Below are positions 1-64,000 of a DNA stretch of 64,000 nucleotides, one piece after another. The position numbers were made by a program, and so were the translations under genes. Numbering within the stretch: the stretch's first letter is position 1; every line of letters starts with the position of its first letter. The notes beneath the pieces were generated by a model. That model saw nothing but the letters and a program-made list of their open reading frames with translations, was not told the DNA's origin and searched no databases. Source of the stretch: Candidatus Cloacimonadota bacterium (GTDB lineage Bacteria > Cloacimonadota > Cloacimonadia > Cloacimonadales > JAJBBL01); contig JAHYIR010000001.1 in assembly GCA_019429305.1 (NCBI GenBank), forward strand, positions 248,001 through 312,000, read 5' to 3'.

Positions 1-496
1 TTCTATAAGGGCTCTCCTTTCCCGGCTCCTTGACAGTTCCTCTATATTTTCTTATCTCATCTTCATTCAGCTCACAAACGTAAGCTTTCCCTGTTTTGAT
101 AAGATGTTCGGCGTATTCATAAAATTGCTCGAAGTAATCAGAAGCATAATAGAGACGATCTTCCCAATCGAAACCAAGCCAACGAATATCTTCCTGAATT
201 GAATCAACATATTCAGGACTTTCTGTTTGAGGATTAGTATCATCAAAACGAAGATTACAGAGTCCATTGTATTCTTTAGCTACACCGAAGTTGAGACAGA
301 TGGATTTGGCATGACCTATATGAAGATAGCCATTTGGTTCTGGCGGGAAACGAGTATGTACTCTGCCATCATTTTTGTTGTTTTTGAGATCCTCTTCAAT
401 GATATTCTTGATAAAATTCGAGGTTTTTTTGTTGTCTTTTATTGATTCTCTCTTCTCTGACTCATCTTTGGGGTTTAGATCATAAATCTCACTCAT
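1..496 (-). CDS. glnS: Glutaminyl-tRNA synthetase, N-terminal part (runs off window)
   Basis: Charges tRNA-Gln with glutamine in the cytoplasm. Reading the minus strand from an ATG at 494-496 gives an open frame to the window edge (165 codons). It contains the class I synthetase signature with HIGH at about residues 59-62 inside [17 protein letters not shown], followed by LRFDDTNP, which is typical of GlnRS rather than bacterial GluRS. An AGGAGA ribosome site lies 6 bases upstream. About 30 residues precede the catalytic domain, which is short; no YqeY-like or tRNA-binding extension is visible. It follows gltX by 46 bases on the same strand, so the two are probably cotranscribed. Identity is sure; the C-terminal anticodon-binding part cannot be seen. 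Confidence 0.93.
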
Positions 497-542
497 TCTT
501 TCTCCTGTCATTTTAAAACCTGATATTGTTTCTTATATTTCA

Positions 543-1997
543 TCAAAATCTTTTAGTATTGGAATTTATCAAAACTTTTTGGAATCTTGAGACGAAATCG
601 TCTTTACCCAATAAACGATATAAAGTCGGTATGTTTGGTCCGTGAGCTTTTCCATAGAGTGCCAATCTCAACGGAAAATACAATTCCTTACCTTTTAAAT
701 TAAGCTCATTACTAGATTTCTTCGTTATTTCTTCAATCGTTTCTTCTGTTATGTTATCAAGCTTCGATAATTCTATGAGCCAATAAGAATATAGTTTTTG
801 AGCATTCTCACTATCTATGATCAAATGATCTTCGTCGGTAAAACTCAGATCTTCATAGAACATTCTGGTTTGCTCAATGATCTCCGGCAGCAGAGTAATT
901 CTCTCTTTAGCGAAGTCTATTACATTCAGGTACTTATCTTGATCGCTTATGTCGATACTCTCTAATTTGAAGTAAGTTTTCAATCGCGTTGCGAGATCTT
1001 CTAATTTCATATTTCTTAAATAGAAACCATTCATCCACTGTAATTTCTCCAGATCGAAAACAGCACCTGATTTTGTTATCCGATCTATGCTAAAGGTCTC
1101 TTCTAATTCCATCAGTGAGAAAATTTCACGATCTGTTTCATTATGCCAACCCAATAGGGCAACAAAATTGATCAATGCTTCCGGTAGATAACCTTTAGCA
1201 AGAAAATCTTCTACTGCCACATCACCTTGTCTTTTACTAAGCTTGCTTTTATCAGGATTAAGTAACAAAGGTAGATGAGCAAATTTAGGTTTTTCCCAAC
1301 CGAAAGCATCATAAAGAAAAATATGTTTTGGAGTACTGCTTAACCATTCTTCACCTCTGATGACATGAGAGATCTTCATTAGATGATCATCGACTACATT
1401 GGCTAAATGATAGGTTGGATACCCGTCAGACTTAATCAAGACCTGATCATCTATCATATCCCAAGGAAATGTAACCTGTCCCCGAACCAAATCTTCAAAC
1501 TCTAATGATCCTGACTCAGGGATTTTTGCCCTGATGACATGACTCTCTTTAGCTGCTAACCTCTTTTCAACCTCTCGGTATTCTAATAAACGACATCTAC
1601 CATCGTAACGGATCATCTCCTTAGCTAATCTCTGTTTTTCTCGCATTTCAGCAAGAGTTTCAGGAGAGCAGAAACAATGATATGCTGCACCTTTGTCGAG
1701 TAGTTTTTTAACATGATCGAGATAGATATCAGTTCTCTGTGATTGATAATAGGGACCGAAACCACCATCTTTGTCGGGTCCTTCATCATAAGGGAGTCCG
1801 ATCATTTCCATGGTTTTAAGCAGATTCTCAACTGCTCCTTCTATATAACGGGTACGATCTGTATCTTCAATTCTTAAGATAAATGTGCCCTTATTCTTTC
1901 TGGCAAAGAGGTAATTGTAAAGGGCTGTTCTCAACCCCCCGACATGCAGATATCCAGTTGGACTTGGAGCAAACCTTACCCTAATTGAGTTATTCAT
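543..1997 (-). CDS. gltX: Glutamyl-tRNA synthetase
   Basis: Class Ic synthetase that attaches glutamate to tRNA-Glu. The 484 residues match the usual family length. The HIGH-type motif is HVGG at residues 18-21 after FAPSPTGYL, and the KMSKS-type motif is KLSKR at 252-256. A zinc-knuckle-like cluster is seen as C108, C110 and C135; the fourth ligand (histidine two residues after the third Cys in E. coli) is leucine here, so zinc binding may be altered. The start has an AGGTGAGGT ribosome site. A discriminating GluRS alongside GlnS just downstream means Gln-tRNA can be made directly, without obligatory transamidation. Confidence 0.97.
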   Translation of the reverse strand: MNNSIRVRFAPSPTGYLHVGGLRTALYNYLFARKNKGTFILRIEDTDRTRYIEGAVENLLKTMEMIGLPYDEGPDKDGGFGPYYQSQRTDIYLDHVKKLLDKGAAYHCFCSPETLAEMREKQRLAKEMIRYDGRCRLLEYREVEKRLAAKESHVIRAKIPESGSLEFEDLVRGQVTFPWDMIDDQVLIKSDGYPTYHLANVVDDHLMKISHVIRGEEWLSSTPKHIFLYDAFGWEKPKFAHLPLLLNPDKSKLSKRQGDVAVEDFLAKGYLPEALINFVALLGWHNETDREIFSLMELEETFSIDRITKSGAVFDLEKLQWMNGFYLRNMKLEDLATRLKTYFKLESIDISDQDKYLNVIDFAKERITLLPEIIEQTRMFYEDLSFTDEDHLIIDSENAQKLYSYWLIELSKLDNITEETIEEITKKSSNELNLKGKELYFPLRLALYGKAHGPNIPTLYRLLGKDDFVSRFQKVLINSNTKRF

Positions 1998-2251
1998 TGT
2001 AACCTCACCTCACTAAAAAAGTGTTCTCAATTTTTTGGTATTGTTCGTAATGTCAATGATTTAGTTCGATATCTTTGATGTCATGAGTCTGTACAGTTCC
2101 TAATGCTGCTATTTGTCCCAAAGATATTGCTTGTAAGTAGTTAGTTTTTTTCTGAAAATATTGATTGACTAAAGTAACAAGCTCTTCAGATTTAACTAAA
2201 GTTAGAGTATTGAATTAATGAACCAATAAATCATTAAAAGGGAGAATCACT

Positions 2252-4888
2252 ATGAGAGTCAGAAGTATTTTATGCGTTTGTATTGTGTTATTTATTACCT
2301 TTTTTACCTTAATTACAGAAGCTTTCGCTAATGACTTACAATCAAGCGAGATTAATAATTGGTCGGTAGTTTATCAGCGAACAGAGTATTTTGTAGACTT
2401 TGAAGGACCGGGTGAAGTAAAAACGAGTTATGCTTCAGGAAATGTTATGCTAAGCGGTAAAGACTGGAATCTGGACAATGTTTTAATTGGTACGGCTGAT
2501 GGTGACAGAAAATTTGGAGAGAGATCAGCCAGATTAAGACATCAGACAGCTTTAGCAGCTACTATGACGATGTTAGAAGACAAAGATAATGGTCTTGGAA
2601 CTTTATCATTTTATTATGCCAGATCAGGTTTTTCTCAAGATAATCAACCAACAGCTCCAGTTTTTTTAGTTGAGTATAGCATCGATCAAGGAAGTAGTTG
2701 GATACAGATAGGTAACGATATTAATCTCGATGGGATAGATCAATTAACTCTTTTCTCACAGACAGTAAATATTGAAGGTAATGTAAGGATTAGATTCCGT
2801 TCTTTATCAGGAAGTGATGGGAGAAGATTCAATATTGATGATATACTGCTAACAGACTTTGGTGATCCTGATGCAGTGGCACCTCCTACTTTTAGCCCCC
2901 CCGGCGGTACTTATTATGGAGCAGTCTCAGTTACTATATCAACTACAACCCCCGATGCCACCATTCATTATACTACCGATGGTACTGATCCTACACAAAG
3001 TTCACCCATTTTCTCCGATCCGATAGATGTTGATGAATCAATGACTATAAAAGCTCGTGGCTATGCTGATGATCTGGAACCGAGCATAATCTCGACTGCC
3101 GTTTATACAATTAATTATCCCGTCGAAGTTTTTGATGTTGCTACATTGAAATCATCCCCTCAAGATGGAACGGTTTATACGTTGTCCAACGAAGTTATTC
3201 TGACTTTCCAACAGACGTTTAGAAATCAGAAGTTCATACAGGATAATACTGCAGGTATTCTAATAGACGATCTATCAGGAGTAATTACGACTACCTACCA
3301 AGTTGGTGATGGGATTTCAGGATTAACCGGAACACTGAATACTTATGGTAATATGATACAGTTAACCCCAATCCAGAACCCTGATCCGGCAACATCTAAT
3401 AACAATCCGATCATACCCATAACTATCACTATGGCAGATTTTATTGATGATATAATGGATTATCAATCAAGAGTTGTGAAGATCAATAATGTTCATTTCA
3501 CTACTGCAGATGGTAGTGCAACATTTGCCAACGGACAGGTTTATCCTATAAGTGATGGTATAGAAACGATCAATTTTCGAACTACCTTCTATGATGTGGA
3601 TTACATTACTACTATTATTCCAACTGAAGTCATATCACTCCGTGGGATTCCTAACTCCAGAGCAGAAGGTCATTTCTTCACTGCCAGGAGTTTAGCTGAT
3701 TTCTTGCCCGCAACAGGTGACATAGAACTTCTCATTCAACCTGAGTATGCAAATTTCGGAGATGTAATTGTAAATGAAGCTTCTACACCGGTCAATTTTA
3801 CTGTAACAAATGATGGGACAGTAAATGTTACCATTGAGAGTTTAAGCTTAGTAGGGAACAATATTCAAGATTTCCTATTAGATGATCAAAATCAGTATCC
3901 TTTAGTCCTTCTGCCAGATGATACTTTTAGTTTTGCTGCTGTTTTTGCACCTCTTAGTACAGGTGCTAAACAAGCGATCATTGAAATAGAAGCGACTGAT
4001 AATGTTACCTCTGTTTCTTATGAGATAATGCTTACCGGAACCGGAGTATTACTACTACCACCCACTCATCTAACTGCCGGAATAATCTATTGGCATGACG
4101 TGGAGTTGACCTGGTATGTTCCATTTCTTAGAGCTAATGATGGTAATAGAAATTTACTTGGGTTTGATGTTTATCGTAACGGAGTGCTGATCAGTCCAGA
4201 AACACCTCTACCTCCCACAGTTACATCATATATAGATGGTAACGTTTCTGCAGGGGAGTATGATTATTATGTCTCTGCTATATATTCAGTGGGCTCAGCG
4301 CCATCAGAATCTGTTGATATGGAGATTTTTGGGCCGATAGATCCGGTTGTGATGACACCTGAACCTGGCGAATATGTTGGACAGGTGGAAGTAACATTAA
4401 CTCTTGATCCCTGGTCAGATGAGATCTTTTATTACACTCTGGATGGAACAGATCCAACTGATGAATCCTTATTATATGACTCACCGATATTGATCACTGA
4501 AGATACAATGATTAAAGCAAAAGCTTTCAAAGTAGGTTGGGAGTCGAGTGTTGTTACTACCGGTGAGTATACTATACTTGTTTCTGCTGATGATAATACT
4601 CTACAACCTCTAACTACAATGCTCAAACAAAACCGACCTAATCCCTTTAATCCGGATACTGTTATAGGATTCACTCTTAAAGAATCCGATAGAGTAAGAA
4701 TAGATATCTATAACATCAAAGGGGAACTAATTAATACTCCTGTTGATGGTTATCTATCAAGCGGAGAATATAACATTGTTTGGGAAGGATTAGATAAGAG
4801 TGGTAAACAGATGCCGAGTGGTGTCTATTTCTATCGAATGAGTACAGACAGTTATGATCAGATACGTAAGATGTTATTGTTAAAATAG
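2252..4888 (+). CDS. Secreted multidomain protein with type IX-style C-terminal sorting domain
   Basis: Exported 878-residue protein of unknown activity. Visible in order: signal peptide (about 1-26); a beta-rich region; a chitobiase C-terminal-like domain (about 210-290, with HYTTDGTDPT); a region resembling OB-fold/DUF5689-type surface domains (about 298-485); an ASH/HYDIN-like domain (about 495-605, with FGDVIVNE); a fibronectin III-like domain (605-690); a second chitobiase-like domain (698-775, with YYTLDGTDPT); and the sorting domain (790-878, with RPNPFNPDT, YNIKGE, RKMLLLK). Such proteins are normally cleaved at the C-terminus after type IX export and anchored or released. The two chitobiase-like domains hint at carbohydrate contact, but no catalytic residues are recognisable. 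GGGAG ribosome site. The next secreted gene starts 52 bases downstream, so the two probably form one unit. Confidence 0.85.
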   Translation: MRVRSILCVCIVLFITFFTLITEAFANDLQSSEINNWSVVYQRTEYFVDFEGPGEVKTSYASGNVMLSGKDWNLDNVLIGTADGDRKFGERSARLRHQTALAATMTMLEDKDNGLGTLSFYYARSGFSQDNQPTAPVFLVEYSIDQGSSWIQIGNDINLDGIDQLTLFSQTVNIEGNVRIRFRSLSGSDGRRFNIDDILLTDFGDPDAVAPPTFSPPGGTYYGAVSVTISTTTPDATIHYTTDGTDPTQSSPIFSDPIDVDESMTIKARGYADDLEPSIISTAVYTINYPVEVFDVATLKSSPQDGTVYTLSNEVILTFQQTFRNQKFIQDNTAGILIDDLSGVITTTYQVGDGISGLTGTLNTYGNMIQLTPIQNPDPATSNNNPIIPITITMADFIDDIMDYQSRVVKINNVHFTTADGSATFANGQVYPISDGIETINFRTTFYDVDYITTIIPTEVISLRGIPNSRAEGHFFTARSLADFLPATGDIELLIQPEYANFGDVIVNEASTPVNFTVTNDGTVNVTIESLSLVGNNIQDFLLDDQNQYPLVLLPDDTFSFAAVFAPLSTGAKQAIIEIEATDNVTSVSYEIMLTGTGVLLLPPTHLTAGIIYWHDVELTWYVPFLRANDGNRNLLGFDVYRNGVLISPETPLPPTVTSYIDGNVSAGEYDYYVSAIYSVGSAPSESVDMEIFGPIDPVVMTPEPGEYVGQVEVTLTLDPWSDEIFYYTLDGTDPTDESLLYDSPILITEDTMIKAKAFKVGWESSVVTTGEYTILVSADDNTLQPLTTMLKQNRPNPFNPDTVIGFTLKESDRVRIDIYNIKGELINTPVDGYLSSGEYNIVWEGLDKSGKQMPSGVYFYRMSTDSYDQIRKMLLLK

Positions 4889-4940
4889 CTCAGATTATTA
4901 TGATCTGAAGATACATGATTAAATAACATAGGAGGTTATT

Positions 4941-7900
4941 ATGAAAGGTGTATTAATCACTATAATACTGTTATTTATAGCGTGTTCAGTATATGCTGAA
5001 TGGACTATAGTAGCGACTTATACCATTACCGGAAAAGCTTCAGGATTAGCATATGATGGTACATATCTCTATTATGGTATCTACGGAGCTGATGGAGGAC
5101 GTGTCTTTAGATTTGACCCCTCTACCGGGCAAGAAATACTACTCTTTAATAATCCCACGATAAATGACAGTTATGGTATGACCTATGATGGTCAATATCT
5201 CTGGATCACAGACCATACTTCACCAAGCTCGACCCCTGCTTATGCTATGCAGCTCGATTTTCAGGGCAATGTTATCTCTCAGTTTGATCTACCGGATCAT
5301 TATATGTCTGGTATAGCATATGACGATGGCGATTTCTGGGTTATGACCTATTATCCTGATCCCGGAGTAGTTTATAAAGTTTCAAATACAGGTCAGATTT
5401 TACAACAATTTGTACCACCGAATGACCAACCATGGGATATTTGTCTGGAAGGTGATGATCTTTGGACCGTTGATTATTGGGCATATACAATCCATAAAGT
5501 GACTCAAACAGGCACAATATTAGAGAGTCAAATGTCCGAAATCCAAAGGCCTGCAGGCATTGTCTATGATGGGCAGTATCTCTGGTATCTAGCAGGTGCT
5601 GTCGGAGCACCTAGTACTCTCTATAAAGTCGATTTAGGGGGTACGGGAACACCAGTAATAAACGTCTCTTTTAATACGTATGATTTTGGAAATGTAATCA
5701 TTGATGAAACTGCTTCAACAAATCTAACAATATCGAATAATGGTACTGGAGACCTGGTAATTAATGATATCACTTTTTTATCTGATGTCTTTGAGACTGA
5801 TGCCATATTACCTATTACATTAGAGCAAAATGAAAATACATCTATTGAAATATCCTTCACTCCTGATAATTGGGGCGAGTTTATTGATACTATGACGATT
5901 CACTCCAATGATCCCATCACACCAGCAAAACAGATAAGTTTGTCGGGTTATGGCCTCTTTCCGGAAGCACATTTTGTAGCTACACCTGACAATCTTGATT
6001 ATGGTTTAGTAAGAGTTGGTGCTGATACTGGAAGATTCTTCACTATCAGTAATCAGGGTATGACCAATCTGCAAATCAGCAATATTGGATTCTCGGATCA
6101 GAGTTTTTTCATTGATGATACAGTTCAATTGCCGATCAATTTAGCAGTCAGGGAAGAATATAACTTAAGAATATGGTTTAATCCAAGCACAACAGGACAA
6201 ATAGTTGCCAATGCAACTTTCAGTACAAATGATCCGGATAACCCACAACCCAGCATAACAATTGTCGGCTCGGGTCAAACAGTTGATCTTTCATTGGGTG
6301 CAGTACTTTGGAGTTACCAGATTCAAGGTGGTGCTTCTAGTAATATTCGGGCGATTCAAGCCATACCCGATATTTGGGGTAATGGGTTAGATGATGTTAT
6401 CGTCTGCGGCGAAGACAATTATGTCAGGGCATATAACGGGAACTCTAGTGGCACTGCAGATGTCATTTGGGAGCAGTTTATATATTCGGGTAATGTATAT
6501 TCCTTCAGAGGTCTCTCCATAAGTGGAGACTTGAATGGAGATGATTATCACGATGTCGTAGTAGGCACTACAGGGGGAGATCGTTCTGTAAGAGCTTATT
6601 CTGGCAAAACGGGAGAACTCCTATGGCAATTCAATACCAATATCTACGGTAATGGTGGTTGGGTATATCAGGTAGATGCCCGTTTCGATTTCAATAGTGA
6701 CGGAGTACCTGATGTTTTAGCTTCTACAGGTGACGATAATAACAATCAAGGTCCCAAAAGGATCTTTCTAATCAATGGAGCAACAGGTTCTATGATCTGG
6801 GAAAGATATGCTCAGGGTCCTGCCTTTTCTGTTATTGGTGTTCAGGATTTCACTGGAAACGGAATACCAGATGTTATTGCCGGAGCTTCTAACGAAGCAG
6901 AGTCTCAAGCTTTTGTTCACGGTATTAATGGTGCCACAGGAGCTATAGAATGGACTATGCAACCGGCTGGTACTTCAGTATGGGCTTTGAGCCAAATAGA
7001 TGATGTCAATGGAGACGGAATTCCTGACGTGCTGATAGGATCATTTATGGGTGGTGGCAACTATTATGCTTTAGATGCAACAGATGGCAGCATCATCTGG
7101 TCCGGTTCAACCGGTGCCTCACTCATTATGCAATTTGAAGTGTTGGGTGATGTTAATGGTGACGGATACAATGACATAGCTATTGGGCATGTTTCTTCGC
7201 ATGCAGCAGTTTTTAGCGGAGAAGACGGTCAATATATCTGGTCACAAAATGTTGCCGATAATGCCTGGTATATTGCCAATGGGGGAGATCTTACCGGAAA
7301 TGGTATTAATGATCTATTTGTTGGAACGCTCTATCAAAGTAATTATGCCTATTTCATCGACAGCACGGATGGAGAGATACTTTTGTCTATAGCTACGGGA
7401 ACTCCTGTTGATGCTATTGGCTCTATACCGGATGTAACCGGAGATAATTCAAGAGAGATGATAGTTGGAGGTAGAAATGGATCTATTCGTTGTTTTTCCG
7501 GAGGACCTGTAACTCTACCCGATCCGGGATATATCTCCGGTAATGTTGAGATAGCTGAAGGACCTGGGGTTGTAACCGAAGTTGTAATCTCAGCTAACGG
7601 TGAGAGTGTTAATCCAGATGAGAACGGAGATTACATTATTGCTGTACAACCTGGCACCTATACCGTAACTGCTTCATTACTTGGATACATATCACCATCT
7701 GTCAGTGGAGTTGTTGTACATGTTGGTGAAACTACTTCCGGAGTTGATTTCATCATGATGATGCTCCCTCTATTACCGCCCGTTGCTTTAGAGGTTGATG
7801 ACTATACTGGTCTATTTACTTGGGAAGAACCTCAATCTCCGGATCAGTATTTTCCTGAGAGCTACAATGTCTATCTCGATAATGTTCTGATAGAGAATAC

Positions 7901-8327
7901 TACTGATCTGGAATGGACGTATGAAGATTTGGTGTATAATACTACATATCTTGCTGGTGTTTCTGCTGTTTATTATACAGGAGAATCAGAAATTGTTACT
8001 ATTGAGTTCACTTATACTGGTGTAGGGGTAGATGAAGAACCTCTTCCTATTGTCACTAAACTGCATGGTAATTATCCGAATCCCTTTAATCCAGATACAA
8101 CAATACATTTCTCTCTCGAGACCTCTTCACATGTAATAATAGATATTTTCAATATCAAGGGTGAACGGGTAAAGCGGTTAGTAAACGAAGATTTAGAAAG
8201 AGGTAATCATCATAAGATCTGGGATGGTAAGAAAGAGTCCGGGAAGCAACTGGCTAGTGGGATATATTTCTATAGTTTCATTGCCGGAGAATACCGAGAA
8301 ACAGGAAAAATGCTAATGCTCAAGTAG
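4941..8327 (+). CDS. Secreted beta-propeller / FG-GAP repeat protein with sorting domain
   Basis: Exported 1128-residue surface protein. After the signal peptide (1-19) come a six-bladed-propeller-like region (20-230, repeated YDGxYLW), two ASH-like domains (235-445), then a long FG-GAP/VCBS-type propeller (about 450-850) with at least six calcium-loop motifs of the form DxNGDGxPDV (for example DVNGDGIPDVLIG). A carboxypeptidase regulatory-like domain (860-935), a fibronectin III-like domain (940-1030) and the sorting domain (1040-1128, NYPNPFNPDT ... ETGKMLMLK) follow. The ribosome site AGGAGG is ideal. No enzyme signature is seen, so adhesion or scaffold is a guess. The gene ends before a strong terminator. 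Confidence 0.87.
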   Translation: MKGVLITIILLFIACSVYAEWTIVATYTITGKASGLAYDGTYLYYGIYGADGGRVFRFDPSTGQEILLFNNPTINDSYGMTYDGQYLWITDHTSPSSTPAYAMQLDFQGNVISQFDLPDHYMSGIAYDDGDFWVMTYYPDPGVVYKVSNTGQILQQFVPPNDQPWDICLEGDDLWTVDYWAYTIHKVTQTGTILESQMSEIQRPAGIVYDGQYLWYLAGAVGAPSTLYKVDLGGTGTPVINVSFNTYDFGNVIIDETASTNLTISNNGTGDLVINDITFLSDVFETDAILPITLEQNENTSIEISFTPDNWGEFIDTMTIHSNDPITPAKQISLSGYGLFPEAHFVATPDNLDYGLVRVGADTGRFFTISNQGMTNLQISNIGFSDQSFFIDDTVQLPINLAVREEYNLRIWFNPSTTGQIVANATFSTNDPDNPQPSITIVGSGQTVDLSLGAVLWSYQIQGGASSNIRAIQAIPDIWGNGLDDVIVCGEDNYVRAYNGNSSGTADVIWEQFIYSGNVYSFRGLSISGDLNGDDYHDVVVGTTGGDRSVRAYSGKTGELLWQFNTNIYGNGGWVYQVDARFDFNSDGVPDVLASTGDDNNNQGPKRIFLINGATGSMIWERYAQGPAFSVIGVQDFTGNGIPDVIAGASNEAESQAFVHGINGATGAIEWTMQPAGTSVWALSQIDDVNGDGIPDVLIGSFMGGGNYYALDATDGSIIWSGSTGASLIMQFEVLGDVNGDGYNDIAIGHVSSHAAVFSGEDGQYIWSQNVADNAWYIANGGDLTGNGINDLFVGTLYQSNYAYFIDSTDGEILLSIATGTPVDAIGSIPDVTGDNSREMIVGGRNGSIRCFSGGPVTLPDPGYISGNVEIAEGPGVVTEVVISANGESVNPDENGDYIIAVQPGTYTVTASLLGYISPSVSGVVVHVGETTSGVDFIMMMLPLLPPVALEVDDYTGLFTWEEPQSPDQYFPESYNVYLDNVLIENTTDLEWTYEDLVYNTTYLAGVSAVYYTGESEIVTIEFTYTGVGVDEEPLPIVTKLHGNYPNPFNPDTTIHFSLETSSHVIIDIFNIKGERVKRLVNEDLERGNHHKIWDGKKESGKQLASGIYFYSFIAGEYRETGKMLMLK

Positions 8328-8378
8328 ATGCTTTACATGATAAATTGACTTCTTACAAGAAGTGATAATACATATATA

Positions 8379-8405
8379 GAAAGGCGGGATCATTACCCGC
8401 CTTTC
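8379..8405 (+). terminator. Intrinsic terminator after the two secreted-protein genes
   Basis: Perfect 10-bp stem GAAAGGCGGG / CCCGCCTTTC with a 7-base loop, followed by TTGTTTGTTGT. It lies 52 bases after the stop of the upstream gene and ends the 2252-8327 unit. The downstream T run is broken by G, so efficiency may be moderate. Confidence 0.75.
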
Positions 8406-8706
8406 TTGTTTGTTGTATGATTACAGGATAATATTACATTGAGTAACTTATGTTTCTTTGTCATCTCGACTGGAGCGAAGCGAAATGGAGAGATCTTATT
8501 ACTGACTATTTTTAAAAAAAGCAAGAAAAAATGAGATATCTCATTTTCTTGCAGATGACACAGAAATAAGATTAGCAAGTAAATTTGAGATATCTAGACT
8601 AAGTACTAACCGAGGGAGTTGCTTCTTCCTGGCTGCTCCCGAGCTCGAGGAAGTGCTCTGATAGAATATTAATAAGAGCGTCACTTAATTAGAAACTAAT
8701 TTATAG
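8406..8706. repeat. Gene-free stretch with dispersed repeat elements
   Basis: No credible gene. From 8461 a GTCATCTCGACTGGAGCGAAG element begins, the same family as at 10857, 25820 and 48679. A near-perfect palindrome (8521-8552, GCAAGAAAA ... TGAGATATCTCA ... TTTTCTTGC) sits inside it. At 8609-8653 is an inverted copy of a 45-bp element also found at 17961-18006 and 25833-25876 (core GAAGCAGCCACGAAGAAG). The short ORF readable across this stretch is an artefact of the repeats. Confidence 0.6.
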
Positions 8707-10728
8707 TTATTTCAAGAGCAGCATCTTTCTAGTTTCTATGTGGGTGTCGGTAGTAAGTTTATAGAAATAGATCCCACTGCTGACCTCATGGTTGTTATGA
8801 TCTCTACAGTTCCAGACAACAAAATTATTGCCGGCTGGTTGGTAACCATCAACTAAGGTCTTGATCAGCTGACCTTTAATATTGAATATTTCCAATGTGA
8901 TCTTCATCTCAGCTGGAAGATAAAATTCTATGATGGTCTCCGGATTAAAAGGGTTAGGATAGTTTTGCAAAAGCATCTTTTCTGGGACGACAACTATATG
9001 ACCTTCATCTACAGAGGTAGGAGTAAAATCTATATCAAGAGAAGTGTACATGATATTACCACCATAACCCGGGTCAATAATAGTATAAGCATCTTTATCT
9101 AAAAACATCAGATGTATTCTGTACCAGTTATCATACAGATGTTCCATGTGATCTGCTAAATACCAATAAGTAGGTATCATATTTGCTAATTCAGGAGTAT
9201 TTTCGGAATCAAGAATTATTGGGTCCGACCAATTGACACCATAGTCATTTGATATCATTATATGGGTCTTTGGTATCATGTCAAAGGGCCAAAACATTTG
9301 TAATTCGCTACTTTGAAAGAGGGCTATAAGTCTATTTTCATCCTGAATTATACGGTGATAATTCTCGAAAAAGATATCGCCAGATTGATGCCACCAACAG
9401 GGCCAACTTTGGTTCAAGATTAGAAATCCATAATCATCATATTCTGGTGGAATATTCCAAGGTAGGTAAAATGTACCATCTTCATTGCGGGGATATAGAT
9501 CTGTAACAATAAACTCTTCAGTGTTCCTCAAGAATTTTACATGTTTCTCTGTACTCATACTTGGGAACCAGGTCCAGTCTTCAGCAAATAAAGTATAGAA
9601 TCCTACAAAATGAAAATTACCTTCCCTATCTATTACAGTATTATGACGATTACGATAAATTATATAACGCATGTCTTGAAACGGTTGATTTCCGTAGCCA
9701 GTAAAATAGCCATCGGGATTATCAACTTGTATTGATGAAGTTCCAGTGAAAAGTGTCCAATCCCCTTCACCGTAGCTATCATTTTCCAATAAAAAAAGAA
9801 AGTTATTGGTGTGATAGGGATCTACAGGACCGCATTGTTCAGTATGACCGAAGAGTGCAATTCTTCCTGAATTTTTCGAAACAATCGGTGCAAAAAATGG
9901 TCTGATATTTTCCTGCCGCCACTGGTCCATCTGCGGTATAGTAGTGTAAGTCCATTGATCAGGGTCATAGCTTTCCAAGTCTGATGGTTCTGAGAAGTCA
10001 GCGAAAGCGAGCAAGACATTCTCACAAGGATACCCGGAAGCGTTGAGTATATTATTATTAGCAGTTATATAGATCCTTCTCTGATCGGGATTGGGGGATG
10101 GACCTATAAAAACCAAAGGCCAGATAAACTCCTGAGCTTGTTCAGGACCAACATCATAAGGGTTAAGAATTACACCATAGGGTGTTTCCCAAAATCCCGG
10201 AATACCCAACATGTGATAAGCATCGAAAGTCAATGGACAGTAATAAAAATTCGGATTGTTCGGATTTGTTGCATGCCAAGATACAAAGGGATCACCGGTT
10301 TCCCAATCGATATCGATCCCCGGAAATCCTTCTGCTAAAGTAGCATTTCCGTCAATCAAGCCAGGTCCGCTTGTAATACTACCATCTTGAATGTAAACAT
10401 AGTAAACTCGTCTGGTACCACCACCAGCCGGGGTAGCTTGAAAAGCGATATAAATTCCACCACCGGGATGCATGCCGGCTGGTGAAGGTTGAACTCGGAT
10501 AGGGATAGAATGATAGTTTCCCGGAAAATAGTTATACCAAGAATGCATTATACTCATTGGTGCTATATTAAAAGAATAATTAGGATTGTTTTGCCTGTTT
10601 ATCTCTCTACTAATTAAATAATTCTCATCAGTCTTTTCTGTCTGGATAGTAAGAGTTTCCGGGATTCGTCCGATTAAAGCACTAATAGCTAAAGTTATAG
10701 CACATAAGACTAATAGTAAGCTTCTCAT
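8707..10728 (-). CDS. Secreted protein with Asp-box (sialidase-like) repeat and sorting domain
   Basis: Exported 673-residue protein. Signal peptide about 1-18. The central region is aromatic-rich and beta-propeller-like; one clear Asp-box, SNDYGVNWSDP, lies near residue 490, the type found in BNR/sialidase propellers and sortilins. The catalytic Arg triad and FRIP motif of true sialidases were not found, so enzymatic activity should not be assumed. The last 85-90 residues form the sorting domain (LLQNYPNPFNPET, IFNIKGQ, RKMLLLK). The start has a GGGGAGA ribosome site and a TTGACA/TATAAT promoter upstream at 10777-10803. It is transcribed alone, toward the terminator at 8379. Confidence 0.82.
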   Translation of the reverse strand: MRSLLLVLCAITLAISALIGRIPETLTIQTEKTDENYLISREINRQNNPNYSFNIAPMSIMHSWYNYFPGNYHSIPIRVQPSPAGMHPGGGIYIAFQATPAGGGTRRVYYVYIQDGSITSGPGLIDGNATLAEGFPGIDIDWETGDPFVSWHATNPNNPNFYYCPLTFDAYHMLGIPGFWETPYGVILNPYDVGPEQAQEFIWPLVFIGPSPNPDQRRIYITANNNILNASGYPCENVLLAFADFSEPSDLESYDPDQWTYTTIPQMDQWRQENIRPFFAPIVSKNSGRIALFGHTEQCGPVDPYHTNNFLFLLENDSYGEGDWTLFTGTSSIQVDNPDGYFTGYGNQPFQDMRYIIYRNRHNTVIDREGNFHFVGFYTLFAEDWTWFPSMSTEKHVKFLRNTEEFIVTDLYPRNEDGTFYLPWNIPPEYDDYGFLILNQSWPCWWHQSGDIFFENYHRIIQDENRLIALFQSSELQMFWPFDMIPKTHIMISNDYGVNWSDPIILDSENTPELANMIPTYWYLADHMEHLYDNWYRIHLMFLDKDAYTIIDPGYGGNIMYTSLDIDFTPTSVDEGHIVVVPEKMLLQNYPNPFNPETIIEFYLPAEMKITLEIFNIKGQLIKTLVDGYQPAGNNFVVWNCRDHNNHEVSSGIYFYKLTTDTHIETRKMLLLK

Positions 10729-10776
10729 AATTGTTCTCCCCTAGGGCGGTAGAAACCACACACTAAATCTGTACCA

Positions 10777-10803
10777 ATTATAGATAATAAGTTTATTTGT
10801 CAA
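10777..10803 (-). promoter_or_regulatory. Sigma70-like promoter for the Asp-box secreted protein
   Basis: On the minus strand TTGACA (10798-10803) and TATAAT (10777-10782) are both perfect consensus boxes, separated by 15 bases, slightly shorter than the 17-base optimum. The ATG at 10728 is about 42 bases beyond the expected start of transcription. Confidence 0.6.
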
Positions 10804-11327
10804 GATTTATATTCTATTTTCACATCCTTATGTTACTTAAACGGCAACTAAATATTGTCATCTCGACTGTTCAGTGAAGGTATAATACTTTCCTTGATAA
10901 TCTCTTTACTTTGTCATCCTGAGTGTTCTGTCCTGTTCTTAATTGCTAAACTTCGGACAGAATGTATCGAAGGATAAACTGAAAAGACTCAGTATTAGAT
11001 TTGCTTCTCCTTCGATACAACCCTTCACCAAATCTGATAGCAATATTGAAAGATGCTCTCAGCTTTGATGAAGGGTCACTCAGGGTGACACTTATAGGTA
11101 TCATTAGCTATTGTTATTTCAACTGAACGATATAACTCTCACATAGTTGATCTCTCTGGAAACTAAAAGTTAATCTTACTCCTATTTCTAAAAAAACTTG
11201 TTTTCTGAGAGGGGGGGGGATTCTTTTAAAAGATCTTCATAACTAAACACCGTCATACCAACTAACGATAAAGCCATTCTGATACTATGTAAATAGATTA
11301 TCGGGGAATGTGAAGTTGAATTAGTAA
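10804..11327. repeat. Gene-free stretch built of dispersed repeats
   Basis: About 520 bp without a convincing gene. From 10857 there are GTCATCTCGACTG and GTCATCCTGAGTG units in direct and inverted order (10857-11100). From about 11150 to 11315 the sequence aligns, with many changes, to 48840-49002; the best block is CGTCATA...TAAAGCCATTC...TATGTAAAT. A run of nine G lies at 11211-11219. The GTCATCCTGAG elements resemble the repeats found between genes of many bacteria; no transposase is present. Confidence 0.6.
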
Positions 11328-13220
11328 TTATTTTTTATAGACGAAAACTACTCCGCTGTTCGGGTAAATCCATTCTTCTTCTCCCGTTTTGACCTCTAAA
11401 GTATCTTTCTGTTTATCAATAATCGGATATTTGCTCTGTCCTGATACAATACTGACTACTTCGATGTCTTCAAACTCTTTATCGGGATAGGAAAAACAGA
11501 TTTTAACTCCGCGAGTGATCTCTGTAATATAGACAGTTAATTGCTGCGATTTTTTGGGATAATAGGTCTTAGTGGAGATAGAGAACCTGACCTCATTTCC
11601 AACCAAACCGGATAGCTCTGGATGGGAGCATTTGATTTCCATACATCCATCCCGCATCTCTTTTTGGAAAGATAAAGGGAAATCATTGATAGAGACATTT
11701 GTTACCTCAAAGAAATCTTCAGTAAGAGAGAACTTATCATCGAGTAGCCATCTATACTCTACATCACGTCGCCGGAAGTACTTTTCCAGATCTTCGTATC
11801 TGTTGGCGCAGGCAACATAAAAATATTCCTGTTGCAAGATCTTGGTAAAAGTCAGTTCTGTTGTTACCTCATAGTAATTCTCCAAGTTTTTCTCTCGAGG
11901 GATCGAAAACACAATACTATGCTGAAAATTCTTACGATAGTGGATATTCTGGTCTTTATCAACAAAGAAGCGGCGCAATATTTCACTGTATATGAGAGAG
12001 GCAATTTCTTTACTCTGCAATCTTTGACTGATGGCTGATTCGATGATCAGATTGAGTTTCTTATCGGAAAAGTCGTGAGAAACGAATTCTCTTCGGGAAA
12101 GTGGGGAAGTAGCAACGATTTTCCCATCTTGACGATAATACCGTCTGGCTCTTCTTCCGATTTGACAGAGCAGTTCATAAGAGAGACCTTCGTATAAGGC
12201 AACGATTTTTTCGGAACGTAAATCTCCGCTGTTCAACAGAGTTACCTCGTCACCACATTCGATCTCTTGTCCATCGGTAACATCCACTGTGATCATATCC
12301 ATACTGATCCTGCCAAGCAGAGGATATAAATTACCGTTGATGATCACTTTTCCTCTGTTAGAAAGGAGAAAATCATATCCGTCTGCATACCCGACAGGGA
12401 TGATGGCATATCTTATATCTCTTACGGCAGTGAAAGTCCTGTTATATCCGATAGTTTCGCCCTTTTTTGCCTCTTTTATCTGGCAAATTGCCGATTTGAA
12501 GGACATTACCGGTAGCAAATCTATCTTATCACACAGATCGTCATCAGTATAGACACCATAGGATAAGAGACCTATCCTCACTAAATTAGCAAATTCAGGG
12601 GAGCAGGTGATCACAGCAGTACTATTGGCGATGTGGATATATTTGATTGGAAGATCGAGTTGTTCGATGATCTTTTTAAATCTCTCGTTCTGCAAATTAG
12701 TGAAGCCAATATCCGATTCACTACTGCTGAAATGGCTGAAGATCCCTTCTATTTCGAGGTTAGGCAGCATCTTTATCTGATTTATCATAGAGAGAGCATT
12801 ATCATATCTAATGCCGCTACGACCCATACCGGTATCTATTTCCAGATGTACTTTGATCTTTTGCATAGTGGATTTACTGTTCAGAGCTTCAGCAAAATCT
12901 AAAGTGGTTACTGTAGGAGTTAATTTGTTTTCTAAGATAAGCTCGATCTCTTCCTGAAAACTCGGTGATAGAATAAGGATAGGTGCTTCGATGTTCTGGT
13001 AGCGTAACAATGCTCCCTCTTCGGCATTGGCTACCCCTAAACTAACAGCCCCGAGCTGCAAGCTTTGCAAAGCAATTTCATAAGCTCCATGTCCGTAAGC
13101 GTCTGCTTTAACGATCTGCATGAATCCTGTATTGGCAGATAACCTGTTTTTCATTTGCTGCAAATTATGAGCAAAACTATCTAAATCTATCTCGACCCAA
13201 CTTCTTTCGAATCCCTTCAT
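11328..13220 (-). CDS. alr: Alanine racemase with long unidentified C-terminal extension
   Basis: PLP enzyme interconverting L- and D-alanine for peptidoglycan. The racemase core (about 1-365) has the PLP lysine K38 in VKADAYGHG and the opposing catalytic tyrosine Y259 in GYNRTF, plus GTGMGRSG-like and RISMDM motifs. The family is normally 360-390 residues; this protein is 630. Residues about 366-630 form an extra domain, rich in charged and aromatic residues, with no cysteine-metal or transmembrane pattern, that I do not recognise. There is no frameshift or stop at the junction, so it is a genuine fusion or extension. It follows phoH by about 113 bases on the same strand. Its ribosome site is weak (GAGATAG). 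Confidence 0.92.
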   Translation of the reverse strand: MKGFERSWVEIDLDSFAHNLQQMKNRLSANTGFMQIVKADAYGHGAYEIALQSLQLGAVSLGVANAEEGALLRYQNIEAPILILSPSFQEEIELILENKLTPTVTTLDFAEALNSKSTMQKIKVHLEIDTGMGRSGIRYDNALSMINQIKMLPNLEIEGIFSHFSSSESDIGFTNLQNERFKKIIEQLDLPIKYIHIANSTAVITCSPEFANLVRIGLLSYGVYTDDDLCDKIDLLPVMSFKSAICQIKEAKKGETIGYNRTFTAVRDIRYAIIPVGYADGYDFLLSNRGKVIINGNLYPLLGRISMDMITVDVTDGQEIECGDEVTLLNSGDLRSEKIVALYEGLSYELLCQIGRRARRYYRQDGKIVATSPLSRREFVSHDFSDKKLNLIIESAISQRLQSKEIASLIYSEILRRFFVDKDQNIHYRKNFQHSIVFSIPREKNLENYYEVTTELTFTKILQQEYFYVACANRYEDLEKYFRRRDVEYRWLLDDKFSLTEDFFEVTNVSINDFPLSFQKEMRDGCMEIKCSHPELSGLVGNEVRFSISTKTYYPKKSQQLTVYITEITRGVKICFSYPDKEFEDIEVVSIVSGQSKYPIIDKQKDTLEVKTGEEEWIYPNSGVVFVYKK

Positions 13221-13236
13221 TTCATACTATCTCATG

Positions 13237-13328
13237 ATTGAATTGTTTTTATTAGTGTTTATACTTTTATTCGTGCTCATTAGTGCTCTTTTTTCGTGCC
13301 TATTCGTGGTCCCAATTCGTGTTCATTT
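13237..13328. repeat. Short CACGAAT-type dispersed repeats between phoH and alr
   Basis: Read on the minus strand, the 92 bp contain several units ACACGAAT, CCACGAAT and GCACGAA spaced 10-20 bases apart. This is the same motif vocabulary as in the arrays at 58448-58900 and 63867-63910 (CACGAAGACACACGAAT). Function unknown. Confidence 0.5.
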
Positions 13329-13333
13329 CTTTT

Positions 13334-14680
13334 TCAAAAGTAACGTGCTGCTATATCTGCCAGTCGGGAGCGTTCTCCCTTTTCGAGAGTAATATGACCA
13401 ACTATTTCTTCTTTCTTTAATTTTTCTACCGACATACTCAAGCCATTACTTTCCGAGTCTAAATAGGGAATATCAATTTGATAAGGGTCTCCGGTCAGGA
13501 CAATTTTTGTCCCTTCACCTGCTCTGGTGATGATCGTTTTCATCTCATGAGGTGTCAGGTTCTGTGCTTCATCGATTATGATATACTGATCAGGCAAACT
13601 ACGTCCTCTGATGTAGGTCAGAGGTTCAAGTTCGATAAAACCGTGATCGAGATAGTCGTTTATCGACGGTCTTTTCTTACTGAATATTTTACCGTTACGA
13701 CTCTCTTCCTGTTCTCCGTGGCTATGAATCAGGATTTCCATATTATCATAGATCGGTTGCATCCAAGGGTCGAATTTCTCTCCTTTAGTTCCCGGTAGAT
13801 AGCCCAGATCTTTGCCTAAGGGAGATATAGGACGGGAGATAACTAATCTGCTGTAACGATTTTCTTCTACTACTTTCTGTAAACCGGCAGCAATAGCTAT
13901 CAGTGTCTTGCCTGTTCCTGCCTTACCGATCAAACTTACCATCTGCACCTTATCGTCTAAGAGCAGATCTATTGCCATTGTCTGCTCATCGTTTCTTGCT
14001 TTGATGCCAAAAACGATGCCTCCGGTATAATGTGTCAATTCGTTAAGAGTATTATCTTCGTGATTGAAACGAGTAATGATCGTTATTTCCGGATTATCTT
14101 TGTTGATCAGTTTCACAAACTGATTAGGAAAGAAACCCTCTTCAGGACTGGTGATCTTTTTTGTCTCTTGGAATGACTTGACTACAGATGAATCTACCTC
14201 TAAATCAGAATAACCGGTAAAGAGCTCTTCGAATTTCACTCTATCAGCTTCAAAGTCATTTGCTTCCAAACCTACAGCATCTGCCTTGATCCTGATATTG
14301 GCATCTTTGGAGACCATTATGACCCGGTCTTTCGGATTATTCTTCTGCATGTAGAGTGCAGTACCAATGATCAGATTATCATTCTCATCGGATATCATCA
14401 GATCGCTGGTTATACTTTCTATCTTTTTACTCATTACCACCTGAATGATGGTATCGTTTTCGATCTCTACTCCATTCTGCAAAGAACCATCTTTCCGCAA
14501 TTTATCTAAATAGCGGGAGATCTGTCGGGCATTGCGTCCTATCTCATCAACACCCTTTTTAAAGTTGTCTATTTCTTCAATTACTGTCATCGGGATGACA
14601 ATACGATCCCCCTTAAAGCTAAATAAGGCATTGGGATCATGAAGCAAGACATTAGTATCTAATACAATAATATTTGCCAT
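13334..14680 (-). CDS. PIN domain-PhoH family ATPase
   Basis: Predicted RNA-processing ATPase of the PhoH2/YlaK type: an N-terminal PIN nuclease-like domain fused to a PhoH P-loop domain. The PIN part begins IVLDTNVLLHDP with the conserved first aspartate; further acidic residues include DEIGRNAR and VSKDANIR. The ATPase has Walker A GKAGTGKT (about 252-259) and Walker B YIIIDEAQN (about 366-374). A frame could begin at TTG 14683, but ATG 14680 has GGAG at 8-base spacing and is preferred, giving 448 residues. It probably shares a transcript with alr. Confidence 0.92.
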   Translation of the reverse strand: MANIIVLDTNVLLHDPNALFSFKGDRIVIPMTVIEEIDNFKKGVDEIGRNARQISRYLDKLRKDGSLQNGVEIENDTIIQVVMSKKIESITSDLMISDENDNLIIGTALYMQKNNPKDRVIMVSKDANIRIKADAVGLEANDFEADRVKFEELFTGYSDLEVDSSVVKSFQETKKITSPEEGFFPNQFVKLINKDNPEITIITRFNHEDNTLNELTHYTGGIVFGIKARNDEQTMAIDLLLDDKVQMVSLIGKAGTGKTLIAIAAGLQKVVEENRYSRLVISRPISPLGKDLGYLPGTKGEKFDPWMQPIYDNMEILIHSHGEQEESRNGKIFSKKRPSINDYLDHGFIELEPLTYIRGRSLPDQYIIIDEAQNLTPHEMKTIITRAGEGTKIVLTGDPYQIDIPYLDSESNGLSMSVEKLKKEEIVGHITLEKGERSRLADIAARYF

Positions 14681-14802
14681 CAATTATACTCCATCATTTG
14701 TAACTAATAAAAAAGTTAGTTGCTGCTGATGTCAATAGATTTGTTGGTGGCAGTCAAGATACTATCAGCAGGAAATTAAATCTTGATGACAAATCTTGAA
14801 TA

Positions 14803-17103
14803 CTATTTCAAAAATAACATCTTTCTCGTTCTTTCGTATCCATCAGTTCTTAAGCGGTAGAGATATACCCCGCTTGGTAAATCCTTCCCTTTGGCAGTCA
14901 GAGGATTCCAAACTATAGAATGTTCTCCTTGAGGTAATTTTTCATTAATTAGCTCAGTAATTCTCTGTCCTTTGATATTGTAGATTTCTAATAATACTAC
15001 CCCCTCTCTCTCTAAGATGAATTTTATAGTAGTTTCGGGATTGAAGGGATTGGGATAGTTCTGCAATAATCTTGGACTTTTGGGTACTACGACAAGATCA
15101 TCACCAACACTTAAATCATGACTATATTCGAAAACCCCTATACTTGTTGCGTATGAACATGCGAAAAGATACTTGAGATCATTCGACTCACGGAAAAATA
15201 TCCAGTTACTGCGAACATTATGAAGGAAATAGGTGAATGGTGCGATTATTCCGTTAGGTTCGTTACTCAGATCGAACACAAAAATTGCTGAACCGGGACT
15301 TTGATACAAAAGATCATCTTTAATATAGGGAACACCGGGCATAGGGATTTGAAAGACTAATTCCGGATTTACCGGATCGGATAGGGAATAGAAATCTGTA
15401 TTAGAATATCCACTACTGGAAGGATCATAGATAGTGAGATAATCACCCGTCATCTTAATCAGCGGATCTGGGTGAAACACGAAGTAATCAATCGTATTTT
15501 GCAGCAGAGGGGCATTATCATTCATTCCCGAAAATATACTTAGTCTATGCCAATTCAAGTTACCCCTTCTTGTTAGGCAGTACATATAGTCATTATCAAT
15601 AACATAATATACATCGTTTTCTAAATAAGAGAGATCCATCTCAAAGAGTAACTCGTATTGACCCTCCTCACTGATATCATACTTACGCAGTATATTTTGA
15701 TACCAGGGCTTGATGTATAATGCATCAGGATCTGACTCGTAACGGTTAACTAAAACATTTTGCCCCGACCAAAAACTAATATCTATACTATTTCTCAGAT
15801 GAGGATTGAAAGGGTCCGAGACATCATATACCTCTATATCCCCGAACTCGTAATTGCTGCAATCTCTTAAGATCAAGAGATTATTTACAAGATAGTCCCG
15901 AAGTGAGACTGCTAACTTTGGTACACCCTCGAAAATTCTGGTGATCTCTATTATATTCAAGGGATTTGAGATATCGTGAACTCTGAAACCTGAGGTGACT
16001 TTATCACTTCTTACAAATACATGATTATCATTAAGATAGATGTAAGCATTCATACGGTGGTCGGATGTCGTATCGATATAATGAAATTCACTGTCTTCAT
16101 AGCGAAATCTCTGAATCCCCTCACGCAGAACCGTAAAATATACATTATCTTCCCAATCGGCAGCATCTATCCCTTCACAGAAAAAGAAATCATCTTCAGA
16201 AATTTGCTGAATCGTATAATCGTTCATATCAATTGCTACTAAATTAAAAGGATTTAAATAGAGCAGATAATTGTTCATAATGTAAAAAGTGTCACCGAAG
16301 ATAATCATCTCATTTTCGAGCCAGGGTATGTTATATAATAATTGCCAGTCGTTCAGATCAGTCACATCCCAAAAAGAGATTTCACGTGTATTATTGAAAA
16401 TCAATGTTGAGTCCTCATAAGAACCTTGATGGTAAATACCGTAGTTATGTGCTTCTGATATGTTGCCCGAACCGACTACACTTACATTGTCAATATCGCT
16501 GATATCGTATATCAGATGATCAAAATGATCCACTCTCGATAAGATAAGAGTATCACTGAAAAGAAGGTGCGGGTATGTTGGTATCGGATTAGGATGTATT
16601 ATCTCCAAAGCGGTGTTGATAAGAGGATTAAAGGGAGGCCACGCTACTGTGTTTACGATAAAATGGTCATTTAAAACGTTCAGATAGGGAACCCACGGTA
16701 CATTATCATCAAATTCCAATGATTGGACAACAAAGGGTTCGGAAGGGTTGGTAACGTCGATCTTGTGGATCATAGCGTTGAAGGGATCATACTGTCTCGA
16801 TGATGTTCCAATAAACAAATGGTTCCCTATCTTTTCCATTGTCCAGGGTTCAATGATAAGTTTTCTGGTCAGCAGCGTCAGACTTCCGTCAACTTCCATA
16901 GAATATACCTCCAATCCATATCGAGTCAGAGTGTATAGATAAGGATATTCGATGATAATGTTGTTGACTCGATTGGTTCCTATTCGTCTGTTCGCTATGG
17001 AAAACTCATTTACCTTCTCTATCTGAAAATCTACTGAAATTAGATCAAAGGTTATTAAGTATAACATGACCATTATTATCGGTACATATCTTGATTTATC
17101 CAT
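14803..17103 (-). CDS. Secreted LVIVD-like repeat protein with sorting domain (cassette copy 1)
   Basis: Exported 766-residue protein, last gene of a duplicated cassette. After a signal peptide (about 1-24) it is composed of propeller-type repeats marked by phrases such as DVTNPSEPFVV, DVSDPFNPHL, LSDPVNPEL, resembling the LVIVD/beta-propeller surface repeats. The sorting domain occupies about 680-766 (LLQNYPNPFNPETTIKF, YNIKGQ, RKMLFLK). The part of its DNA coding the sorting domain, 14969-15060, is 90/92 identical to the matching part of the gene at 18067-20373, whereas the rest of the two proteins is much more diverged. GGAGAAGG ribosome site directly after a strong hairpin. Confidence 0.82.
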   Translation of the reverse strand: MDKSRYVPIIMVMLYLITFDLISVDFQIEKVNEFSIANRRIGTNRVNNIIIEYPYLYTLTRYGLEVYSMEVDGSLTLLTRKLIIEPWTMEKIGNHLFIGTSSRQYDPFNAMIHKIDVTNPSEPFVVQSLEFDDNVPWVPYLNVLNDHFIVNTVAWPPFNPLINTALEIIHPNPIPTYPHLLFSDTLILSRVDHFDHLIYDISDIDNVSVVGSGNISEAHNYGIYHQGSYEDSTLIFNNTREISFWDVTDLNDWQLLYNIPWLENEMIIFGDTFYIMNNYLLYLNPFNLVAIDMNDYTIQQISEDDFFFCEGIDAADWEDNVYFTVLREGIQRFRYEDSEFHYIDTTSDHRMNAYIYLNDNHVFVRSDKVTSGFRVHDISNPLNIIEITRIFEGVPKLAVSLRDYLVNNLLILRDCSNYEFGDIEVYDVSDPFNPHLRNSIDISFWSGQNVLVNRYESDPDALYIKPWYQNILRKYDISEEGQYELLFEMDLSYLENDVYYVIDNDYMYCLTRRGNLNWHRLSIFSGMNDNAPLLQNTIDYFVFHPDPLIKMTGDYLTIYDPSSSGYSNTDFYSLSDPVNPELVFQIPMPGVPYIKDDLLYQSPGSAIFVFDLSNEPNGIIAPFTYFLHNVRSNWIFFRESNDLKYLFACSYATSIGVFEYSHDLSVGDDLVVVPKSPRLLQNYPNPFNPETTIKFILEREGVVLLEIYNIKGQRITELINEKLPQGEHSIVWNPLTAKGKDLPSGVYLYRLRTDGYERTRKMLFLK

Positions 17104-17122
17104 AACCTTCTCCTTTTAATGT

Positions 17123-17155
17123 ATCCCCTGAAGAGTAAAAAACTCTTCAGGGGAT
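17123..17155 (-). promoter_or_regulatory. Intra-cassette hairpin before the large secreted gene (copy 1)
   Basis: Perfect 14-bp stem ATCCCCTGAAGAGT / ACTCTTCAGGGGAT with a 5-base loop, between the small secreted gene and the large secreted gene. In the transcribed direction no T run follows; instead the ribosome site comes 10-15 bases later. It is therefore more like an RNA stabiliser, processing site or translational control element than a full terminator. The second cassette has an equivalent palindrome at the same place. Confidence 0.6.
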
Positions 17156-17173
17156 ATTGGTAATCGATTATTA

Positions 17174-17557
17174 TCATTCATCCCCGCCACAGGGAGGGTC
17201 TGAAGTTGGATTAACAGGTGGGCTCAAATCTATGAAGAAATAGTTATTATAACCCAAGTTAGTCCTGATTTCTCTAAATGATGCTCCGTGTGGAAAAGTA
17301 CCGGCAGTCACTCTAACCGCATGTAATTGATTTCCGAAATCTAAAATCATAGAATGATAGCGTGTGTCCGGAAGAACTATGACTGTCCATTCTCTTTCTA
17401 GTTCCCATTGGCTCTGGTATGTTTCTTTAATTTCAAGTTTTAGCCAAGCTACTCCGACTCCAACCATATCAAATTCGAAGTTATACTGGATTTGGGCAAA
17501 GAGTTCAACACTACCTAATAGTATCAACACCACTACTAACATTATTAGACATTTCAT
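17174..17557 (-). CDS. Small secreted protein (cassette copy 1)
   Basis: 127-residue exported protein of unknown function. ATG 17557 is chosen because GGAGGTG lies 5 bases upstream and the signal peptide (hydrophobic LIMLVVVLILLG, ending near LFAQ) then starts at the N-terminus; a longer frame from 17587 would put ten polar residues before it. The mature part is beta-rich and aromatic, ending in PPCGGDE. There is no sorting domain. It is followed by a hairpin and then the large secreted protein, and preceded by an 83-residue ORF and a conserved hairpin. Confidence 0.7.
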   Translation of the reverse strand: MKCLIMLVVVLILLGSVELFAQIQYNFEFDMVGVGVAWLKLEIKETYQSQWELEREWTVIVLPDTRYHSMILDFGNQLHAVRVTAGTFPHGASFREIRTNLGYNNYFFIDLSPPVNPTSDPPCGGDE

Positions 17558-17569
17558 TTCACACCTCCA

Positions 17570-17643
17570 TTTATTTGATTTCCTCAATTGTCAGGTCTTA
17601 CTCTCGAGTTGTAGTAAGACCGGTCTGCCTGATGAATTTGTTT
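17570..17643 (-). promoter_or_regulatory. Conserved 74-nt element with hairpin upstream of small secreted gene (copy 1)
   Basis: Matches 20850-20923 at 70 of 74 positions. It contains a perfect hairpin GGTCTTACT (17594-17602) / AGTAAGACC (17613-17621) with a 10-base loop containing CTCGAG, next to the dyad AGACCGGTCT. It covers the end of the 83-residue ORF and reaches the ribosome site of the small secreted gene, so it could couple or gate translation of the two. Function is inferred from conservation only. Confidence 0.5.
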
Positions 17644-17849
17644 CTCGGATTGGGAAAGAATCTCTGAAGGCAATTATTGTTAGAAATGTGATGTTTAGTG
17701 ATACGATGAACATAGTTGTTAACACTCCTTGTATTTGTTGAGAAAATAACGTTGGCAGCTTTTATCCCGGAAATATAAAAAGAGTATACAGGATTATCTT
17801 TAGGTGTCTTTCTCTTATGTAATAAAGCGGTAAAAGATGTCGATAACAT
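17598..17849 (-). CDS. Small ORF with conserved C-terminus (cassette copy 1)
   Basis: 83 codons from ATG 17849, which has GGAG at 7-base spacing; a longer frame to 17930 lacks a good ribosome site. No signal peptide or membrane segment is evident, and no family is recognised. The last 23 residues (LxRFFPNPxN then KFIRQTGLTTTRE) are almost identical to the end of the 73-residue ORF at 20878-21099. Over these 23 codons, ten differ between copies: eight silently and two conservatively (Q/H, R/K). That is the pattern of protein-level selection. Upstream the two only share scattered positions (KR...KD...Y, YV...H.IS). Confidence 0.5.
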   Translation of the reverse strand: MLSTSFTALLHKRKTPKDNPVYSFYISGIKAANVIFSTNTRSVNNYVHRITKHHISNNNCLQRFFPNPRNKFIRQTGLTTTRE

Positions 17850-17960
17850 TTTTACACTCCAACCATTCATTACTGTCGTAATAAGAGAGATAGGTTTAAA
17901 TTCTCTAAAGCAGGTACATTGTGACGACATGATATATCCCTTTTATCTTCTCGGTGTTGA

Positions 17961-18006
17961 CTTCGTCGAGCTCGGAAGCAGCCACGAAGAAGTGATTTCC
18001 TCGGTT
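17961..18006 (+). repeat. Dispersed 45-bp repeat copy
   Basis: CGTCGAGCTCGGAAGCAGCCACGAAGAAG-type element, followed by TTTCCTCGGTT (described in parts). Related copies lie at 8609-8653 (inverted) and 25833-25876. Located in the gap between the large gene of copy 2 and the small ORF of copy 1. Confidence 0.55.
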
Positions 18007-18066
18007 GGCATTTTTGTTTATCTCAAATCTCCATTAGTTTTATATATAGAATGAATAAGAAAGAAC

Positions 18067-20373
18067 CTATTTTATGAGAGCGATTTTTCTAACTTCCCGA
18101 TAGCCGCAATCTGTAATCATTTGATAGAAATAGATACCTGAAGGCATCTGCCTGTTCCTGTCATCGAGACCATTCCAGATTACTTGATGTTCACCGGCAT
18201 CTCTTTGTTCATCAACAAGTGTTTTAACACGCTGCCCTTTGATATTGTAGATTTCTAATAATACTTCCCCCTCTCTCTCTAAGATGAATTTTATAGTAGT
18301 TTCGGGATTGAACGGATTGGGATAGTTTTGAGCCAGGGAAGTTTTTAATGGGATTTGAATGACATTTTCATCTGTTGATGAAGTAAACTCAAGGTTATAT
18401 CGCCTAATATAGCTACTTGCAGCGTCTGCATCAGAAACATATAGTTTCGATAATTCAGGTATAAAATCGATATAATAGGCATATGTTGTATCAAATTGAT
18501 AACTACCCAGATAGTGCATACCTGAATAATCGAAGGAATAAAAATCCCTCGATGTAAAAAGAAAATTAGCCATATAGAAGATATTCAAGTTGGTAAATTG
18601 ATGGATAAATACCGGAGGAAAACTCAAGAATTCTATTTCCTCTATAAAATCCGGGAAGGAATGATGATACAGACCAACACTAACTGACATATCATGCCCA
18701 GTAGGTTGTTTATAGAGAACCAATAGATCTTCATGAAACATCAAGGAGTTATTATAATTGCCATAAAGGGAGATGTTGAACTCATGTAACAAATGATATG
18801 GAGCTTGATAGTCGAAAATTAGAATTCTGTTAGTAGTGAAACAATAAACATAGAGATAATCAGGAGGACCGACGTCTTTATGATTAAGAATTTTTGAAAT
18901 GCTGCTGTTAGGTATGTATATTGTAGCTTCATCGATAAGTTCATATTCATCATTAATCGAAAGAACCCAGTATGATTCTTCCATATCTTTCCTTACCAAC
19001 AAATAAGGATCTTTCCAATAAATCCATGGTATTGTTGGATGGATGTTTTCCAGAGAGTAATCCGAAATGTATTCTATACTATCATCATCATAACGATAAA
19101 TCCTCAGGTTATAATTCTCCTCTGTTGATTCGATGTTCATTAGAACATTAAAAAACAGAGAATCATTTGCAGCATAGAATCTGTGGTGAAAAAGATCGTC
19201 ACTGAGTTGGATTATTTCTGATTCCTCATTGATATCAAAATAGTACAGATCTCCATTAACGGTGAATAAAAAGTATTTATCCAGAAGAAATCTAGTGCCT
19301 ATATGTTTATTCTTTAAAATGTCGTTTACAGTTATTGTATCGGGAAAATGATTCAAGTCTATTTTAGCTATTCCTTTCTTCTGACGTCCGAAATAGAGGT
19401 AGTTGTTATTTACTATTAGTGGCTTTTTTATACATTGAAGACTATCATCATCTATATATGTATTCAGCAGAACAGGAGAATAAGGGTTGTTGAGATCAAA
19501 TACATAGAGCATGGAACTATCATTCATTATAATCAAATAGTCTTCGTAGATAAGAGCATTGTTAAAAGCATTGTGAGAAGGAAGATGCGGAAAATCTTCT
19601 ATGATCGACAATATTACCGGATTGTCATGATCAGATATATCAACTAAAATAACTCTGGTGTTTTTCAGGATGATCAAGAGATCATCAACAAACTCATATC
19701 TGTTCAATTCGGTATCATTTGAGTATATACGACTCAATTCTACCGGATTGTTAACATCGCTGATATCTTGGATGGATACATAAGTAGAATCCGGATAGTT
19801 TATCATTTGCATAAAAAGCAGATCGTTGTTTACCGCGAAATAACCACCGGTTAGTAGATTATTGGTGATCGGTTCAAAGGTTTCTCGATCAATTACATGT
19901 GTATGAATTGAACCTGTCATATTATAGAAGATGTAATCGTCATTTAACTGTAGATTGAATATACAATGCCACGGATCGATGATTTCAAGAGAATTAGTTT
20001 CTATAATACTGTCGCCGGTTATCTCTAATGCTCTGATTATGCTTTTTAACGTAGAGCTAAGATCTTCAACATTTACCAGCACCTGATATATCGTATTTCC
20101 ATAAGCAACGAGAGGAGTTACGGAGTAATTATAGTTATATATTTCGTAAGAAAGCAATTCCAATTCACCGTTATCATGTATCGAATATTCTTCAAATGCG
20201 TACTTACTGTCGATAAAGAGCCGATCATCTATTATTACGATAGATGATTCGTAATAAGAATTAACTCTGTATATATCACTGTGATACTCGATGGTGCTGA
20301 TATCTGGTATGTCGTAAGTTAGCAAAGTTACCGCCAGATATAGCAGATAGATTACTAATAGTGTTTTTTTCAT
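18067..20373 (-). CDS. Secreted repeat protein with sorting domain (cassette copy 2)
   Basis: Exported 768-residue paralogue of the protein at 14803-17103, almost the same length. Signal peptide about 1-18 (LLVIYLLYLAVTLLT). The body is an Asp/Tyr/Ile-rich propeller-like repeat region, with DISDVNNPVELS and DISDHDNPVILS as recognisable LVIVD-type phrases. The sorting domain is residues about 680-768 (LAQNYPNPFNPETTIKF, YNIKGQRVKTLV, then GYREVRKIALIK, a variant last strand). GGAGGAAG ribosome site immediately after a 34-base perfect palindrome. Likely surface-displayed; ligand unknown. Confidence 0.82.
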   Translation of the reverse strand: MKKTLLVIYLLYLAVTLLTYDIPDISTIEYHSDIYRVNSYYESSIVIIDDRLFIDSKYAFEEYSIHDNGELELLSYEIYNYNYSVTPLVAYGNTIYQVLVNVEDLSSTLKSIIRALEITGDSIIETNSLEIIDPWHCIFNLQLNDDYIFYNMTGSIHTHVIDRETFEPITNNLLTGGYFAVNNDLLFMQMINYPDSTYVSIQDISDVNNPVELSRIYSNDTELNRYEFVDDLLIILKNTRVILVDISDHDNPVILSIIEDFPHLPSHNAFNNALIYEDYLIIMNDSSMLYVFDLNNPYSPVLLNTYIDDDSLQCIKKPLIVNNNYLYFGRQKKGIAKIDLNHFPDTITVNDILKNKHIGTRFLLDKYFLFTVNGDLYYFDINEESEIIQLSDDLFHHRFYAANDSLFFNVLMNIESTEENYNLRIYRYDDDSIEYISDYSLENIHPTIPWIYWKDPYLLVRKDMEESYWVLSINDEYELIDEATIYIPNSSISKILNHKDVGPPDYLYVYCFTTNRILIFDYQAPYHLLHEFNISLYGNYNNSLMFHEDLLVLYKQPTGHDMSVSVGLYHHSFPDFIEEIEFLSFPPVFIHQFTNLNIFYMANFLFTSRDFYSFDYSGMHYLGSYQFDTTYAYYIDFIPELSKLYVSDADAASSYIRRYNLEFTSSTDENVIQIPLKTSLAQNYPNPFNPETTIKFILEREGEVLLEIYNIKGQRVKTLVDEQRDAGEHQVIWNGLDDRNRQMPSGIYFYQMITDCGYREVRKIALIK

Positions 20374-20389
20374 TATCTTCCTCCAATGA

Positions 20390-20423
20390 AATATTGCGGG
20401 TATCTTAAGATACCCGCAATATT
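20390..20423 (-). promoter_or_regulatory. 34-base perfect palindrome before the large secreted gene (copy 2)
   Basis: AATATTGCGGGTATCTT followed directly by its exact reverse complement, between the small and the large secreted gene. On the transcript the ribosome site GGAGGAAG starts about 5 bases after it, with no T run, so it may shield the ribosome site or stabilise the upstream RNA rather than terminate. It matches the position of the hairpin at 17123-17155 but not its sequence. Confidence 0.6.
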
Positions 20424-20434
20424 TAACTATGTAA

Positions 20435-20836
20435 TCAATAAGCTTGAACCCACCAGATGTCTATCCATGCGGCTCCGTCAAAATCAGCATAATAATCAGT
20501 ACCTCTGAATTTTACTATTACCTCGCAATAGTCATCAATAGTGAAAGGATCTGGAATTGTGGTAAAATTATAATAGTATCCTCCAGTATATTGGCTGTAA
20601 ACATTAAACTGATAAATCTGGGGAGCTCCTGATCCTGGAATAGGATTCAAAACAAATCCCAAATTTTGACCGGGAGGGGCAGGCTGCCAAATATTGAGGA
20701 AATGATTATAAAGCCATATTTCTCCTTGTACATGATTTGTTTTGGATCCCTGTTGTTCTTCAAAAGTTATGATGTCCGAGTTTAATAAAACACTAAACAT
20801 GAGTAGTGTTAATGTAAGTAAAAGTACGCGTTTCAT
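20435..20836 (-). CDS. Small secreted protein (cassette copy 2)
   Basis: 133-residue exported protein; signal peptide about 1-20 (RVLLLTLTLLMFSVLLNS). The mature part is rich in Tyr, Trp, Phe and Gly and probably an all-beta domain; it ends WIDIWWVQAY. No family is recognised and there is no sorting domain. Its place in the cassette equals that of the 127-residue protein at 17174-17557, but I cannot see clear sequence similarity between the two, so this slot may hold variable cargo. AGGAGGTC ribosome site. Confidence 0.68.
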   Translation of the reverse strand: MKRVLLLTLTLLMFSVLLNSDIITFEEQQGSKTNHVQGEIWLYNHFLNIWQPAPPGQNLGFVLNPIPGSGAPQIYQFNVYSQYTGGYYYNFTTIPDPFTIDDYCEVIVKFRGTDYYADFDGAAWIDIWWVQAY

Positions 20837-20849
20837 AACAGACCTCCTA

Positions 20850-20923
20850 TTTATTTGATTTCCTCGATTGTTAGGTCTTACTCTCGAGTTGTAGTAAGAC
20901 CGGTCTGCCGAATGAATTTGTTT
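20850..20923 (-). promoter_or_regulatory. Conserved 74-nt element with hairpin upstream of small secreted gene (copy 2)
   Basis: Second copy of the element at 17570-17643, with the identical hairpin GGTCTTACT / AGTAAGACC (20874-20901). The 37-base core from 20873 is unchanged between copies. It overlaps the end of the 73-residue ORF and runs to the ribosome site of the downstream gene. Confidence 0.5.
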
Positions 20924-21099
20924 TTGGGGTTTGGAAAAAACCTGTGCAATAGCAGTGGGAGAGTATCGGACTCAGAAGAGATGATATGATCATTTGAAAC
21001 CAATACATATCTATAGGAGTGCAGACATCTTCTGACTATATCTATCAACAATAGTATAGATAGATAGATATCTTTCTTATTGGTTCTTTTGACTTCCAT
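20878..21099 (-). CDS. Small ORF with conserved C-terminus (cassette copy 2)
   Basis: 73 codons from ATG 21099 (GGGGA about 6 bases upstream), the first gene after the promoter at 21154-21182, with a predicted 45-base leader. It begins MEVKRTNKKD and has an Ile/Leu-rich stretch, then the conserved ending NKFIRQTGLTTTRE shared with the ORF at 17598-17849. Position first in the operon and silent-change bias support a real gene, perhaps a regulatory leader protein or a chaperone for the secreted products; no function can be read from sequence. Confidence 0.5.
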   Translation of the reverse strand: MEVKRTNKKDIYLSILLLIDIVRRCLHSYRYVLVSNDHIISSESDTLPLLLHRFFPNPKNKFIRQTGLTTTRE

Positions 21100-21153
21100 A
21101 CGATATCCCCACACTGCAGTTCTTTGATATTACTTTCACATCCAACTAACCTT

Positions 21154-21182
21154 TATATAAAGTAGAGAGGTCTATTTGTCAA
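21154..21182 (-). promoter_or_regulatory. Strong sigma70-like promoter of the duplicated cassette
   Basis: Minus-strand TTGACA (21177-21182), 17-base spacer, TATATA (21154-21159). It points at the 73-residue ORF and could drive all six genes down to 14803, as no strong terminator lies between. Confidence 0.7.
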
Positions 21183-21549
21183 TAAAAAATTATAGCGGAT
21201 AAATATCTTTTCAATAATAGCATTGAAGCGGTATTTTTTTATAATGTAAAACTACGATGAGTTTCTTATAATCATTATTTATTGATTTTGCTCGATGTTA
21301 TTCCAAGATAAATTTATTGCCAACCTATTGTGAGCACACGAGTCGGCTAAGGCCGACTCGTAGGGTCCCTAATGGAAAGATTAAGGAAATCCTAATCCCA
21401 ATCCAATCATTTAATATGGTATTTAGTTAGTTTTATTGATTCTATAAGAATCTGAGTTATTTTCAAATTGAGAGAAGATACTGAAAAAAACACTTTACAA
21501 AATACTGGTAGTAAAAAAGATAAGCCGATATAGAAAAGAAGGAGGAAAA
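21183..21549. other. Gap between divergent cassette and rpsO
   Basis: No gene seen. A stable hairpin CGAGTCGGC / GCCGACTCG with a 4-base loop lies at 21339-21360, followed by TAGGGTCCCTAAT; it resembles small mobile palindromes common between genes. The rpsO leader (about 21420-21549) contains TTTACA at 21492 with a poor -10 match, so its promoter is uncertain. Confidence 0.45.
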
Positions 21550-21819
21550 ATGTCTTTAACTAGCGAAGCCAAAGAGGCTATCATGGCAGAGTTTAAACTC
21601 CATGATTCAGATACCGGATCACCGGAAGTACAGGTTGCTCTATTAACCCAACGGATAAAGCAGATAACCGAGCACCTGAAAATATATAAAAAAGATTTTC
21701 ATACGCGCAGGAGTCTGTTGATTTTAATCGGACAGCGTAAGAGACTTTTAAATTATTTAGCCAAGAAAGATATCGAAAGGTATCGAACCCTGATAAAGAG
21801 ATTGGGCTTAAGAAGATAA
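21550..21819 (+). CDS. rpsO: 30S ribosomal protein S15
   Basis: 89 residues, the standard S15 length, starting [10 protein letters not shown] and carrying the conserved [20 protein letters not shown] and RRLLNYL-like ([11 protein letters not shown]) motifs. It binds 16S rRNA in the platform of the small subunit and bridges to 23S rRNA. AGGAGG ribosome site. Followed by a terminator and then pnp, the same gene order as in many bacteria. Confidence 0.98.
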
Positions 21820-21820
21820 A

Positions 21821-21843
21821 GGGAAGCAAACTTCCCTTTTTTT
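21821..21843 (+). terminator. Terminator between rpsO and pnp
   Basis: GGGAAG, loop CAAA, CTTCCC, then seven T. It begins one base after the rpsO stop region. Read-through would supply pnp. Confidence 0.85.
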
Positions 21844-21955
21844 ATGTTTTAAAATTACATACGGGCAACAATAAATGACAATCCTCAAGCGATGTTATTA
21901 ATACTATATATGTTGCTCTGAAGAAGAAGAAGATAGGAGAAAGAAGAAGAGAATT

Positions 21956-24238
21956 ATGGAAGAACAGAAAATAATCAAGAAATCCACTATGTTAGCGGGT
22001 AGAGAATTAACCATCGAGACCGGGAAAATGGCGCGACAAGCGAACGGTTCGATATTTATGACGTATGGCGATACATCGTTATTAGTTACTGCCACAATGG
22101 CACCAACGGCAACTGAGGGAATCGATTTCTTTCCCTTAACAGTTGATTATGTAGAAAAGATGTTCGCTGCCGGTAAGATACCGGGTGGGTTCTTTAAGAG
22201 AGAGGCGAAACCATCGACTCAGGCAACCCTGTTATCCCGTTTAATTGATAGATCAATTCGACCACTGTTTCCGGAAGGTTTTCGTAATCCGGTGCATGTC
22301 GTCTTGACTACTTTATCATACGATGAGATGAATGATCCGGGTGTTTTAGGTATCTTAGGGGCATCTTTAGCATTGGGAATTTCCGATATCCCCTTTAGCG
22401 GACCTTTAGCCGGTGTCGGTGTTGGTTTGGTTGATGATCAGTTTGTTATCAATCCCTCAATGGATCAATTAAAAGAGAGCAAACTCGATCTGAGTGTTGC
22501 CGGAACAGGCACATCTGTTGTCATGATAGAAGCTGGTGCCTCGGAAATATCAGAAGAAAAAATGATGGAAGCGATTTATTATGGTCATGATGCGATCAAA
22601 GAATTGGTCGAATTCCAGAAAGAGTTTATTGCCGAATGTGGAAAATCCAAAATGGAAGTAACATTGAAAGTGATCCCCCAAGAATTGACTGATGAATTGA
22701 ATAGTGAATTCGGGCAGGCGATAAATGAAGCAACAAAGATCGCCGGTAAACAGGAACGCAACGATCGGTTCGACGAATTACGCAATACCATGATCGAGAA
22801 GTATGTGGCAAAATACGATGAAAAGGAATTTGCCGAGAAAGAGCCACAGCTGAAAGAGGCATTAGAAAGTCTGATCTATAAATACTTCCGAGATGCGGTT
22901 CTAAATGAAAGCAGACGTGTTGATGGTCGTAGAGTAGATGAAATCAGAGATATTCGTTGTGAGATCGATGTCCTACCGCGAGTACACGGTTCTGCTCTAT
23001 TTACAAGAGGTGAAACACAATCTATCGGAACAGTGACTCTGGGAACGGCTACTGACGAACAGATCATAGACGGTTTGGAAGAAGAGTATAAAAAGCCCTA
23101 CTTCCTGCATTATAACTTTCCACCCTTCAGTGTTGGCGAAGCCGGTTTCTTAAGACCTCCGGGCAGAAGAGAACTGGGTCATGGTGCCTTGGCAGAAAGA
23201 GCTCTCAGCGCTGTTATGCCGACCCGCGAGGAGTTTCCTTATACTATTAGAATGGTTTCCGATATCTTGGAATCCAACGGTTCATCTTCGATGGCAACTG
23301 TATGTAGCGGTTGTCTGGCTTTGATGGCTGCCGGTGTTCCTGTTAAAAAGATCGTTGCCGGTATCGCTAATGGTTTGGTGATGGAAGGCGACAAATCGAT
23401 CGTCTTGACCGATATTATCGGAATGGAAGATCATCTCGGTGATATGGACTTTAAAGTAACCGGTACAGTAGATGGGATCACAGCTATGCAAATGGACATC
23501 AAGATCGAAGGCATTACGAAAGAGGTTATGGCAGAAGCTCTGGAGCAAGCGAGAAAATCGCGACTGCACATCATCGAGATCATGAGAAACACTATTTCGG
23601 AATCGCGTAAAGAACTCTCTAAATATGCACCTCGTATTGAATCATTCAAGGTCGATGTTGATAAGATCGGAACAATTATCGGTCCCGGTGGTAAGACAAT
23701 CAAAGCGATCATCGAAGAGACCAAAGTCGCAATTGACATTTCCGACGATGGTACAGTCAATATCAGTTCTGCAGACGGTTTTGCTATTGAGAAAGCTAAG
23801 CAAAAGATCAAGGAATTGACCGATGAGCCGGAGATGGGTGAGATCTATGAAGGTGTAGTTAGCAGAGTGGAACCTTTTGGAGCTTTTGTGAAGTTCATGG
23901 GTGGTTTCAAAGAGGGTCTGGTTCATGTTTCTCAACTACATTATTCGCGTGTGGAAAGTGCTCACGATTTTGTTAAGATCGGTGACGTAGTAAGAGTAAA
24001 ATATACTGGCTCCGATAGAGGCAAGGTCCAGCTTACTATGAAAGGGGTTCCGGGTAATGAAGCTTACGGAACAAACCTTCCTCCAGCTGATGAAAGCAGA
24101 TCACGTAGTTATGATCAAAACCGCTCGGGAGATAGACCTCGTTATGATCGAGATAGAAGAGACAGAAGCAGTTCATCAGGAAATCGACACAGAAGTGATA
24201 GACGCGATAACTACAGGAAAGATCGCGGAGATAGATAA
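21956..24238 (+). CDS. pnp: Polyribonucleotide nucleotidyltransferase (PNPase)
   Basis: Phosphorolytic 3'-5' exoribonuclease of RNA decay. Two RNase PH domains (about 10-230 and 310-540, with FFKREAKPSTQ and RPPGRRELGHGALAERA), a KH domain (560-620, IGPGGKTIK) and an S1 domain (625-695, GAFVKFMGGFKEGLVHVSQ). From about 702 to 760 there is a low-complexity tail rich in Arg, Asp and Ser (RDRRDRSSSSG), an unusual RS/RD-type end that may bind RNA or partners. Start ATG 21956 has a purine-rich leader with AGGAGA about 20 bases up and weaker GAAGAAGAG nearer. 760 residues. Confidence 0.97.
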   Translation: MEEQKIIKKSTMLAGRELTIETGKMARQANGSIFMTYGDTSLLVTATMAPTATEGIDFFPLTVDYVEKMFAAGKIPGGFFKREAKPSTQATLLSRLIDRSIRPLFPEGFRNPVHVVLTTLSYDEMNDPGVLGILGASLALGISDIPFSGPLAGVGVGLVDDQFVINPSMDQLKESKLDLSVAGTGTSVVMIEAGASEISEEKMMEAIYYGHDAIKELVEFQKEFIAECGKSKMEVTLKVIPQELTDELNSEFGQAINEATKIAGKQERNDRFDELRNTMIEKYVAKYDEKEFAEKEPQLKEALESLIYKYFRDAVLNESRRVDGRRVDEIRDIRCEIDVLPRVHGSALFTRGETQSIGTVTLGTATDEQIIDGLEEEYKKPYFLHYNFPPFSVGEAGFLRPPGRRELGHGALAERALSAVMPTREEFPYTIRMVSDILESNGSSSMATVCSGCLALMAAGVPVKKIVAGIANGLVMEGDKSIVLTDIIGMEDHLGDMDFKVTGTVDGITAMQMDIKIEGITKEVMAEALEQARKSRLHIIEIMRNTISESRKELSKYAPRIESFKVDVDKIGTIIGPGGKTIKAIIEETKVAIDISDDGTVNISSADGFAIEKAKQKIKELTDEPEMGEIYEGVVSRVEPFGAFVKFMGGFKEGLVHVSQLHYSRVESAHDFVKIGDVVRVKYTGSDRGKVQLTMKGVPGNEAYGTNLPPADESRSRSYDQNRSGDRPRYDRDRRDRSSSSGNRHRSDRRDNYRKDRGDR

Positions 24239-24252
24239 CATATTGATTTATG

Positions 24253-24282
24253 GGGGCAATTCATTCGATTGCCCCTTTTTTT
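24253..24282 (+). terminator. Terminator after pnp
   Basis: GGGGCAAT, 7-base loop, ATTGCCCC, then seven T. Fifteen bases after the pnp stop. Confidence 0.9.
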
Positions 24283-24362
24283 CGCGAAAGATTTATTGAC
24301 CTATTGATACCGATAGGTTTTTGTTTGCTTAAAATCAATCTCAATTAATAAAGGTTAGTATC

Positions 24363-25769
24363 ATGGATTATAAGATCAAAGATATTCAATTAGCTAAATT
24401 TGGTAGGCAGGAGATACTGTTAGCCGAAGCAGAAATGCCCGGGTTGATAGCTCTTCGTGATAAATACCGAGCTACTAAACCACTTGCTGGTGCCAGAATC
24501 AGCGGAAGTTTACACATGACGATCCAGACAGCAGTTTTGATCGAAACTCTCAGGCAGTTAGGAGCTGAAGTACGCTGGGCAAGCTGTAACATTTATTCTA
24601 CACAGGATCATGCAGCTGCAGCTATGGCAGAGTGTGGAGTTCCCGTCTTTGCCTGGAAGGGGGAGAATCTAGAAGAATATTGGTGGTGCACTCTTCAGGC
24701 ACTCATTTTTCCCGATGGGGGCGGACCTGATCTCATTGTTGATGATGGGGGAGATGCCACTTTAGCAGTACATTTAGGATATGAACTGGAAGAAGAGCTT
24801 CATAAAACCGGAAAAATTCCTGCTCTTGAAATCAATGATAAAGAACGAACGATCCTTACTAAACTCTTGATCGAAGGTCTGGAGAAAGATCCTGATCGCT
24901 GGCATAATGTCGTTGCAAAAATGAAGGGTGTCAGTGAAGAGACTACAACAGGGGTTAATCGACTGTATCAGATGTTCAAAGAGAAAAAGCTTTTATTTCC
25001 AGCTATCAATGTCAATGACTCAGTGACAAAATCGAAATTTGATAATCTCTATGGTTGCCGAGAGTCGTTAGCAGATGGAATCAAGCGGGGAACCGATATC
25101 ATGGTTGCCGGTAAGGTTGTTGTTATCTGTGGTTACGGAGATGTTGGCAAGGGTTGTGCTCAATCTATGCGAGGATTTGGTGCCCGAGTTATCATTACGG
25201 AAATCGATCCGATCTGTGCTCTGCAAGCTGCAATGGAAGGATATGAAGTTAGAGTATTGGATGATGTCGTCTCCGAAGCAGATATTGTGGTTACAGCAAC
25301 CGGAAATTGTGATGTGGTAACTGTCGAACATGTTTTGAAGATGAAAAATAACACAATTCTCTGTAATATCGGACATTTTGATAATGAGATACAGGTGGAT
25401 GAACTATATAATCTGGCTGGTGTGCGTAAAGAGAATATTAAACCTCAAGTAGATTTGATACATTTACCGAATGGGAGAGCGATCATCCTCTTGTCGGAAG
25501 GCAGATTGGTTAATCTCGGTAATGCTACCGGACACCCTTCCTTCGTGATGAGTAATTCCTTTACCAATCAAGTACTGGCTCAAATTGACCTTTGGCAGCA
25601 TGATCATCAGATAGGTGTCTATACGCTGCCTAAGTTTTTAGATGAGGAAGTAGCCCGGCTTCATTTAGAGAAGATAGGGGTGAATTTAACTAAACTAACG
25701 CCAAAACAGGCAAAGTATATTGGTGTACCTGAGAATGGACCGTATAAACCCGATCATTACAGGTATTGA
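24363..25769 (+). CDS. ahcY: Adenosylhomocysteinase
   Basis: Hydrolyses S-adenosylhomocysteine to adenosine and homocysteine, recycling the product of methylation. 468 residues. Conserved blocks: [36 protein letters not shown]-binding [11 protein letters not shown] near residue 257, and the C-terminal end KPDHYRY, diagnostic for the family. The ribosome site is modest (AAGG). The leader of about 80 bases has a short CCTAT/ATAGG hairpin followed by T5, but nothing that I can match to SAH or SAM riboswitch consensus. Apparently transcribed alone. Confidence 0.97.
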
Positions 25770-25784
25770 TGAGTAATGAGATAA

Positions 25785-26030
25785 ATTGTATTGTCGACCC
25801 TTTGTTGGCTTCACCAACCCTGTCCTGAGCTTGACGAAGGATCGGAAGCAGCCACGGAGAAGCGTTCCCTCGGTTCGATACAATCCGCAAAAGAGCGGAT
25901 CACTCAGGGTGACAATAGTTGGTAGGACATAGTTGATAATACATACTAATGTCATCCTGAGTGTTCTACCGTATTCTGCTTGCTATTCTTAACGGTAGAA
26001 TGTATCGAAGGATAAATTTTCAAACACTTA
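25785..26030. repeat. Dispersed repeat block between ahcY and the sugar-dehydrogenase gene
   Basis: Contains CCTGTCCTGAGCTTGACGAAGG (in pieces), the GAAGCAGCCACGGAGAAG element (25833-25876), the inverted CACTCAGGGTGACA and a second unit GTCATCCTGAGTGTTCT ending ATGTATCGAAGGATAAA, which recurs at 10913-10980. Short ORFs across it are repeat artefacts. Confidence 0.6.
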
Positions 26031-26087
26031 GTATGATATTCTATAAGATAGAAAATGAAATTGATTTGATAAAAGGAGAAATATTTA

Positions 26088-27386
26088 ATGGCATTGTTAG
26101 AAAAGATTCAGAGTAAAGAGGCAAAAGTAGCAGTTGTAGGTTTAGGTTACGTTGGTCTGCCGATGGCAGTAACTGTAGCACGTAACGGTTATAATGTATT
26201 AGGTTTTGATATCCTGCAAAAGAGGGCAGATCAGATCAAAAGGGGAGAGAACTACATTGGTGATGTTGATTCGGAAGAATTAAAAGAGCTGGTAGAAAAA
26301 GGATTGATCTCAGCTACCACAGACTATTCACTAATAAAAGATATGGATGTTATCATGGTTGCAGTACCAACACCTCTCGATAAATACAAACAACCGGATT
26401 CATCTTACGTTATATCCTCAACAAAATCTATTGCAGAACATATTAAGAAAGACACACTTCTCGTTTTAGAAAGTACAACCTATCCCGGGACAACAAGAGA
26501 AATTGTTGCTCCTGAGATCGAGAAACGGGGTTTTGTAGTGGGAAGAGATATCTTTGTTGCCTTTTCACCGGAAAGGGTCGATCCGGGGAATAAAGATTAT
26601 AAAACCGATAATACACCAAAAGTAGTTGGTGGGATGACAGAAGAATGTAATCGGATTTCTGGGGTTTTCTATAAAACCATATTAACAGCACCGGTATTTC
26701 TTGTCTCTTCACCGGAAGTTGCCGAGATGGAGAAAATCTATGAGAACACGTTTAGAAATATCAACATCGCTCTGGCAAACGAGATGACTATTTTATGCGA
26801 GAAGATGGGAATAGATATCTGGGAAGTTATTGAAGCTGCGAGCACTAAACCGTATGGGTTTATGCCATTCTATCCTGGTCCGGGGATCGGGGGTCATTGT
26901 ATTCCGTTAGATCCTTTCTACCTGACTTGGAAAGCGAGAGAGTTCAATTATCATACGAGATTGATCGAGCTGGCAGGAGAGATTAACAATTCCATGCCCG
27001 ATTTTGTTGTTGGTAAAGCTGCCTCTATTCTCAATAAAAGGGGTATCGCTCTTTCAAAGGCGAAGATATTACTCATCGGAGCTGCCTATAAAAAAGATAT
27101 CGATGATATAAGAGAATCTCCGGTTCAGATGGTGATCCATCTCTTTGAGAAGCAAGGCTGTTACCCAGATTATAATGATCCCTTTATTCCTAGTTTTGTT
27201 AATGAGATTAATCATAAGCATTATCAGTCTGTTGATCTCGATAAAATTGGTGAATATGATCTAGTTGTTATTACAACAAATCATGCAATCTATGATTATA
27301 ATGACATTGTCAACAGAGCAAAACTGATCCTCGATACAAGATTAGCAACTAACGGGATGAAATTGGAGAAGATCATCCGGCTCTGA
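26088..27386 (+). CDS. UDP-N-acetylglucosamine 6-dehydrogenase-type nucleotide-sugar dehydrogenase (WbpA/WecC-like)
   Basis: NAD-dependent four-electron oxidation of a UDP-hexosamine to the uronate, feeding surface polysaccharide. 432 residues. The NAD fold starts VAVVGLGYVGLPMA (about 14-27); the catalytic cysteine is C271 in GPGIGGHCIPLDP, followed by FYLTWKA, which is the WbpA/TviB/WecC variant rather than the Ugd one. Conserved ESTTYPGTT and FSPERVDPGN support the same group. AGGAG ribosome site. Downstream are a NusG-family gene and a second dehydrogenase. The exact sugar (GlcNAc, ManNAc or GalNAc form) cannot be decided. Confidence 0.88.
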   Translation: MALLEKIQSKEAKVAVVGLGYVGLPMAVTVARNGYNVLGFDILQKRADQIKRGENYIGDVDSEELKELVEKGLISATTDYSLIKDMDVIMVAVPTPLDKYKQPDSSYVISSTKSIAEHIKKDTLLVLESTTYPGTTREIVAPEIEKRGFVVGRDIFVAFSPERVDPGNKDYKTDNTPKVVGGMTEECNRISGVFYKTILTAPVFLVSSPEVAEMEKIYENTFRNINIALANEMTILCEKMGIDIWEVIEAASTKPYGFMPFYPGPGIGGHCIPLDPFYLTWKAREFNYHTRLIELAGEINNSMPDFVVGKAASILNKRGIALSKAKILLIGAAYKKDIDDIRESPVQMVIHLFEKQGCYPDYNDPFIPSFVNEINHKHYQSVDLDKIGEYDLVVITTNHAIYDYNDIVNRAKLILDTRLATNGMKLEKIIRL

Positions 27387-27433
27387 TTGCTAAGGGCTGA
27401 GGGCTAAGAGCATAGAGGTGAGAGTTTAGAGCT

Positions 27434-28009
27434 ATGGGGATATTTGGATTGGCTGAAATAGAGAACGGTTTTCTTGAGTTATTTGGAGAGCTTGCTCCCT
27501 CAACTGATATGGATCATTGGTTTGTTATTTATACTAAGCCGCGCCGAGAAAAAAAATTAGCCGAATACGCCTATAAAAACAATATCGCTTACTATCTCCC
27601 TTTGATTGAGAGTGTTAAGTATTACGAGAGGAAAAAGGTTGTCTACACCAAACCGATGTTTACCAGTTATTTATTCGTCAGAGCTACTTTTGAAGAGAAA
27701 AAGCAATTGACTGTTTCCGGGCATACGGTCTCGTTTATCTTAGTCAAGGATGAAGATATTTTTTTGGAAGAGTTGAGATATATTCAACAGGTAAGAACGA
27801 AAAAGGTTGACATAGCAACTCATCAGTATTTAGAAAAAGGAACATGGGTGAGATTCAAAGAAGGTCCTCTGAAGGGGGTCACTGGTTTGGTGGCAGATGT
27901 AAAGAATATCAAGAAAGTTGTTCTACAAGTCAATATTCTTCGTAGAGCTATATCAGTTACAGCAGAGAGCAACATATTAGAGGTTCTTGCTGATTGCGAG
28001 GGAGAATAG
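27434..28009 (+). CDS. NusG-family transcription antiterminator paralogue (RfaH/UpxY-like)
   Basis: Predicted specialised NusG that rides RNA polymerase through a long operon. 191 residues: NGN domain (about 27-130, WFVIYTKPRREKKLAEY, PMFTSYLFV) and KOW domain (about 136-185, GTWVRFKEGPLKGVTG). The housekeeping NusG usually sits with ribosomal protein genes; this copy sits among polysaccharide genes, as loaded antiterminators of the UpxY type do in Bacteroides. The start ATG 27434 has GAGGTGAG 11 bases up; an internal ATG at residue 25 lacks a good site. The 47-base gap before it is made of GGGCTGAGGGCTAAG-type repeats. Confidence 0.85.
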   Translation: MGIFGLAEIENGFLELFGELAPSTDMDHWFVIYTKPRREKKLAEYAYKNNIAYYLPLIESVKYYERKKVVYTKPMFTSYLFVRATFEEKKQLTVSGHTVSFILVKDEDIFLEELRYIQQVRTKKVDIATHQYLEKGTWVRFKEGPLKGVTGLVADVKNIKKVVLQVNILRRAISVTAESNILEVLADCEGE

Positions 28010-28073
28010 TGGGATTTCTTAAGTAGTTAATCAATTTTTACTGTGTTCAAACATTGAACAAGGAGTGTCAAAT

Positions 28074-29048
28074 ATGACTGTTATCGAGTTTGATAAAAAA
28101 GTTAAAGGATTTTTAGGGAATCAGAAGAAGTTGATCGTTTGGATCATAATCCTGATCGGTATTTTGATCATTCTCAGCACTGGTCTCTATACGGTCAATC
28201 CAGAAGAGGTAGGGGTTATCCAGAGGTTTGGAAAGTATATTCAAACAACAGATCCGGGATTACGATTTAAGATACCATTTGGGATTGATAAACTGACCAA
28301 AGTAAGAGTGCGTTATGTTTTTAAAGAGGAGTTCGGTTTCCGGACTTTGGAAGTAGGGGCGCGAACCCGTTACTCGCAGCAGGATTTTTCTGATGAATCT
28401 CTAATGTTAACGGGAGATCTAAACATAGCAGATGTGGAATGGATCATCCAGTATCAGATAAAAGATCCGATAAAATACCTCTTTAATGTTCGCGATGTTA
28501 CTGGTACTTTGCGTAATCTTACAGAATCTTCCATGCGTCAGGTAGTAGGTGATCATAGTGTAGATGAAGTTATCGTTCTGAGTCGTCAAGAGGTAGCATA
28601 TCAAACAAGAATGATTTTACAACAGCATCTCGATGATTATGAAACGGGGCTGGAAATTCGGACAGTAAATTTGCAGAATGTGACACCACCACTACCGGTT
28701 CAGCCGGCGTTTAATGAAGTCAATGCGGCTCTACAGGAGGAAGAGAGAATAGTTAATGAAGCCCGACAGAGATATAATCAGGTTATTCCGGAAGCGAGAG
28801 GAAAAGCAAGACAGGTTATCGAGCAGGCAGAGGGTTATGCTGTCAATAGAGTCAATAGAGCAACCGGAGATGCCAATCGTTTTATCGATGTTTGGCGAGA
28901 ATACAATCGAGCTCAGACAGTAACCCAGAAGAGACTGTATTTGGAAACAATGGAAGAGATCCTGCAGAAAGCTAATAAGATCTATATAGTAGATGAAGAT
29001 CAATCAGGACTGCTGCCATTGTTGAACTTGGAAAGAGGAGGTAATTAA
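28074..29048 (+). CDS. hflK: HflK-like SPFH membrane protease modulator
   Basis: Forms with HflC an inner-membrane cage that surrounds FtsH and limits its proteolysis. 324 residues from ATG 28074, chosen over GTG 28065 because AGGAG lies 8 bases upstream of the ATG. One membrane segment (about 19-42, IVWIIILIGILIILSTGLY), then the SPFH/band 7 domain (VNPEEVGVIQRFGKY, DPGLRFKIPFGID), then a coiled coil rich in Glu/Arg/Ala. The stop overlaps the hflC start by one base (TAATG), showing translational coupling. Confidence 0.9.
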   Translation: MTVIEFDKKVKGFLGNQKKLIVWIIILIGILIILSTGLYTVNPEEVGVIQRFGKYIQTTDPGLRFKIPFGIDKLTKVRVRYVFKEEFGFRTLEVGARTRYSQQDFSDESLMLTGDLNIADVEWIIQYQIKDPIKYLFNVRDVTGTLRNLTESSMRQVVGDHSVDEVIVLSRQEVAYQTRMILQQHLDDYETGLEIRTVNLQNVTPPLPVQPAFNEVNAALQEEERIVNEARQRYNQVIPEARGKARQVIEQAEGYAVNRVNRATGDANRFIDVWREYNRAQTVTQKRLYLETMEEILQKANKIYIVDEDQSGLLPLLNLERGGN

Positions 29049-29977
29049 TGAAAGCGACAACTCTTATTATACTGGGAATAATCCTTCTGATAGTTATTGT
29101 AAATGCATTATATATTGTTGATGAGACACAGCAGGCAATTATAACACAATTTGGTGAGCCGATAGGTGAAGCTAAACAAGAAGCTGGTCTTTACATTAAG
29201 ACACCCTTTATCCAAAAAGTACACTATTTTGAAAAGAGAATACTCCAATGGGATGGTGAGCAGAATCAGATTCCGACTCAAGATAAGAAATTTATCTGGG
29301 TTGATACTTTTGCTCGCTGGCGTATTATTGATCCTTTACTGTTTTATCAATCCGTTCGTTCGGAAATATTTGCTCAAAGTCGGTTAGATGACATAATCGA
29401 TGGTGTGACCCGTGATATCATTACTCTCAATCCTTTGATTGAGATAGTGAGGGATACTGATCGAGAGATGTCATTTGCCATCGATTTTGATGCCGATTAT
29501 TATGAAGAAATTCAAGCTGATATTATGGTTGGTAGAAGAACCATTGCCGACTCTATCTATGCAATAGCCCATCCATTAATAGATCAGTTCGGAATAGAGT
29601 TGATTGATGTTCAGATAAAGCGGGTAAATTACATTGAAGATGTTCGCAAGCAGGTCTATGAAAGAATGAGTTCCGAAAGAAAGAAGATAGCTGACCGTTA
29701 TCGTTCCAGTGGACAGGGTAGGGCGGCTGAAATTATCGGACGCATGGAAAGAGAGCTGCAACAAATAGAATCGGAAGCATATCGTACATCACAAGAAATC
29801 AGCGGTCGAGCAGATGCTGAGGCTACAACGATATATGCAGGAGCTTATAATCGAGATCCACAATTCTTTGAATTTTTGAGAACAATGGATGCGTATAAAA
29901 AGACCATGAATGAAAAAAATACTCTGATTATGACGACTGACAGCGATTTCTATAAATTCATGAAGAAGGGGAATTGA
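29048..29977 (+). CDS. hflC: HflC-like SPFH membrane protease modulator
   Basis: Partner of HflK. 309 residues: N-terminal membrane segment (about 4-23), SPFH domain with YIVDETQQAIITQFGEP and KRILQWDGEQNQIPTQDKK, and a helical tail with SERKKIADRYRSSGQG and GRADAEATTIYAGAY, which are hallmarks of HflC. Its start codon overlaps the hflK stop. Confidence 0.93.
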   Translation: MKATTLIILGIILLIVIVNALYIVDETQQAIITQFGEPIGEAKQEAGLYIKTPFIQKVHYFEKRILQWDGEQNQIPTQDKKFIWVDTFARWRIIDPLLFYQSVRSEIFAQSRLDDIIDGVTRDIITLNPLIEIVRDTDREMSFAIDFDADYYEEIQADIMVGRRTIADSIYAIAHPLIDQFGIELIDVQIKRVNYIEDVRKQVYERMSSERKKIADRYRSSGQGRAAEIIGRMERELQQIESEAYRTSQEISGRADAEATTIYAGAYNRDPQFFEFLRTMDAYKKTMNEKNTLIMTTDSDFYKFMKKGN

Positions 29978-30044
29978 TGTAAGTTTAAGTAGTATCTAAG
30001 AAGTTATAAGTTAGATATAAATAAAGTATGGTTTCGGAGGTTAG

Positions 30045-31376
30045 ATGAATTTGACTGTCATTGGTAGCGGGTATGTTGGATTAGTAACCGGTACTTGTTT
30101 TGCTGAAATGGGAAATAGAGTGATCTGCGTTGATAACAACGAAGAGAAGATTAACATGCTTAATCAAGGAAAGATCCCCATCTATGAACCGGGGTTGGAA
30201 GAGATGTTGATGCGCAACAGTAAAGAGGGACGATTGAGCTTTACGACAGATTTACCAGATGCTGTTAAAAAATCTCTTGTCTGTTTCATTGCTGTTGGAA
30301 CACCTCCTGATGAAGACGGGTCGGCAGATCTTTCCCACGTGCTTACTGTAGCCAGAGACATCGCCCAATATATGGATGAGTATAAAATCATAGTCGATAA
30401 ATCTACTGTTCCTGTTGGCACTGCTGATCTGGTTGCGGGGGAAATGAAAAAGATCCTCTCACAAAGAAATATTGATGTGGAGTTTGATGTCGTTTCTAAT
30501 CCGGAGTTTTTGAAAGAAGGTAATGCTATCGAAGATTTTATGAAACCGGATAGGGTGGTTATTGGGACAGATAGTATCAAAGTAGCTGAGTTGATGAATA
30601 TTCTCTACTCGCCCTTTAACAGAACGAATGATCGGGTTATCACTATGTCAATTCGTTCGGCAGAAATGACCAAATATGCAGCAAATGCTATGTTGGCAAC
30701 CAAGATATCCTTTATGAATGAGATCGCCCGGCTCTGTGAACTGACTGGAGCTGATATAGCGGAAGTTAGACATGGGATCGGTTCGGATACACGAATTGGG
30801 TATAAATTCATCTATCCCGGTGTTGGTTACGGAGGGAGTTGTTTCCCAAAAGATGTTAAAGCTCTGATCAATATGGGAAAGCAACAACAGCTTGACTTGC
30901 AGATATTGCAGGCAGTGGAAGATGTGAATGAGCGACAAAAAAGGGTTCTGGCAAAAAAAGTTAAGAAACATTTCGGAGAAAACCTCTCCGGGAAGACTTT
31001 CGCTATCTGGGGATTAGCTTTTAAACCACAAACCGACGATATGAGAGAGGCACCATCTATTGTAATAATTAATATGTTACTAGATGCAGGTGCAACAATC
31101 AGAGCTTATGACCCTGTTGCTTTGGAAGAGGCAAAAAAGGTATTTCATGAACGAGAAGGGATCAGTTTCTTTGCAGATGAATATCAAGTCTTAGATGGAG
31201 CTGATGCACTTTTACTGATTACTGAGTGGCATCAATTCCGTTATCCTGATTTTGAAAAGATCAAGAAATTGCTCAAGAATCCGGTAATATTTGATGGTAG
31301 GAATCAGTATAACCATCAAAAAATGAAAGAAATGGGCTTTATCCATTATTCGATAGGACGAACTGATAAAACCTAA
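30045..31376 (+). CDS. ugd: UDP-glucose 6-dehydrogenase
   Basis: Oxidises UDP-glucose to UDP-glucuronate for surface polysaccharides. 443 residues: N-terminal NAD fold [21 protein letters not shown] (in part, residues 1-20), [24 protein letters not shown], and catalytic C266 in [10 protein letters not shown]; the C-terminal UDP-binding part contains [18 protein letters not shown] ribosome site. Together with the WbpA-like enzyme at 26088 it gives the cell two uronate donors; glycosyltransferases are not in the window. Confidence 0.95.
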
Positions 31377-31495
31377 CAAAGATAGATTTTTCAGTTGGAT
31401 ATGCTACAGATTAAGCTTGACATTTTAAATGGAGAATCTAACTAGTTTGTTAGTATATAATTAAGGGTTAGTAAGGAAACTAGGGGAGAGAAAAA

Positions 31496-31882
31496 ATGAC
31501 TGTAATTCTATCAATGAAGACTTTTCAAAGATTGGAAGAAAAGCTTGGTGCTGAATCGGCAAAAGAGGTTTATGGTTTAGCAGAGGCAATTTACGAAGAG
31601 GTTGAAAAAAAGTTTGAATCAAAATTAGACCATTTTGAACTGTTGCTGCAAGATACAGAAAAAGAAGATTATACAACTAAAACAGATCTAATTGCTTTTC
31701 GAAGAGATATCACTAGTTTGATTAACAGCAACAAAGAAGAGATCATGAACTCATTACAGTTAAATATTGGGAGTATTCGAAGATCTCTGGGTAGATTAAG
31801 AGTTTTCCTGCTGATCAACTTTGTTTTGATCCTTCTGATAATAGGTTATCTCGTTAAACCCTTTGTTTTTAGTGGTGTATAA
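31496..31882 (+). CDS. Coiled-coil protein with C-terminal membrane anchor
   Basis: 128 residues, function unknown. Residues about 10-95 are a charged alpha-helical coiled coil (EKLGAESAKEVYGLAEAIYE, EEVEKKFESKLDHFELL), and residues about 102-122 form a single membrane helix (FLLINFVLILLIIGYLV). The layout resembles the DUF1640/CCDC90-type tail-anchored coiled coils, but I cannot confirm membership. GGGGAGAG ribosome site. Its end overlaps the start of tadA, so the two are translationally coupled. Confidence 0.72.
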   Translation: MTVILSMKTFQRLEEKLGAESAKEVYGLAEAIYEEVEKKFESKLDHFELLLQDTEKEDYTTKTDLIAFRRDITSLINSNKEEIMNSLQLNIGSIRRSLGRLRVFLLINFVLILLIIGYLVKPFVFSGV

Positions 31883-32324
31883 AGACTACTCTTATTGGAT
31901 AGAATTTGCCCTTCAAGAGGCAGAAATAGCACTATCTGAAGATGAAATCCCTGTTGGTGCTGTATTAATAAAAGATAATAAACTAATACTCCGCAATCAT
32001 AATCGAACTCGACAATTAAACGATCCTACAGCTCATGCTGAAAAACTAATTATCACTGAGATTATCTCCCAAGGTGAGAAATACCTAAACGACTATACTC
32101 TATTTGTCACATTAGAACCCTGCACTATGTGTGCTGGAATGCTAATCTTGGCAAAATTAGGAGTTTTGGTCTTTGGAGCTTATGATCCAAAGTCGGGTGC
32201 TGCAGGTTCTCTTTATAACATTCCTTTAGATCGCCAGTTAAATCATAATCCCCAAGTTATAGGTGGAATTCTTGACGAAAAATGTGGTGAGTTGTTAAAG
32301 GAATTCTTCCAAGCAAAACGATGA
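31872..32324 (+). CDS. tadA: tRNA-specific adenosine deaminase
   Basis: Zinc deaminase converting A34 to inosine in tRNA-Arg(ACG). The frame is open from TTG 31863, but the two adjacent GTG codons at 31872 and 31875 are more plausible starts; there is no separate ribosome site, and translation probably follows from the overlapping upstream gene. From 31872 it has 150 residues with the zinc/catalytic signature HAE (H55, E57) and PCTMC (C84, C87), plus EIPVGAVL and GAAGSLYNI, as in TadA. A general cytidine deaminase is less likely. One base separates its stop from a tRNA-Ser gene. Confidence 0.92.
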   Translation: MVYKDYSYWIEFALQEAEIALSEDEIPVGAVLIKDNKLILRNHNRTRQLNDPTAHAEKLIITEIISQGEKYLNDYTLFVTLEPCTMCAGMLILAKLGVLVFGAYDPKSGAAGSLYNIPLDRQLNHNPQVIGGILDEKCGELLKEFFQAKR

Positions 32325-32325
32325 A

Positions 32326-32417
32326 GGAGAGTTGCCGGAGCGGTTGAACGGGGCGGTCTCGAAAACCGTTGAAGATGGTGACATCTTCCCAGGGTTCAAA
32401 TCCCTGACTCTCCGCCA
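32326..32417 (+). tRNA. tRNA-Ser (anticodon CGA)
   Basis: 92 bases with acceptor stem GGAGAGT / ACTCTCC, discriminator G and encoded CCA. The anticodon stem GCGGT / ACCGT encloses the loop CTCGAAA, so the anticodon is CGA and it reads UCG. A long variable arm (GAAGATGGTGACATCTTC region) marks it as class II serine. The T arm is CAGGGTTCAAATCCCTG. It follows tadA with a single-base gap and is probably part of that transcript; tadA next to tRNA-Ser is also known in Firmicutes. Confidence 0.95.
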
Positions 32418-32433
32418 TTTTCAAAGTAGCTGC

Positions 32434-33489
32434 TTACGGAAAATAGATACTGAACAATCCGATTAATATAACTACTAAGGGTACACAGAGAAGAGTTGAC
32501 CAAGTTATTGCATGAGCAGTTGTTTTCTGATCCAAACCGTATGGAACAATAAAGATATTCGTACTTGTTATCGGTAGAGCAGCATTGATGACAATTACGG
32601 AGAACCAAGAAGCCGGAATAATATTAAAATGTAGTAGAATTCCCAGAATAATCGCTATTATTAATGGTGTAATAACTGTAGTTAAGACGATGATCTGCCT
32701 AACCCATGACCAATGTTCACTTGAATCTGTCTTTATCATGCCGACTAGTTTTTTTAACTCTGTAGTTTTTAAATCGTTGGGGTGAATTACTGCTCCGACG
32801 TAATATAGAGCTATCGGAATAGTTAGGGCAGTATAGAATCTGATCAATATCCCTAGATCTCCCAGATCCCTGGAAGTAATTCCGGTACTCTTTTGTAGCA
32901 ATATAGCAGCAACAACGAAACATATAAAATACCAAGGGTAAATATTTAGGAACCAAGGAAGTTTGACACCTTCCTCCTTTGCTTTTCTCTCTTTGTTGTT
33001 GATATGGTAAAGTATGTAGGGTATCACAGCAAAGAGAGTTATACCGACTAAAGCCATAAATATCGCTGCCTGAACACCCCAACCCGGGATAGCTAACATC
33101 GCTCCACCAACAAAAGCTGAACTTCTCCCTTGATTAGTAATAATTGTCTTAAGGAAGATAGTTCTTTTCTCTCCGGATAACTGCTGTTTTTTTATCTGAT
33201 AACGAGCATAAAAATAGGCAAGCAGATACATAAAAAGTATTGATAAGACAACAACAATAACAAAAACCAATTCTTTTGTACCGATTGGTGTATCCAGGAA
33301 GATCCTGAAGACTAAAGGTGGTATAAAGAAGTAGAGTATGATCAGTCCAATTCTTTTCATCATTCTATCGATCCTTTCTTGAGAAAAGAAGTGAACTAAA
33401 ATGATCGTAAATATGAAACCAATAACTATCCAAGGCAAAGTGTATAAACCAGAAATGTAGGGAATAACATTCTGCATGAAATTAAACAT
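32434..33489 (-). CDS. AEC-family (auxin efflux carrier-like) permease
   Basis: Inner-membrane transporter of 351 residues with about ten hydrophobic helices. The C-terminal part (NAALPITSTNIFIVPYGLDQ ... ITWSTLLCVPLVVILIG) and the central ITNQGRSSAFVGG fit the AEC/bile-acid permease-like fold. Known members export or import malonate, malate or similar organic acids, but the substrate here is unknown. A charged cytoplasmic loop (NNKERKAKEEG) sits in the middle. AGGAGC ribosome site. Convergent with the tRNA gene, 16 bases away. Confidence 0.7.
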   Translation of the reverse strand: MFNFMQNVIPYISGLYTLPWIVIGFIFTIILVHFFSQERIDRMMKRIGLIILYFFIPPLVFRIFLDTPIGTKELVFVIVVVLSILFMYLLAYFYARYQIKKQQLSGEKRTIFLKTIITNQGRSSAFVGGAMLAIPGWGVQAAIFMALVGITLFAVIPYILYHINNKERKAKEEGVKLPWFLNIYPWYFICFVVAAILLQKSTGITSRDLGDLGILIRFYTALTIPIALYYVGAVIHPNDLKTTELKKLVGMIKTDSSEHWSWVRQIIVLTTVITPLIIAIILGILLHFNIIPASWFSVIVINAALPITSTNIFIVPYGLDQKTTAHAITWSTLLCVPLVVILIGLFSIYFP

Positions 33490-33540
33490 GACTATGCTCC
33501 TATGTGGTAATTAGTTTTATGATCGATGATAATCAAGATA

Positions 33541-33577
33541 AAAAGGGGTTCGAATCAGATAGTTGATTCGAACCCTT
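33541..33577 (-). terminator. Terminator of the nfeD-slipin operon
   Basis: Minus-strand stem GGGTTCGAATCA / TGATTCGAACCC (12 bp) with a 6-base loop, followed by CTTTTTATC. It lies about 90 bases after the slipin stop. The arms look like a tRNA T-arm but no other tRNA part is present. Confidence 0.85.
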
Positions 33578-33668
33578 GATTTTGTCGATATTAGTTAAAT
33601 TAAACATCAGTTTTCGACAGCTGACTTTATCGCTACTCTAAAGTTAAGATACCATATACTGATAATAA

Positions 33669-34424
33669 TTAGTCTTTTTTCTTAGTAGGGTCAGGGAAAA
33701 GATTCTTCAGTTCTACCGGGAAGGGGAAGGCAAAGATAGAACCTTTTTGACTGGCTATTTCAGTCAAAGTTCTCAATGTTCGTACAAAGAGAGCACCTTC
33801 TTCAGCAGACAAAATTTTTGCTGCTTCAGCTAACTTTTCGGCTGCTTGCATTTCACCTTCTGCTTGAACTATTATCGCTCTTCTCTCTCTTTCTGCTGTA
33901 GCTTGCCGTGAGATCGCTTTCTGTAACCCTTCGGGAATACCAACATCCTTGATCTCAACCGCAGTAACTTTTATACCCCAAGGATCTGTTGCCTCATCAA
34001 GTATTTTTTGGATCTGGACATTTAGTTTATCTCGAGCGGAAAGCAACTCATCCAAATCTGCTTGTCCAGCTACACTTCTAAGTGTAGTCTGTGCCAGCTG
34101 GGCAGTAGCATAACGATAATCCTCTACATTGACCACTGCTTTACTTGGATCAACTACACGATAATAAACTACTGCATTAACACTTCCGGTCACATTATCT
34201 TTGGTGATCACTTCTTGGGTAGGTACATCTAAGGTAACTATTCGGAGTGGAATGCGGATAACTCGGTCAACTATTGGGATTATTAAAACAATACCGGGTC
34301 CTTTCTCTTTTGTTAAACGACCGAGTCTAAAAACAACCAATCTTTCATATTCACGAACGATCTTTATTGCCGACATTATAAAAATAACGACAATAACAAT
34401 AATTGGATACATAAATGTTTCCAT
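33669..34424 (-). CDS. Slipin (SPFH/stomatin-like protein)
   Basis: 251-residue membrane-microdomain protein, slipin-2 type. One N-terminal membrane helix (about 4-22), then SPFH domain with [44 protein letters not shown], and a helical end [21 protein letters not shown]. Four bases separate its ATG region from the nfeD stop, so the two form an operon; the partner is known in archaea and bacteria as the protease that cleaves the slipin C-terminus. Confidence 0.93.
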
Positions 34425-34427
34425 AGT

Positions 34428-35723
34428 CTATTCTCCTTCTTTTTCTTTAAGCTTAACTATTAAGGTAAAAGATTCTTCTTTAACAACTTCAACTACTTCT
34501 CCAAACGATATAGGAGAACCATCTATACTACGTGCTTTCCACAATTCTCCTTTAGCTTTGATCATTCCTTCAGGAGCCAAAGCTTCAACTACTGTACCGG
34601 ATTGCGGCAAAGCGAGGTTTAATCTATCAGTGGGTAGATGTCTACGAGAATAAATAATCTTCTGTATGACAAAAATGAGAATTATTGCCAGACCAATAAT
34701 AACTCCTATTACTGTTCTGATGAATGTCCCATACCAATCAAAACCCATCAAAGGTTCATGAGGTAAGATGAGAGCTCCAATCAACAGCGAAATTATTCCC
34801 CCAATGCCCAAAATACCAAAACCACTGGTAAAAATTTCGGCTATTATTAGTCCAAAACCGGCAATTAAAAAGATTATACCCGCTGTATTAGTTCCAAACA
34901 ATCCAATGCCATATATACCAGCAATTAGTAGAAGAGCCCCCAGAACCTCAGGAACATAAGTTCCAGGTGTACTAAGACCAAAGTATATACCCATTAAACC
35001 AAGCATTAAAAATAGAAAAGCAACTTGAGGATTGCTGATCCATTGTTGTATCTGTTCGGAAAATTTCATCTCTTGGTATACGATGTCTGCATCTAAAGTA
35101 TTTAAAACGAAAACTTGTTCATTTTTCTCTATTGTGATCCCGTCCATTTGGTTCAATAGATTTGTTAATGAAGGAGCTATGTAGTCAATCAATCCTTCTT
35201 CCAGGGCTTCTGTAGCTGTTAAGGTTAGATTGTCTTCCACAAAGCCGGCTGCAATGTGTTCGGGACGATTATTTTGCTCTGCTAAACTTCTGGCATGGTT
35301 AGCTAAGAATTTAGAGGTCTTTTCTCCCGCTTCTTGTACACCTTCGGGAGTTATCGAAAGAGGTTGAGCTGCTCCAATTGTTGTTCCTGGAGCCATTGCT
35401 GCAATATCTCCTGCTAAAACTATGAAAGCTCCGGCAGAAGCTGCTATCGCTCCTGATGGTGAAACATATACTGCTACGGGCAGTTGGGCATTTAATATGG
35501 TCTCATTGATTTTGAATGTCACATCAACCAAACCACCCTGAGTGTTTAATCTGATAATGAAAAGTTCACTACCGTTTTGGTATGCTTTATCTAATTCACG
35601 TTCTAAAAAAGATAGTTGCCCTGCTGTGATCATCCCTTCCATATCAATGACAGATATTATGTTTGCGTTCAGAGAGAATATGCTTAACATTAAGATTAGT
35701 AAAACTATTGTACTCTTGGTCAT
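34428..35723 (-). CDS. NfeD-like membrane serine protease (ClpP-class)
   Basis: 431 residues: signal/helix (1-20), a ClpP-like protease domain (about 22-225), four to five membrane helices (about 240-350), and a C-terminal NfeD OB-fold (about 370-428). The catalytic serine is in GAIAASAG, the usual SxxxxG-type site preceded by VAVYVSP, and the conserved NLTLTATEALEEGLID follows. In homologues (e.g. PH1510) a Ser-Lys dyad cleaves the slipin C-terminus; which lysine serves here I did not settle. Cotranscribed with slipin. Confidence 0.92.
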   Translation of the reverse strand: MTKSTIVLLILMLSIFSLNANIISVIDMEGMITAGQLSFLERELDKAYQNGSELFIIRLNTQGGLVDVTFKINETILNAQLPVAVYVSPSGAIAASAGAFIVLAGDIAAMAPGTTIGAAQPLSITPEGVQEAGEKTSKFLANHARSLAEQNNRPEHIAAGFVEDNLTLTATEALEEGLIDYIAPSLTNLLNQMDGITIEKNEQVFVLNTLDADIVYQEMKFSEQIQQWISNPQVAFLFLMLGLMGIYFGLSTPGTYVPEVLGALLLIAGIYGIGLFGTNTAGIIFLIAGFGLIIAEIFTSGFGILGIGGIISLLIGALILPHEPLMGFDWYGTFIRTVIGVIIGLAIILIFVIQKIIYSRRHLPTDRLNLALPQSGTVVEALAPEGMIKAKGELWKARSIDGSPISFGEVVEVVKEESFTLIVKLKEKEGE

Positions 35724-35941
35724 ATCAAATCCCTACCCTTATGTCTTTAATATGATTGTTAAAGCGCTTAATAACCTATCCACTTTGGATATCGTCTTGT
35801 TTATTTATAGTATAACACTTTCTAGTTGTATAGCAACTTTTAGTTTATCTGTATTGATGAGATGTGTTTAATTTTTCTTGATGTTATGTAATCTGATAGT
35901 CAGAAACTCTCTTTTCTGTTGAGTTAGTCAACCTCTGTATT

Positions 35942-37882
35942 TTAGCGATTTTCTTGTTCCAAAATCCTTTTGATTTCGTAAGATTCTACTCCCATCTCTT
36001 CTGCTATTGCTTCTACACTCCAGCCTAATCTAAATAGTTGGACGACTAGTTTTAGTTTTAGATCTTCAAAAATAACATTAGATGGTTCCAGATCAGGTTG
36101 AGTGATCGAAGGGGTTTCCTTCTCTTCTTCTTCAGTTTTGTGTTCTTCAACTGCAGTTATAACGTCTGTGGGAACTACTGGTTCTGCTATATCTTCAGTA
36201 ACTTTCTTTAATTCATCTGGGATTTCCGTAATAGCTTCTTCTGGTGGTTGTTCACTCATTTCCGGTTCTTCACCAATAGGTTGCTGATCCGAAATACTCT
36301 CTTCTTGTTGTGGCTCTTCTACTGGTTCCTGTTTTTCATCCAAACTATACCTTTCTTCCTCGTTTGTTTCTGGCTCACTATAAGCTTTTTCTTCTATCTC
36401 TGGTTCATATTCTCTTGTGGGTTCTTCTTCTAATGATTCCTCATCTTGAAGAACTGCTTCCTGTTTCGGTTCCTCTTCAACGTATGATTCTTCAACTGTG
36501 GGAGGAATTTCATGTTGCGATGACTCTTGGTCCTTAAAAGGATTTTTCTCCAGATCTGTGTCAATTTCATTGGGTGGTTCTTGTTCTATGACTTGTTCTT
36601 CCTCGATTACTTCTTCTTTTTCTTCATTTTCTGGTTCTACATATAATAGCGAACGAGAAAGGTTCTTGTATTCTTTTTCGAATCCCGGAGCAACCTTGAG
36701 TCCTGTTTTTTCTTCTTGAGTTAGCTGTTCTTCTTCTTGACCAATAGTATCTTCAAGATCATTTAGCTCTTCCTCTACTAAGGATTCTTCCTTCTGAGGT
36801 TTTTTCACAGGTTGTTGAGCTAAGACCCGTTTTGTTCTTGTCAGTCTCTTCAGTCGGCTGCTCCATATTGCATTGTTAAATACAATAACAATTATAGCAG
36901 TAATGATTGCTGTTAATAATACTATTAGATACCAAGGAATAGGTAATGATCTTGCGGTAGTGGTTGTTGCAAGCAATGGTATAGATTGTTGTAATTCTCT
37001 ATCTAACTGGAGATCTTGGTATACTTGATTTAAATTATTCAACATCTGGGTTAGTATGGGGTCATTATGATTCAATTGTAAAAGTAATTGTTTAGTTCTA
37101 TCTATCTCACCAAATAGTGAACTTGATAAAGCAAGGAGTAGCTTCTGGCGGTTAAGGTCTTCAGCACGTAAGAAATAATCGCGATATTCAGAAAAAGTTT
37201 CCTCTGTCTCATCTGAAAATTCTGTTCTTATAATACCCAGATTGAATAGTTGGGCTTGTGCTCGCAAATACTCTTCTGCAAGGTAATTGACTTGGGAAAA
37301 TCTTTCTATCGCAGCCTCTCTGTTGCTACGATTAAGCATCAATTCACCTAAGTAATAATTGGCTCCTGTAATTTCAGGACTTGATGCCAGTACCTCTCTG
37401 AAAAGATTCTCTGCACGCCGAAAGTTGCTAGTTGCATAATAGAACTTGGCAAAGATAAATTTCTCTGAATTATTCTCCGGATTCTGTTTGTTATAAATAT
37501 CCAACACCAACTTGTATTCATTAGTAGCAATATCAAAAGAGCGGTGATAATAGCGTTGTTTGGTAGTTATTGTTATCAATAGATCATTTGTCCCCTCAGT
37601 TATACGGATTGATTCTAATACCGGACTGACAAAATTCTGATTATTAGGTACTAACTCGTTCTTAGAAGCATTGTCTATGTAGATCAAAATACGCTGTTCA
37701 TTTCTTTGTGGATCTATCCTATAAGTTGTCCTTTCATTAAAAGTCAAGACAGTTCTGTTAATCATCTCATAATCTATTTGATATACTTCTTTTAAGATAA
37801 TAGGGCTAGCTAATAGTCCTTGTGTTAATGAAAAAGCATATAATATAAGCAGTAAAACTAGTAAATTATTTCTAAGATTCAT
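35942..37882 (-). CDS. TPR membrane protein with long acidic linker and C-terminal HTH-like segment
   Basis: 646 residues, no family recognised. Signal peptide (about 1-25); beta-rich N-terminal region (to about 135) resembling an AMIN-like fold only in composition; TPR-like helices (about 140-300, FAKFYYATSNFRRAENLFREV and similar); one membrane helix (about 318-338, YLIVLLTAIITAIIVIVF); an extremely Glu-rich region (about 365-600); and a last 40 residues of HTH type, LGWSVEAIAEEMGVESYEIKRIL. The topology would put the HTH in the cytoplasm and the TPR in the periplasm. GGGAG ribosome site. Transcribed alone. Confidence 0.68.
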   Translation of the reverse strand: MNLRNNLLVLLLILYAFSLTQGLLASPIILKEVYQIDYEMINRTVLTFNERTTYRIDPQRNEQRILIYIDNASKNELVPNNQNFVSPVLESIRITEGTNDLLITITTKQRYYHRSFDIATNEYKLVLDIYNKQNPENNSEKFIFAKFYYATSNFRRAENLFREVLASSPEITGANYYLGELMLNRSNREAAIERFSQVNYLAEEYLRAQAQLFNLGIIRTEFSDETEETFSEYRDYFLRAEDLNRQKLLLALSSSLFGEIDRTKQLLLQLNHNDPILTQMLNNLNQVYQDLQLDRELQQSIPLLATTTTARSLPIPWYLIVLLTAIITAIIVIVFNNAIWSSRLKRLTRTKRVLAQQPVKKPQKEESLVEEELNDLEDTIGQEEEQLTQEEKTGLKVAPGFEKEYKNLSRSLLYVEPENEEKEEVIEEEQVIEQEPPNEIDTDLEKNPFKDQESSQHEIPPTVEESYVEEEPKQEAVLQDEESLEEEPTREYEPEIEEKAYSEPETNEEERYSLDEKQEPVEEPQQEESISDQQPIGEEPEMSEQPPEEAITEIPDELKKVTEDIAEPVVPTDVITAVEEHKTEEEEKETPSITQPDLEPSNVIFEDLKLKLVVQLFRLGWSVEAIAEEMGVESYEIKRILEQENR

Positions 37883-38107
37883 TTAAGATACTCCCTTATA
37901 ATACTGCGAAATTTGTGTATAGAAATGGATTATTGACTATATTGTCATTCTTTTTTATCATACTTAAACTCTTCATATCTTGCTTGCCAAAACAATATCC
38001 AAGCATCTTATTTGTCAATAAATAGTTTGGAGAGCTGATCATTTCAATAGCAAAGAAAAGATGACAATTATACATATATACAATTATCTTTATTCAACAG
38101 ATCAATA

Positions 38108-39907
38108 TCAACTCTTATCTGCTTTCAGAACTGCTAGGAATGCCTCTTGAGGAACTGCGACCGAACCGATCTCTCTCATCTTCTTCTTACCCTCTTTTTG
38201 CTTTTCAAGAAGTTTTCTTTTTCTTGTTATATCTCCGCCATAGCATTTCGCAGTTACATTTTTCCGCATAGCAGTGATAGTACTACGGGCTATGATCTTA
38301 GAGCCGATAGATGCTTGCAAAGCGATCTTAAAGAGATGTTTGGGTATAACTTCAGAAAGTGTCTCAGTGATACTTTTACCCCAGCTATATGCTTTATCTG
38401 TGTGACAGATAAAGGACATCGCATCCACCTTTTCACCATTTATCAATACATCTACTTTGACGATACTGGCTTTGCGGAATTCTTTAAAACTATAGTCCAA
38501 AGAGGCATAGCCCCTGCTCACAGATTTCAATTTATCATAGAAATCAAATATGATCTCGATTAAAGGCATCTCATAGGAAAGTTCTACCCTTTTCGCATCT
38601 ATATATTGTAAATTCTTCTGAATTCCTCTTCTATCCAGAGCAAGTTTCATCACATTGCCGATAAATTCTTCAGGCACAATAATCTCAACATCCATAATTG
38701 GTTCAAATATGCTTTCTATTGTTGCAGGATCTGGCATATCAGCAGGATTGTAAATAGTTACTGATGAACCCTTGGTCAGATTAACAACAAATTTTACACT
38801 TGGAGTAGTAGAGATGATAGGAACGTCGAATTCTCGTAACAATCTTTCTTTTACAATTTCCAGATGCAGCATCCCTAAAAAGCCACAACGAAAACCAAAC
38901 CCAAGAGCTAAAGAGTTTTCGGGTTCATAAACAAGAGCGGCATCGTTTAACTTGTATTTGGCTATACTATCCCGTAGGTTTTCATAGTCATCGTTATTGA
39001 TAGGGAATATACCGCTATATACCATCGGTTTTGGTTCTCTATAACCAGCTAATGCTTTTGAACAAGGTTTTATGGCACTTGTAATAGTATCTCCTACACG
39101 AGCATCAGCGACCTCTTTGATGTTTGCAATAATGTATCCTACTTCTCCGGCACTGAGTTGTGGACATTTCATCTTATCTAATGCCAGATATCCTAATTCT
39201 TCGATCTCGAATTCTCTTCCTGTGGACATTAGTCTGATCCGATCACCTCGTTTTAGCACTCCATCATATAGTCTGACATAGACAACAACCCCTCTGTAGC
39301 GATCAAATTGGGAATCAAATATCAGAGCTTGAACCGGTTCGTTCGTATCTCCTTCAGGAGCTGGGAAATGATCAATAATACCATCTATCAGTTCTTTGAT
39401 GCCAATCCCCATTTTGGCACTAACTTTGAAAATGTTTTCTGAAGGGACTCCCAATATTTCAACAAGATCAGCTTCTGTTGTTTCGATTTCAGCATTGGGA
39501 ATGTCTATTTTGTTAATTACCGGAATAATTTCAAGGTTGTTATCCAAAGCCATATAGAGATTACTCATCGTTTGTGCTTCAATCCCTTGAGATGCATCTA
39601 CAAGCAGAAGTGCTCCTTCGCAAGAAGCCAAACTCCGAGAAACCTCATAAGAGAAATCTACATGACCGGGGGTATCTATTAAATTTAAGATATAAGTTTT
39701 ACCACCTCTATTATAGGTCATTCTTACCGCATGGGACTTGATAGTTATACCTTTCTCTCTTTCCAAGTCCATATCATCGAGAATTTGGACAGCCCGTAAA
39801 CTACGATCTATTGTGCCCGTTTCCTCAAGTAATCTATCGGCTAAGGTAGATTTGCCATGATCAATATGGGCAATAATACAGAAATTTCTTATCAGTTCTT
39901 GCTGCAT
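38108..39907 (-). CDS. lepA: Elongation factor 4 (LepA)
   Basis: Ribosomal back-translocating GTPase, 599 residues, the usual length. G1 motif AHIDHGKST (about 13-21), G2 region KGITIKSHAVR, G3 DTPGHVDF, G4 NKIDIPNA, and the LepA-specific C-terminal end with GGDITRKRKLLEKQKEGKKKMR. AAGGAG ribosome site. The next gene downstream in the same direction begins elsewhere, so it is probably monocistronic or follows the C25 gene. Confidence 0.98.
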   Translation of the reverse strand: MQQELIRNFCIIAHIDHGKSTLADRLLEETGTIDRSLRAVQILDDMDLEREKGITIKSHAVRMTYNRGGKTYILNLIDTPGHVDFSYEVSRSLASCEGALLLVDASQGIEAQTMSNLYMALDNNLEIIPVINKIDIPNAEIETTEADLVEILGVPSENIFKVSAKMGIGIKELIDGIIDHFPAPEGDTNEPVQALIFDSQFDRYRGVVVYVRLYDGVLKRGDRIRLMSTGREFEIEELGYLALDKMKCPQLSAGEVGYIIANIKEVADARVGDTITSAIKPCSKALAGYREPKPMVYSGIFPINNDDYENLRDSIAKYKLNDAALVYEPENSLALGFGFRCGFLGMLHLEIVKERLLREFDVPIISTTPSVKFVVNLTKGSSVTIYNPADMPDPATIESIFEPIMDVEIIVPEEFIGNVMKLALDRRGIQKNLQYIDAKRVELSYEMPLIEIIFDFYDKLKSVSRGYASLDYSFKEFRKASIVKVDVLINGEKVDAMSFICHTDKAYSWGKSITETLSEVIPKHLFKIALQASIGSKIIARSTITAMRKNVTAKCYGGDITRKRKLLEKQKEGKKKMREIGSVAVPQEAFLAVLKADKS

Positions 39908-39978
39908 CCTTTAGCGCTCCTTTCAATAACCCAATTTCTCTAGTCCCTAAACTTGTCCAGTATCTTCTTTGCTATAGT

Positions 39979-42900
39979 CTATTTGAGCAGCAGCATCTTT
40001 CTTACTTGTGTTGTTTTTCCAATGGTCATTTTAGTAAAATATATTCCGGAAGCAACGATCTTCCCCTCATCATTTCTTCCATTCCAGATTACCTCTCCAT
40101 ATCCTCGTTCAGCATGAGCATTATGTAGTTGTCTGATTTTCTGTCCCTTGATATTGTAAATACTTATGTTCAGAGTACCAGGACTTTTTATATGATAAGG
40201 AATAGTTGTTGAAATGTTAAAGGGATTAGGATAGTTTTGCATCAGTTCAGTATTTGGGGGTTCAGGAAGGTATTTGTTCTCACGGAAAATATTGTTGTCA
40301 TTGTAGTAACCTGTTCTCATAGTATTTCCACGATATATTGACCAAGGTGTATCCTCTCCGGCATAAAATTTATAATCGAGCACACTAATCCCTAAATTGG
40401 TTCCAAATCCTATCTCAAAATCACCATCTCTGTCAATGTCAGCTATAAATAAGGGTGAAGTTGGTTGTAATCCTAAGGGAGCTGGAAGCATATCAATAAT
40501 AGTAGCATCTGGATTAAGCCCGTAAATAAGACCACTATAGGATGCTACAATTAGGTTGATATGTCCGTCATTATTTACATCAACCGCTAAAGGTGGCTGA
40601 TTAAATGCTTCAGATATTGAAAACGGATAACCAGCAAGTGTCTCTCCCTCCTGATTTATTATGTAAACTTTTCCGTCTGAAGTATTAAAAGCTATTTCTA
40701 ATACATCATCTCCGGTGAAATCAGCTGCAATGGGCTCGGTTATTATTCTGTTAGGTAGTTGTTTTTCCCATAGCACCACACCGGTTGGGCTGATCATTTT
40801 TAATCTATTATTTTGAGTGCCAGTTACAATGTTTTTATTAACTAAAACTATTGGTGATAGATTTATCGGAGATTGCAGATCTACAGGAAAACCATCCAAG
40901 CTGTTTCCAGCCAGATCTATGACATCAAGTATGCCAGAAACATAGCCGATTATTAACTCAACTGAACCATTATCATTTATATCTGCAGCAGCTAACTCAA
41001 CTAATACATTATAGTCCAGTTGTTTAGGATAATCGGGCAACAAATCTCCAGTTGCCGAGATAACAAAGAGCTTTCTATCTATACTATGGGTGACTATTTC
41101 CAGCAAACCATCACCTGTCATATCAGCTAATATTGGAGTATTGATAAACTGACTATCAGAATTGTAGGAAAATACTTCATTACCTTGCAGATCAATACCT
41201 GAAATCAATCCGCTTCTATTATTAAAGACAACTATAGGATTTCCGTTATTGAACAAGTCACCCATCGCAGCACTTTTCATCATATTGCCATCATAGCTGA
41301 AAGATGGAATTACATTTTCAGCCCTAAAGTCGAGATAATCAATATTATTGATGGCATCAATAGCGATAATCTTCGTAAAAAAAGGATCTTCCTCATGTAT
41401 GAGTGGTGCACCTTGAATAGTAGTATTGGATTGCCAAGGCCAATATTGCTGCTTTATAGTTACAGGTAACAAAAAGTTGTAATCTTTGACAAACTCATGT
41501 TCGTCATTACCAAGAGCAGATACACGAATAGTAAATTCGTAATCACCATAGGGAACATCATGAGAAAGACTAATAACAAAGGGTGTTGAATTGAAAGCTT
41601 TATCACCTGCCGGAATACAAGGATATTCAGACTCACCGGTTATTACTTCGATTTCTTGGTCACTACCGGTAAAGGAAGCTCTTACTGCAAAAGCATCCGA
41701 CCAATCTTCCCTGTTGGCTAATTCAAGATAAATTCTGATAGTCTCTCCCGGATTAACCATACCATCACCATCACCAAGATAATCATCATAACTCATACTA
41801 ATAGGTTCTAAATATGGGAATTGACCACTTGCTGGTCGTAAATAAGCTGAAGGGTCTCCCAAGAGGATCTGATTATAGAAAGTCCATAACATGAAGCCAT
41901 TCTGCCAAAGATGGTGCTGGAAATTGTTATCTATTGCTTCGTTAACTAACGTTTCTTTAGAATAGTTTAGTGTCTTCCCTATATGTCTGATGTCCTGTTC
42001 AAAAAGTCCTTTAAAAAAAGTTAAATCAAATAATTGAGAGGCACCCTCAGTACTTCCCGGCCAATACCAGCCATAGCGTGTATTTCCGATAAAAGCAAAA
42101 AACCCACCTTCTGCATTAACCATTCTCTGTCCTATAGCATCGGAATCCGGATTAGTTGCATTGTCAAAGGCAGCTGTATAACAACCTTGAGAATATGCTA
42201 GTCCATACTCACTATTTTGTAGCTGATTTACTTGATAGTTATTCATACCAAACACGGTGTTCTCATTAGAATGACCTAAGTGGTTAAGAATACCTAAACC
42301 ATTTCTTACTGCTTCTCTAATTCCTTCACCACTATAACTGCCATCCTTCTCATAGAAAGTTGTAATATGATAATCATCCGGTAGAATAGGAATTATCTCA
42401 TCTTTATAATCCCCACCCCAAGTAATGGCATCTAAATTCTGTCCGATCATTATTGCAATATCGTTGCTATAGGATGGAGAAGAACCGTAATGAATATTTT
42501 TCTGAAAGAAATTGTTAAAATCCTGTTCCGAAACAGCAGGGATTCTGCCTATTGCTATCTCAGCAAACCAGTCAATCCCATCGTCTAACTCACCGTAGAT
42601 CCCGTTTCCATTAGCATCCCAATTACCATCCAAGTTACTATAGTAAACATCTGAGGGGATGTTATAATCCTCATAATCAGTCCAAAGACCACTAACAAAA
42701 CAGTACATTCCTCTCACAGGAACAATAACGTCATCTCCGCCAAGTAACACGTATTCGAGAGGGGTTTCGGAAAGTGAGTAAGTTTCATAAGCATCAATGA
42801 TAAAGTTGCGTATCTTCTCTTGATTATCAACCCCGGAATATGAGCTGTAAATATCTTCCAAAAGAAAGACCTTACTGGAGATATTATTATCGGTTTTCCA

Positions 42901-43614
42901 GCTTATGTAATTATCGAAGTAGGGAGCCCGAATTGCATCAGTTATAACAATCATTGAATAAGGGTCATTTTCGTTAGGGAGAATGCTGTTCCGATAAATC
43001 GGTGTTTTCACATAAGTATCGATAATTTCGGGATTGATGACCAATCTTCTAATTTCTTCTCGAGCAGATTGGTTATTTAGAAGAAACGTATTTTGCTGTG
43101 CAGCCAATTGACTATCATATTCTGTTATTATCTGCAAGTTAAAGCTGTCTTTTTTGTGTAACACTCTGTTATCAATATCATATAGATAGGGATATAGGTT
43201 CACAATTAAGATTTCATAACCCATTTTACGGTGCGTTCCGAACTCATTGTATAGATCAGATGGATAGATACCACTACTGTGATTTTCATCTTTCGAGAGT
43301 GCATCCAATATCGATTTTGATCTTGAGATTGGTGTCTGTTTACCGAAAAAGGGTATGTCGATATTGGAAATATTTTTGCCAGAATCACGAACTTCAATCT
43401 CTAAATCAATAAATCTTTCTCCTTGCGGTAATAATATTCGGAGAGGAATATGGGGTAGCATAGGTTCATCAGGTTTTTGCATGACCGGTAGATCAGTATC
43501 AAATCTACCTCGGGAATGGTCTATAATCGGTACTTCAATGAAGTAGCTCAAGTTCGACCATAAACTACTGATTAAAACTAACAATATCAAGCTAATAAGT
43601 AGTGTTCTGAACAT
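39979..43614 (-). CDS. Secreted gingipain-like (C25) peptidase with FG-GAP repeats and sorting domain
   Basis: Exported 1211-residue cysteine peptidase. Signal peptide 1-20; propeptide-like region to about 205; C25 caspase-fold catalytic domain (about 215-620) with catalytic H448 in NHLGHSN and C478 in YSQGCYTAAFD; an Ig-like domain (about 625-740); FG-GAP/propeller repeats (about 790-1110, ADMTGDGLLEI, DINDNGSVELI, DINRDGDFEIG-like); and the sorting domain (1125-1211, LMQNYPNPFNISTT, YNIKGQ, RKMLLLK). In Bacteroidota the sortase that removes such C-terminal domains (PorU) is itself a C25 enzyme, but this one carries a sorting domain, so it is more likely an extracellular protease. GAGGAG ribosome site. 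Confidence 0.9.
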   Translation of the reverse strand: MFRTLLISLILLVLISSLWSNLSYFIEVPIIDHSRGRFDTDLPVMQKPDEPMLPHIPLRILLPQGERFIDLEIEVRDSGKNISNIDIPFFGKQTPISRSKSILDALSKDENHSSGIYPSDLYNEFGTHRKMGYEILIVNLYPYLYDIDNRVLHKKDSFNLQIITEYDSQLAAQQNTFLLNNQSAREEIRRLVINPEIIDTYVKTPIYRNSILPNENDPYSMIVITDAIRAPYFDNYISWKTDNNISSKVFLLEDIYSSYSGVDNQEKIRNFIIDAYETYSLSETPLEYVLLGGDDVIVPVRGMYCFVSGLWTDYEDYNIPSDVYYSNLDGNWDANGNGIYGELDDGIDWFAEIAIGRIPAVSEQDFNNFFQKNIHYGSSPSYSNDIAIMIGQNLDAITWGGDYKDEIIPILPDDYHITTFYEKDGSYSGEGIREAVRNGLGILNHLGHSNENTVFGMNNYQVNQLQNSEYGLAYSQGCYTAAFDNATNPDSDAIGQRMVNAEGGFFAFIGNTRYGWYWPGSTEGASQLFDLTFFKGLFEQDIRHIGKTLNYSKETLVNEAIDNNFQHHLWQNGFMLWTFYNQILLGDPSAYLRPASGQFPYLEPISMSYDDYLGDGDGMVNPGETIRIYLELANREDWSDAFAVRASFTGSDQEIEVITGESEYPCIPAGDKAFNSTPFVISLSHDVPYGDYEFTIRVSALGNDEHEFVKDYNFLLPVTIKQQYWPWQSNTTIQGAPLIHEEDPFFTKIIAIDAINNIDYLDFRAENVIPSFSYDGNMMKSAAMGDLFNNGNPIVVFNNRSGLISGIDLQGNEVFSYNSDSQFINTPILADMTGDGLLEIVTHSIDRKLFVISATGDLLPDYPKQLDYNVLVELAAADINDNGSVELIIGYVSGILDVIDLAGNSLDGFPVDLQSPINLSPIVLVNKNIVTGTQNNRLKMISPTGVVLWEKQLPNRIITEPIAADFTGDDVLEIAFNTSDGKVYIINQEGETLAGYPFSISEAFNQPPLAVDVNNDGHINLIVASYSGLIYGLNPDATIIDMLPAPLGLQPTSPLFIADIDRDGDFEIGFGTNLGISVLDYKFYAGEDTPWSIYRGNTMRTGYYNDNNIFRENKYLPEPPNTELMQNYPNPFNISTTIPYHIKSPGTLNISIYNIKGQKIRQLHNAHAERGYGEVIWNGRNDEGKIVASGIYFTKMTIGKTTQVRKMLLLK

Positions 43615-43759
43615 TCTGTCTCCTCAAATTTGTATCTCAATTTTCTTCAACTAAAAGATTTACTCTGTCAGGTCAAGTATTTTCAATAAATTCTTTTAGG
43701 GATTTTAAGAGTTAAAAACAATCTTTTGAAGAGAATTTTACCTAAATTTAAGAAGTAGT

Positions 43760-43788
43760 TTGACAATAAAGTCGAATAGAATTACTAA
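43760..43788 (+). promoter_or_regulatory. Promoter of the HD-domain gene
   Basis: TTGACA (43760-43765), 17-base spacer, TACTAA (43783-43788). It lies 22 bases before the ATG at 43810, giving a very short leader. Confidence 0.55.
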
Positions 43789-43809
43789 AATTGTATCAAC
43801 GAGGTGTAT

Positions 43810-44613
43810 ATGAAAAAGTCAACAAAACAGATTAGTCTTGAAAAATTGATCTATAAAAATGTAGAGGGAAAATCAGCGAAAGCTGCCGATTTGCTCTTTC
43901 ATGACAAGGAATTGCAGGCATTACAAGATTATGCGAATATTGTATCGATAAAACGATTAGGGTTTAATGACCATGGTCCGGTTCATATGAGAAAAGCAGC
44001 CCTAAATGCCATTATTATGCTTGATTTGCTAACGAAAGCCAATATTAAACTTAATATGGAAAAAGAGAGATTAGGTACTGCTGATGACAGCAAAGTAGCT
44101 GTTCTTTTGGCTTCTTTACTGCATGATATTGGGATGACAGTTTCACGGGACAAGCACGAATTTATCAGTATCTCTTTAGCATTACCGATTATTGAGAGAA
44201 TTCTTAAAGCGATATATAGAGATGATATCTCAAAGATAGTAATAGTTCGTTCGCTGACTATCGAAGGGATTTACGGTCATATGGCAACACAAACGATCAA
44301 TACTTTAGAAGCTGGATTAGTACTTATCGGAGATGGTTGCGACATGGAAAATGGAAGAGCCAGAATACCACAACTTTTATCAGATAAACCAAAGGTTGGT
44401 GATATTCATCGCTATTCTTCGATGTCAATCCAGAGCGTCTCTTTTACTCCAGGTAGTGATAAACCGATCAGGATCCAAATAGATATGAGCCAGTCTGTAG
44501 GAATTTTTCAAGTCGAAGAAGTGCTCTTTCCCAAAATCCTCTCCAGCCCAGTAAAAAGATATATAGAGTTATATGCCGGAATAAAAGGAAAAGAGCTTTT
44601 AAGGTATCTATAA
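43810..44613 (+). CDS. HD-domain phosphohydrolase
   Basis: 267-residue predicted metal-dependent phosphohydrolase; substrate unknown (nucleotides or phosphorylated metabolites are typical). The HD signature is visible as H55 (NDHGPVHMRK) and H105-D106 (LLHDIGM), with a later histidine in KHEFISIS and an aspartate in IGDGCDMENG. ATG 43810 with GAGG 5 bases up is preferred over the in-frame GTG at 43804. It overlaps the end of the convergent gene by 6 bases. Confidence 0.83.
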   Translation: MKKSTKQISLEKLIYKNVEGKSAKAADLLFHDKELQALQDYANIVSIKRLGFNDHGPVHMRKAALNAIIMLDLLTKANIKLNMEKERLGTADDSKVAVLLASLLHDIGMTVSRDKHEFISISLALPIIERILKAIYRDDISKIVIVRSLTIEGIYGHMATQTINTLEAGLVLIGDGCDMENGRARIPQLLSDKPKVGDIHRYSSMSIQSVSFTPGSDKPIRIQIDMSQSVGIFQVEEVLFPKILSSPVKRYIELYAGIKGKELLRYL

Positions 44614-46449
44614 TCGGTAGATGAACTGAGTGATCAAACTTTTCCCTTTACCTGAAAAGAAATAAGCTAATTTCCCCTGCAGTCTGATATCTTCTGTTAT
44701 GTTAGTTCTGATTATCAGATAAGTATAAATATCGTCACCAACTAACGGACGGCTTTCCCACATACCATCGAGCGAATATTCGTATATATAATGGCTAATA
44801 TCAGAACGAAAGACATTTATCTGATATAGAATCCTTAGTTGTCTATACCGCCAGTTGATGTTTTCAAAGAGGAGTATTCCCTTTTTGAAATCCTTAACTT
44901 CAGGGATATAGCGGCTAATATATTCGATACCACTTTTCTTTGATAGACTATTTGACAATTCATGTGTCCAATCTATCGCTAAAACAGTCTTTTTTTCTTC
45001 TCTGATTTTTGGAAGATTATCGAGTACTCGATATTTATCGCAAGTTTTATGATGCAGTTTTAATCGGACAACATCTCTTTGTCTTTTATGTATGAATTGT
45101 ATATACTGTTCAGTTCTGGTAGTAGGCATTTTCTCGAAATAGCGGGTATCAGGATGTCTCCAGACATCGAAGAATACATTAATTGTCCAACGTCTGCTTG
45201 GTCTAATTCTCAGTCCATAATAGAGACCCTCTTCGTTAGCGAAATTTGCCTGAGAAGAAAAGGGGCTACCATGCCAATAAGGAAAATCTTTTTCATAATA
45301 ACGATACAATAATAACTGCTGGAAAAGACCACGTCCCCATCTGATTCCACTCACTATACCTTTTTTATCACCAAGATACGCAAATTCTCCAAAAAGGTCA
45401 AAATCGCCTTCTCTATGATAAAAGAAAGTGCCGAGGCAGTCATACCTTTTGGAGAATGCTGTATTGACGAATTCTTTATCAAATCTGTTGTGAGAGTAAT
45501 AGAGACCATAAGAGCTGTTCTTATGCCTGTACCTAAGGGCTACCCCGCCTATTCTCTCCTTAGCACTATTTCTTCGATCTTTATTGGTCGTGCCGTAAGG
45601 GTATATAGTAGAGATCTGATCGTCAATTAGAGAGGCATCAATTTTGGTCTGGGAGTAAAATGGTATCAAATCAAATGCACCGGTATTGATTATGGCTGCA
45701 AATCCTTCCAAAGACCAGTTTTTATATGGATTGGAGTGAGGTCTGAGGGGTGAGTAGTTCTTCACAGGATAGGTAGTAGCGGCGGAGCTTTTGGAAAACC
45801 CCGACTTCGGAGCGAATGCTACTCCCTGACCTAAAGATAACCTGTATTTCCCTAAAACTATTTGCTCAAAAACAGTCTCTGATTGTTGTGAAAAGTAATA
45901 TGAATGATAACGGGTTAGATCCTTACTTCCATAGTCGTTCAGAGAAACAAAACCTAATTTGGTTCTTTTCCTTTGTAACTCTGTTTTCTGATAGAAACGG
46001 CTGACAATTTCTGAATCAGCAGAGCGCAGAAAATGTCTCTGACTATGGTAGAATGAGATCGGTTCTATTACTCTGAAAGATATGTAGGGGAGAATACTAA
46101 AGATCTTATCATCTGAAAAACCAACATTTCTCAAACTACTGATGTTAGTGATCTCTCTACTTCTTCTGAATTGTAGAATTTTCGTCACCTCTTCTTCCGT
46201 TAAACCTGGAATTCTTCTTAAATCATTTATTGTAGCACTATTTATGTAGATCGGATAGTCAGTAGAGCTTATAAGATCAATATCTACCTCAGCTTGCCAA
46301 TTATCCTCATCGATTAGTAGATCTAAATCAACATTATCAGCAGACATCAGGGTAGTTTGAAAAGATAAAAAGAAAACCAAAATTAATAGCGAAATCAATG
46401 ATAAGTAAGATATTCCTACAGTAAATTTCTTTTCAATTACTGAATTCAT
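44608..46449 (-). CDS. Outer-membrane beta-barrel protein with N-terminal helix-hairpin-helix domain
   Basis: 613 residues from ATG 46449 (an in-frame TTG at 46455 is less likely). Signal/hydrophobic segment about 10-35, then a ComEA-like HhH domain (about 70-135) with INSATINDLRRIPGL, ILQFRRSREI and NVGFSDDKI. The remainder is a large beta-barrel-like region with alternating aromatic strands, ending in LITQFIYRL, a typical outer-membrane end. HhH domains bind DNA in ComEA, so a DNA receptor at the outer membrane is a hypothesis only. The gene overlaps the preceding one by 17 bases and is translationally coupled to it. Confidence 0.7.
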   Translation of the reverse strand: MNSVIEKKFTVGISYLSLISLLILVFFLSFQTTLMSADNVDLDLLIDEDNWQAEVDIDLISSTDYPIYINSATINDLRRIPGLTEEEVTKILQFRRSREITNISSLRNVGFSDDKIFSILPYISFRVIEPISFYHSQRHFLRSADSEIVSRFYQKTELQRKRTKLGFVSLNDYGSKDLTRYHSYYFSQQSETVFEQIVLGKYRLSLGQGVAFAPKSGFSKSSAATTYPVKNYSPLRPHSNPYKNWSLEGFAAIINTGAFDLIPFYSQTKIDASLIDDQISTIYPYGTTNKDRRNSAKERIGGVALRYRHKNSSYGLYYSHNRFDKEFVNTAFSKRYDCLGTFFYHREGDFDLFGEFAYLGDKKGIVSGIRWGRGLFQQLLLYRYYEKDFPYWHGSPFSSQANFANEEGLYYGLRIRPSRRWTINVFFDVWRHPDTRYFEKMPTTRTEQYIQFIHKRQRDVVRLKLHHKTCDKYRVLDNLPKIREEKKTVLAIDWTHELSNSLSKKSGIEYISRYIPEVKDFKKGILLFENINWRYRQLRILYQINVFRSDISHYIYEYSLDGMWESRPLVGDDIYTYLIIRTNITEDIRLQGKLAYFFSGKGKSLITQFIYRL

Positions 46450-47221
46450 AAGCAAGAGAAAAATAGTGAGTTGGGCTAAGATAGCGGTGAGTTAATATGC
46501 TGTATGTTATTCTCAAGGGAGAGGGGAGAAGCTTGACACCAGCTCCGATTCTATCAGGTTCATATTGGTAACTGCTTAAGATAGCTATATAAGGGTGAAG
46601 ACGATAATAAGCTGCTGTCTTAAAGGAGAAATCATAATTTCTCTCCTTTTCCAGTCCTAAAGAGAGGGAACTATTATTCGAGAGTGAGTAGTTTATCTCC
46701 CAGATAACAACAACGGGTAATGTATGCCCTTGAAATCTGGTTTGGGTTAAGTTCTTAATTGAAAACCCTGATGTGATCTTATCATAATAGATTATTAAAC
46801 CTGCATCTCCAATAAATGCATGTGCATTATGATAGTCACTCACCCTGTTATGCATCAACCTTAGAGAAGATCCTACTGCATAGAAGTTTTTTCGGTAATT
46901 TATAGTAAGATTGAGACTTGATTCTTTGTATAGAGGATGAGCAAGATGACAGCCACCAAGATAAAAGCCCCAATTGTTGCGGTTAGAGGAGAGGTGCAGC
47001 GTATAATAGGGAAGATCAGTGAAACTAAACAGATAAGTAACTCCCGACTCTAACCCTTGATGTAAGTAAGCGGGATTGAGAATTGTACCAGAAGGAGATT
47101 GAGCAAGAAATATCAGCCCATTAGTAGCATTCTGTATTGCTGAAGTGTTGAGTGTGAGATCAACAGCTGGCAAATTCATAACAAGTATTATGAACACTAA
47201 TAATAAAATCCCCTTCCTCAT
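46433..47221 (-). CDS. PorV/FadL-like outer-membrane barrel protein
   Basis: 262 residues with signal peptide (1-20, GILLLVFIILVMNLPAV), then ATNGLIFLAQSPSGTILNPAYL, a pattern like the start of PorV/PorQ/UPF0164 barrels (mention of ATG-AxNPA), and about ten amphipathic strands to the end LAYEFSN. It is shorter than PorV (about 380). Coupled to the HhH-barrel gene, so the two may form a complex. In type IX systems PorV carries cargo to the sortase; whether this protein does so is unknown. Confidence 0.6.
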   Translation of the reverse strand: MRKGILLLVFIILVMNLPAVDLTLNTSAIQNATNGLIFLAQSPSGTILNPAYLHQGLESGVTYLFSFTDLPYYTLHLSSNRNNWGFYLGGCHLAHPLYKESSLNLTINYRKNFYAVGSSLRLMHNRVSDYHNAHAFIGDAGLIIYYDKITSGFSIKNLTQTRFQGHTLPVVVIWEINYSLSNNSSLSLGLEKERNYDFSFKTAAYYRLHPYIAILSSYQYEPDRIGAGVKLLPSPLRITYSILTHRYLSPTHYFSLAYEFSN

Positions 47222-47392
47222 AACTGTTTTTTAAAAAATATATGTCTCAGAGTCAAGGGAAAAGATATATTATTTGCCAAAAGTTATTAACAAGTTAACG
47301 GATTTAATCTTCTATAATGGATGAAGATATAGATCTTTTTTCGGGTAGTAATGAAATGATTAGGATCATCAACTGACAGTTTTTACGTTTAT

Positions 47393-47429
47393 AAAAAAAC
47401 AAGGCAACTCTCTATACAGATTGCTGCCT
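47393..47429 (-). terminator. Terminator after the ABC ATPase gene
   Basis: Minus-strand AGGCA-(GC bulge)-A ... TTGCCT stem, followed by TG and seven T. Imperfect, about 35 bases after the ATPase stop. Confidence 0.55.
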
Positions 47430-47463
47430 AATTATTAGAAAATAACCAGGTTGTGTAAATTTT

Positions 47464-48567
47464 TTAAATCAGATACTTTTCGGTTTCCGGATCGAAATAA
47501 TGTCCTTTTGCCATATCAAAAGTAATTTTCATTTTTTTGCCCATCTCCGGCATTTTTTTGGGGTCGAAGCGGGCAGTGATCTTATTGTTATCTGTTTTTA
47601 AGAATACTATATATTCATTTCCCATCGGTTCGACTATTTCGCATACTGCTTCCAGACTCTGAGGTGATTCAGCCATAGAATCAAATTTACTGTCATAGAC
47701 ATCTTCCGGTCTGATTCCAAAGATAATTTCCTTATCTTCATAATCCTTTAAGATCTTCTTATGATCTTCAAACAGAGCAAGTTTGAAGTTATCACACATA
47801 AAATAGATTTCATTATCCTCTTTGATCAGTTTACCATTGAACTGATTGATAGCTGGACTACCGATAAATCCTGCAACAAAGAGATTTTCAGGAGTGTTAT
47901 AAACACTTAAGGGGTCATTAACCTGTTGCACTAAGCCATCTTTCATTACCACTATTTTATCAGCCATTGTCATGGCTTCTACTTGATCATGTGTAACATA
48001 GATCATCGTAGTTTCCAATTTTTTATGCAGTTTGATGATTTCTGCCCGCATTTGAACACGTAGTTTAGCGTCTAGATTCGATAATGGCTCATCAAAGAGA
48101 AAAACCTGCGGTTTACGAACAATGGCTCTTCCTAAGGCGACTCTTTGCCGTTGACCACCTGATAACGCTTTCGGTTTACGCTCCAATAGATGTTCTATCT
48201 CCAGCAATTTCGCTGCCTCTTTGACTTCTTGATCTATTACTGATTTCTTTGTTTTGCGAATTTTCAAAGCAAATGCCATATTGTCATAGACTGTCATGTG
48301 AGGATAAAGGGCATAATTCTGGAAAACCATAGCAATATCACGATTTTTGGGAAGAACATTATTGATTAATTTATTTCCGATATAGATCTCACCTGAAGTA
48401 ATAGTCTCCAGACCGGCTATCATTCTTAATACTGTCGTTTTACCACACCCTGAAGGACCTACTAAAATTGAAAATTCTTTGTCCTCTATTTTGACATCCA
48501 TGTCAATCACTGCTTTTACACCACCATCATAGACCTTATTAAGGTTTTTCATTGTTACTTCTGCCAT
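47464..48567 (-). CDS. MalK/UgpC/MsmX-type ABC transporter ATPase
   Basis: ATP-hydrolysing subunit of a sugar or glycerol-3-phosphate importer. 367 residues from ATG 48567; the frame extends upstream to 48639 but those 24 residues are unlike the family and lack a ribosome site. Walker [10 protein letters not shown] (37-45), signature LSGGQ (135-139), Walker B VFLFDEP (about 155-161), H-loop THDQVEAM; the C-terminal regulatory OB domain (about 240-367) contains GIRPEDV, typical of the MalK group. No permease or binding-protein gene is in the window, so it may serve several transporters as MsmX does. Confidence 0.92.
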
Positions 48568-49056
48568 AACTATTCGTCCCTGCTTTTTATTTAAGTGAAA
48601 TGAAATGATAGCAAACGACTCTGTCAAGGAATAACTCATTTAATCATATCCCTCATTTTTTTTATTGCAACTAATCATTGTCATCTCGTCTGAACCCCCT
48701 TCCTCTGTCATCTCGACTGAAGCGAAGCGTAATGGAGAGATCTCAACACCGACTCAAATTAATAAAGCAAAATTATGTATGCTTAGCTAAAATCAGTGAT
48801 GAGATGCCTCGACTTCGCTCAGCATGACAAAGAGAGGAGAAAGTTTCTCTGGGAGAGAATGTACTACTGCTACTCAAAAAGGAAACTAGTTTTCTAAATG
48901 GGATGTCTTCTTAAGAATTTCACATCTATAAATCGTCATAAACATTACTGGTAAAGCCATTCCGACATTATGTAAATGAATTTTTGGGGTGATGCTTGAT
49001 AACTCATTTAATCAGATCATGATTGTCTAATTGAGTTAAGGTGTCTCTTATAAAAA
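48568..49056. repeat. Gene-free stretch with dispersed repeats
   Basis: No convincing gene. GTCATCTCGTCTG (48679) and GTCATCTCGACTGAAGCGAAG (48707) are direct copies, and CCTCGACTTCGCTCAGCATGAC near 48808 is an inverted one, with a GATGAGATG bridge. From about 48840 to 49002 the sequence is a diverged copy of 11150-11315. Confidence 0.6.
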
Positions 49057-49083
49057 AAGCCCCCTTCTTAGAGAAGAGGGCTT
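49057..49083 (-). terminator. Terminator of the 2832-residue protein gene
   Basis: Minus strand AAGCCC-TCTTCTCTAAGAAGGG-GGGCTT followed by TTTTTTAT. The inner CTTCT/AGAAG and outer AAGCCC/GGGCTT pairs form a strong hairpin, 27 bases after the stop. A near copy ends the paralogous gene at 59109-59135. Confidence 0.88.
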
Positions 49084-49109
49084 ATATTGGTTATATGGTT
49101 AATAGAACT

Positions 49110-52100
49110 TTATCTTCTTACATCTCGTGGAGATATTGTAGGAGTAATTCCTCTGACGGGGGGTGCATCACTGGAAGCAACAACTTTGTAGAACTTCATA
49201 CCATCAGCAATTTCGCTATATCCCGGAAGACCGACCTGAGCGATTGGGTCACCCCAATCTTCAGCATAAGGATCTTCAGATGCATAGATATAGTAAGAGT
49301 TAGCACCTTCAACATCATCCCAATCAAGGATGACATTCCCGGAAACTATCTCTATACTTACAATCGGAGCATCAAGCTCCATGATACCGGCTTGAATGAT
49401 GATATTATCAATATTCCAGTTATTAATATTCCATGAATATCCACCTTCAGCACGGAACCTGATCTTGAATTCTCGATTTCCGGCATGTTCGCTGATATCA
49501 AAATCGACGGTAGTCCATGGTATGCTTCCACCTTGATTATTCATGGTCATTACATGCTGCCATGTTGTTCCATCAAATACCTCAAAAGACATCTGCTCAA
49601 TTGTTGCAGTGCTGTAACTACTGAAATAGATGTCAAACTGGGCAGTAACATTATCAATACCTACGGCATCAAGATTCCAGCTAATCAAGCTGATATCATA
49701 ATCATATACCGAAGGTGAATAATAGAACCTGGCTGAAGGTTGTGGATTACCAAATGTCGCAAACACAGACCAATGAGTACTTTCAGCAAACCAGTTGTTG
49801 GTAGTAAGGTCACCGGAATCCCAGGTTTCAGTAAATGGAAGCTCCATCGGACCGGGCATGGCAATTTCTATTTCAACGGTGTTGGACGGCATGGAAACCT
49901 GACTGTAGTAAACCGCTACCACATAGTAGCTGTATATTCCATTCGGCAGGTTCATGTCCAGATATGGTGGCATAACCGGATCTACATTGATCTGGCTACC
50001 GTTACGATAGACATTGTAACCACGAAGAGCTCTGTCGGTACGAACTGTATTAACAATAGGTTCATCATTCTGAAGTGACATCAGAGTAGCAGGATGTACC
50101 ATTCCGGGACTACGATCAATTTGATGCGAAGTTTCCGGAACAGAGATAGAAAGAAGTTCTCTTTCACCTCTGCCGCTACCCAGTTCAACGTAAGCTTCTA
50201 TATTCCAATTGTAATTGAAATATACTGCTCCATCTTCCCACGGCTCTGTTCCAATTTTTAACAGCATTCCTTTACCCAGAACATTCGGACCATCATCAAC
50301 TCCTAATGGATATTCTCCAAGTGGATGTGTTATCTCCAGTCCAACCCAAATAGGTTGTGTACCAGTTATTGGGACCGGATTATTTAGTTCGATTTCATAC
50401 CATTGATTCAAAGCCGTCGGAGCTGCTACTGCTTGTTGAGCAAGTATTGTTGTAGGTCCTAAATTAGCATCGTCACCTGTCCAAACATAAATAGTATAAG
50501 TAGTGGCATCACCTAAATAGTTCGGTTCAAATCTGACGTTGGTCAGTTCGAAACCTTCATCAATGTAAGCAGCTAAATCTGAAGAAGCAAATTTGATTGC
50601 TCCAGCAAAAGTGCCACCATTTGTCAGTCCTATAGCATTAAAATCTAATGTTCTATTTGTCCAGCCAAACCAGCCCTCAACTGCTCCATAAGATATGTTC
50701 CAGTTAAGTTCTACATTATTGAAGTTAAATACGTTAGCGGTCAAGCCAACCGGCAGTCCGATCAACTCTTCAACACCGACACCCTGTAGAGGTACTACAA
50801 TGGAAGGTGTGAAGTCACCGGTATAGATCTCAAGGTTAGCTGCTCTGGCACCTAAGACCTGAGGTGTGAAGGTAACTACTACTTCCTGTGTGGCATGATC
50901 GACTATATCGAATGGGAAGTCGGGTGCTGTGTAAGCGAAATCTGCGAAATCACCGGCTATATTGAAACCGGTAACCGTAACTGTTCCGACACCACCCGCA
51001 TTGCTAAGGACAAAGGTCTTGTTAGCCGGGTTCATCAGTTCTATACTGCCGTAATCCCAAGCTAACGGATCAAGTGCCAATTCAGGAACACCGACATAAA
51101 GCTCGACCGGAATGATTATGGTATCACCCTGAGCATTATGAACGATCTCGATATTGGTATTATATGTTCCGGGTGCCAGCTCTGCAGCATCGAAAGTTAC
51201 TTCGATGGTATTGCTGTCAAACGGTAAGACCAGACCTGCTGAAGGTTCAAAACTTAACCAGTCAGCTAAGGAAGTTATGGTATAACTGAGGTTAGCAGCA
51301 CCAAGGTTATTAATGAACAGGTCTTCCGTCTCCGACATGCCCTGAACTATTTCGACGTAATATGAATCCGGACTGTAGGTTATATAAGGACCGGCACTAT
51401 ACCAGAGCATATCTACAGGTACTACTACATCGGGAACCGGAGCATTATGAGAAACTGTTATCTGAGCACTGTATGAACCGAACTCAAGCTCTAAAGGATC
51501 GAATGTAACATCGAGTATTGAGTTCATTCCGGCAGGTACTGTTCCGGACATCGGTTCAACCGATAACCAGAGTGGGAAGTCTGCTGTATATTCCATGACC
51601 CACATAATATCGTTCTGTGACATGCCGATAAATGTCCACATACCGGGTACTAACTGATTAGTAAGATTGAAACCACCGGAAATAGAGTCTATTCCCCAGA
51701 TAGCTAACGGCATCAGATCTAACGACTGTACCGTTGAACCGTTTGTTAGGTCAATCTGAACTAAGTAATGGCTTGTTGGTGCTTGACAATAACCCCAAAT
51801 ATAGGGACCACCGTCAGTAACGCCATCCCAGGCAATACCGGAATAGCTGCCGGCAGTTGTTGTTACTGACTGCATTGTAACACCTGTTCGGTCAACTAAT
51901 ACCAGCGGAGAATTCCATCCGGTAGTTACCCAGAAACCGTCATTATCGGCATCGTAAGCAATACCACGAATGTTAGATACAGTAGTAGTAAAGGAACCGA
52001 TGAGGGTCTCATTTGCCAGATCGAGTATATAGATAGTGTTGCTGTTTGGTGAACCGTAGAAATACTGACCGTCATAGGTCATATCTCTCAGGTTACCGGC

Positions 52101-55100
52101 AAAACCAGCGATAGTGAAGGAACCAATATAAGTTCCGTCAAGTTCATATTTATAGAAGTTTGCGCTATTCCACATAGCTGAATAGATATAGTTACCGTCA
52201 GTTGCTACTGAATAACCGGCTCCATCGCCTACAGGGAAGTAGTAGAGCAGATCGAACATCTCTCTGTTGAATGTATTGTAATCGGGAACTCGGGCAGCTA
52301 TAGGAGCTCTTTCAGCATTTTGCGGATTATAATTAGCCAATTGTTCATCTGTCTTCTCGATTGATTGGAATACCTGGGCACTTCTTTCGGGCCAGATATA
52401 TTGGATCGAGATCTGATAATCGAGATCCCCGGCACCACTACTAGTAATAGTCAAGGGCTGAATTGCCGGTGCATCATCGTATTCGATCTCTTCATCGAAG
52501 AAGGTCGGGCTAACCATGATATCAATGTTACCAAGAGTAAAGTCGATATCTGTAGTAGCCATTTCTTCCAATACTTCTACATCGAGAATCGTTTCTGTCT
52601 GATATCCGTAGAGGGAAGCAGTTACATTATAAGTTCCGGGGTATATTTCCAGTACATAGGTTCCGTCAATTAACGGATTAACTGTAATTCCACCGGCTGT
52701 AACTTCAACATCAGTAACAACACCGGTCCCACCAACGAGAGTAACGGTACCTTCGATAGTACCTGGTTCCGGTCCGGGGATAAACTGCATAATTGCCTGC
52801 GGTTTATCTGTAGATATAGTTGTTGTTGCTACTTCACCCTGATTTGCTCCGTCTGAACGAGCAAAACGGAAACCGTTAGTTACATTATAGACCCTTTGCT
52901 GACCGGAAGAGTTCCATGCCTCAACCATATCAAAGGCAGTATCAACTAAAATATTGCTGACGCCGTCCCAGACGAATGGTGTGTCGAGTGCTAAAATATC
53001 CCAATCACCAACTACGGGTGCATAAAGTGCATTGAAATATACGTTATATTCTGATGATATATCTATATGTGCTGAGGCATCAGTTGCTGTTGTGTTCATC
53101 ATTCTGATACGGAAGTTGGGAAGGTTATATAGGGGTGCTGCAGTTGGATAGAAACCGAAATGACTTAACCATGAACCTGGTGTGATCCCGGCTGCTTGTA
53201 ATTCAGCAGCAGAATAAACCATCTGACCGCGTAAACTGCGATAATAGATGTTGATCGGGGCTGCTCCGGTTGTTGTATTTACAGCGGTTCCTGTACCGAA
53301 GATCACTAAACCTTGCGGATAAGCGAATCCTGTCAGTGGCACGTCAGTAGGTGAATTGGATCCATTGTGAGTGATCACCATCGTTGCTTCTTTGGCACCT
53401 TCTGTAGTAGGAGCAAAGAGCACGCCAAATTGAGCACTACCACCTACCGGAACTTGAATAGGATATGTTACAGCATCAAGATAGAAGTCAGCAGCATCAA
53501 TTCCGGTGAAGATTATGTCACCATCATTAATGGTTAAGATCCCGGCACCGGTATTAAAGAGAGTAAACATAGCCGGCAGTGAAACTGCGCCGACAGTACC
53601 GGTTAAATGAGCAGATGTTGGGGCAATGACCAAGAATGGATCTTCCGGTGGTACTCTAACTTGAACATTATCTATATGCAGATCATTATCAGCGTTGGAT
53701 ACAGTAGATTCGCCATAGAAGCCGATCCAGACTGTTCCGTCATAAGCCGATAGATCAAGGACTATTTGTTCACCTGTTAAGGATATATCGTTGTAAACAT
53801 AGGGTGAGCCCTGGTTGTCCCAGATAGCCAGAGCATTAGCTGATGACCAGGTTACACCGTCGGTGGAAATTACAACTGCAAATCTGTCATCAATACCTGT
53901 TAGGTTTGGCGGATTGGGGTTGAAATAAGCGGTTAGAGCCAGATCAAAGACCAGCTGATAATCGTTATCAACTCCCAGATCGATTGGTGGTGTAACCAGC
54001 CAATGTCTTACAGTTGTACTCCAGATGTTTATTCTGGCACCTTTACCACTGGGATTGTCCGGTATATGAGCAAACCAAGTAGACTGCAACCAACCAGCGG
54101 TATAAGGAGTTACTATTGAGTTTTCTTCCAGTAAACCGGTTAAACGAGTCCAATCTGTTGGTGGGAATTCCGCAGCTTCAAAATCCTCAATAAATGGAGG
54201 ATAGAGAGTTGCGTCATAACCTTCACCAGTAAGTGGAACTTCATTAACTACTCTGGTCAAACCGTCCTCAATAAATAAGGTTGCATTATAGACTATATCA
54301 TCAGAAGGAGCAAAAGCAACCTGGATCATTGCCGATTGACCCATTTCTAGATCTACGGCTTCTTCAAGGTTAGTCAGAATGAAGTTAACATCGTCGCTTA
54401 GCCAGATATTTTCCGGTGCTATCTGTATAATCCCGCCACCTGTGTTTGATATGGTAAATGTCTGAGGAATACTGGTAGCACCTAAATAAACAATACCGAA
54501 ATTGTGTGATTCGGGAGAAATACTGAATACCGGATCTTCTGCTAATTCGAACTCATAAGCACCGATAGAGGGTGGATCAGGACGAGGATTACCTAAGATA
54601 TCATCATCGATACCAGCAATAGCGACACCTGCCTGATAAAGCTGTGGTCCGAATGGTAACAGATTCGTTGGTGATGTATACAACGGATCACCTTGCAGTG
54701 AGTTCTGAGCATGACCATAAGCTAAGCCGGCTGCCTGATAAGCAGCTAAATCGGCTTGAGCAGCACCATCGTAATATACGAAAGTAGTACCGTCAGCTAC
54801 ATAGTAGTTGTTATAATCATTAGCTGCGAAATTCACCGGAGTTGTCAGATAATAGGCGGCATAGCCGTTTCCGATACCTGTATAGGCAAAGGAGTTGTTT
54901 TGAACATCTAACTGTACAGCCGTTGCTGTCGTATTGATAGCTCGTCCGGTATTACCAATTACGTTGATACTATTGAAATAGATCTTGATACGACCGGAAG
55001 ATGTTATATAAATACCGTTTGATGAGACACTGGCATAGTTGAAACCGGCAAATGAATTATTAGCGATCATTGACCAAGCTTCTGGGTCTGCCGGAGTACA

Positions 55101-57608
55101 ACCGGACATATCTATCCCTCGGTACAAAGTATTAATTACTCTATTATAGCTGATATTGAATGCCTCTGAGAAATTATAGGCATAGATAGCGCGAGCAAAG
55201 TTGGTCGTTGTTCCGGTTGAACGTCCATCAATAAAGTTGTGAGTTATTGCCGGATTGGCTAAGTTATTAGTATAAACGCTATAGTAATAAGCGTCTATAA
55301 CTTCATTACCGATGATCTGAATATCGGTCAATTTGGTAGCTGTTGCGCCGACAACTGAGATCCCGTAATAACCGCCGAGAATAGTATTACCTTCTAGAAG
55401 CAGACCATTAACGGGGTTACCGGCTGTTGTAGCACCGGTAGCAGAACCGGAAGCAACTATACCTGCCCAGAATGTTGAGGTAGAAGTTAACAGCATATTA
55501 GTATTAACAATGTTATTGGTAATCTCAATATCTTCTGACTGATTCATTATCAGAATGGGCCAACCATAAGTTGCACCCGCAGCTGATTCGATCGTTAGAT
55601 TATTCAATCGAACGTGTTTTGCTCCGTTCAGATATACAGTATATCTGAAGTTGGTGTCAGTCGGAGAATAGGTGATTATCGCATCCTGACGTGATGTCAT
55701 ACCGTTTATAGTAATGGTATTGACTTCAGAAGCACCCAAGATATCAGGAATTACTACCTGTTCATTGTATGTCCCGGGAGCTACATTGAAGATAACAGGA
55801 CCGTTAATACCGGTTAGCGAGATATAATCAAGTGCATCGGCAATAGAAACGAAATCTCCCGATCCGGCCCAATCGACTAAGAAAGTACCGCTGACAGGAG
55901 CTCCGACAACAGTAATATTAAGTGGCGCGGTCTCGTCATTATTCGGATTTTCATCACCGACTAAGGCAACTTTTCCGTAAACATAGGTGTTACCCTCAAC
56001 CATCGGAGACCAATCCAGATCTACATCTACTGATTCCCAGGTCTCTAAGCTTACTGTTACAACCACAGAATCTATGACAGCATCAAATTCGTCCATTAGG
56101 TAAACTGTGTAATTGTTCTGGGTGTTCTCACCAACATTACGAACTGTTACTGTGTAAGTATAAGGAGAACCAACATTGACTACATCGGGTCCGGAAATAG
56201 CAACTGCAGCCATATCATTAAGAAAATCGGGCTCCATTAACTGAACCATAAATTGCATGTTGGTTCTGTTAACAGATGTTGTACCGGTTAAAGCTGCATC
56301 TGCTGGTAAGGTGTCATTCTGATAGCGAAGTGATGAGTTGAATCCATAAGCTGCATTTAAGACCGAGGCGTTTTGTGTATAACTACCCGGTATAAGATCT
56401 GTGAGTATATCTACCAGAATATTGGAAACTCCGTCCCATTCGAACGGGGTCGTGAAAGTATGATTGTTTAAGCCATTTACAGGCAGGAAGTTAGGATGAT
56501 ACCAAACATGGGTGTATTCGCCAACCTCAAAAGTGGTCGTCAAGGAAGTCTGTTCGGTCATTTTCATCCTGATGCGATAGTTAGGCATCGCTGAACAGGT
56601 GTTAACATTAACCACATCGAAGATCAAAGAGTTAAAGAAATGTGGTGCCGCCGGCATTCCTGCTGCTACTAACTCACTCGCTAAGATCAGATACTGCTGA
56701 CGGAAATTCTTATAAAATGTACCGTAAGGTGTCGGTACACCTGACGTCCCGCTATTTATCGTTCCGTCACCGATAACAACCAAACCTGACGGTGGTACTG
56801 TCGTGAAACTCCATACAGGGCTATGAACAGAACCACTAGTTGTATTGGTTGATATTACTCGCCAATAATAGTTAGTTAACTCATCAAGCGGACCACCGAT
56901 CTGAAGATTGGTCAAACTTTCGATTGCCACACCATCATAAGCTACTGCAACCGGAGGATTGACTGTATCAAACAGAACCTGAACGTCATCAGTATCCACT
57001 CCGTTAGTCCAGCTAATTCCGGTATCCAAAGGAACCAGAGTTGCCAAATGTTCCGGATTGGGATTAGTAGCTACGCCGGGAAAACCAACAGCCGGTGTGA
57101 TATCAATGCCGAAGTCCATCTTTGAACCCCAGGTGAATCCTGCATCGGGATTCAGTGGCAGTACACCACCCTCTTGCTGCATTACACGCATTCTGGTAAC
57201 TCCACCCAAAGCTGATGGAGGTACGGTGAAGTTGTATGATTCTGTTACGGTCGGTGTGCCGGACCAACTACCAATCAACTCGGCAGTTTCAAATGACTCA
57301 CTTTGGTCATAATCGATCCAGATTGAGCCGGCATTACCATAATTACCGCCGAATGTACCCCAGGTTACACTGACTGTGTACGATGAACCTGCATTCAGAT
57401 CGGCTACTAGACCTGTTAACAACTCTAAACCTATAACACCAGCTGTAGGAGTATAGTTAATTGTTTGTGTTTCTCCTACCAGGGTTACATTTGTGACGTT
57501 CGAATCAGCTGTTGAACTTGGACCAGTAGTTGAATATTGAGCCCAAATAGTAGTGAACATCCCTAACATTAAGATTAGGTACATGATTAGAAATAAACTT
57601 TTTTTCAT
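49110..57608 (-). CDS. Giant secreted multidomain surface protein lacking the usual sorting domain
   Basis: 2832 residues. Signal peptide 1-23 (LILMLGMFTTIWAQ). Domains in rough order: GEVED-like (40-175); fibronectin III (180-275); a choice-of-anchor-type beta domain (280-470); CARDB-like (480-580, VRNVGENTQNNYTV); a right-handed parallel beta-helix (590-1010, with many ITNNIVNT/NSFAG-type turns); ASH domain (1030-1120); choice-of-anchor J-type (1140-1310); ASH (1320-1420); second copy of the anchor-type domain (1425-1600); carboxypeptidase regulatory-like (1600-1690); propeller (1750-1990); two BACON-like repeats (2000-2200); ASH (2220-2320); jelly-roll and fibronectin III to the end. It ends GMKFYKVVASSDAPP ... 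RDVRR, without PNPFNP. AAGGAGAG ribosome site. Adhesion or matrix binding is likely; unproven. Confidence 0.85.
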   Translation of the reverse strand: MKKSLFLIMYLILMLGMFTTIWAQYSTTGPSSTADSNVTNVTLVGETQTINYTPTAGVIGLELLTGLVADLNAGSSYTVSVTWGTFGGNYGNAGSIWIDYDQSESFETAELIGSWSGTPTVTESYNFTVPPSALGGVTRMRVMQQEGGVLPLNPDAGFTWGSKMDFGIDITPAVGFPGVATNPNPEHLATLVPLDTGISWTNGVDTDDVQVLFDTVNPPVAVAYDGVAIESLTNLQIGGPLDELTNYYWRVISTNTTSGSVHSPVWSFTTVPPSGLVVIGDGTINSGTSGVPTPYGTFYKNFRQQYLILASELVAAGMPAAPHFFNSLIFDVVNVNTCSAMPNYRIRMKMTEQTSLTTTFEVGEYTHVWYHPNFLPVNGLNNHTFTTPFEWDGVSNILVDILTDLIPGSYTQNASVLNAAYGFNSSLRYQNDTLPADAALTGTTSVNRTNMQFMVQLMEPDFLNDMAAVAISGPDVVNVGSPYTYTVTVRNVGENTQNNYTVYLMDEFDAVIDSVVVTVSLETWESVDVDLDWSPMVEGNTYVYGKVALVGDENPNNDETAPLNITVVGAPVSGTFLVDWAGSGDFVSIADALDYISLTGINGPVIFNVAPGTYNEQVVIPDILGASEVNTITINGMTSRQDAIITYSPTDTNFRYTVYLNGAKHVRLNNLTIESAAGATYGWPILIMNQSEDIEITNNIVNTNMLLTSTSTFWAGIVASGSATGATTAGNPVNGLLLEGNTILGGYYGISVVGATATKLTDIQIIGNEVIDAYYYSVYTNNLANPAITHNFIDGRSTGTTTNFARAIYAYNFSEAFNISYNRVINTLYRGIDMSGCTPADPEAWSMIANNSFAGFNYASVSSNGIYITSSGRIKIYFNSINVIGNTGRAINTTATAVQLDVQNNSFAYTGIGNGYAAYYLTTPVNFAANDYNNYYVADGTTFVYYDGAAQADLAAYQAAGLAYGHAQNSLQGDPLYTSPTNLLPFGPQLYQAGVAIAGIDDDILGNPRPDPPSIGAYEFELAEDPVFSISPESHNFGIVYLGATSIPQTFTISNTGGGIIQIAPENIWLSDDVNFILTNLEEAVDLEMGQSAMIQVAFAPSDDIVYNATLFIEDGLTRVVNEVPLTGEGYDATLYPPFIEDFEAAEFPPTDWTRLTGLLEENSIVTPYTAGWLQSTWFAHIPDNPSGKGARINIWSTTVRHWLVTPPIDLGVDNDYQLVFDLALTAYFNPNPPNLTGIDDRFAVVISTDGVTWSSANALAIWDNQGSPYVYNDISLTGEQIVLDLSAYDGTVWIGFYGESTVSNADNDLHIDNVQVRVPPEDPFLVIAPTSAHLTGTVGAVSLPAMFTLFNTGAGILTINDGDIIFTGIDAADFYLDAVTYPIQVPVGGSAQFGVLFAPTTEGAKEATMVITHNGSNSPTDVPLTGFAYPQGLVIFGTGTAVNTTTGAAPINIYYRSLRGQMVYSAAELQAAGITPGSWLSHFGFYPTAAPLYNLPNFRIRMMNTTATDASAHIDISSEYNVYFNALYAPVVGDWDILALDTPFVWDGVSNILVDTAFDMVEAWNSSGQQRVYNVTNGFRFARSDGANQGEVATTTISTDKPQAIMQFIPGPEPGTIEGTVTLVGGTGVVTDVEVTAGGITVNPLIDGTYVLEIYPGTYNVTASLYGYQTETILDVEVLEEMATTDIDFTLGNIDIMVSPTFFDEEIEYDDAPAIQPLTITSSGAGDLDYQISIQYIWPERSAQVFQSIEKTDEQLANYNPQNAERAPIAARVPDYNTFNREMFDLLYYFPVGDGAGYSVATDGNYIYSAMWNSANFYKYELDGTYIGSFTIAGFAGNLRDMTYDGQYFYGSPNSNTIYILDLANETLIGSFTTTVSNIRGIAYDADNDGFWVTTGWNSPLVLVDRTGVTMQSVTTTAGSYSGIAWDGVTDGGPYIWGYCQAPTSHYLVQIDLTNGSTVQSLDLMPLAIWGIDSISGGFNLTNQLVPGMWTFIGMSQNDIMWVMEYTADFPLWLSVEPMSGTVPAGMNSILDVTFDPLELEFGSYSAQITVSHNAPVPDVVVPVDMLWYSAGPYITYSPDSYYVEIVQGMSETEDLFINNLGAANLSYTITSLADWLSFEPSAGLVLPFDSNTIEVTFDAAELAPGTYNTNIEIVHNAQGDTIIIPVELYVGVPELALDPLAWDYGSIELMNPANKTFVLSNAGGVGTVTVTGFNIAGDFADFAYTAPDFPFDIVDHATQEVVVTFTPQVLGARAANLEIYTGDFTPSIVVPLQGVGVEELIGLPVGLTANVFNFNNVELNWNISYGAVEGWFGWTNRTLDFNAIGLTNGGTFAGAIKFASSDLAAYIDEGFELTNVRFEPNYLGDATTYTIYVWTGDDANLGPTTILAQQAVAAPTALNQWYEIELNNPVPITGTQPIWVGLEITHPLGEYPLGVDDGPNVLGKGMLLKIGTEPWEDGAVYFNYNWNIEAYVELGSGRGERELLSISVPETSHQIDRSPGMVHPATLMSLQNDEPIVNTVRTDRALRGYNVYRNGSQINVDPVMPPYLDMNLPNGIYSYYVVAVYYSQVSMPSNTVEIEIAMPGPMELPFTETWDSGDLTTNNWFAESTHWSVFATFGNPQPSARFYYSPSVYDYDISLISWNLDAVGIDNVTAQFDIYFSSYSTATIEQMSFEVFDGTTWQHVMTMNNQGGSIPWTTVDFDISEHAGNREFKIRFRAEGGYSWNINNWNIDNIIIQAGIMELDAPIVSIEIVSGNVILDWDDVEGANSYYIYASEDPYAEDWGDPIAQVGLPGYSEIADGMKFYKVVASSDAPPVRGITPTISPRDVRR

Positions 57609-57619
57609 AAGTTCTCTCC

Positions 57620-57808
57620 TTAATTAAAAATTTGATTACTAATTAATTTGGTTAACTTCGAACTGTCGGACCCTAATATATTCCGATAGTTCTTCGAAGT
57701 TAGTGTAAATGAAAAACCTAATGCCGTTGGAAACGGCTCTTTTCTTGTGAAATGAAGTTGATTGCTTTGTTTGACATAACCTTGCTTGCGAAATTTACTT
57801 ACTCTCAT
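57620..57808 (-). CDS. Short ORF directly upstream of the giant protein gene
   Basis: 62 codons from ATG 57808 (AAGG at 7 bases), stop 57620, immediately before the ribosome site of the giant gene. The peptide is basic and Ser/Thr-rich with no signal peptide. Its middle RKEPFPTALGFSFTLTSK resembles the end of the 41-residue ORF at 63438-63563 (RKLPLTAVLDYSITSK), and the shared part covers a hairpin (57723-57737). Either a small coding gene or an RNA leader that happens to be open. Confidence 0.33.
   Translation of the reverse strand: MRVSKFRKQGYVKQSNQLHFTRKEPFPTALGFSFTLTSKNYRNILGSDSSKLTKLISNQIFN
57723..57737 (-). promoter_or_regulatory. Leader hairpin 115 bases before the giant gene
   Basis: Transcript GCCGTT-TCC-AACGGC followed by ATTAG. 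The counterpart at 63478-63492, 115 bases before the paralogous gene, reads ACCGCT-TAC-AGCGGT then ATTAG. Two base pairs differ in a compensated way (G-C to A-T, T-A to C-G), which argues for conserved RNA pairing. Confidence 0.45.
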
Positions 57809-57809
57809 A

Positions 57810-57923
57810 TTAAACCTTCATAATAAAAAACAATAAGCTATAATTCTCCACCAATAAAAAACCTCGACTTGTTATGCTTAATCTCCGTAGTAAATAGTTT
57901 GCTTGCGAAATTAAAACTCTCAT
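57810..57923 (-). CDS. Very short ORF in the leader of the giant gene
   Basis: 37 codons, stop overlapping the next ATG (TAATATG). GGAG lies 11 bases upstream of the ATG, which is far. Its first 26 bases are a near repeat of the start of the next ORF (ATGAGAGT ... TTTCGCAAGCAA). It could be repeat debris. Confidence 0.18.
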   Translation of the reverse strand: MRVLISQANYLLRRLSITSRGFLLVENYSLLFFIMKV

Positions 57924-58009
57924 TAATCTCTAAGCTCCTTAAATGACATATCTATTATCTTTTTCATATAGCGTCATTTACCTAAAATACTATATATATT
58001 CATATACCT

Positions 58010-58037
58010 TGTTTACCATAGCTTTATATTGTGTCAA
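58010..58037 (-). promoter_or_regulatory. Promoter candidate upstream of the giant gene
   Basis: Minus strand AGCTTGACA (-35 box 58032-58037), 16-base spacer, TAAACA (58010-58015). The same arrangement occurs at 58397-58424 and 63751-63778. Confidence 0.45.
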
Positions 58038-58078
58038 GCTCTTTCTTAACTTTTTGCTCTTTTTTTCAGACTGCATCT

Positions 58079-58252
58079 TTATTCAGTCCCCAAGCTTGTC
58101 GGAACGAATTTGGGAAAAAGTTTGTTGGTGAAGATAATAACACTCTTAGAAGAAGCTGATATTGAGGATAATGATGCGAATTGCAGAGACTCTTCAACAG
58201 GAGAAATTTTTAAACCGCTATTAGCATTTTGAAAATAAACAAACTTTTTCAT
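58079..58252 (-). CDS. 57-residue ORF with its own promoter and ribosome site
   Basis: Found by reading the gap. ATG 58252 with GAGG at 7-base spacing (GAGGTAATTTA); the stop is at 58079-58081. The peptide begins MKKFVYFQNANSGLKISPVE, is Ser-rich in the middle, and ends KFVPTSLGTE. A promoter-like AGCTTGACA-N16-TAAACA lies at 58397-58424. No signal peptide or known family. The ending weakly recalls KFIRQTGLTTTRE of the small ORFs at 17598 and 20878, which may be chance. Confidence 0.4.
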   Translation of the reverse strand: MKKFVYFQNANSGLKISPVEESLQFASLSSISASSKSVIIFTNKLFPKFVPTSLGTE

Positions 58253-58396
58253 TAAATTACCTCAAAGTTATTTCTTGCATTAAGCAAAAACCCTGATTCT
58301 AATTCCAACTTTCAGTAATCTCTAAGCAAGCTAACTATTGACTTCTACTAATCTTAGAAACAGTCACAAACAAATACTACATCTATCTCTATGTCT

Positions 58397-58424
58397 TGTT
58401 TACAACAAGAGAGAAATATGTCAA
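58397..58424 (-). promoter_or_regulatory. Promoter candidate for the 57-residue ORF
   Basis: TTGACA (58419-58424), 16-base spacer, TAAACA (58397-58402), preceded by AAGAAAAAGC as at the other two sites of this kind. Confidence 0.48.
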
Positions 58425-58439
58425 GCTTTTTCTTAAAAA

Positions 58440-58994
58440 AATGATAACCACGGAGACACAGAGTGCACAGAGGGGAAAAAAAGGACACAGAGGAAAAGAG
58501 AAAAAGGAGTTAAGATATTGATGCACCAGCGGAAGGAAAAGCAAGGATTTAACCACGAAGACACACGAATGAAAAAGAATTACACTGAAAAAGAGAAAAA
58601 GGAGTTAAGATATTGACGCACCAGCGGAAGGAAAAGCAAGGATTTAACCACGAAGACACACGAATGAAAAAGAATTACACTGAAAAAGAGAAAAAGGAGT
58701 TAAGATATTGATGCACCAGCGGAAGGAAAAGCAAGGATTTAACCACGAAGACACACGAATGAAAAAGAATTACACTAATAAAAACTTGAAAAATATTGAT
58801 GCACCAGCGGAAGGAAAAGCAAGTATTTAACCACGAAGGCACACGAATGAAAAAGAATTACACTAATAAAAACTTGAAAAATATTGATGCACCAGCGGAA
58901 GGAAAAGCAAGAAGATACAGGCAAGATGCCTGTGTTATATGTTTTTTGAATCCGGTTGATCATTTATTTCCGTCAAATCCGTGTTCTATTCTTT
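58440..58994. repeat. Tandem array of five 88-95 bp units and related short repeats
   Basis: The core GATGCACCAGCGGAAGGAAA occurs at about 58520, 58615, 58710, 58798 and 58886: spacings 95, 95, 88, 88. Each unit also carries CCACGAAGACACACGAATG and AAAGAATTACACT. The first three units are nearly identical; the last two share a different joint (AATAAAAACTTG), so there are two subtypes. Upstream (58448-58500) are degenerate CACGGAGACACAGAG repeats. Short ORFs in it come from the repeats. No unique spacers exist, so it is not a CRISPR array. Confidence 0.75.
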
Positions 58995-59003
58995 TTACAA
59001 AAA

Positions 59004-59022
59004 GGGCGACCACCGGTCGCCC
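59004..59022. repeat. Dispersed palindrome GGGCGACC-ACC-GGTCGCCC
   Basis: Perfect 8-bp stem with a three-base loop, followed by CTACAACA. A type of small palindrome seen between genes of many bacteria. A related one with CAGGCAAGATGCCTG lies at 58918-58934. Confidence 0.55.
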
Positions 59023-59108
59023 CTACAACATTTTTTAACTACATCTCCAATCACTAATCACTTTTTTTTTCATCTCCGTGATCTGCGTGAAACCTCTTTT
59101 AATGAAAA

Positions 59109-59135
59109 AAGCCCCCTCCGTAATGGAGAGGGCTT
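59109..59135 (-). terminator. Terminator of the 1399-residue protein gene
   Basis: Minus strand AAGCCCTCTCC, short loop, GGAGGGGGCTT, then TTTTTT. It lies about 30 bases after the stop, equivalent to that at 49057-49083. Confidence 0.88.
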
Positions 59136-59163
59136 TGGTTTATAAATGATTGTTAACGGTTAA

Positions 59164-62100
59164 TTATCTGCTTGAACCGGTCTCTTCCTGTGGAGTCATT
59201 ATGGACGTAGGAAGAGCATCTCTTACAGGTTGATCAGTAGCAAAGACTTTATAGAATCTCATGCCATGAACATCAGTATCCAGATCTTCAAATATTACTC
59301 CTGTGATATGACCAATTTGCATCCAATTCAAGCCGGGGTATGCTGCATAAGGATCGGCAGATGCATAGATCTTATAAGAAACAGCACCGGCAACTGGTTC
59401 CCATTCCAGGACCGCATTACCTGCTGTATTGATCGTGATCTCAACTATCGGAGCTTCCAGATCGGGCAGTACATCTACAACATTCATCGTTACGGGAACG
59501 ATTACCGGTAACTGTTGAGCGTTACTGGAAATAACGATATTTCTGTTATAGACACCCATATCATATCCGGTAGGATCAAATTCAACTTCTACGTTAAAGC
59601 TTTGTCCTTGCGGAACTGTGCCGCTCGTAGGTGTTACATGTAACCAGGGATCGAGTGCTTCTTCAACAAAAGCTCCGATCACCCAGCTGTAATTAAGTCC
59701 GTAACCTGCCAGAGTAGCCCAAGTTCCGAAGGCATCATCACCGATAATGATCTTACCAGCATTGTCAACATGCGGAGCTATGGCACCAAACGGGTAGAAT
59801 CCTGCACCAAGGTCATTGACTCTCAGGATGATCCAATAAATACCGTCACCACTAATAGTTACCGGTTCCAATAATTCCAGTTCTACATAAGCATCGAGAC
59901 CGGGGGATACGAAAGGAGCTGACTGACCGACAAGAGCAGTCGGAACGGTATAATTCCCTGTATATACTTCAGCAGTGATGCTTGCCGATGCATCCCAATC
60001 AAAATAACCGACCTTGGTTATCTTCAAACCGATATCTCCACTGAGATCGAGTATTGCGCCACCTAACCAGTATCCGGCTCCACCCAATCCAATAGCAGTT
60101 TGTGCCAGATCGCCCCATAGTCCCGGGAAGAGCCAGTTCCAGCCAAGATCTCTTGTCCAAGACATCGTCGGTCTGGATGCATCAATGCTTCGGCGAGTTA
60201 CTTCCGGGAAAACACCATCAACATCATATCTATGAGATGTAACAGAGGTAGAACTTGAAATACGGGAAAGATCATGCGGATGATAATCTATGTCAAATGG
60301 TATATTGAACCTGTAGTTCTCTAAATTATACCTGTCGAGATATCTCATCACTCTGCCTAATTCAGGAGTAACATGCATTGAAAACTCAAGATCTCCGGCA
60401 CCGGCATTGATAATTGCTAAGTTTTCGGTTACAGGATCAGATCCATAGAGTACATACTTATCAAACTCAGTCGGATTAACAGCTATCTCTATAGAATACA
60501 GATCGAAGTCAACTCCGTAAGTTGTCATACTTTCTTGGATAACAATACCGGAGAGTGTTTGTGGAGCATAACCAAATACTGAAGCTGTCATATCATAGGT
60601 TCCCGGAGGGAAGTTAAGGAAGTAGTATCCTGTATCGTCAGGATAGACTGTTTTCCAGCCGATCTGAACAGCAACATTTTCTACATCACCTGCCGGATGA
60701 AGTGTAACAAAACCTTCGACGAAACCGTCATTGAGCCCTTCACCCCACATCTCCAACATCAGGTCGTGAGGAACTGAGCTTCGTGAACCCTTTTGATAGG
60801 CAAAATCATCGCCCATACCCTCTACTGCAGAGAGGAGTAAGATCCAGCCACCGGCACCACTGATACCATCTATTTGAGCTGATACCCAGCCCTCTTGGAG
60901 AGTAACCGGAGCTGGTAAGTCTATCTCAAATTTGTAGCCGGGCCAAGCACCCCAAACCAAACCATAATAGTAGGACTTAGCATTGACGTTGAATACATGA
61001 ACAGGGTTGAGCCAATCAGGTTCTGTAGCAATATCTTCATCATAAAAACGAACGATAAACGGTTCGGTTTCATTCGGTGTCCAAGGTACCCATGCTCCTT
61101 CTATATTTGTCATAGTAAGAGCATGAATAACAACTTTATCAATCTCTACGATACCTTGATTTGAATAATTATCGGCGACTTCATAATCTACTTCACTATC
61201 TAAAGCTGATGTATAGGCATTACCGCCGATTTCGTATTGGTTCCATAACAGGTCAAGGTTATAGTCGGCAAATGTTGCCTGAACCGTATAATCGTTATTC
61301 ATAGTAATTGTAGTTCTGGGATTTGTAGGTTCAGCAACGTTAGTAGTCCAGGTATCGAATGTATAGCCGGCATGCGGATAAGCATTTAGATTTATTACCG
61401 TATTACCTTCGATCTCTGTATAAACACCGGGTGCCGGGTTTACAGTACCTGATCCTAATGGATTAGGTTCTAACATAGTCAGATCATAATATTCTAAAGG
61501 TACTGCTCTAACCGTTACATCATCAATCTTCAGATAGAACCAGTCGTAACTATTATAATGACGAAAGGCGATCCAGATGGTTTGACCGGCATAAGCTGCC
61601 AGGTTGTAGCTCCTATAATACCAATTACCATCAACCATAGTTTCGGAAAAGACAGGATCTACGGGGAAATCAGCAATATTATTGCCGACGGTGGATATAA
61701 ATACTCCGTAATGGTCTTCTGGATAAGCAGGATCCTGAGCACCGGCATACCACTCAACCATGTATTCGCCTTCTACAAGAGCCGGTAATTGAATTGCTGG
61801 TGTAATCAGCCAGTTATCCGGATTGAGTGGACCGGTTGTACCTGTCCAAGATGCCGAAGCAGCACAGGCAACTCCTGTATGGGGAGCACCATCAGCTATG
61901 TAACGGAACCAACTCTGACCATCACCATTATAATCAACATTTAGCCAGCCGGCAGGTGGGAAAAATTCGTCTTCAAATCCTTCAGTCCAGGGGAAAGTAT
62001 CAATAAGAACTTCCGGAGTAGTTGTAAATGTCCAAACAGGACCAACGGTGTCACCAATAACGTTATAAGATACAACTTGCCAGCGATAAGGAGTATCATA

Positions 62101-63363
62101 ATCAAGACCGGTATAAGCGTAACTGGTCTGATTACCAAGGTCCATATTATTAACAATATCCCATGCAGGAGCAGCGGCGACTGTACCGAAGTACAATCTA
62201 TATCCAGTAGCTAAAGCGCTTCCTGTCCAAGAAAGATTACCATCTAAAGGAACATAAGTAGCACCATCAGAGGGAGAAGGATTGGTTGCTGCCGGTGGTG
62301 GATCTGTCAATGCTCCACCCCAGAGTTGCATACCCATATCATAAGTTAGAATGCTACGATTGGCACTTCTTTGGGTAGATCTAACAGCATCTCTTGCCAT
62401 TAAAGAACCTAACTCTCCAAACGTTGATGCTAAACCAAGAGTATGGTTATCAACATTAGCTCTGGCAGGTACTCTTTGCCAGGCAAAAAGATCACCGGCT
62501 AAGGAATTTACCCATAAGAACCAGCATCCAGATCCCAGATCGGCATTGATCTGAGCTGATATCCAAGCTTCATCTAATACAACAGCAGAGGGGAATACAA
62601 CAGTGAATTTATACAAATTATAACTACCCCAAGCACCAATACTTTCGACAGTTGCATTGAGATTAGAGAAGCTTTCTAAAGGATTTGTCCATTCTGGTTC
62701 TAAGACAACAAATTCTCCAGGTGGCTCTATTCCCATGGGTCCCATATCTGCAATAACTATCCCGTTGGGGTCTTTTATTGTATAAGAACACTCATCAGAA
62801 TACAATCCGTCAATAGTAAAGGTTGTATGGATTACATCCCCTATGTTTGCTGTAAAATAATATGGAGGATCTGATACTGTACCATCATCTAAATAGATTT
62901 CATTAAGTACGACAACACCATTTACGAAAACAGAAAGTGTGTGGAAATGATCACCGCTGACCGGCCAATCACCAGCCCATCCGTCTCCATAAGAGTCGTA
63001 TAATGTAACAGTATAGGTTCCATCCATTTCAGCTATAAGACCACCTGATGGCTCTTCTGCATACTCATAAAACTTGATGTTAAATGGTTCAATAGGATCG
63101 GGTGTTAATTGAACCCAACCTGTTCCATCAACATATGTTAGAGTCAATCCGTAGAAGATAAACTGATTAATTGGATCAACTACTCCCCAGAAGTTATCAG
63201 CAACCTCATAATCTACAGCTTCTGCTGAATCATAAGCACTTGTGGCGGCGGTACCAGTAGTAGAATAAGGCTGATCGTAAATTAGGTTATACTGGGCTGA
63301 AAGAGTTGTAAACATTCCTAACAGTAAAGTCAGGAATAAGATAAGAAATAAGTTTCTTTTCAT
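59164..63363 (-). CDS. Large secreted multidomain surface protein, paralogue of the giant protein
   Basis: 1399 residues; signal peptide 1-23 (FLTLLLGMFTTLSAQ), near identical in layout to that at 49110-57608. Domains: an anchor-type beta domain (about 30-340), interrupted by a YDSYGDGWAGDW-type domain (about 112-225); fibronectin III (370-455); choice-of-anchor J/cleaved-adhesin-like (460-640); an InlB-like repeat (about 645-705, YDLTMLEPNPLGSGTVNP, YTVQATFADYNL); a second anchor-type domain (710-870); carboxypeptidase regulatory-like (875-945); ASH-like and jelly-roll parts; BACON-like (about 1240-1300, WLHVTPTSGTVPQG); final fibronectin III-like with GMRFYKVFATD. No PNPFNP sorting domain. 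AAGGAGAG ribosome site. Confidence 0.84.
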   Translation of the reverse strand: MKRNLFLILFLTLLLGMFTTLSAQYNLIYDQPYSTTGTAATSAYDSAEAVDYEVADNFWGVVDPINQFIFYGLTLTYVDGTGWVQLTPDPIEPFNIKFYEYAEEPSGGLIAEMDGTYTVTLYDSYGDGWAGDWPVSGDHFHTLSVFVNGVVVLNEIYLDDGTVSDPPYYFTANIGDVIHTTFTIDGLYSDECSYTIKDPNGIVIADMGPMGIEPPGEFVVLEPEWTNPLESFSNLNATVESIGAWGSYNLYKFTVVFPSAVVLDEAWISAQINADLGSGCWFLWVNSLAGDLFAWQRVPARANVDNHTLGLASTFGELGSLMARDAVRSTQRSANRSILTYDMGMQLWGGALTDPPPAATNPSPSDGATYVPLDGNLSWTGSALATGYRLYFGTVAAAPAWDIVNNMDLGNQTSYAYTGLDYDTPYRWQVVSYNVIGDTVGPVWTFTTTPEVLIDTFPWTEGFEDEFFPPAGWLNVDYNGDGQSWFRYIADGAPHTGVACAASASWTGTTGPLNPDNWLITPAIQLPALVEGEYMVEWYAGAQDPAYPEDHYGVFISTVGNNIADFPVDPVFSETMVDGNWYYRSYNLAAYAGQTIWIAFRHYNSYDWFYLKIDDVTVRAVPLEYYDLTMLEPNPLGSGTVNPAPGVYTEIEGNTVINLNAYPHAGYTFDTWTTNVAEPTNPRTTITMNNDYTVQATFADYNLDLLWNQYEIGGNAYTSALDSEVDYEVADNYSNQGIVEIDKVVIHALTMTNIEGAWVPWTPNETEPFIVRFYDEDIATEPDWLNPVHVFNVNAKSYYYGLVWGAWPGYKFEIDLPAPVTLQEGWVSAQIDGISGAGGWILLLSAVEGMGDDFAYQKGSRSSVPHDLMLEMWGEGLNDGFVEGFVTLHPAGDVENVAVQIGWKTVYPDDTGYYFLNFPPGTYDMTASVFGYAPQTLSGIVIQESMTTYGVDFDLYSIEIAVNPTEFDKYVLYGSDPVTENLAIINAGAGDLEFSMHVTPELGRVMRYLDRYNLENYRFNIPFDIDYHPHDLSRISSSTSVTSHRYDVDGVFPEVTRRSIDASRPTMSWTRDLGWNWLFPGLWGDLAQTAIGLGGAGYWLGGAILDLSGDIGLKITKVGYFDWDASASITAEVYTGNYTVPTALVGQSAPFVSPGLDAYVELELLEPVTISGDGIYWIILRVNDLGAGFYPFGAIAPHVDNAGKIIIGDDAFGTWATLAGYGLNYSWVIGAFVEEALDPWLHVTPTSGTVPQGQSFNVEVEFDPTGYDMGVYNRNIVISSNAQQLPVIVPVTMNVVDVLPDLEAPIVEITINTAGNAVLEWEPVAGAVSYKIYASADPYAAYPGLNWMQIGHITGVIFEDLDTDVHGMRFYKVFATDQPVRDALPTSIMTPQEETGSSR

Positions 63364-63437
63364 AATTCTCTCCTTAATTTATCAAATTTGATAAGAAAGT
63401 GAAACTATTTAATTGATATATCATTGATAATTTTTCG

Positions 63438-63563
63438 CTAATATACCTCATCTTTGGAAGTTATAGAATAGTCTAATACCGCTGTAAGCGGTAGTTTCCT
63501 TACGACATTACAACATGTAATTGGAAAAACAAGGTTCTCATAACTATGACGATCTTCTCGCAT
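63438..63563 (-). CDS. 41-residue ORF upstream of the 1399-residue protein gene
   Basis: Read from ATG 63563 with AGGTGA three to four bases upstream; stop TAG at 63438. Peptide MREDRHSYENLVFPITCCNV then VRKLPLTAVLDYSITSKDEVY. The second half aligns with the 62-residue ORF before the giant gene (RK.P..TA.L..S...TSK). It ends 74 bases before the large gene. Whether protein or RNA is selected is not settled. Confidence 0.33.
   Translation of the reverse strand: MREDRHSYENLVFPITCCNVVRKLPLTAVLDYSITSKDEVY
63478..63492 (-). promoter_or_regulatory. Leader hairpin before the 1399-residue protein gene
   Basis: Transcript ACCGCT-TAC-AGCGGT then ATTAG, counterpart of the hairpin at 57723-57737 with two compensated pair changes. 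Further shared blocks downstream are TAACTTC-(C/G)AA and ATATTAG. Confidence 0.45.
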
Positions 63564-63750
63564 AATCACCTAACAATAAAAAAAATCACTTTACCTTAAA
63601 ACCCATTTTTTAAGTCAAATCAACCAGAAGTAAATAAACCTGCTTTTGAAATTCAGTACACTCAAAACTAAATCTCCTCACAAAGATCTATCCTATCTCT
63701 CGGTTCCTGGGAGAGATGTTACTTTAATTTATACCTCTTGAAACAAACCC

Positions 63751-63778
63751 TTTTTATGACGTCTTTGATATATGTCAA
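63751..63778 (-). promoter_or_regulatory. Promoter candidate for the 1399-residue protein gene
   Basis: AGCTTGACA (-35 box 63773-63778), 16-base spacer, TAAAAA (63751-63756). Same flank AGAAAAAGC as at 58010 and 58397. Leader to the ATG would be about 380 bases. Confidence 0.45.
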
Positions 63779-63789
63779 GCTTTTTCTGG

Positions 63790-64000
63790 CAAATCTCTTA
63801 AAAGAGAGGTTCTCGCTGATCACGCAGATGAAAAAAAGTTATTAGTTAAAAGCCTACGGAAGAGAAGCAAGCATTAACCACGAATACACACGAATTATAC
63901 CACTGATGGACACAGAGAAAAAAAAGATAAATATGATGCTCCAGCGGAAGGAATAGCAAGGGAAGAAAAAAAGTTATTAGATATTAGATATTAGTGATTA
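63790..64000. repeat. Window end: dispersed repeats
   Basis: No gene seen. CCACGAATACACACGAATT (63877) and GATGCTCCAGCGGAAGGAAT (63934) are single diverged pieces of the tandem unit at 58440-58994, so both large secreted genes carry the same repeat family upstream. Confidence 0.55.

What the first reader, a model, noticed from the sequence alone, without database searches (positions are those of the whole stretch)
14803..21182. Tandemly duplicated three-gene secretion cassette
Two adjacent, same-strand copies have the same plan: small ORF (73 or 83 codons) ending in an almost invariant peptide; a 74-nt element with hairpin; a 127-133 residue signal-peptide protein; a strong hairpin or palindrome; and a 766-768 residue LVIVD-like protein with sorting domain. 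A single good promoter stands before copy 2 and no clear terminator separates the copies. The small secreted proteins look unrelated, as if that slot holds variable cargo, while the frame is kept. I know of no named system with this plan; candidate roles are a surface adhesin with a secreted partner, or a contact or toxin-like system.
Basis: partly seen in the sequence, partly recalled or inferred. Interest (0 to 1): 0.72.

Follow-up and report, generated by a model that had tools for sequence, protein, structure and literature searches.

The report
Tandem surface-protein operons with hairpin leaders
Two side-by-side copies of a gene pair, a small secreted protein followed by a large cell-surface protein, sit behind a shared hairpin-bearing leader; the pair recurs across the little-known bacterial phylum Cloacimonadota, so it is a real and apparently undescribed kind of surface-protein operon, although what it binds or does is unknown.

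Summary
Both modules (minus strand, Candidatus Cloacimonadota) read: leader element, small signal-peptide protein, strong hairpin, about 767-residue protein with a type A T9SS sorting tail. The "three-gene cassette" is better described as a two-gene operon behind a cis-regulatory leader. The pair recurs: 24 of 40 distinct homologues of the large protein have a small secreted gene directly upstream, against 0 of 26 other T9SS-tailed genes (P about 1e-7). Tandem pairs occur in at least two other genomes. The inter-gene hairpin is present in 19 of 22 pairs, usually with a different stem sequence. The two large proteins are distant full-length homologues, probably beta-propellers. Small and large proteins co-diverge (Mantel r 0.74), which favours cognate partners over freely swapped cargo. 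The small ORF is not a conserved gene; its invariant end belongs to a leader element (KNKF[IV]-coding motif plus hairpin) seen upstream of secreted-protein genes in 12 genomes, though the peptide shows coding-like substitutions. Most likely: a surface receptor or adhesin with a small beta-sandwich partner, its stoichiometry set by the hairpin. Partnership, regulation and function are inferred, not shown.

The parts
21154..21182 (-). promoter-like site TTGACA-N17-TATATA before copy 2
   Evidence: read directly from the sequence; promoter-like matches in the region are no more frequent than in shuffles, so weak
20878..21099 (-). small ORF of copy 2 (73 codons), ends RFFPNPKNKFIRQTGLTTTRE*; probably leader sequence, translation uncertain
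   Evidence: 9 of 10 differences from copy 1 synonymous; peptide-coding pattern absent from 117 relatives
20831..20946 (-). leader element of copy 2: motif AACAAATTCATTCGGCA (20906-20922), hairpin (20874-20901), CTAACAATCG, RBS
   Evidence: 87% identical to copy 1 over 116 nt; motif plus hairpin recurs upstream of secreted-protein genes in other genomes
20435..20836 (-). small secreted protein of copy 2 (133 aa), predicted all-beta, homologous to partners of type-2 large proteins
   Evidence: no Pfam or NCBIfam hit
20389..20424 (-). inter-gene hairpin of copy 2, 16-bp stem, no U-run
   Evidence: z -6.9; rank 1 of 73 co-directional gaps in the contig
18067..20373 (-). large protein of copy 2 (768 aa): signal peptide, beta-propeller region, T9SS type A sorting tail (18067-18324)
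   Evidence: TIGR04183 34.6 bits against cut-off 23; fold; full-length homologues
17598..17849 (-). small ORF of copy 1 (83 codons), ends RFFPNPRNKFIRQTGLTTTRE*; translation uncertain
17552..17666 (-). leader element of copy 1: motif AACAAATTCATCAGGCA (17626-17642), hairpin (17594-17621), CTGACAATTG, RBS
17174..17557 (-). small secreted protein of copy 1 (127 aa), ends SDPPCGGDE
   Evidence: loose similarity to other type-1 small proteins in alignment A4; no homologue by single-sequence search
17122..17156 (-). inter-gene hairpin of copy 1, 15-bp stem, no U-run
   Evidence: z -6.1; rank 4 of 73
14803..17103 (-). large protein of copy 1 (766 aa): beta-propeller type, T9SS type A sorting tail (14803-15057)
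   Evidence: TIGR04183 36.6 bits; full-length homologues in other families of the order; homologous to copy 2's protein by profile comparison, 99.7%
14965..15063 (-). sorting-tail DNA patch 96% identical to 18232-18330

Best explanation
Each copy is an operon for a two-part cell-surface assembly. The large protein is exported by Sec, carried across the outer membrane by the type IX secretion system through its C-terminal sorting tail, and displayed as a beta-propeller receptor or adhesin. The small signal-peptide protein, probably a compact beta-sandwich, is its cognate partner; each large lineage keeps its own small partner and the two diverge together. The strong hairpin about 10 nt after the small gene's stop codon acts as an mRNA stabiliser or processing element, so that more small protein is made than large protein. 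The leader element (KNKF[IV]-coding motif, hairpin, AATTG box) is a shared cis-regulatory switch for surface-protein genes. Shown here: gene order and its recurrence, T9SS tail, SprA, hairpins, leader recurrence, co-divergence. Inferred: physical partnership, stoichiometry control, regulation, and the binding role.
For: Small signal-peptide gene directly upstream in 24 of 40 large homologues (one spurious automatic hit, L071, discounted) against 0 of 26 other T9SS-tailed genes; Fisher P 1.4e-7. Inter-gene hairpin z < -2 in 19 of 22 pairs, median z -4.5; stems start a median 10 nt after the stop and 14 of 22 lack a terminator-like T-rich tail, including both in the window. The window's two gaps rank 1st and 4th of 73 in the contig. 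Small/large co-divergence over 22 pairs: Mantel r 0.74, p 0.0005. T9SS type A tail above cut-off and SprA_N at 98.8 bits in the genome. Propeller matches, PorZ and the BT4673 sensor among them; LVIVD above cut-off in a homologue. All-beta small protein. Precedent: stem-loops in the 3'-UTR of selected genes set stoichiometry in SRPS operons (PMC8219983, PMC4423207).
Against: 16 of 40 large homologues lack the small gene, and one small gene with its leader (L235) stands without a large gene, so the pairing is not obligatory. The small proteins carry no T9SS tail, so how they would reach the surface is unclear. Both structure models are of moderate or low confidence (pLDDT 76 and 63), and the small protein's fold matches are weak (best E 4.9e-3). 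No expression or interaction data exist; co-divergence would also follow from vertical inheritance as a linked pair. Hairpins also occur elsewhere in the contig (18 of 73 gaps z < -2), and 8 of 22 cassette hairpins are followed by at least 5 T in 8 nt, so partial termination is possible.
Confidence: 0.5

Rival explanations
1. The small protein is not a binding partner but an independent secreted product (signal, coat or fimbrial subunit) that merely shares the leader and promoter with the large surface protein.
For: Large genes often lack the small gene; one orphan small gene with its leader exists (L235); the leaders also precede unrelated secreted proteins; the mature small protein diverges faster than its signal peptide.
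Against: Small genes stand upstream of this large family and not of other T9SS-tailed genes; small and large proteins co-diverge.
Confidence: 0.25
2. A contact-dependent or toxin-like system: the small protein is a toxin-like or recognition cargo delivered by the large protein.
For: Same leader with diverging mature small proteins; tandem arrays.
Against: No toxin, nuclease or immunity family at any useful score; no small immunity-like gene was seen to recur beside the pair in the loci read; co-divergence rather than shuffling.
Confidence: 0.05
3. The inter-gene hairpins are weak transcription terminators, so each copy is a small-gene transcript with some read-through into the large gene. (This concerns only how the hairpin acts and can hold together with the main explanation.)
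For: 8 of 22 hairpins are followed by at least 5 T in 8 nt; internal terminators are known to set ABC-importer stoichiometry in Clostridia (PMC9045158).
Against: Neither hairpin in the window has a T-run, and the terminator scan does not report them.
Confidence: 0.3
4. The near-identical leader and tail patches are only the outcome of gene conversion between neighbouring copies, and the leader has no function.
For: Only the 116-nt leader patch and the 99-nt tail patch are near identical between the copies.
Against: The same motif plus hairpin stands upstream of pairs in other families of the order, with different stems and compensatory changes within genomes.
Confidence: 0.1

Closest known systems
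LVIVD-repeat beta-propeller surface proteins (PF08309)
   Same: Repeated blade-like segments; one homologue passes the Pfam cut-off; signal peptide and surface-type sorting tail.
   Different: The window proteins themselves do not reach the LVIVD model; here the protein comes with a small secreted partner gene and a hairpin.
T9SS substrates with type A CTD, including propeller proteins such as PorZ
   Same: TIGR04183 tail above cut-off; fold search lists PorZ (5m11) among many propellers.
   Different: No sequence relation to PorZ was found or tested; no PorZ role is implied. PorZ is not known (own knowledge) to come with a small partner gene and hairpin of this kind.
T9SS type B CTD protein paired with a PorP/SprF-like protein (PMC9143113, PMC12618676)
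   Same: Secreted T9SS substrate with a dedicated partner protein.
   Different: Here the tail is type A, and the partner is a 110-150 aa soluble-looking all-beta protein, not an outer-membrane PorP-like protein.
SRPS operons such as the cellulosomal cip-cel operon (PMC4423207, PMC10311766)
   Same: Strong stem-loop just after selected genes of an operon.
   Different: Processing and stabilisation have not been shown here; a different phylum and different genes.

Membership tests
T9SS type A substrate | C-terminal type A sorting domain (TIGR04183) above cut-off | tested here: met
   36.6 and 34.6 bits against cut-off 23
T9SS type A substrate | N-terminal Sec signal peptide | tested here: met
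   hydrophobic N-termini in both; judged by a simple rule, not by SignalP
T9SS type A substrate | T9SS machinery in the same genome | tested here: met
   SprA_N PF14349 98.8 bits, 0 of 14 control genomes; other components not searched
LVIVD-repeat protein (PF08309) | match above the Pfam gathering score | tested here: not met
   no LVIVD match in either window protein at E up to 1; homologue in L097 passes, 21.6 against 20.2. Resembles it, not filed as a member
SRPS operon | strong stem-loop in the 3'-UTR of a selected gene of an operon | tested here: met
   19 of 22 gaps z < -2; 12-bp median stem
SRPS operon | endonucleolytic processing and differential transcript stability | not testable with these tools
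   needs RNA-seq
T9SS type B + PorP/SprF-like pair | partner is a PorP/SprF-like outer-membrane protein | tested here: not met
   no Pfam or NCBIfam hit in the window's small proteins; 127-133 aa, copy 2's predicted as a beta-sandwich
Known Rfam cis-regulatory RNA | match of the leader to an Rfam family | tested here: not met
   no match on the window leaders at E up to 1; none in 12 relatives' loci at gathering except a tRNA

The most novel reading that the evidence does not exclude
The leader is an undescribed cis-regulatory element of Cloacimonadota: a short leader peptide ending in KNKF[IV] together with a hairpin couples translation of the leader to expression of T9SS surface-protein operons, and the small+large pairs behind it are a diversifying family of two-part surface receptors.
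Probability: 0.4. Interest if true: 0.65.

Novelty: new variant of a known kind. Interest (0 to 1): 0.5.

Why it matters
Cloacimonadota are almost all uncultured, and their surface biology is nearly unknown. A recurring small-partner/large-propeller operon gives a concrete handle on how they attach to substrates or partners. The leader, with a peptide motif and hairpin shared across families, would be a phylum-specific control element for surface proteins, and its variant in one clade (11-codon MLFIICKNKF[VE]* with a strong Shine-Dalgarno site) makes that directly testable by reporter assay.

Tried and rejected
Rfam search of the window leaders and of relatives' loci: nothing beyond a tRNA and sub-threshold hits. 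Pfam and NCBIfam on the window's small proteins: no family. Single-sequence search with copy 1's small protein: no homologue beyond chance. A profile search found 12 strong small-protein places, but 10 of them are the rows the profile was built from, so it adds only two: one in a pair (G034:C134) and one orphan (G038:C101). A genome-contig scan with the type-1 large alignment failed for lack of conserved stretches; the type-2 alignment found 6 loci and supplied organism names. Considered the leader motif as a promoter (TTGACA-like in one clade): rejected because the distance to any -10-like hexamer varies between genomes (by eye). Considered the small ORF as a true third gene: its peptide-coding pattern is absent from 117 relatives. 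Considered a toxin/immunity pair: no family support.
Full report
What is there. The window is part of a 2.39-Mb genome. Relatives carrying the same genes are labelled Candidatus Cloacimonadota in 4 of 6 named records; the other two, from one bin, are labelled Armatimonadetes although their genome falls in the same order here. On the minus strand, two modules lie head to tail between 14803 and about 21182. Each has a leader with a hairpin, a small signal-peptide ORF (127 or 133 aa), an inter-gene hairpin, and a 766- or 768-aa ORF. The large proteins have a T9SS type A sorting domain above the curated cut-off, and the genome encodes SprA.

The copies are old, not recent. By BLASTP the large proteins match only in the last 100 residues. 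Profile comparison of 19 and 6 homologues shows they are distant full-length relatives (99.7% probability, 16% identity). At the DNA level only two patches are near identical: 116 nt in the leader and 99 nt in the sorting tail.

The pair recurs. Full-length homologues of both large proteins occur in other families of the order. Forty distinct large genes have at least 500 nt of upstream sequence in hand; 24 of them have a small signal-peptide gene just upstream (one automatic hit, L071, is a piece of another gene and was discounted). Seven of the 16 without one directly follow another large gene. The control, 26 other T9SS-tailed genes of similar size with at least 500 nt upstream, gives none; Fisher P 1.4e-7. 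Genes are not independent samples, since some come from one genome or genus, so the P value is a guide. Tandem pairs were also found in L092 and L097. One small gene with a leader stands alone (L235). The pairing is therefore common but not obligatory.

Small proteins. Copy 2's small protein has homologues at 22-33% identity next to homologues of its large protein. Copy 1's aligns loosely with a group that shares a signal peptide and a Pro/Asp-rich end but finds no homologue on its own. Across 22 pairs, identity of mature small proteins follows identity of the large proteins (Mantel r 0.74, p 0.0005, which repeats without the spurious pair). Between sister pairs the leader and signal peptide are better conserved than the mature small protein. 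This favours a co-diverging partner over freely exchanged cargo, though linked inheritance alone would also give a correlation.

Folds. AlphaFold models from shallow alignments: copy 2's small protein is all-beta with pLDDT 76, with only weak PDB matches. The large protein is beta-rich with pLDDT 63, and its matches are dominated by multi-propeller proteins, with PorZ and the BT4673 sensor domain among them. A homologue passes the LVIVD cut-off. These support a propeller reading but not a detailed one.

Inter-gene hairpin. In 19 of 22 pairs the gap folds better than dinucleotide shuffles at z < -2, median -4.5. The stem starts a median 10 nt after the stop codon of the small gene, median 12 bp, usually with a different sequence. 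In the 353-kb contig the window's gaps rank 1st and 4th of 73 co-directional gaps. Neither has a T-run. Stem-loops in this position set stoichiometry in SRPS operons (PMC8219983, PMC4423207), which is the role proposed here. Weak termination remains possible, above all for the 8 of 22 with a T-rich tail.

Leader. The window element is AACAAATTYATTYGRCA, then a hairpin, then a CTGACAATTG-like box. In 118 genomes the exact pattern AANAAATTYATTYGRCA has 29 listed hits, against 3 for the reversed control. Those with a strong hairpin next to them and enough sequence to read on are upstream of secreted-protein genes: eight of these pairs and three other secreted genes; the remaining hits lack the hairpin and look like chance. 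Twenty instances in 12 genomes, some found by allowing mismatches upstream of family genes and therefore not independent of that choice, give a median hairpin z of -4.0, with compensatory stem changes within genomes (for example L231 against L207, L229 against L219). In the window's contig only the two copies occur.

Is the small ORF translated? Of 10 differences between the copies across RFFPNP[RK]NKFIRQTGLTTTRE*DLTIEEIK*, 9 are synonymous (P about 1e-4 by random placement, uncorrected for choice of frame), including both differences after the stop codon. In one family of genomes a ~185-nt leader encodes MLFIICKNKF[VE]* behind a strong Shine-Dalgarno site, with synonymous changes and all three stop codons; that this leader is related to the window's rests only on the KNKF likeness and on L073, which has MLILIGKNKFI* with a Shine-Dalgarno site. 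Elsewhere the same motif lacks a start codon. I read this as a leader-peptide motif whose translation is suggested only by substitution pattern, and only in some clades.

Verdict. The finding is real and, as far as these tools and the papers searched show, undescribed. The best account is a T9SS surface-protein operon with a small cognate partner, hairpin-set stoichiometry and a shared leader. Function at the surface (adhesion, polymer or cell binding) is inference.

Noticed in passing
L175-L204 (e.g. L196:1499-1690, minus): A ~185-nt leader in family f8, 67-99% identical to the query, with near-invariant GGAAGAGAG...CACTCTTCCC and a hairpin overlapping the Shine-Dalgarno site, encodes MLFIICKNKF[VE]*; it precedes the pairs and also beta-helix-type secreted proteins and other genes. 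Its main stem hardly varies, so covariation cannot support it. No Rfam hit at gathering in the loci searched.
   Followed up: partly
21489-21606, plus strand: Sub-threshold match to the ribosomal S15 leader (RF00114, 30.5 against 39.5 bits) directly over the start of a gene that reads as rpsO (21550-21819).
   Followed up: no
L235:1939-2301: A small secreted gene of the same family with its leader but no large gene; the neighbour downstream is on the opposite strand.
   Followed up: partly
20854-20880 / 17573-17600: Both differences between the two leader copies after the in-frame TAA (DLTIEEIK*) are synonymous, as if the frame had once been read through.
   Followed up: partly

What the first reader, a model, noticed from the sequence alone, without database searches (positions are those of the whole stretch)
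17598..21099. Upstream small ORFs share a C-terminus with mostly silent differences
Aligning the last 23 codons of the 83- and 73-codon ORFs gives ten differing codons, eight synonymous and two conservative (Q/H, R/K). That bias indicates selection on the peptide ending NKFIRQTGLTTTRE. The rest of the ORFs is diverged, so the C-terminus may be a functional tag, a binding motif or a leader peptide.
Basis: seen in the sequence. Interest (0 to 1): 0.66.

Follow-up and report, generated by a model that had tools for sequence, protein, structure and literature searches.

The report
Conserved leader peptide before secreted-protein genes
Two short upstream reading frames end in a peptide motif that recurs, followed by an RNA hairpin, in front of dozens of secreted-protein genes across a little-studied bacterial phylum, which suggests a shared on/off switch that depends on translating the leader.

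Summary
In detail: 10 of 23 codons differ, 8 silently. Two copies alone are weak evidence, because the similarity runs on past the stop through the ribosome-binding site to the next gene's ATG. Relatives decide it. A covariance model started from homologous operons lists 92 copies in 31 of 124 genomes of the phylum (Candidatus Cloacimonadota). I read 79 and kept 78. Of these, 73 read N-K-F, usually [G/C]-K-N-K-F-[I/T], then a stop or short tail. In 60 loci not used for training, variation in K-N-K-F falls at codon positions 1/2/3 in 3/7/70 cells. So the motif is selected as peptide; the TGLTTTRE tail is not. A hairpin with changing but matching arms follows (158 of 158 pairs on a model-fitted alignment). 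Where a downstream gene was found, 59 of 68 look secreted. In 26 of 78 loci the leader ORF crosses a run of 6 to 13 C that sets whether its upstream ATG reads into NKF. Best reading: a leader peptide whose ribosome reaches a hairpin, resembling the phase-variable Streptococcus gallolyticus pil1 attenuator. The switch is inferred; two tests of how it acts were negative or weak.

The parts
17598..17849 (-). leader ORF A, 83 codons to the shared TAA, ATG start with GGAG upstream
   Evidence: the ORF listing, sequence
17631..17642 (-). NKFI codons of leader A (AAC AAA TTC ATC)
   Evidence: motif kept in 73 of 78 loci as NKF
17594..17621 (-). hairpin A: GGTCTTACT / 10-nt loop / AGTAAGACC; the leader stop codon lies in its 3' arm
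17564..17568 (-). Shine-Dalgarno GGAGG of the small secreted gene A
   Evidence: sequence
17174..17557 (-). small secreted protein gene A (127 aa from the ATG at 17557, signal-peptide-like start)
14803..17103 (-). large secreted protein A (766 aa), Por_Secre_tail/FlgD_ig-like C-terminus just under the Pfam cut-offs
20878..21099 (-). leader ORF B, 73 codons to the shared TAA
20911..20922 (-). NKFI codons of leader B (AAC AAA TTC ATT)
20874..20901 (-). hairpin B, same 28 bases as hairpin A
20843..20847 (-). Shine-Dalgarno GGAGG of the small secreted gene B
   Evidence: sequence
20435..20836 (-). small secreted protein gene B (133 aa)
18067..20373 (-). large secreted protein B (768 aa) with FlgD_ig and Por_Secre_tail domains above the Pfam cut-offs

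Best explanation
The two ORF ends are copies of a leader-peptide element that sits 5' of secreted-protein operons across Cloacimonadota. Shown by sequence: a short or medium leader ORF ends in or passes through [G/C]-K-N-K-F-[I/T]; its stop lies just before, inside or after a 9-14 bp hairpin whose arms change together; next comes the ribosome-binding site of a gene that usually encodes a signal-peptide protein. Inferred: the leader is translated, and the ribosome that decodes KNKF[I/T], perhaps pausing there because of the nascent peptide, sits on the hairpin's 5' arm and keeps it open, which changes expression of the downstream secreted gene. In about a third of loci the leader ORF crosses a C-run, so slippage there decides whether the ribosome reaches the hairpin (ON) or mostly stops some 70-100 nt before it (OFF). 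The two window copies have lost, or never had, the C-run and would be constitutively in the reaching state.
For: Codon test: one copy per genome, 24 genomes, mean non-modal cells 1.4/2.6/26.7 at positions 1/2/3 of K-N-K-F; 60 loci outside the training set give 3/7/70. Openness: the 75 nt before the motif are open in the NKF frame in 52 of 72 loci, against 14 and 3 for the other frames, and all the way to the C-run in 25 of 26. Stop placement: NKF-frame reading ends within 13 nt of the hairpin, inside it or beyond it in 69 of 76 loci, against 48 and 12 for the other frames. Hairpin: stem score at least 18 in 94% of 78 loci, against 4% of 75 control stretches; 158 of 158 cells paired with covariation score 1.02 against 0.29 when shuffled. 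Downstream genes: 59 of 68 signal-peptide-like, against 15 of 31 in the window. C-run of at least 6 in 26 of 78 loci, against 7 of 711 background stretches counting C- and G-runs. Near-identical copies in genome G007 differ in the run.
Against: No expression, ribosome profiling or mutational data. Leader residues outside KNKF[I/T] show no third-position bias: 141/189/192 in 24 pairs before the motif and 44/28/27 in 11 pairs before the C-run. In 21 of the 25 C-run loci with a candidate start, that start is out of the NKF frame as assembled. Of 52 loci without a C-run, 5 have no in-frame start codon, 5 only GTG/TTG and 5 are cut off. Only 10 of 78 have five T in a row near the hairpin, so it is not a usual intrinsic terminator. 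A folding test of whether a ribosome on the motif frees the downstream ribosome-binding site gave no net effect: 18 up, 18 down of 60. The model search favours the core letters, which somewhat inflates the position 1/2 conservation.
Confidence: 0.6

Rival explanations
1. It is a purely RNA (or DNA) element: AARAAYAARTTYAY plus hairpin is bound by a protein or sets mRNA stability in the 5' leader, and the reading frame through it is incidental.
For: The hairpin is the best-supported structural part. Similarity in the window crosses the stop codon. ORF starts and most of the leader peptide are not conserved. Folding of the leader shows no simple ribosome-dependent release.
Against: Variation sits at every third base in one frame, nearly all of it silent. 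That same frame is the one kept open upstream and the one whose stops fall at the hairpin.
Confidence: 0.2
2. The two window copies are only leftovers of a tandem duplication of a two-gene operon; upstream DNA is still alike because it includes the promoter and ribosome-binding site, and the silent bias is chance.
For: Tandem duplication of the operon is clear. The two-copy bias is weak by itself (P 0.026 for three positions). Similarity continues to the ATG.
Against: The same motif and a covarying hairpin occur at the same place in other genera with other downstream genes. The two paralogous small proteins have diverged far more than the element (16% identical).
Confidence: 0.1
3. The upstream ORFs encode small functional proteins in their own right whose C-terminus is a binding or export tag.
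For: ORFs of about 55-60 codons are intact in some loci, with Shine-Dalgarno and ATG.
Against: No third-position bias outside the motif. In several loci the whole ORF is only 5-14 codons, such as MNKFI, MYYIGKNKFI or MLILIGKNKFI. The hairpin would be unexplained.
Confidence: 0.1

Closest known systems
Streptococcus gallolyticus pil1 leader peptide attenuator (PMC3894217; abstract and section 13 read)
   Same: A leader ORF in front of a surface-protein operon contains a repeat tract; tract length decides whether the stop codon lies upstream of a hairpin or within/after it; the ribosome is proposed to keep the hairpin open.
   Different: There the tract is GCAGA units, one operon, and a stem-loop terminator supported by mutants and expression data. 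Here the tract is a C-run present in 26 of 78 loci, the leader has a conserved KNKF[I/T] motif, the element recurs at up to 11 loci per genome, and the hairpin rarely has a T-run. No expression data.
Regulatory nascent peptides that pause the ribosome (SecM, TnaC, ErmCL; recalled, not tested)
   Same: Short leader ORF with a conserved motif near its end, followed by an RNA structure, 5' of regulated genes.
   Different: No sequence relation was tested or claimed; pausing is not shown; a stop directly after the motif (as recalled for TnaC) holds in only 38 of 78 loci.
C-run phase variation of surface proteins (Neisseria opc, Bordetella fim; recalled)
   Same: Homopolymeric C-run upstream of surface or secreted protein genes.
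   Different: As recalled, those runs act in promoter spacing; here the run lies inside an upstream ORF.
Rfam families
   Same: none
   Different: No Rfam 15 family reaches its gathering score at the element (the only hit in the window is a tRNA).

Membership tests
phase-variable leader-peptide attenuator (S. gallolyticus pil1 type) | leader ORF 5' of a surface or secreted protein operon | tested here: met
   NKF-frame ORFs in 78 loci; 59 of 68 downstream genes signal-like
phase-variable leader-peptide attenuator (S. gallolyticus pil1 type) | length-variable repeat tract inside the leader ORF | tested here: inconclusive
   C-run of 6-13 in 26 of 78 loci, absent from both window copies; length variation seen only between paralogous copies, not within a population
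phase-variable leader-peptide attenuator (S. gallolyticus pil1 type) | tract length moves the stop codon between upstream of the hairpin and the hairpin | tested here: met
   off-frame reading mostly stops 64-100 nt before the core, NKF frame at or past the hairpin; inferred from frames only
phase-variable leader-peptide attenuator (S. gallolyticus pil1 type) | hairpin is a transcription terminator | tested here: not met
   TTTTT near the hairpin in 10 of 78 loci; Rho-dependent termination not testable
ribosome-arrest leader peptides | conserved peptide motif at the pausing site | tested here: met
   KNKF[I/T] with third-position variation
ribosome-arrest leader peptides | ribosome pauses on the motif | not testable with these tools
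   needs toeprinting or ribosome profiling
any Rfam family | score at or above the gathering threshold | tested here: not met

The most novel reading that the evidence does not exclude
A phylum-wide regulon of secreted proteins is controlled by a leader peptide, KNKF[I/T], whose synthesis in many loci requires slippage on a C-run. In 16 of 25 C-run loci the upstream start is off by the same one-base step, which would suit either DNA phase variation or programmed -1 frameshifting on the C-run. The product, or the ribosome making it, opens a hairpin to switch on extracellular proteins cell by cell.
Probability: 0.27. Interest if true: 0.86.

Novelty: new variant of a known kind. Interest (0 to 1): 0.72.

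Why it matters
If right, it is a regulatory leader family, not named in the libraries I searched, in an almost uncultured phylum. It would tie many unrelated secreted-protein genes to one translation-dependent switch, often with a slippage tract for cell-to-cell variation. It makes testable which extracellular proteins these bacteria switch together, and adds a candidate ribosome-pausing motif. It also shows that a silent-change bias seen by eye in two copies can point to a real peptide constraint.

Tried and rejected
Own-genome DNA search: only two full copies. A third short match (L003) lies inside the coding sequence of a von Willebrand-like secreted protein (label recalled, not searched) and is taken as chance. 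Weak DNA matches in relatives were mostly to AT-rich sequence around the ribosome-binding site or to unrelated AAACAAATTCATC words without a hairpin. No plasmid match. An exact hairpin word is absent from genome contigs and an exact element word from viral contigs.

I first misread the G008 leader as in frame across its C-run (note); one search shows it is out of frame. I considered a mobile repeat (IS/REP-like) because several copies lie at contig ends. I set it aside because orientation and distance to the next ATG are roughly constant within a genome and the next gene is usually secreted, but it is not formally excluded.

Ribosome-binding-site sequestration released by the ribosome: no net effect in the folding test. 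Intrinsic terminator: mostly no T-run. Codon bias over the whole leader: not found.

Rows dropped: of 92 listed hits, 13 with E 0.031-0.094 were not fetched; of 79 read, one (G015:C64) was dropped for a poor core match. The R1 hit at G100:C85 looked like a terminator after a gene and was left out of R2. R1 was built from rows I registered by hand, so its pair counts are partly by construction, and the R2 alignment is fitted to the model.
Full report
What is in the window. The two ORFs lie on the minus strand and end at 17598 and 20878. Their last 23 codons differ in 10 codons, 8 silent, with 2/1/8 base differences at codon positions 1/2/3. The similar block does not stop at the TAA. It continues through a perfect 9-bp inverted repeat, GGTCTTACT-10 nt-AGTAAGACC, and a GGAGG to the ATG of a small gene with a signal-peptide-like start. 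Each copy heads a two-gene unit, small secreted protein plus a large protein of about 767 residues. Large protein B has FlgD_ig and Por_Secre_tail domains above the Pfam cut-offs; large protein A's matches lie just below them. The two units are a tandem duplication at about 3.27 kb spacing. On two copies alone the silent bias has P about 0.009 for one named codon position and 0.026 for any of three, so it needed outside evidence. No Rfam family matches at its gathering score.

Finding the relatives. Of 58 relatives searched, G007, G008, G025 and G041 have a clear homologue of the small protein, each next to a homologue of the large protein; G045 and a second G041 locus have the large one without the small one in front. 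Reading upstream of the small gene in G007, G041 and G008 showed AAA[C/T]AA[A/G]TTCAT followed by a hairpin whose letters differ but still pair; in G025 the contig ends too soon. A covariance model R1 from five rows that I registered by hand found 29 matches at E <= 0.5 in 17 of 124 genomes of the phylum. Eighteen matches from 17 sources gave R2, which lists 92 matches at E <= 0.1 in 31 of 124 genomes and 18 of 50 genera, 65 of them at E <= 0.01 by my count of the listing, with up to 11 in one genome.

Peptide evidence. I read 79 of the 92 and kept 78. In the NKF frame 73 of 78 encode N-K-F exactly, the next residue being I in 54 and T in 21, and the commonest six residues being GKNKFI (33) and CKNKFT (8). 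Taking one copy per genome (24 genomes, 200 draws), the mean number of non-modal cells at positions 1/2/3 of K-N-K-F is 1.4/2.6/26.7. In the 60 loci not used to build R2 the counts are 3/7/70, and 55 of 60 read NKF. Third-position changes are mostly AAT/AAC, AAA/AAG and TTC/TTT, hence silent. The model rewards the core letters, so the first two positions are somewhat favoured by the search, but a single change should cost little against scores of 30-60 bits (judgement, not computed). The 75 nt before the motif are open in this frame in 52 of 72 loci, against 14 and 3 in the other frames. On the other side, outside the motif there is no third-position bias (141/189/192 over 24 pairs; 44/28/27 over 11 pairs). 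The leader therefore seems to be kept as an open frame that ends in a selected motif, not as a whole protein. Some leaders are tiny: MNKFI, MYYIGKNKFI, MLILIGKNKFI, MKNLIIIIGKNKFI.

Hairpin evidence. In 78 loci the best stem just after the motif scores at least 18 in 94%, against 4% of 75 control stretches 160 nt downstream. In 68 of 78 none of 20 shuffles reached the observed score. The arms often read like CCTCTCTA / TAGAGAGG but change together: 158 of 158 cells pair and all nine pairs have double changes on the model-fitted alignment of 18 rows, with slid controls at 41-57%. The NKF-frame stop lies within 13 nt of the hairpin, inside it or beyond it in 69 of 76 loci, against 48 and 12 in the other frames.

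Position and the C-run. In 68 of 78 loci a downstream gene was found by rule; 59 of the 68 have a basic start and hydrophobic stretch. The same rough rule of 31 window genes secreted, so the enrichment is measured against a high background and I computed no P value for it. In 26 of 78 loci a run of at least 6 C lies 20-140 nt before the core, against 7 of 711 background stretches with a C- or G-run. In 25 of these 26 the NKF frame is open back to the run. Where a candidate start was found before the run (25 loci), it is in the NKF frame in 4 and out of frame in 21, 16 of them by the same step; these loci are partly related copies, so they are not 25 independent cases. Near-identical copies in G007 carry different runs. 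This is what slippage would give, but assembled sequences cannot show switching. The two window copies have no C-run.

Mechanism. The best-supported picture is a translated leader whose ribosome, on reaching KNKF[I/T], covers the 5' arm of the hairpin. The closest described mechanism is the pil1 leader of Streptococcus gallolyticus, where repeat-number changes lengthen the leader peptide so that the ribosome prevents a terminator hairpin (PMC3894217; abstract and section 13 read). The arrangement is alike, but I do not file this as a member. A T-run after the hairpin is present in only 10 of 78 loci, and a folding test of ribosome-binding-site release was neutral (18 up, 18 down of 60). How the hairpin acts is therefore open: Rho, mRNA stability and nascent-peptide pausing are possible.

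Novelty. Searches of the open-access library for Cloacimonadota with phase variation or small proteins returned no paper. Cloacimonetes with riboswitch returned one genome paper (listing seen only). A wider search gave only viral and eukaryotic leaders in the ten rows listed of 1,247. The letters KNKFI gave two papers, one on autotransporter signal sequences and one on statistics (listing seen only). Leader-peptide phase variation returned the pil1 paper. Subscription papers and preprints are not covered. I rate it a new variant of a known kind: leader-peptide control with a distinct conserved motif and a phylum-wide set of target genes.

Noticed in passing
window 17950-18007 and L003 2430-2482: A dispersed intergenic repeat (TTGACTTCGTCGAGCTCGGAAGCAGCCACGAAGAAGTG..TTCCTCGGTT) occurs just downstream of large gene B and in another contig after a secreted-protein gene.
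   Followed up: no
L109, L110, L058 (genome G041) and L111 (G091): In these genomes the leader is about 230 nt long and carries two further conserved hairpins (CTCGTTCCCGGTTTCCCGAAAACGAG and CTGTTGATTTCTCAACAG) between the KNKFI hairpin and the ATG, copied in front of unrelated secreted genes.
   Followed up: partly
G107, G112, G115 loci (L172, L179, L191, L159, L199): Directly after the C-run there is an inverted repeat (for example TTCATAACTTG...CAAGTTATGAA) and, before the main ATG, another (CTTCTTATAT...ATATAAGGAG): the leader RNA seems to have several ordered hairpins.
   Followed up: no
G000:C31:13693-13750 (L123): Third copy of the element in the window's own genome, with a run of 10 C and its leader ATG out of the NKF frame, 5' of a large secreted-protein gene.
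   Followed up: partly
window 14803-20836: Tandem duplication of a small-plus-large secreted-protein operon whose small proteins have diverged to 16% identity while the leader element stays 89% identical.
   Followed up: partly
window 25690-25955: Overlapping short ORFs on both strands suggest another intergenic repeat.
   Followed up: no
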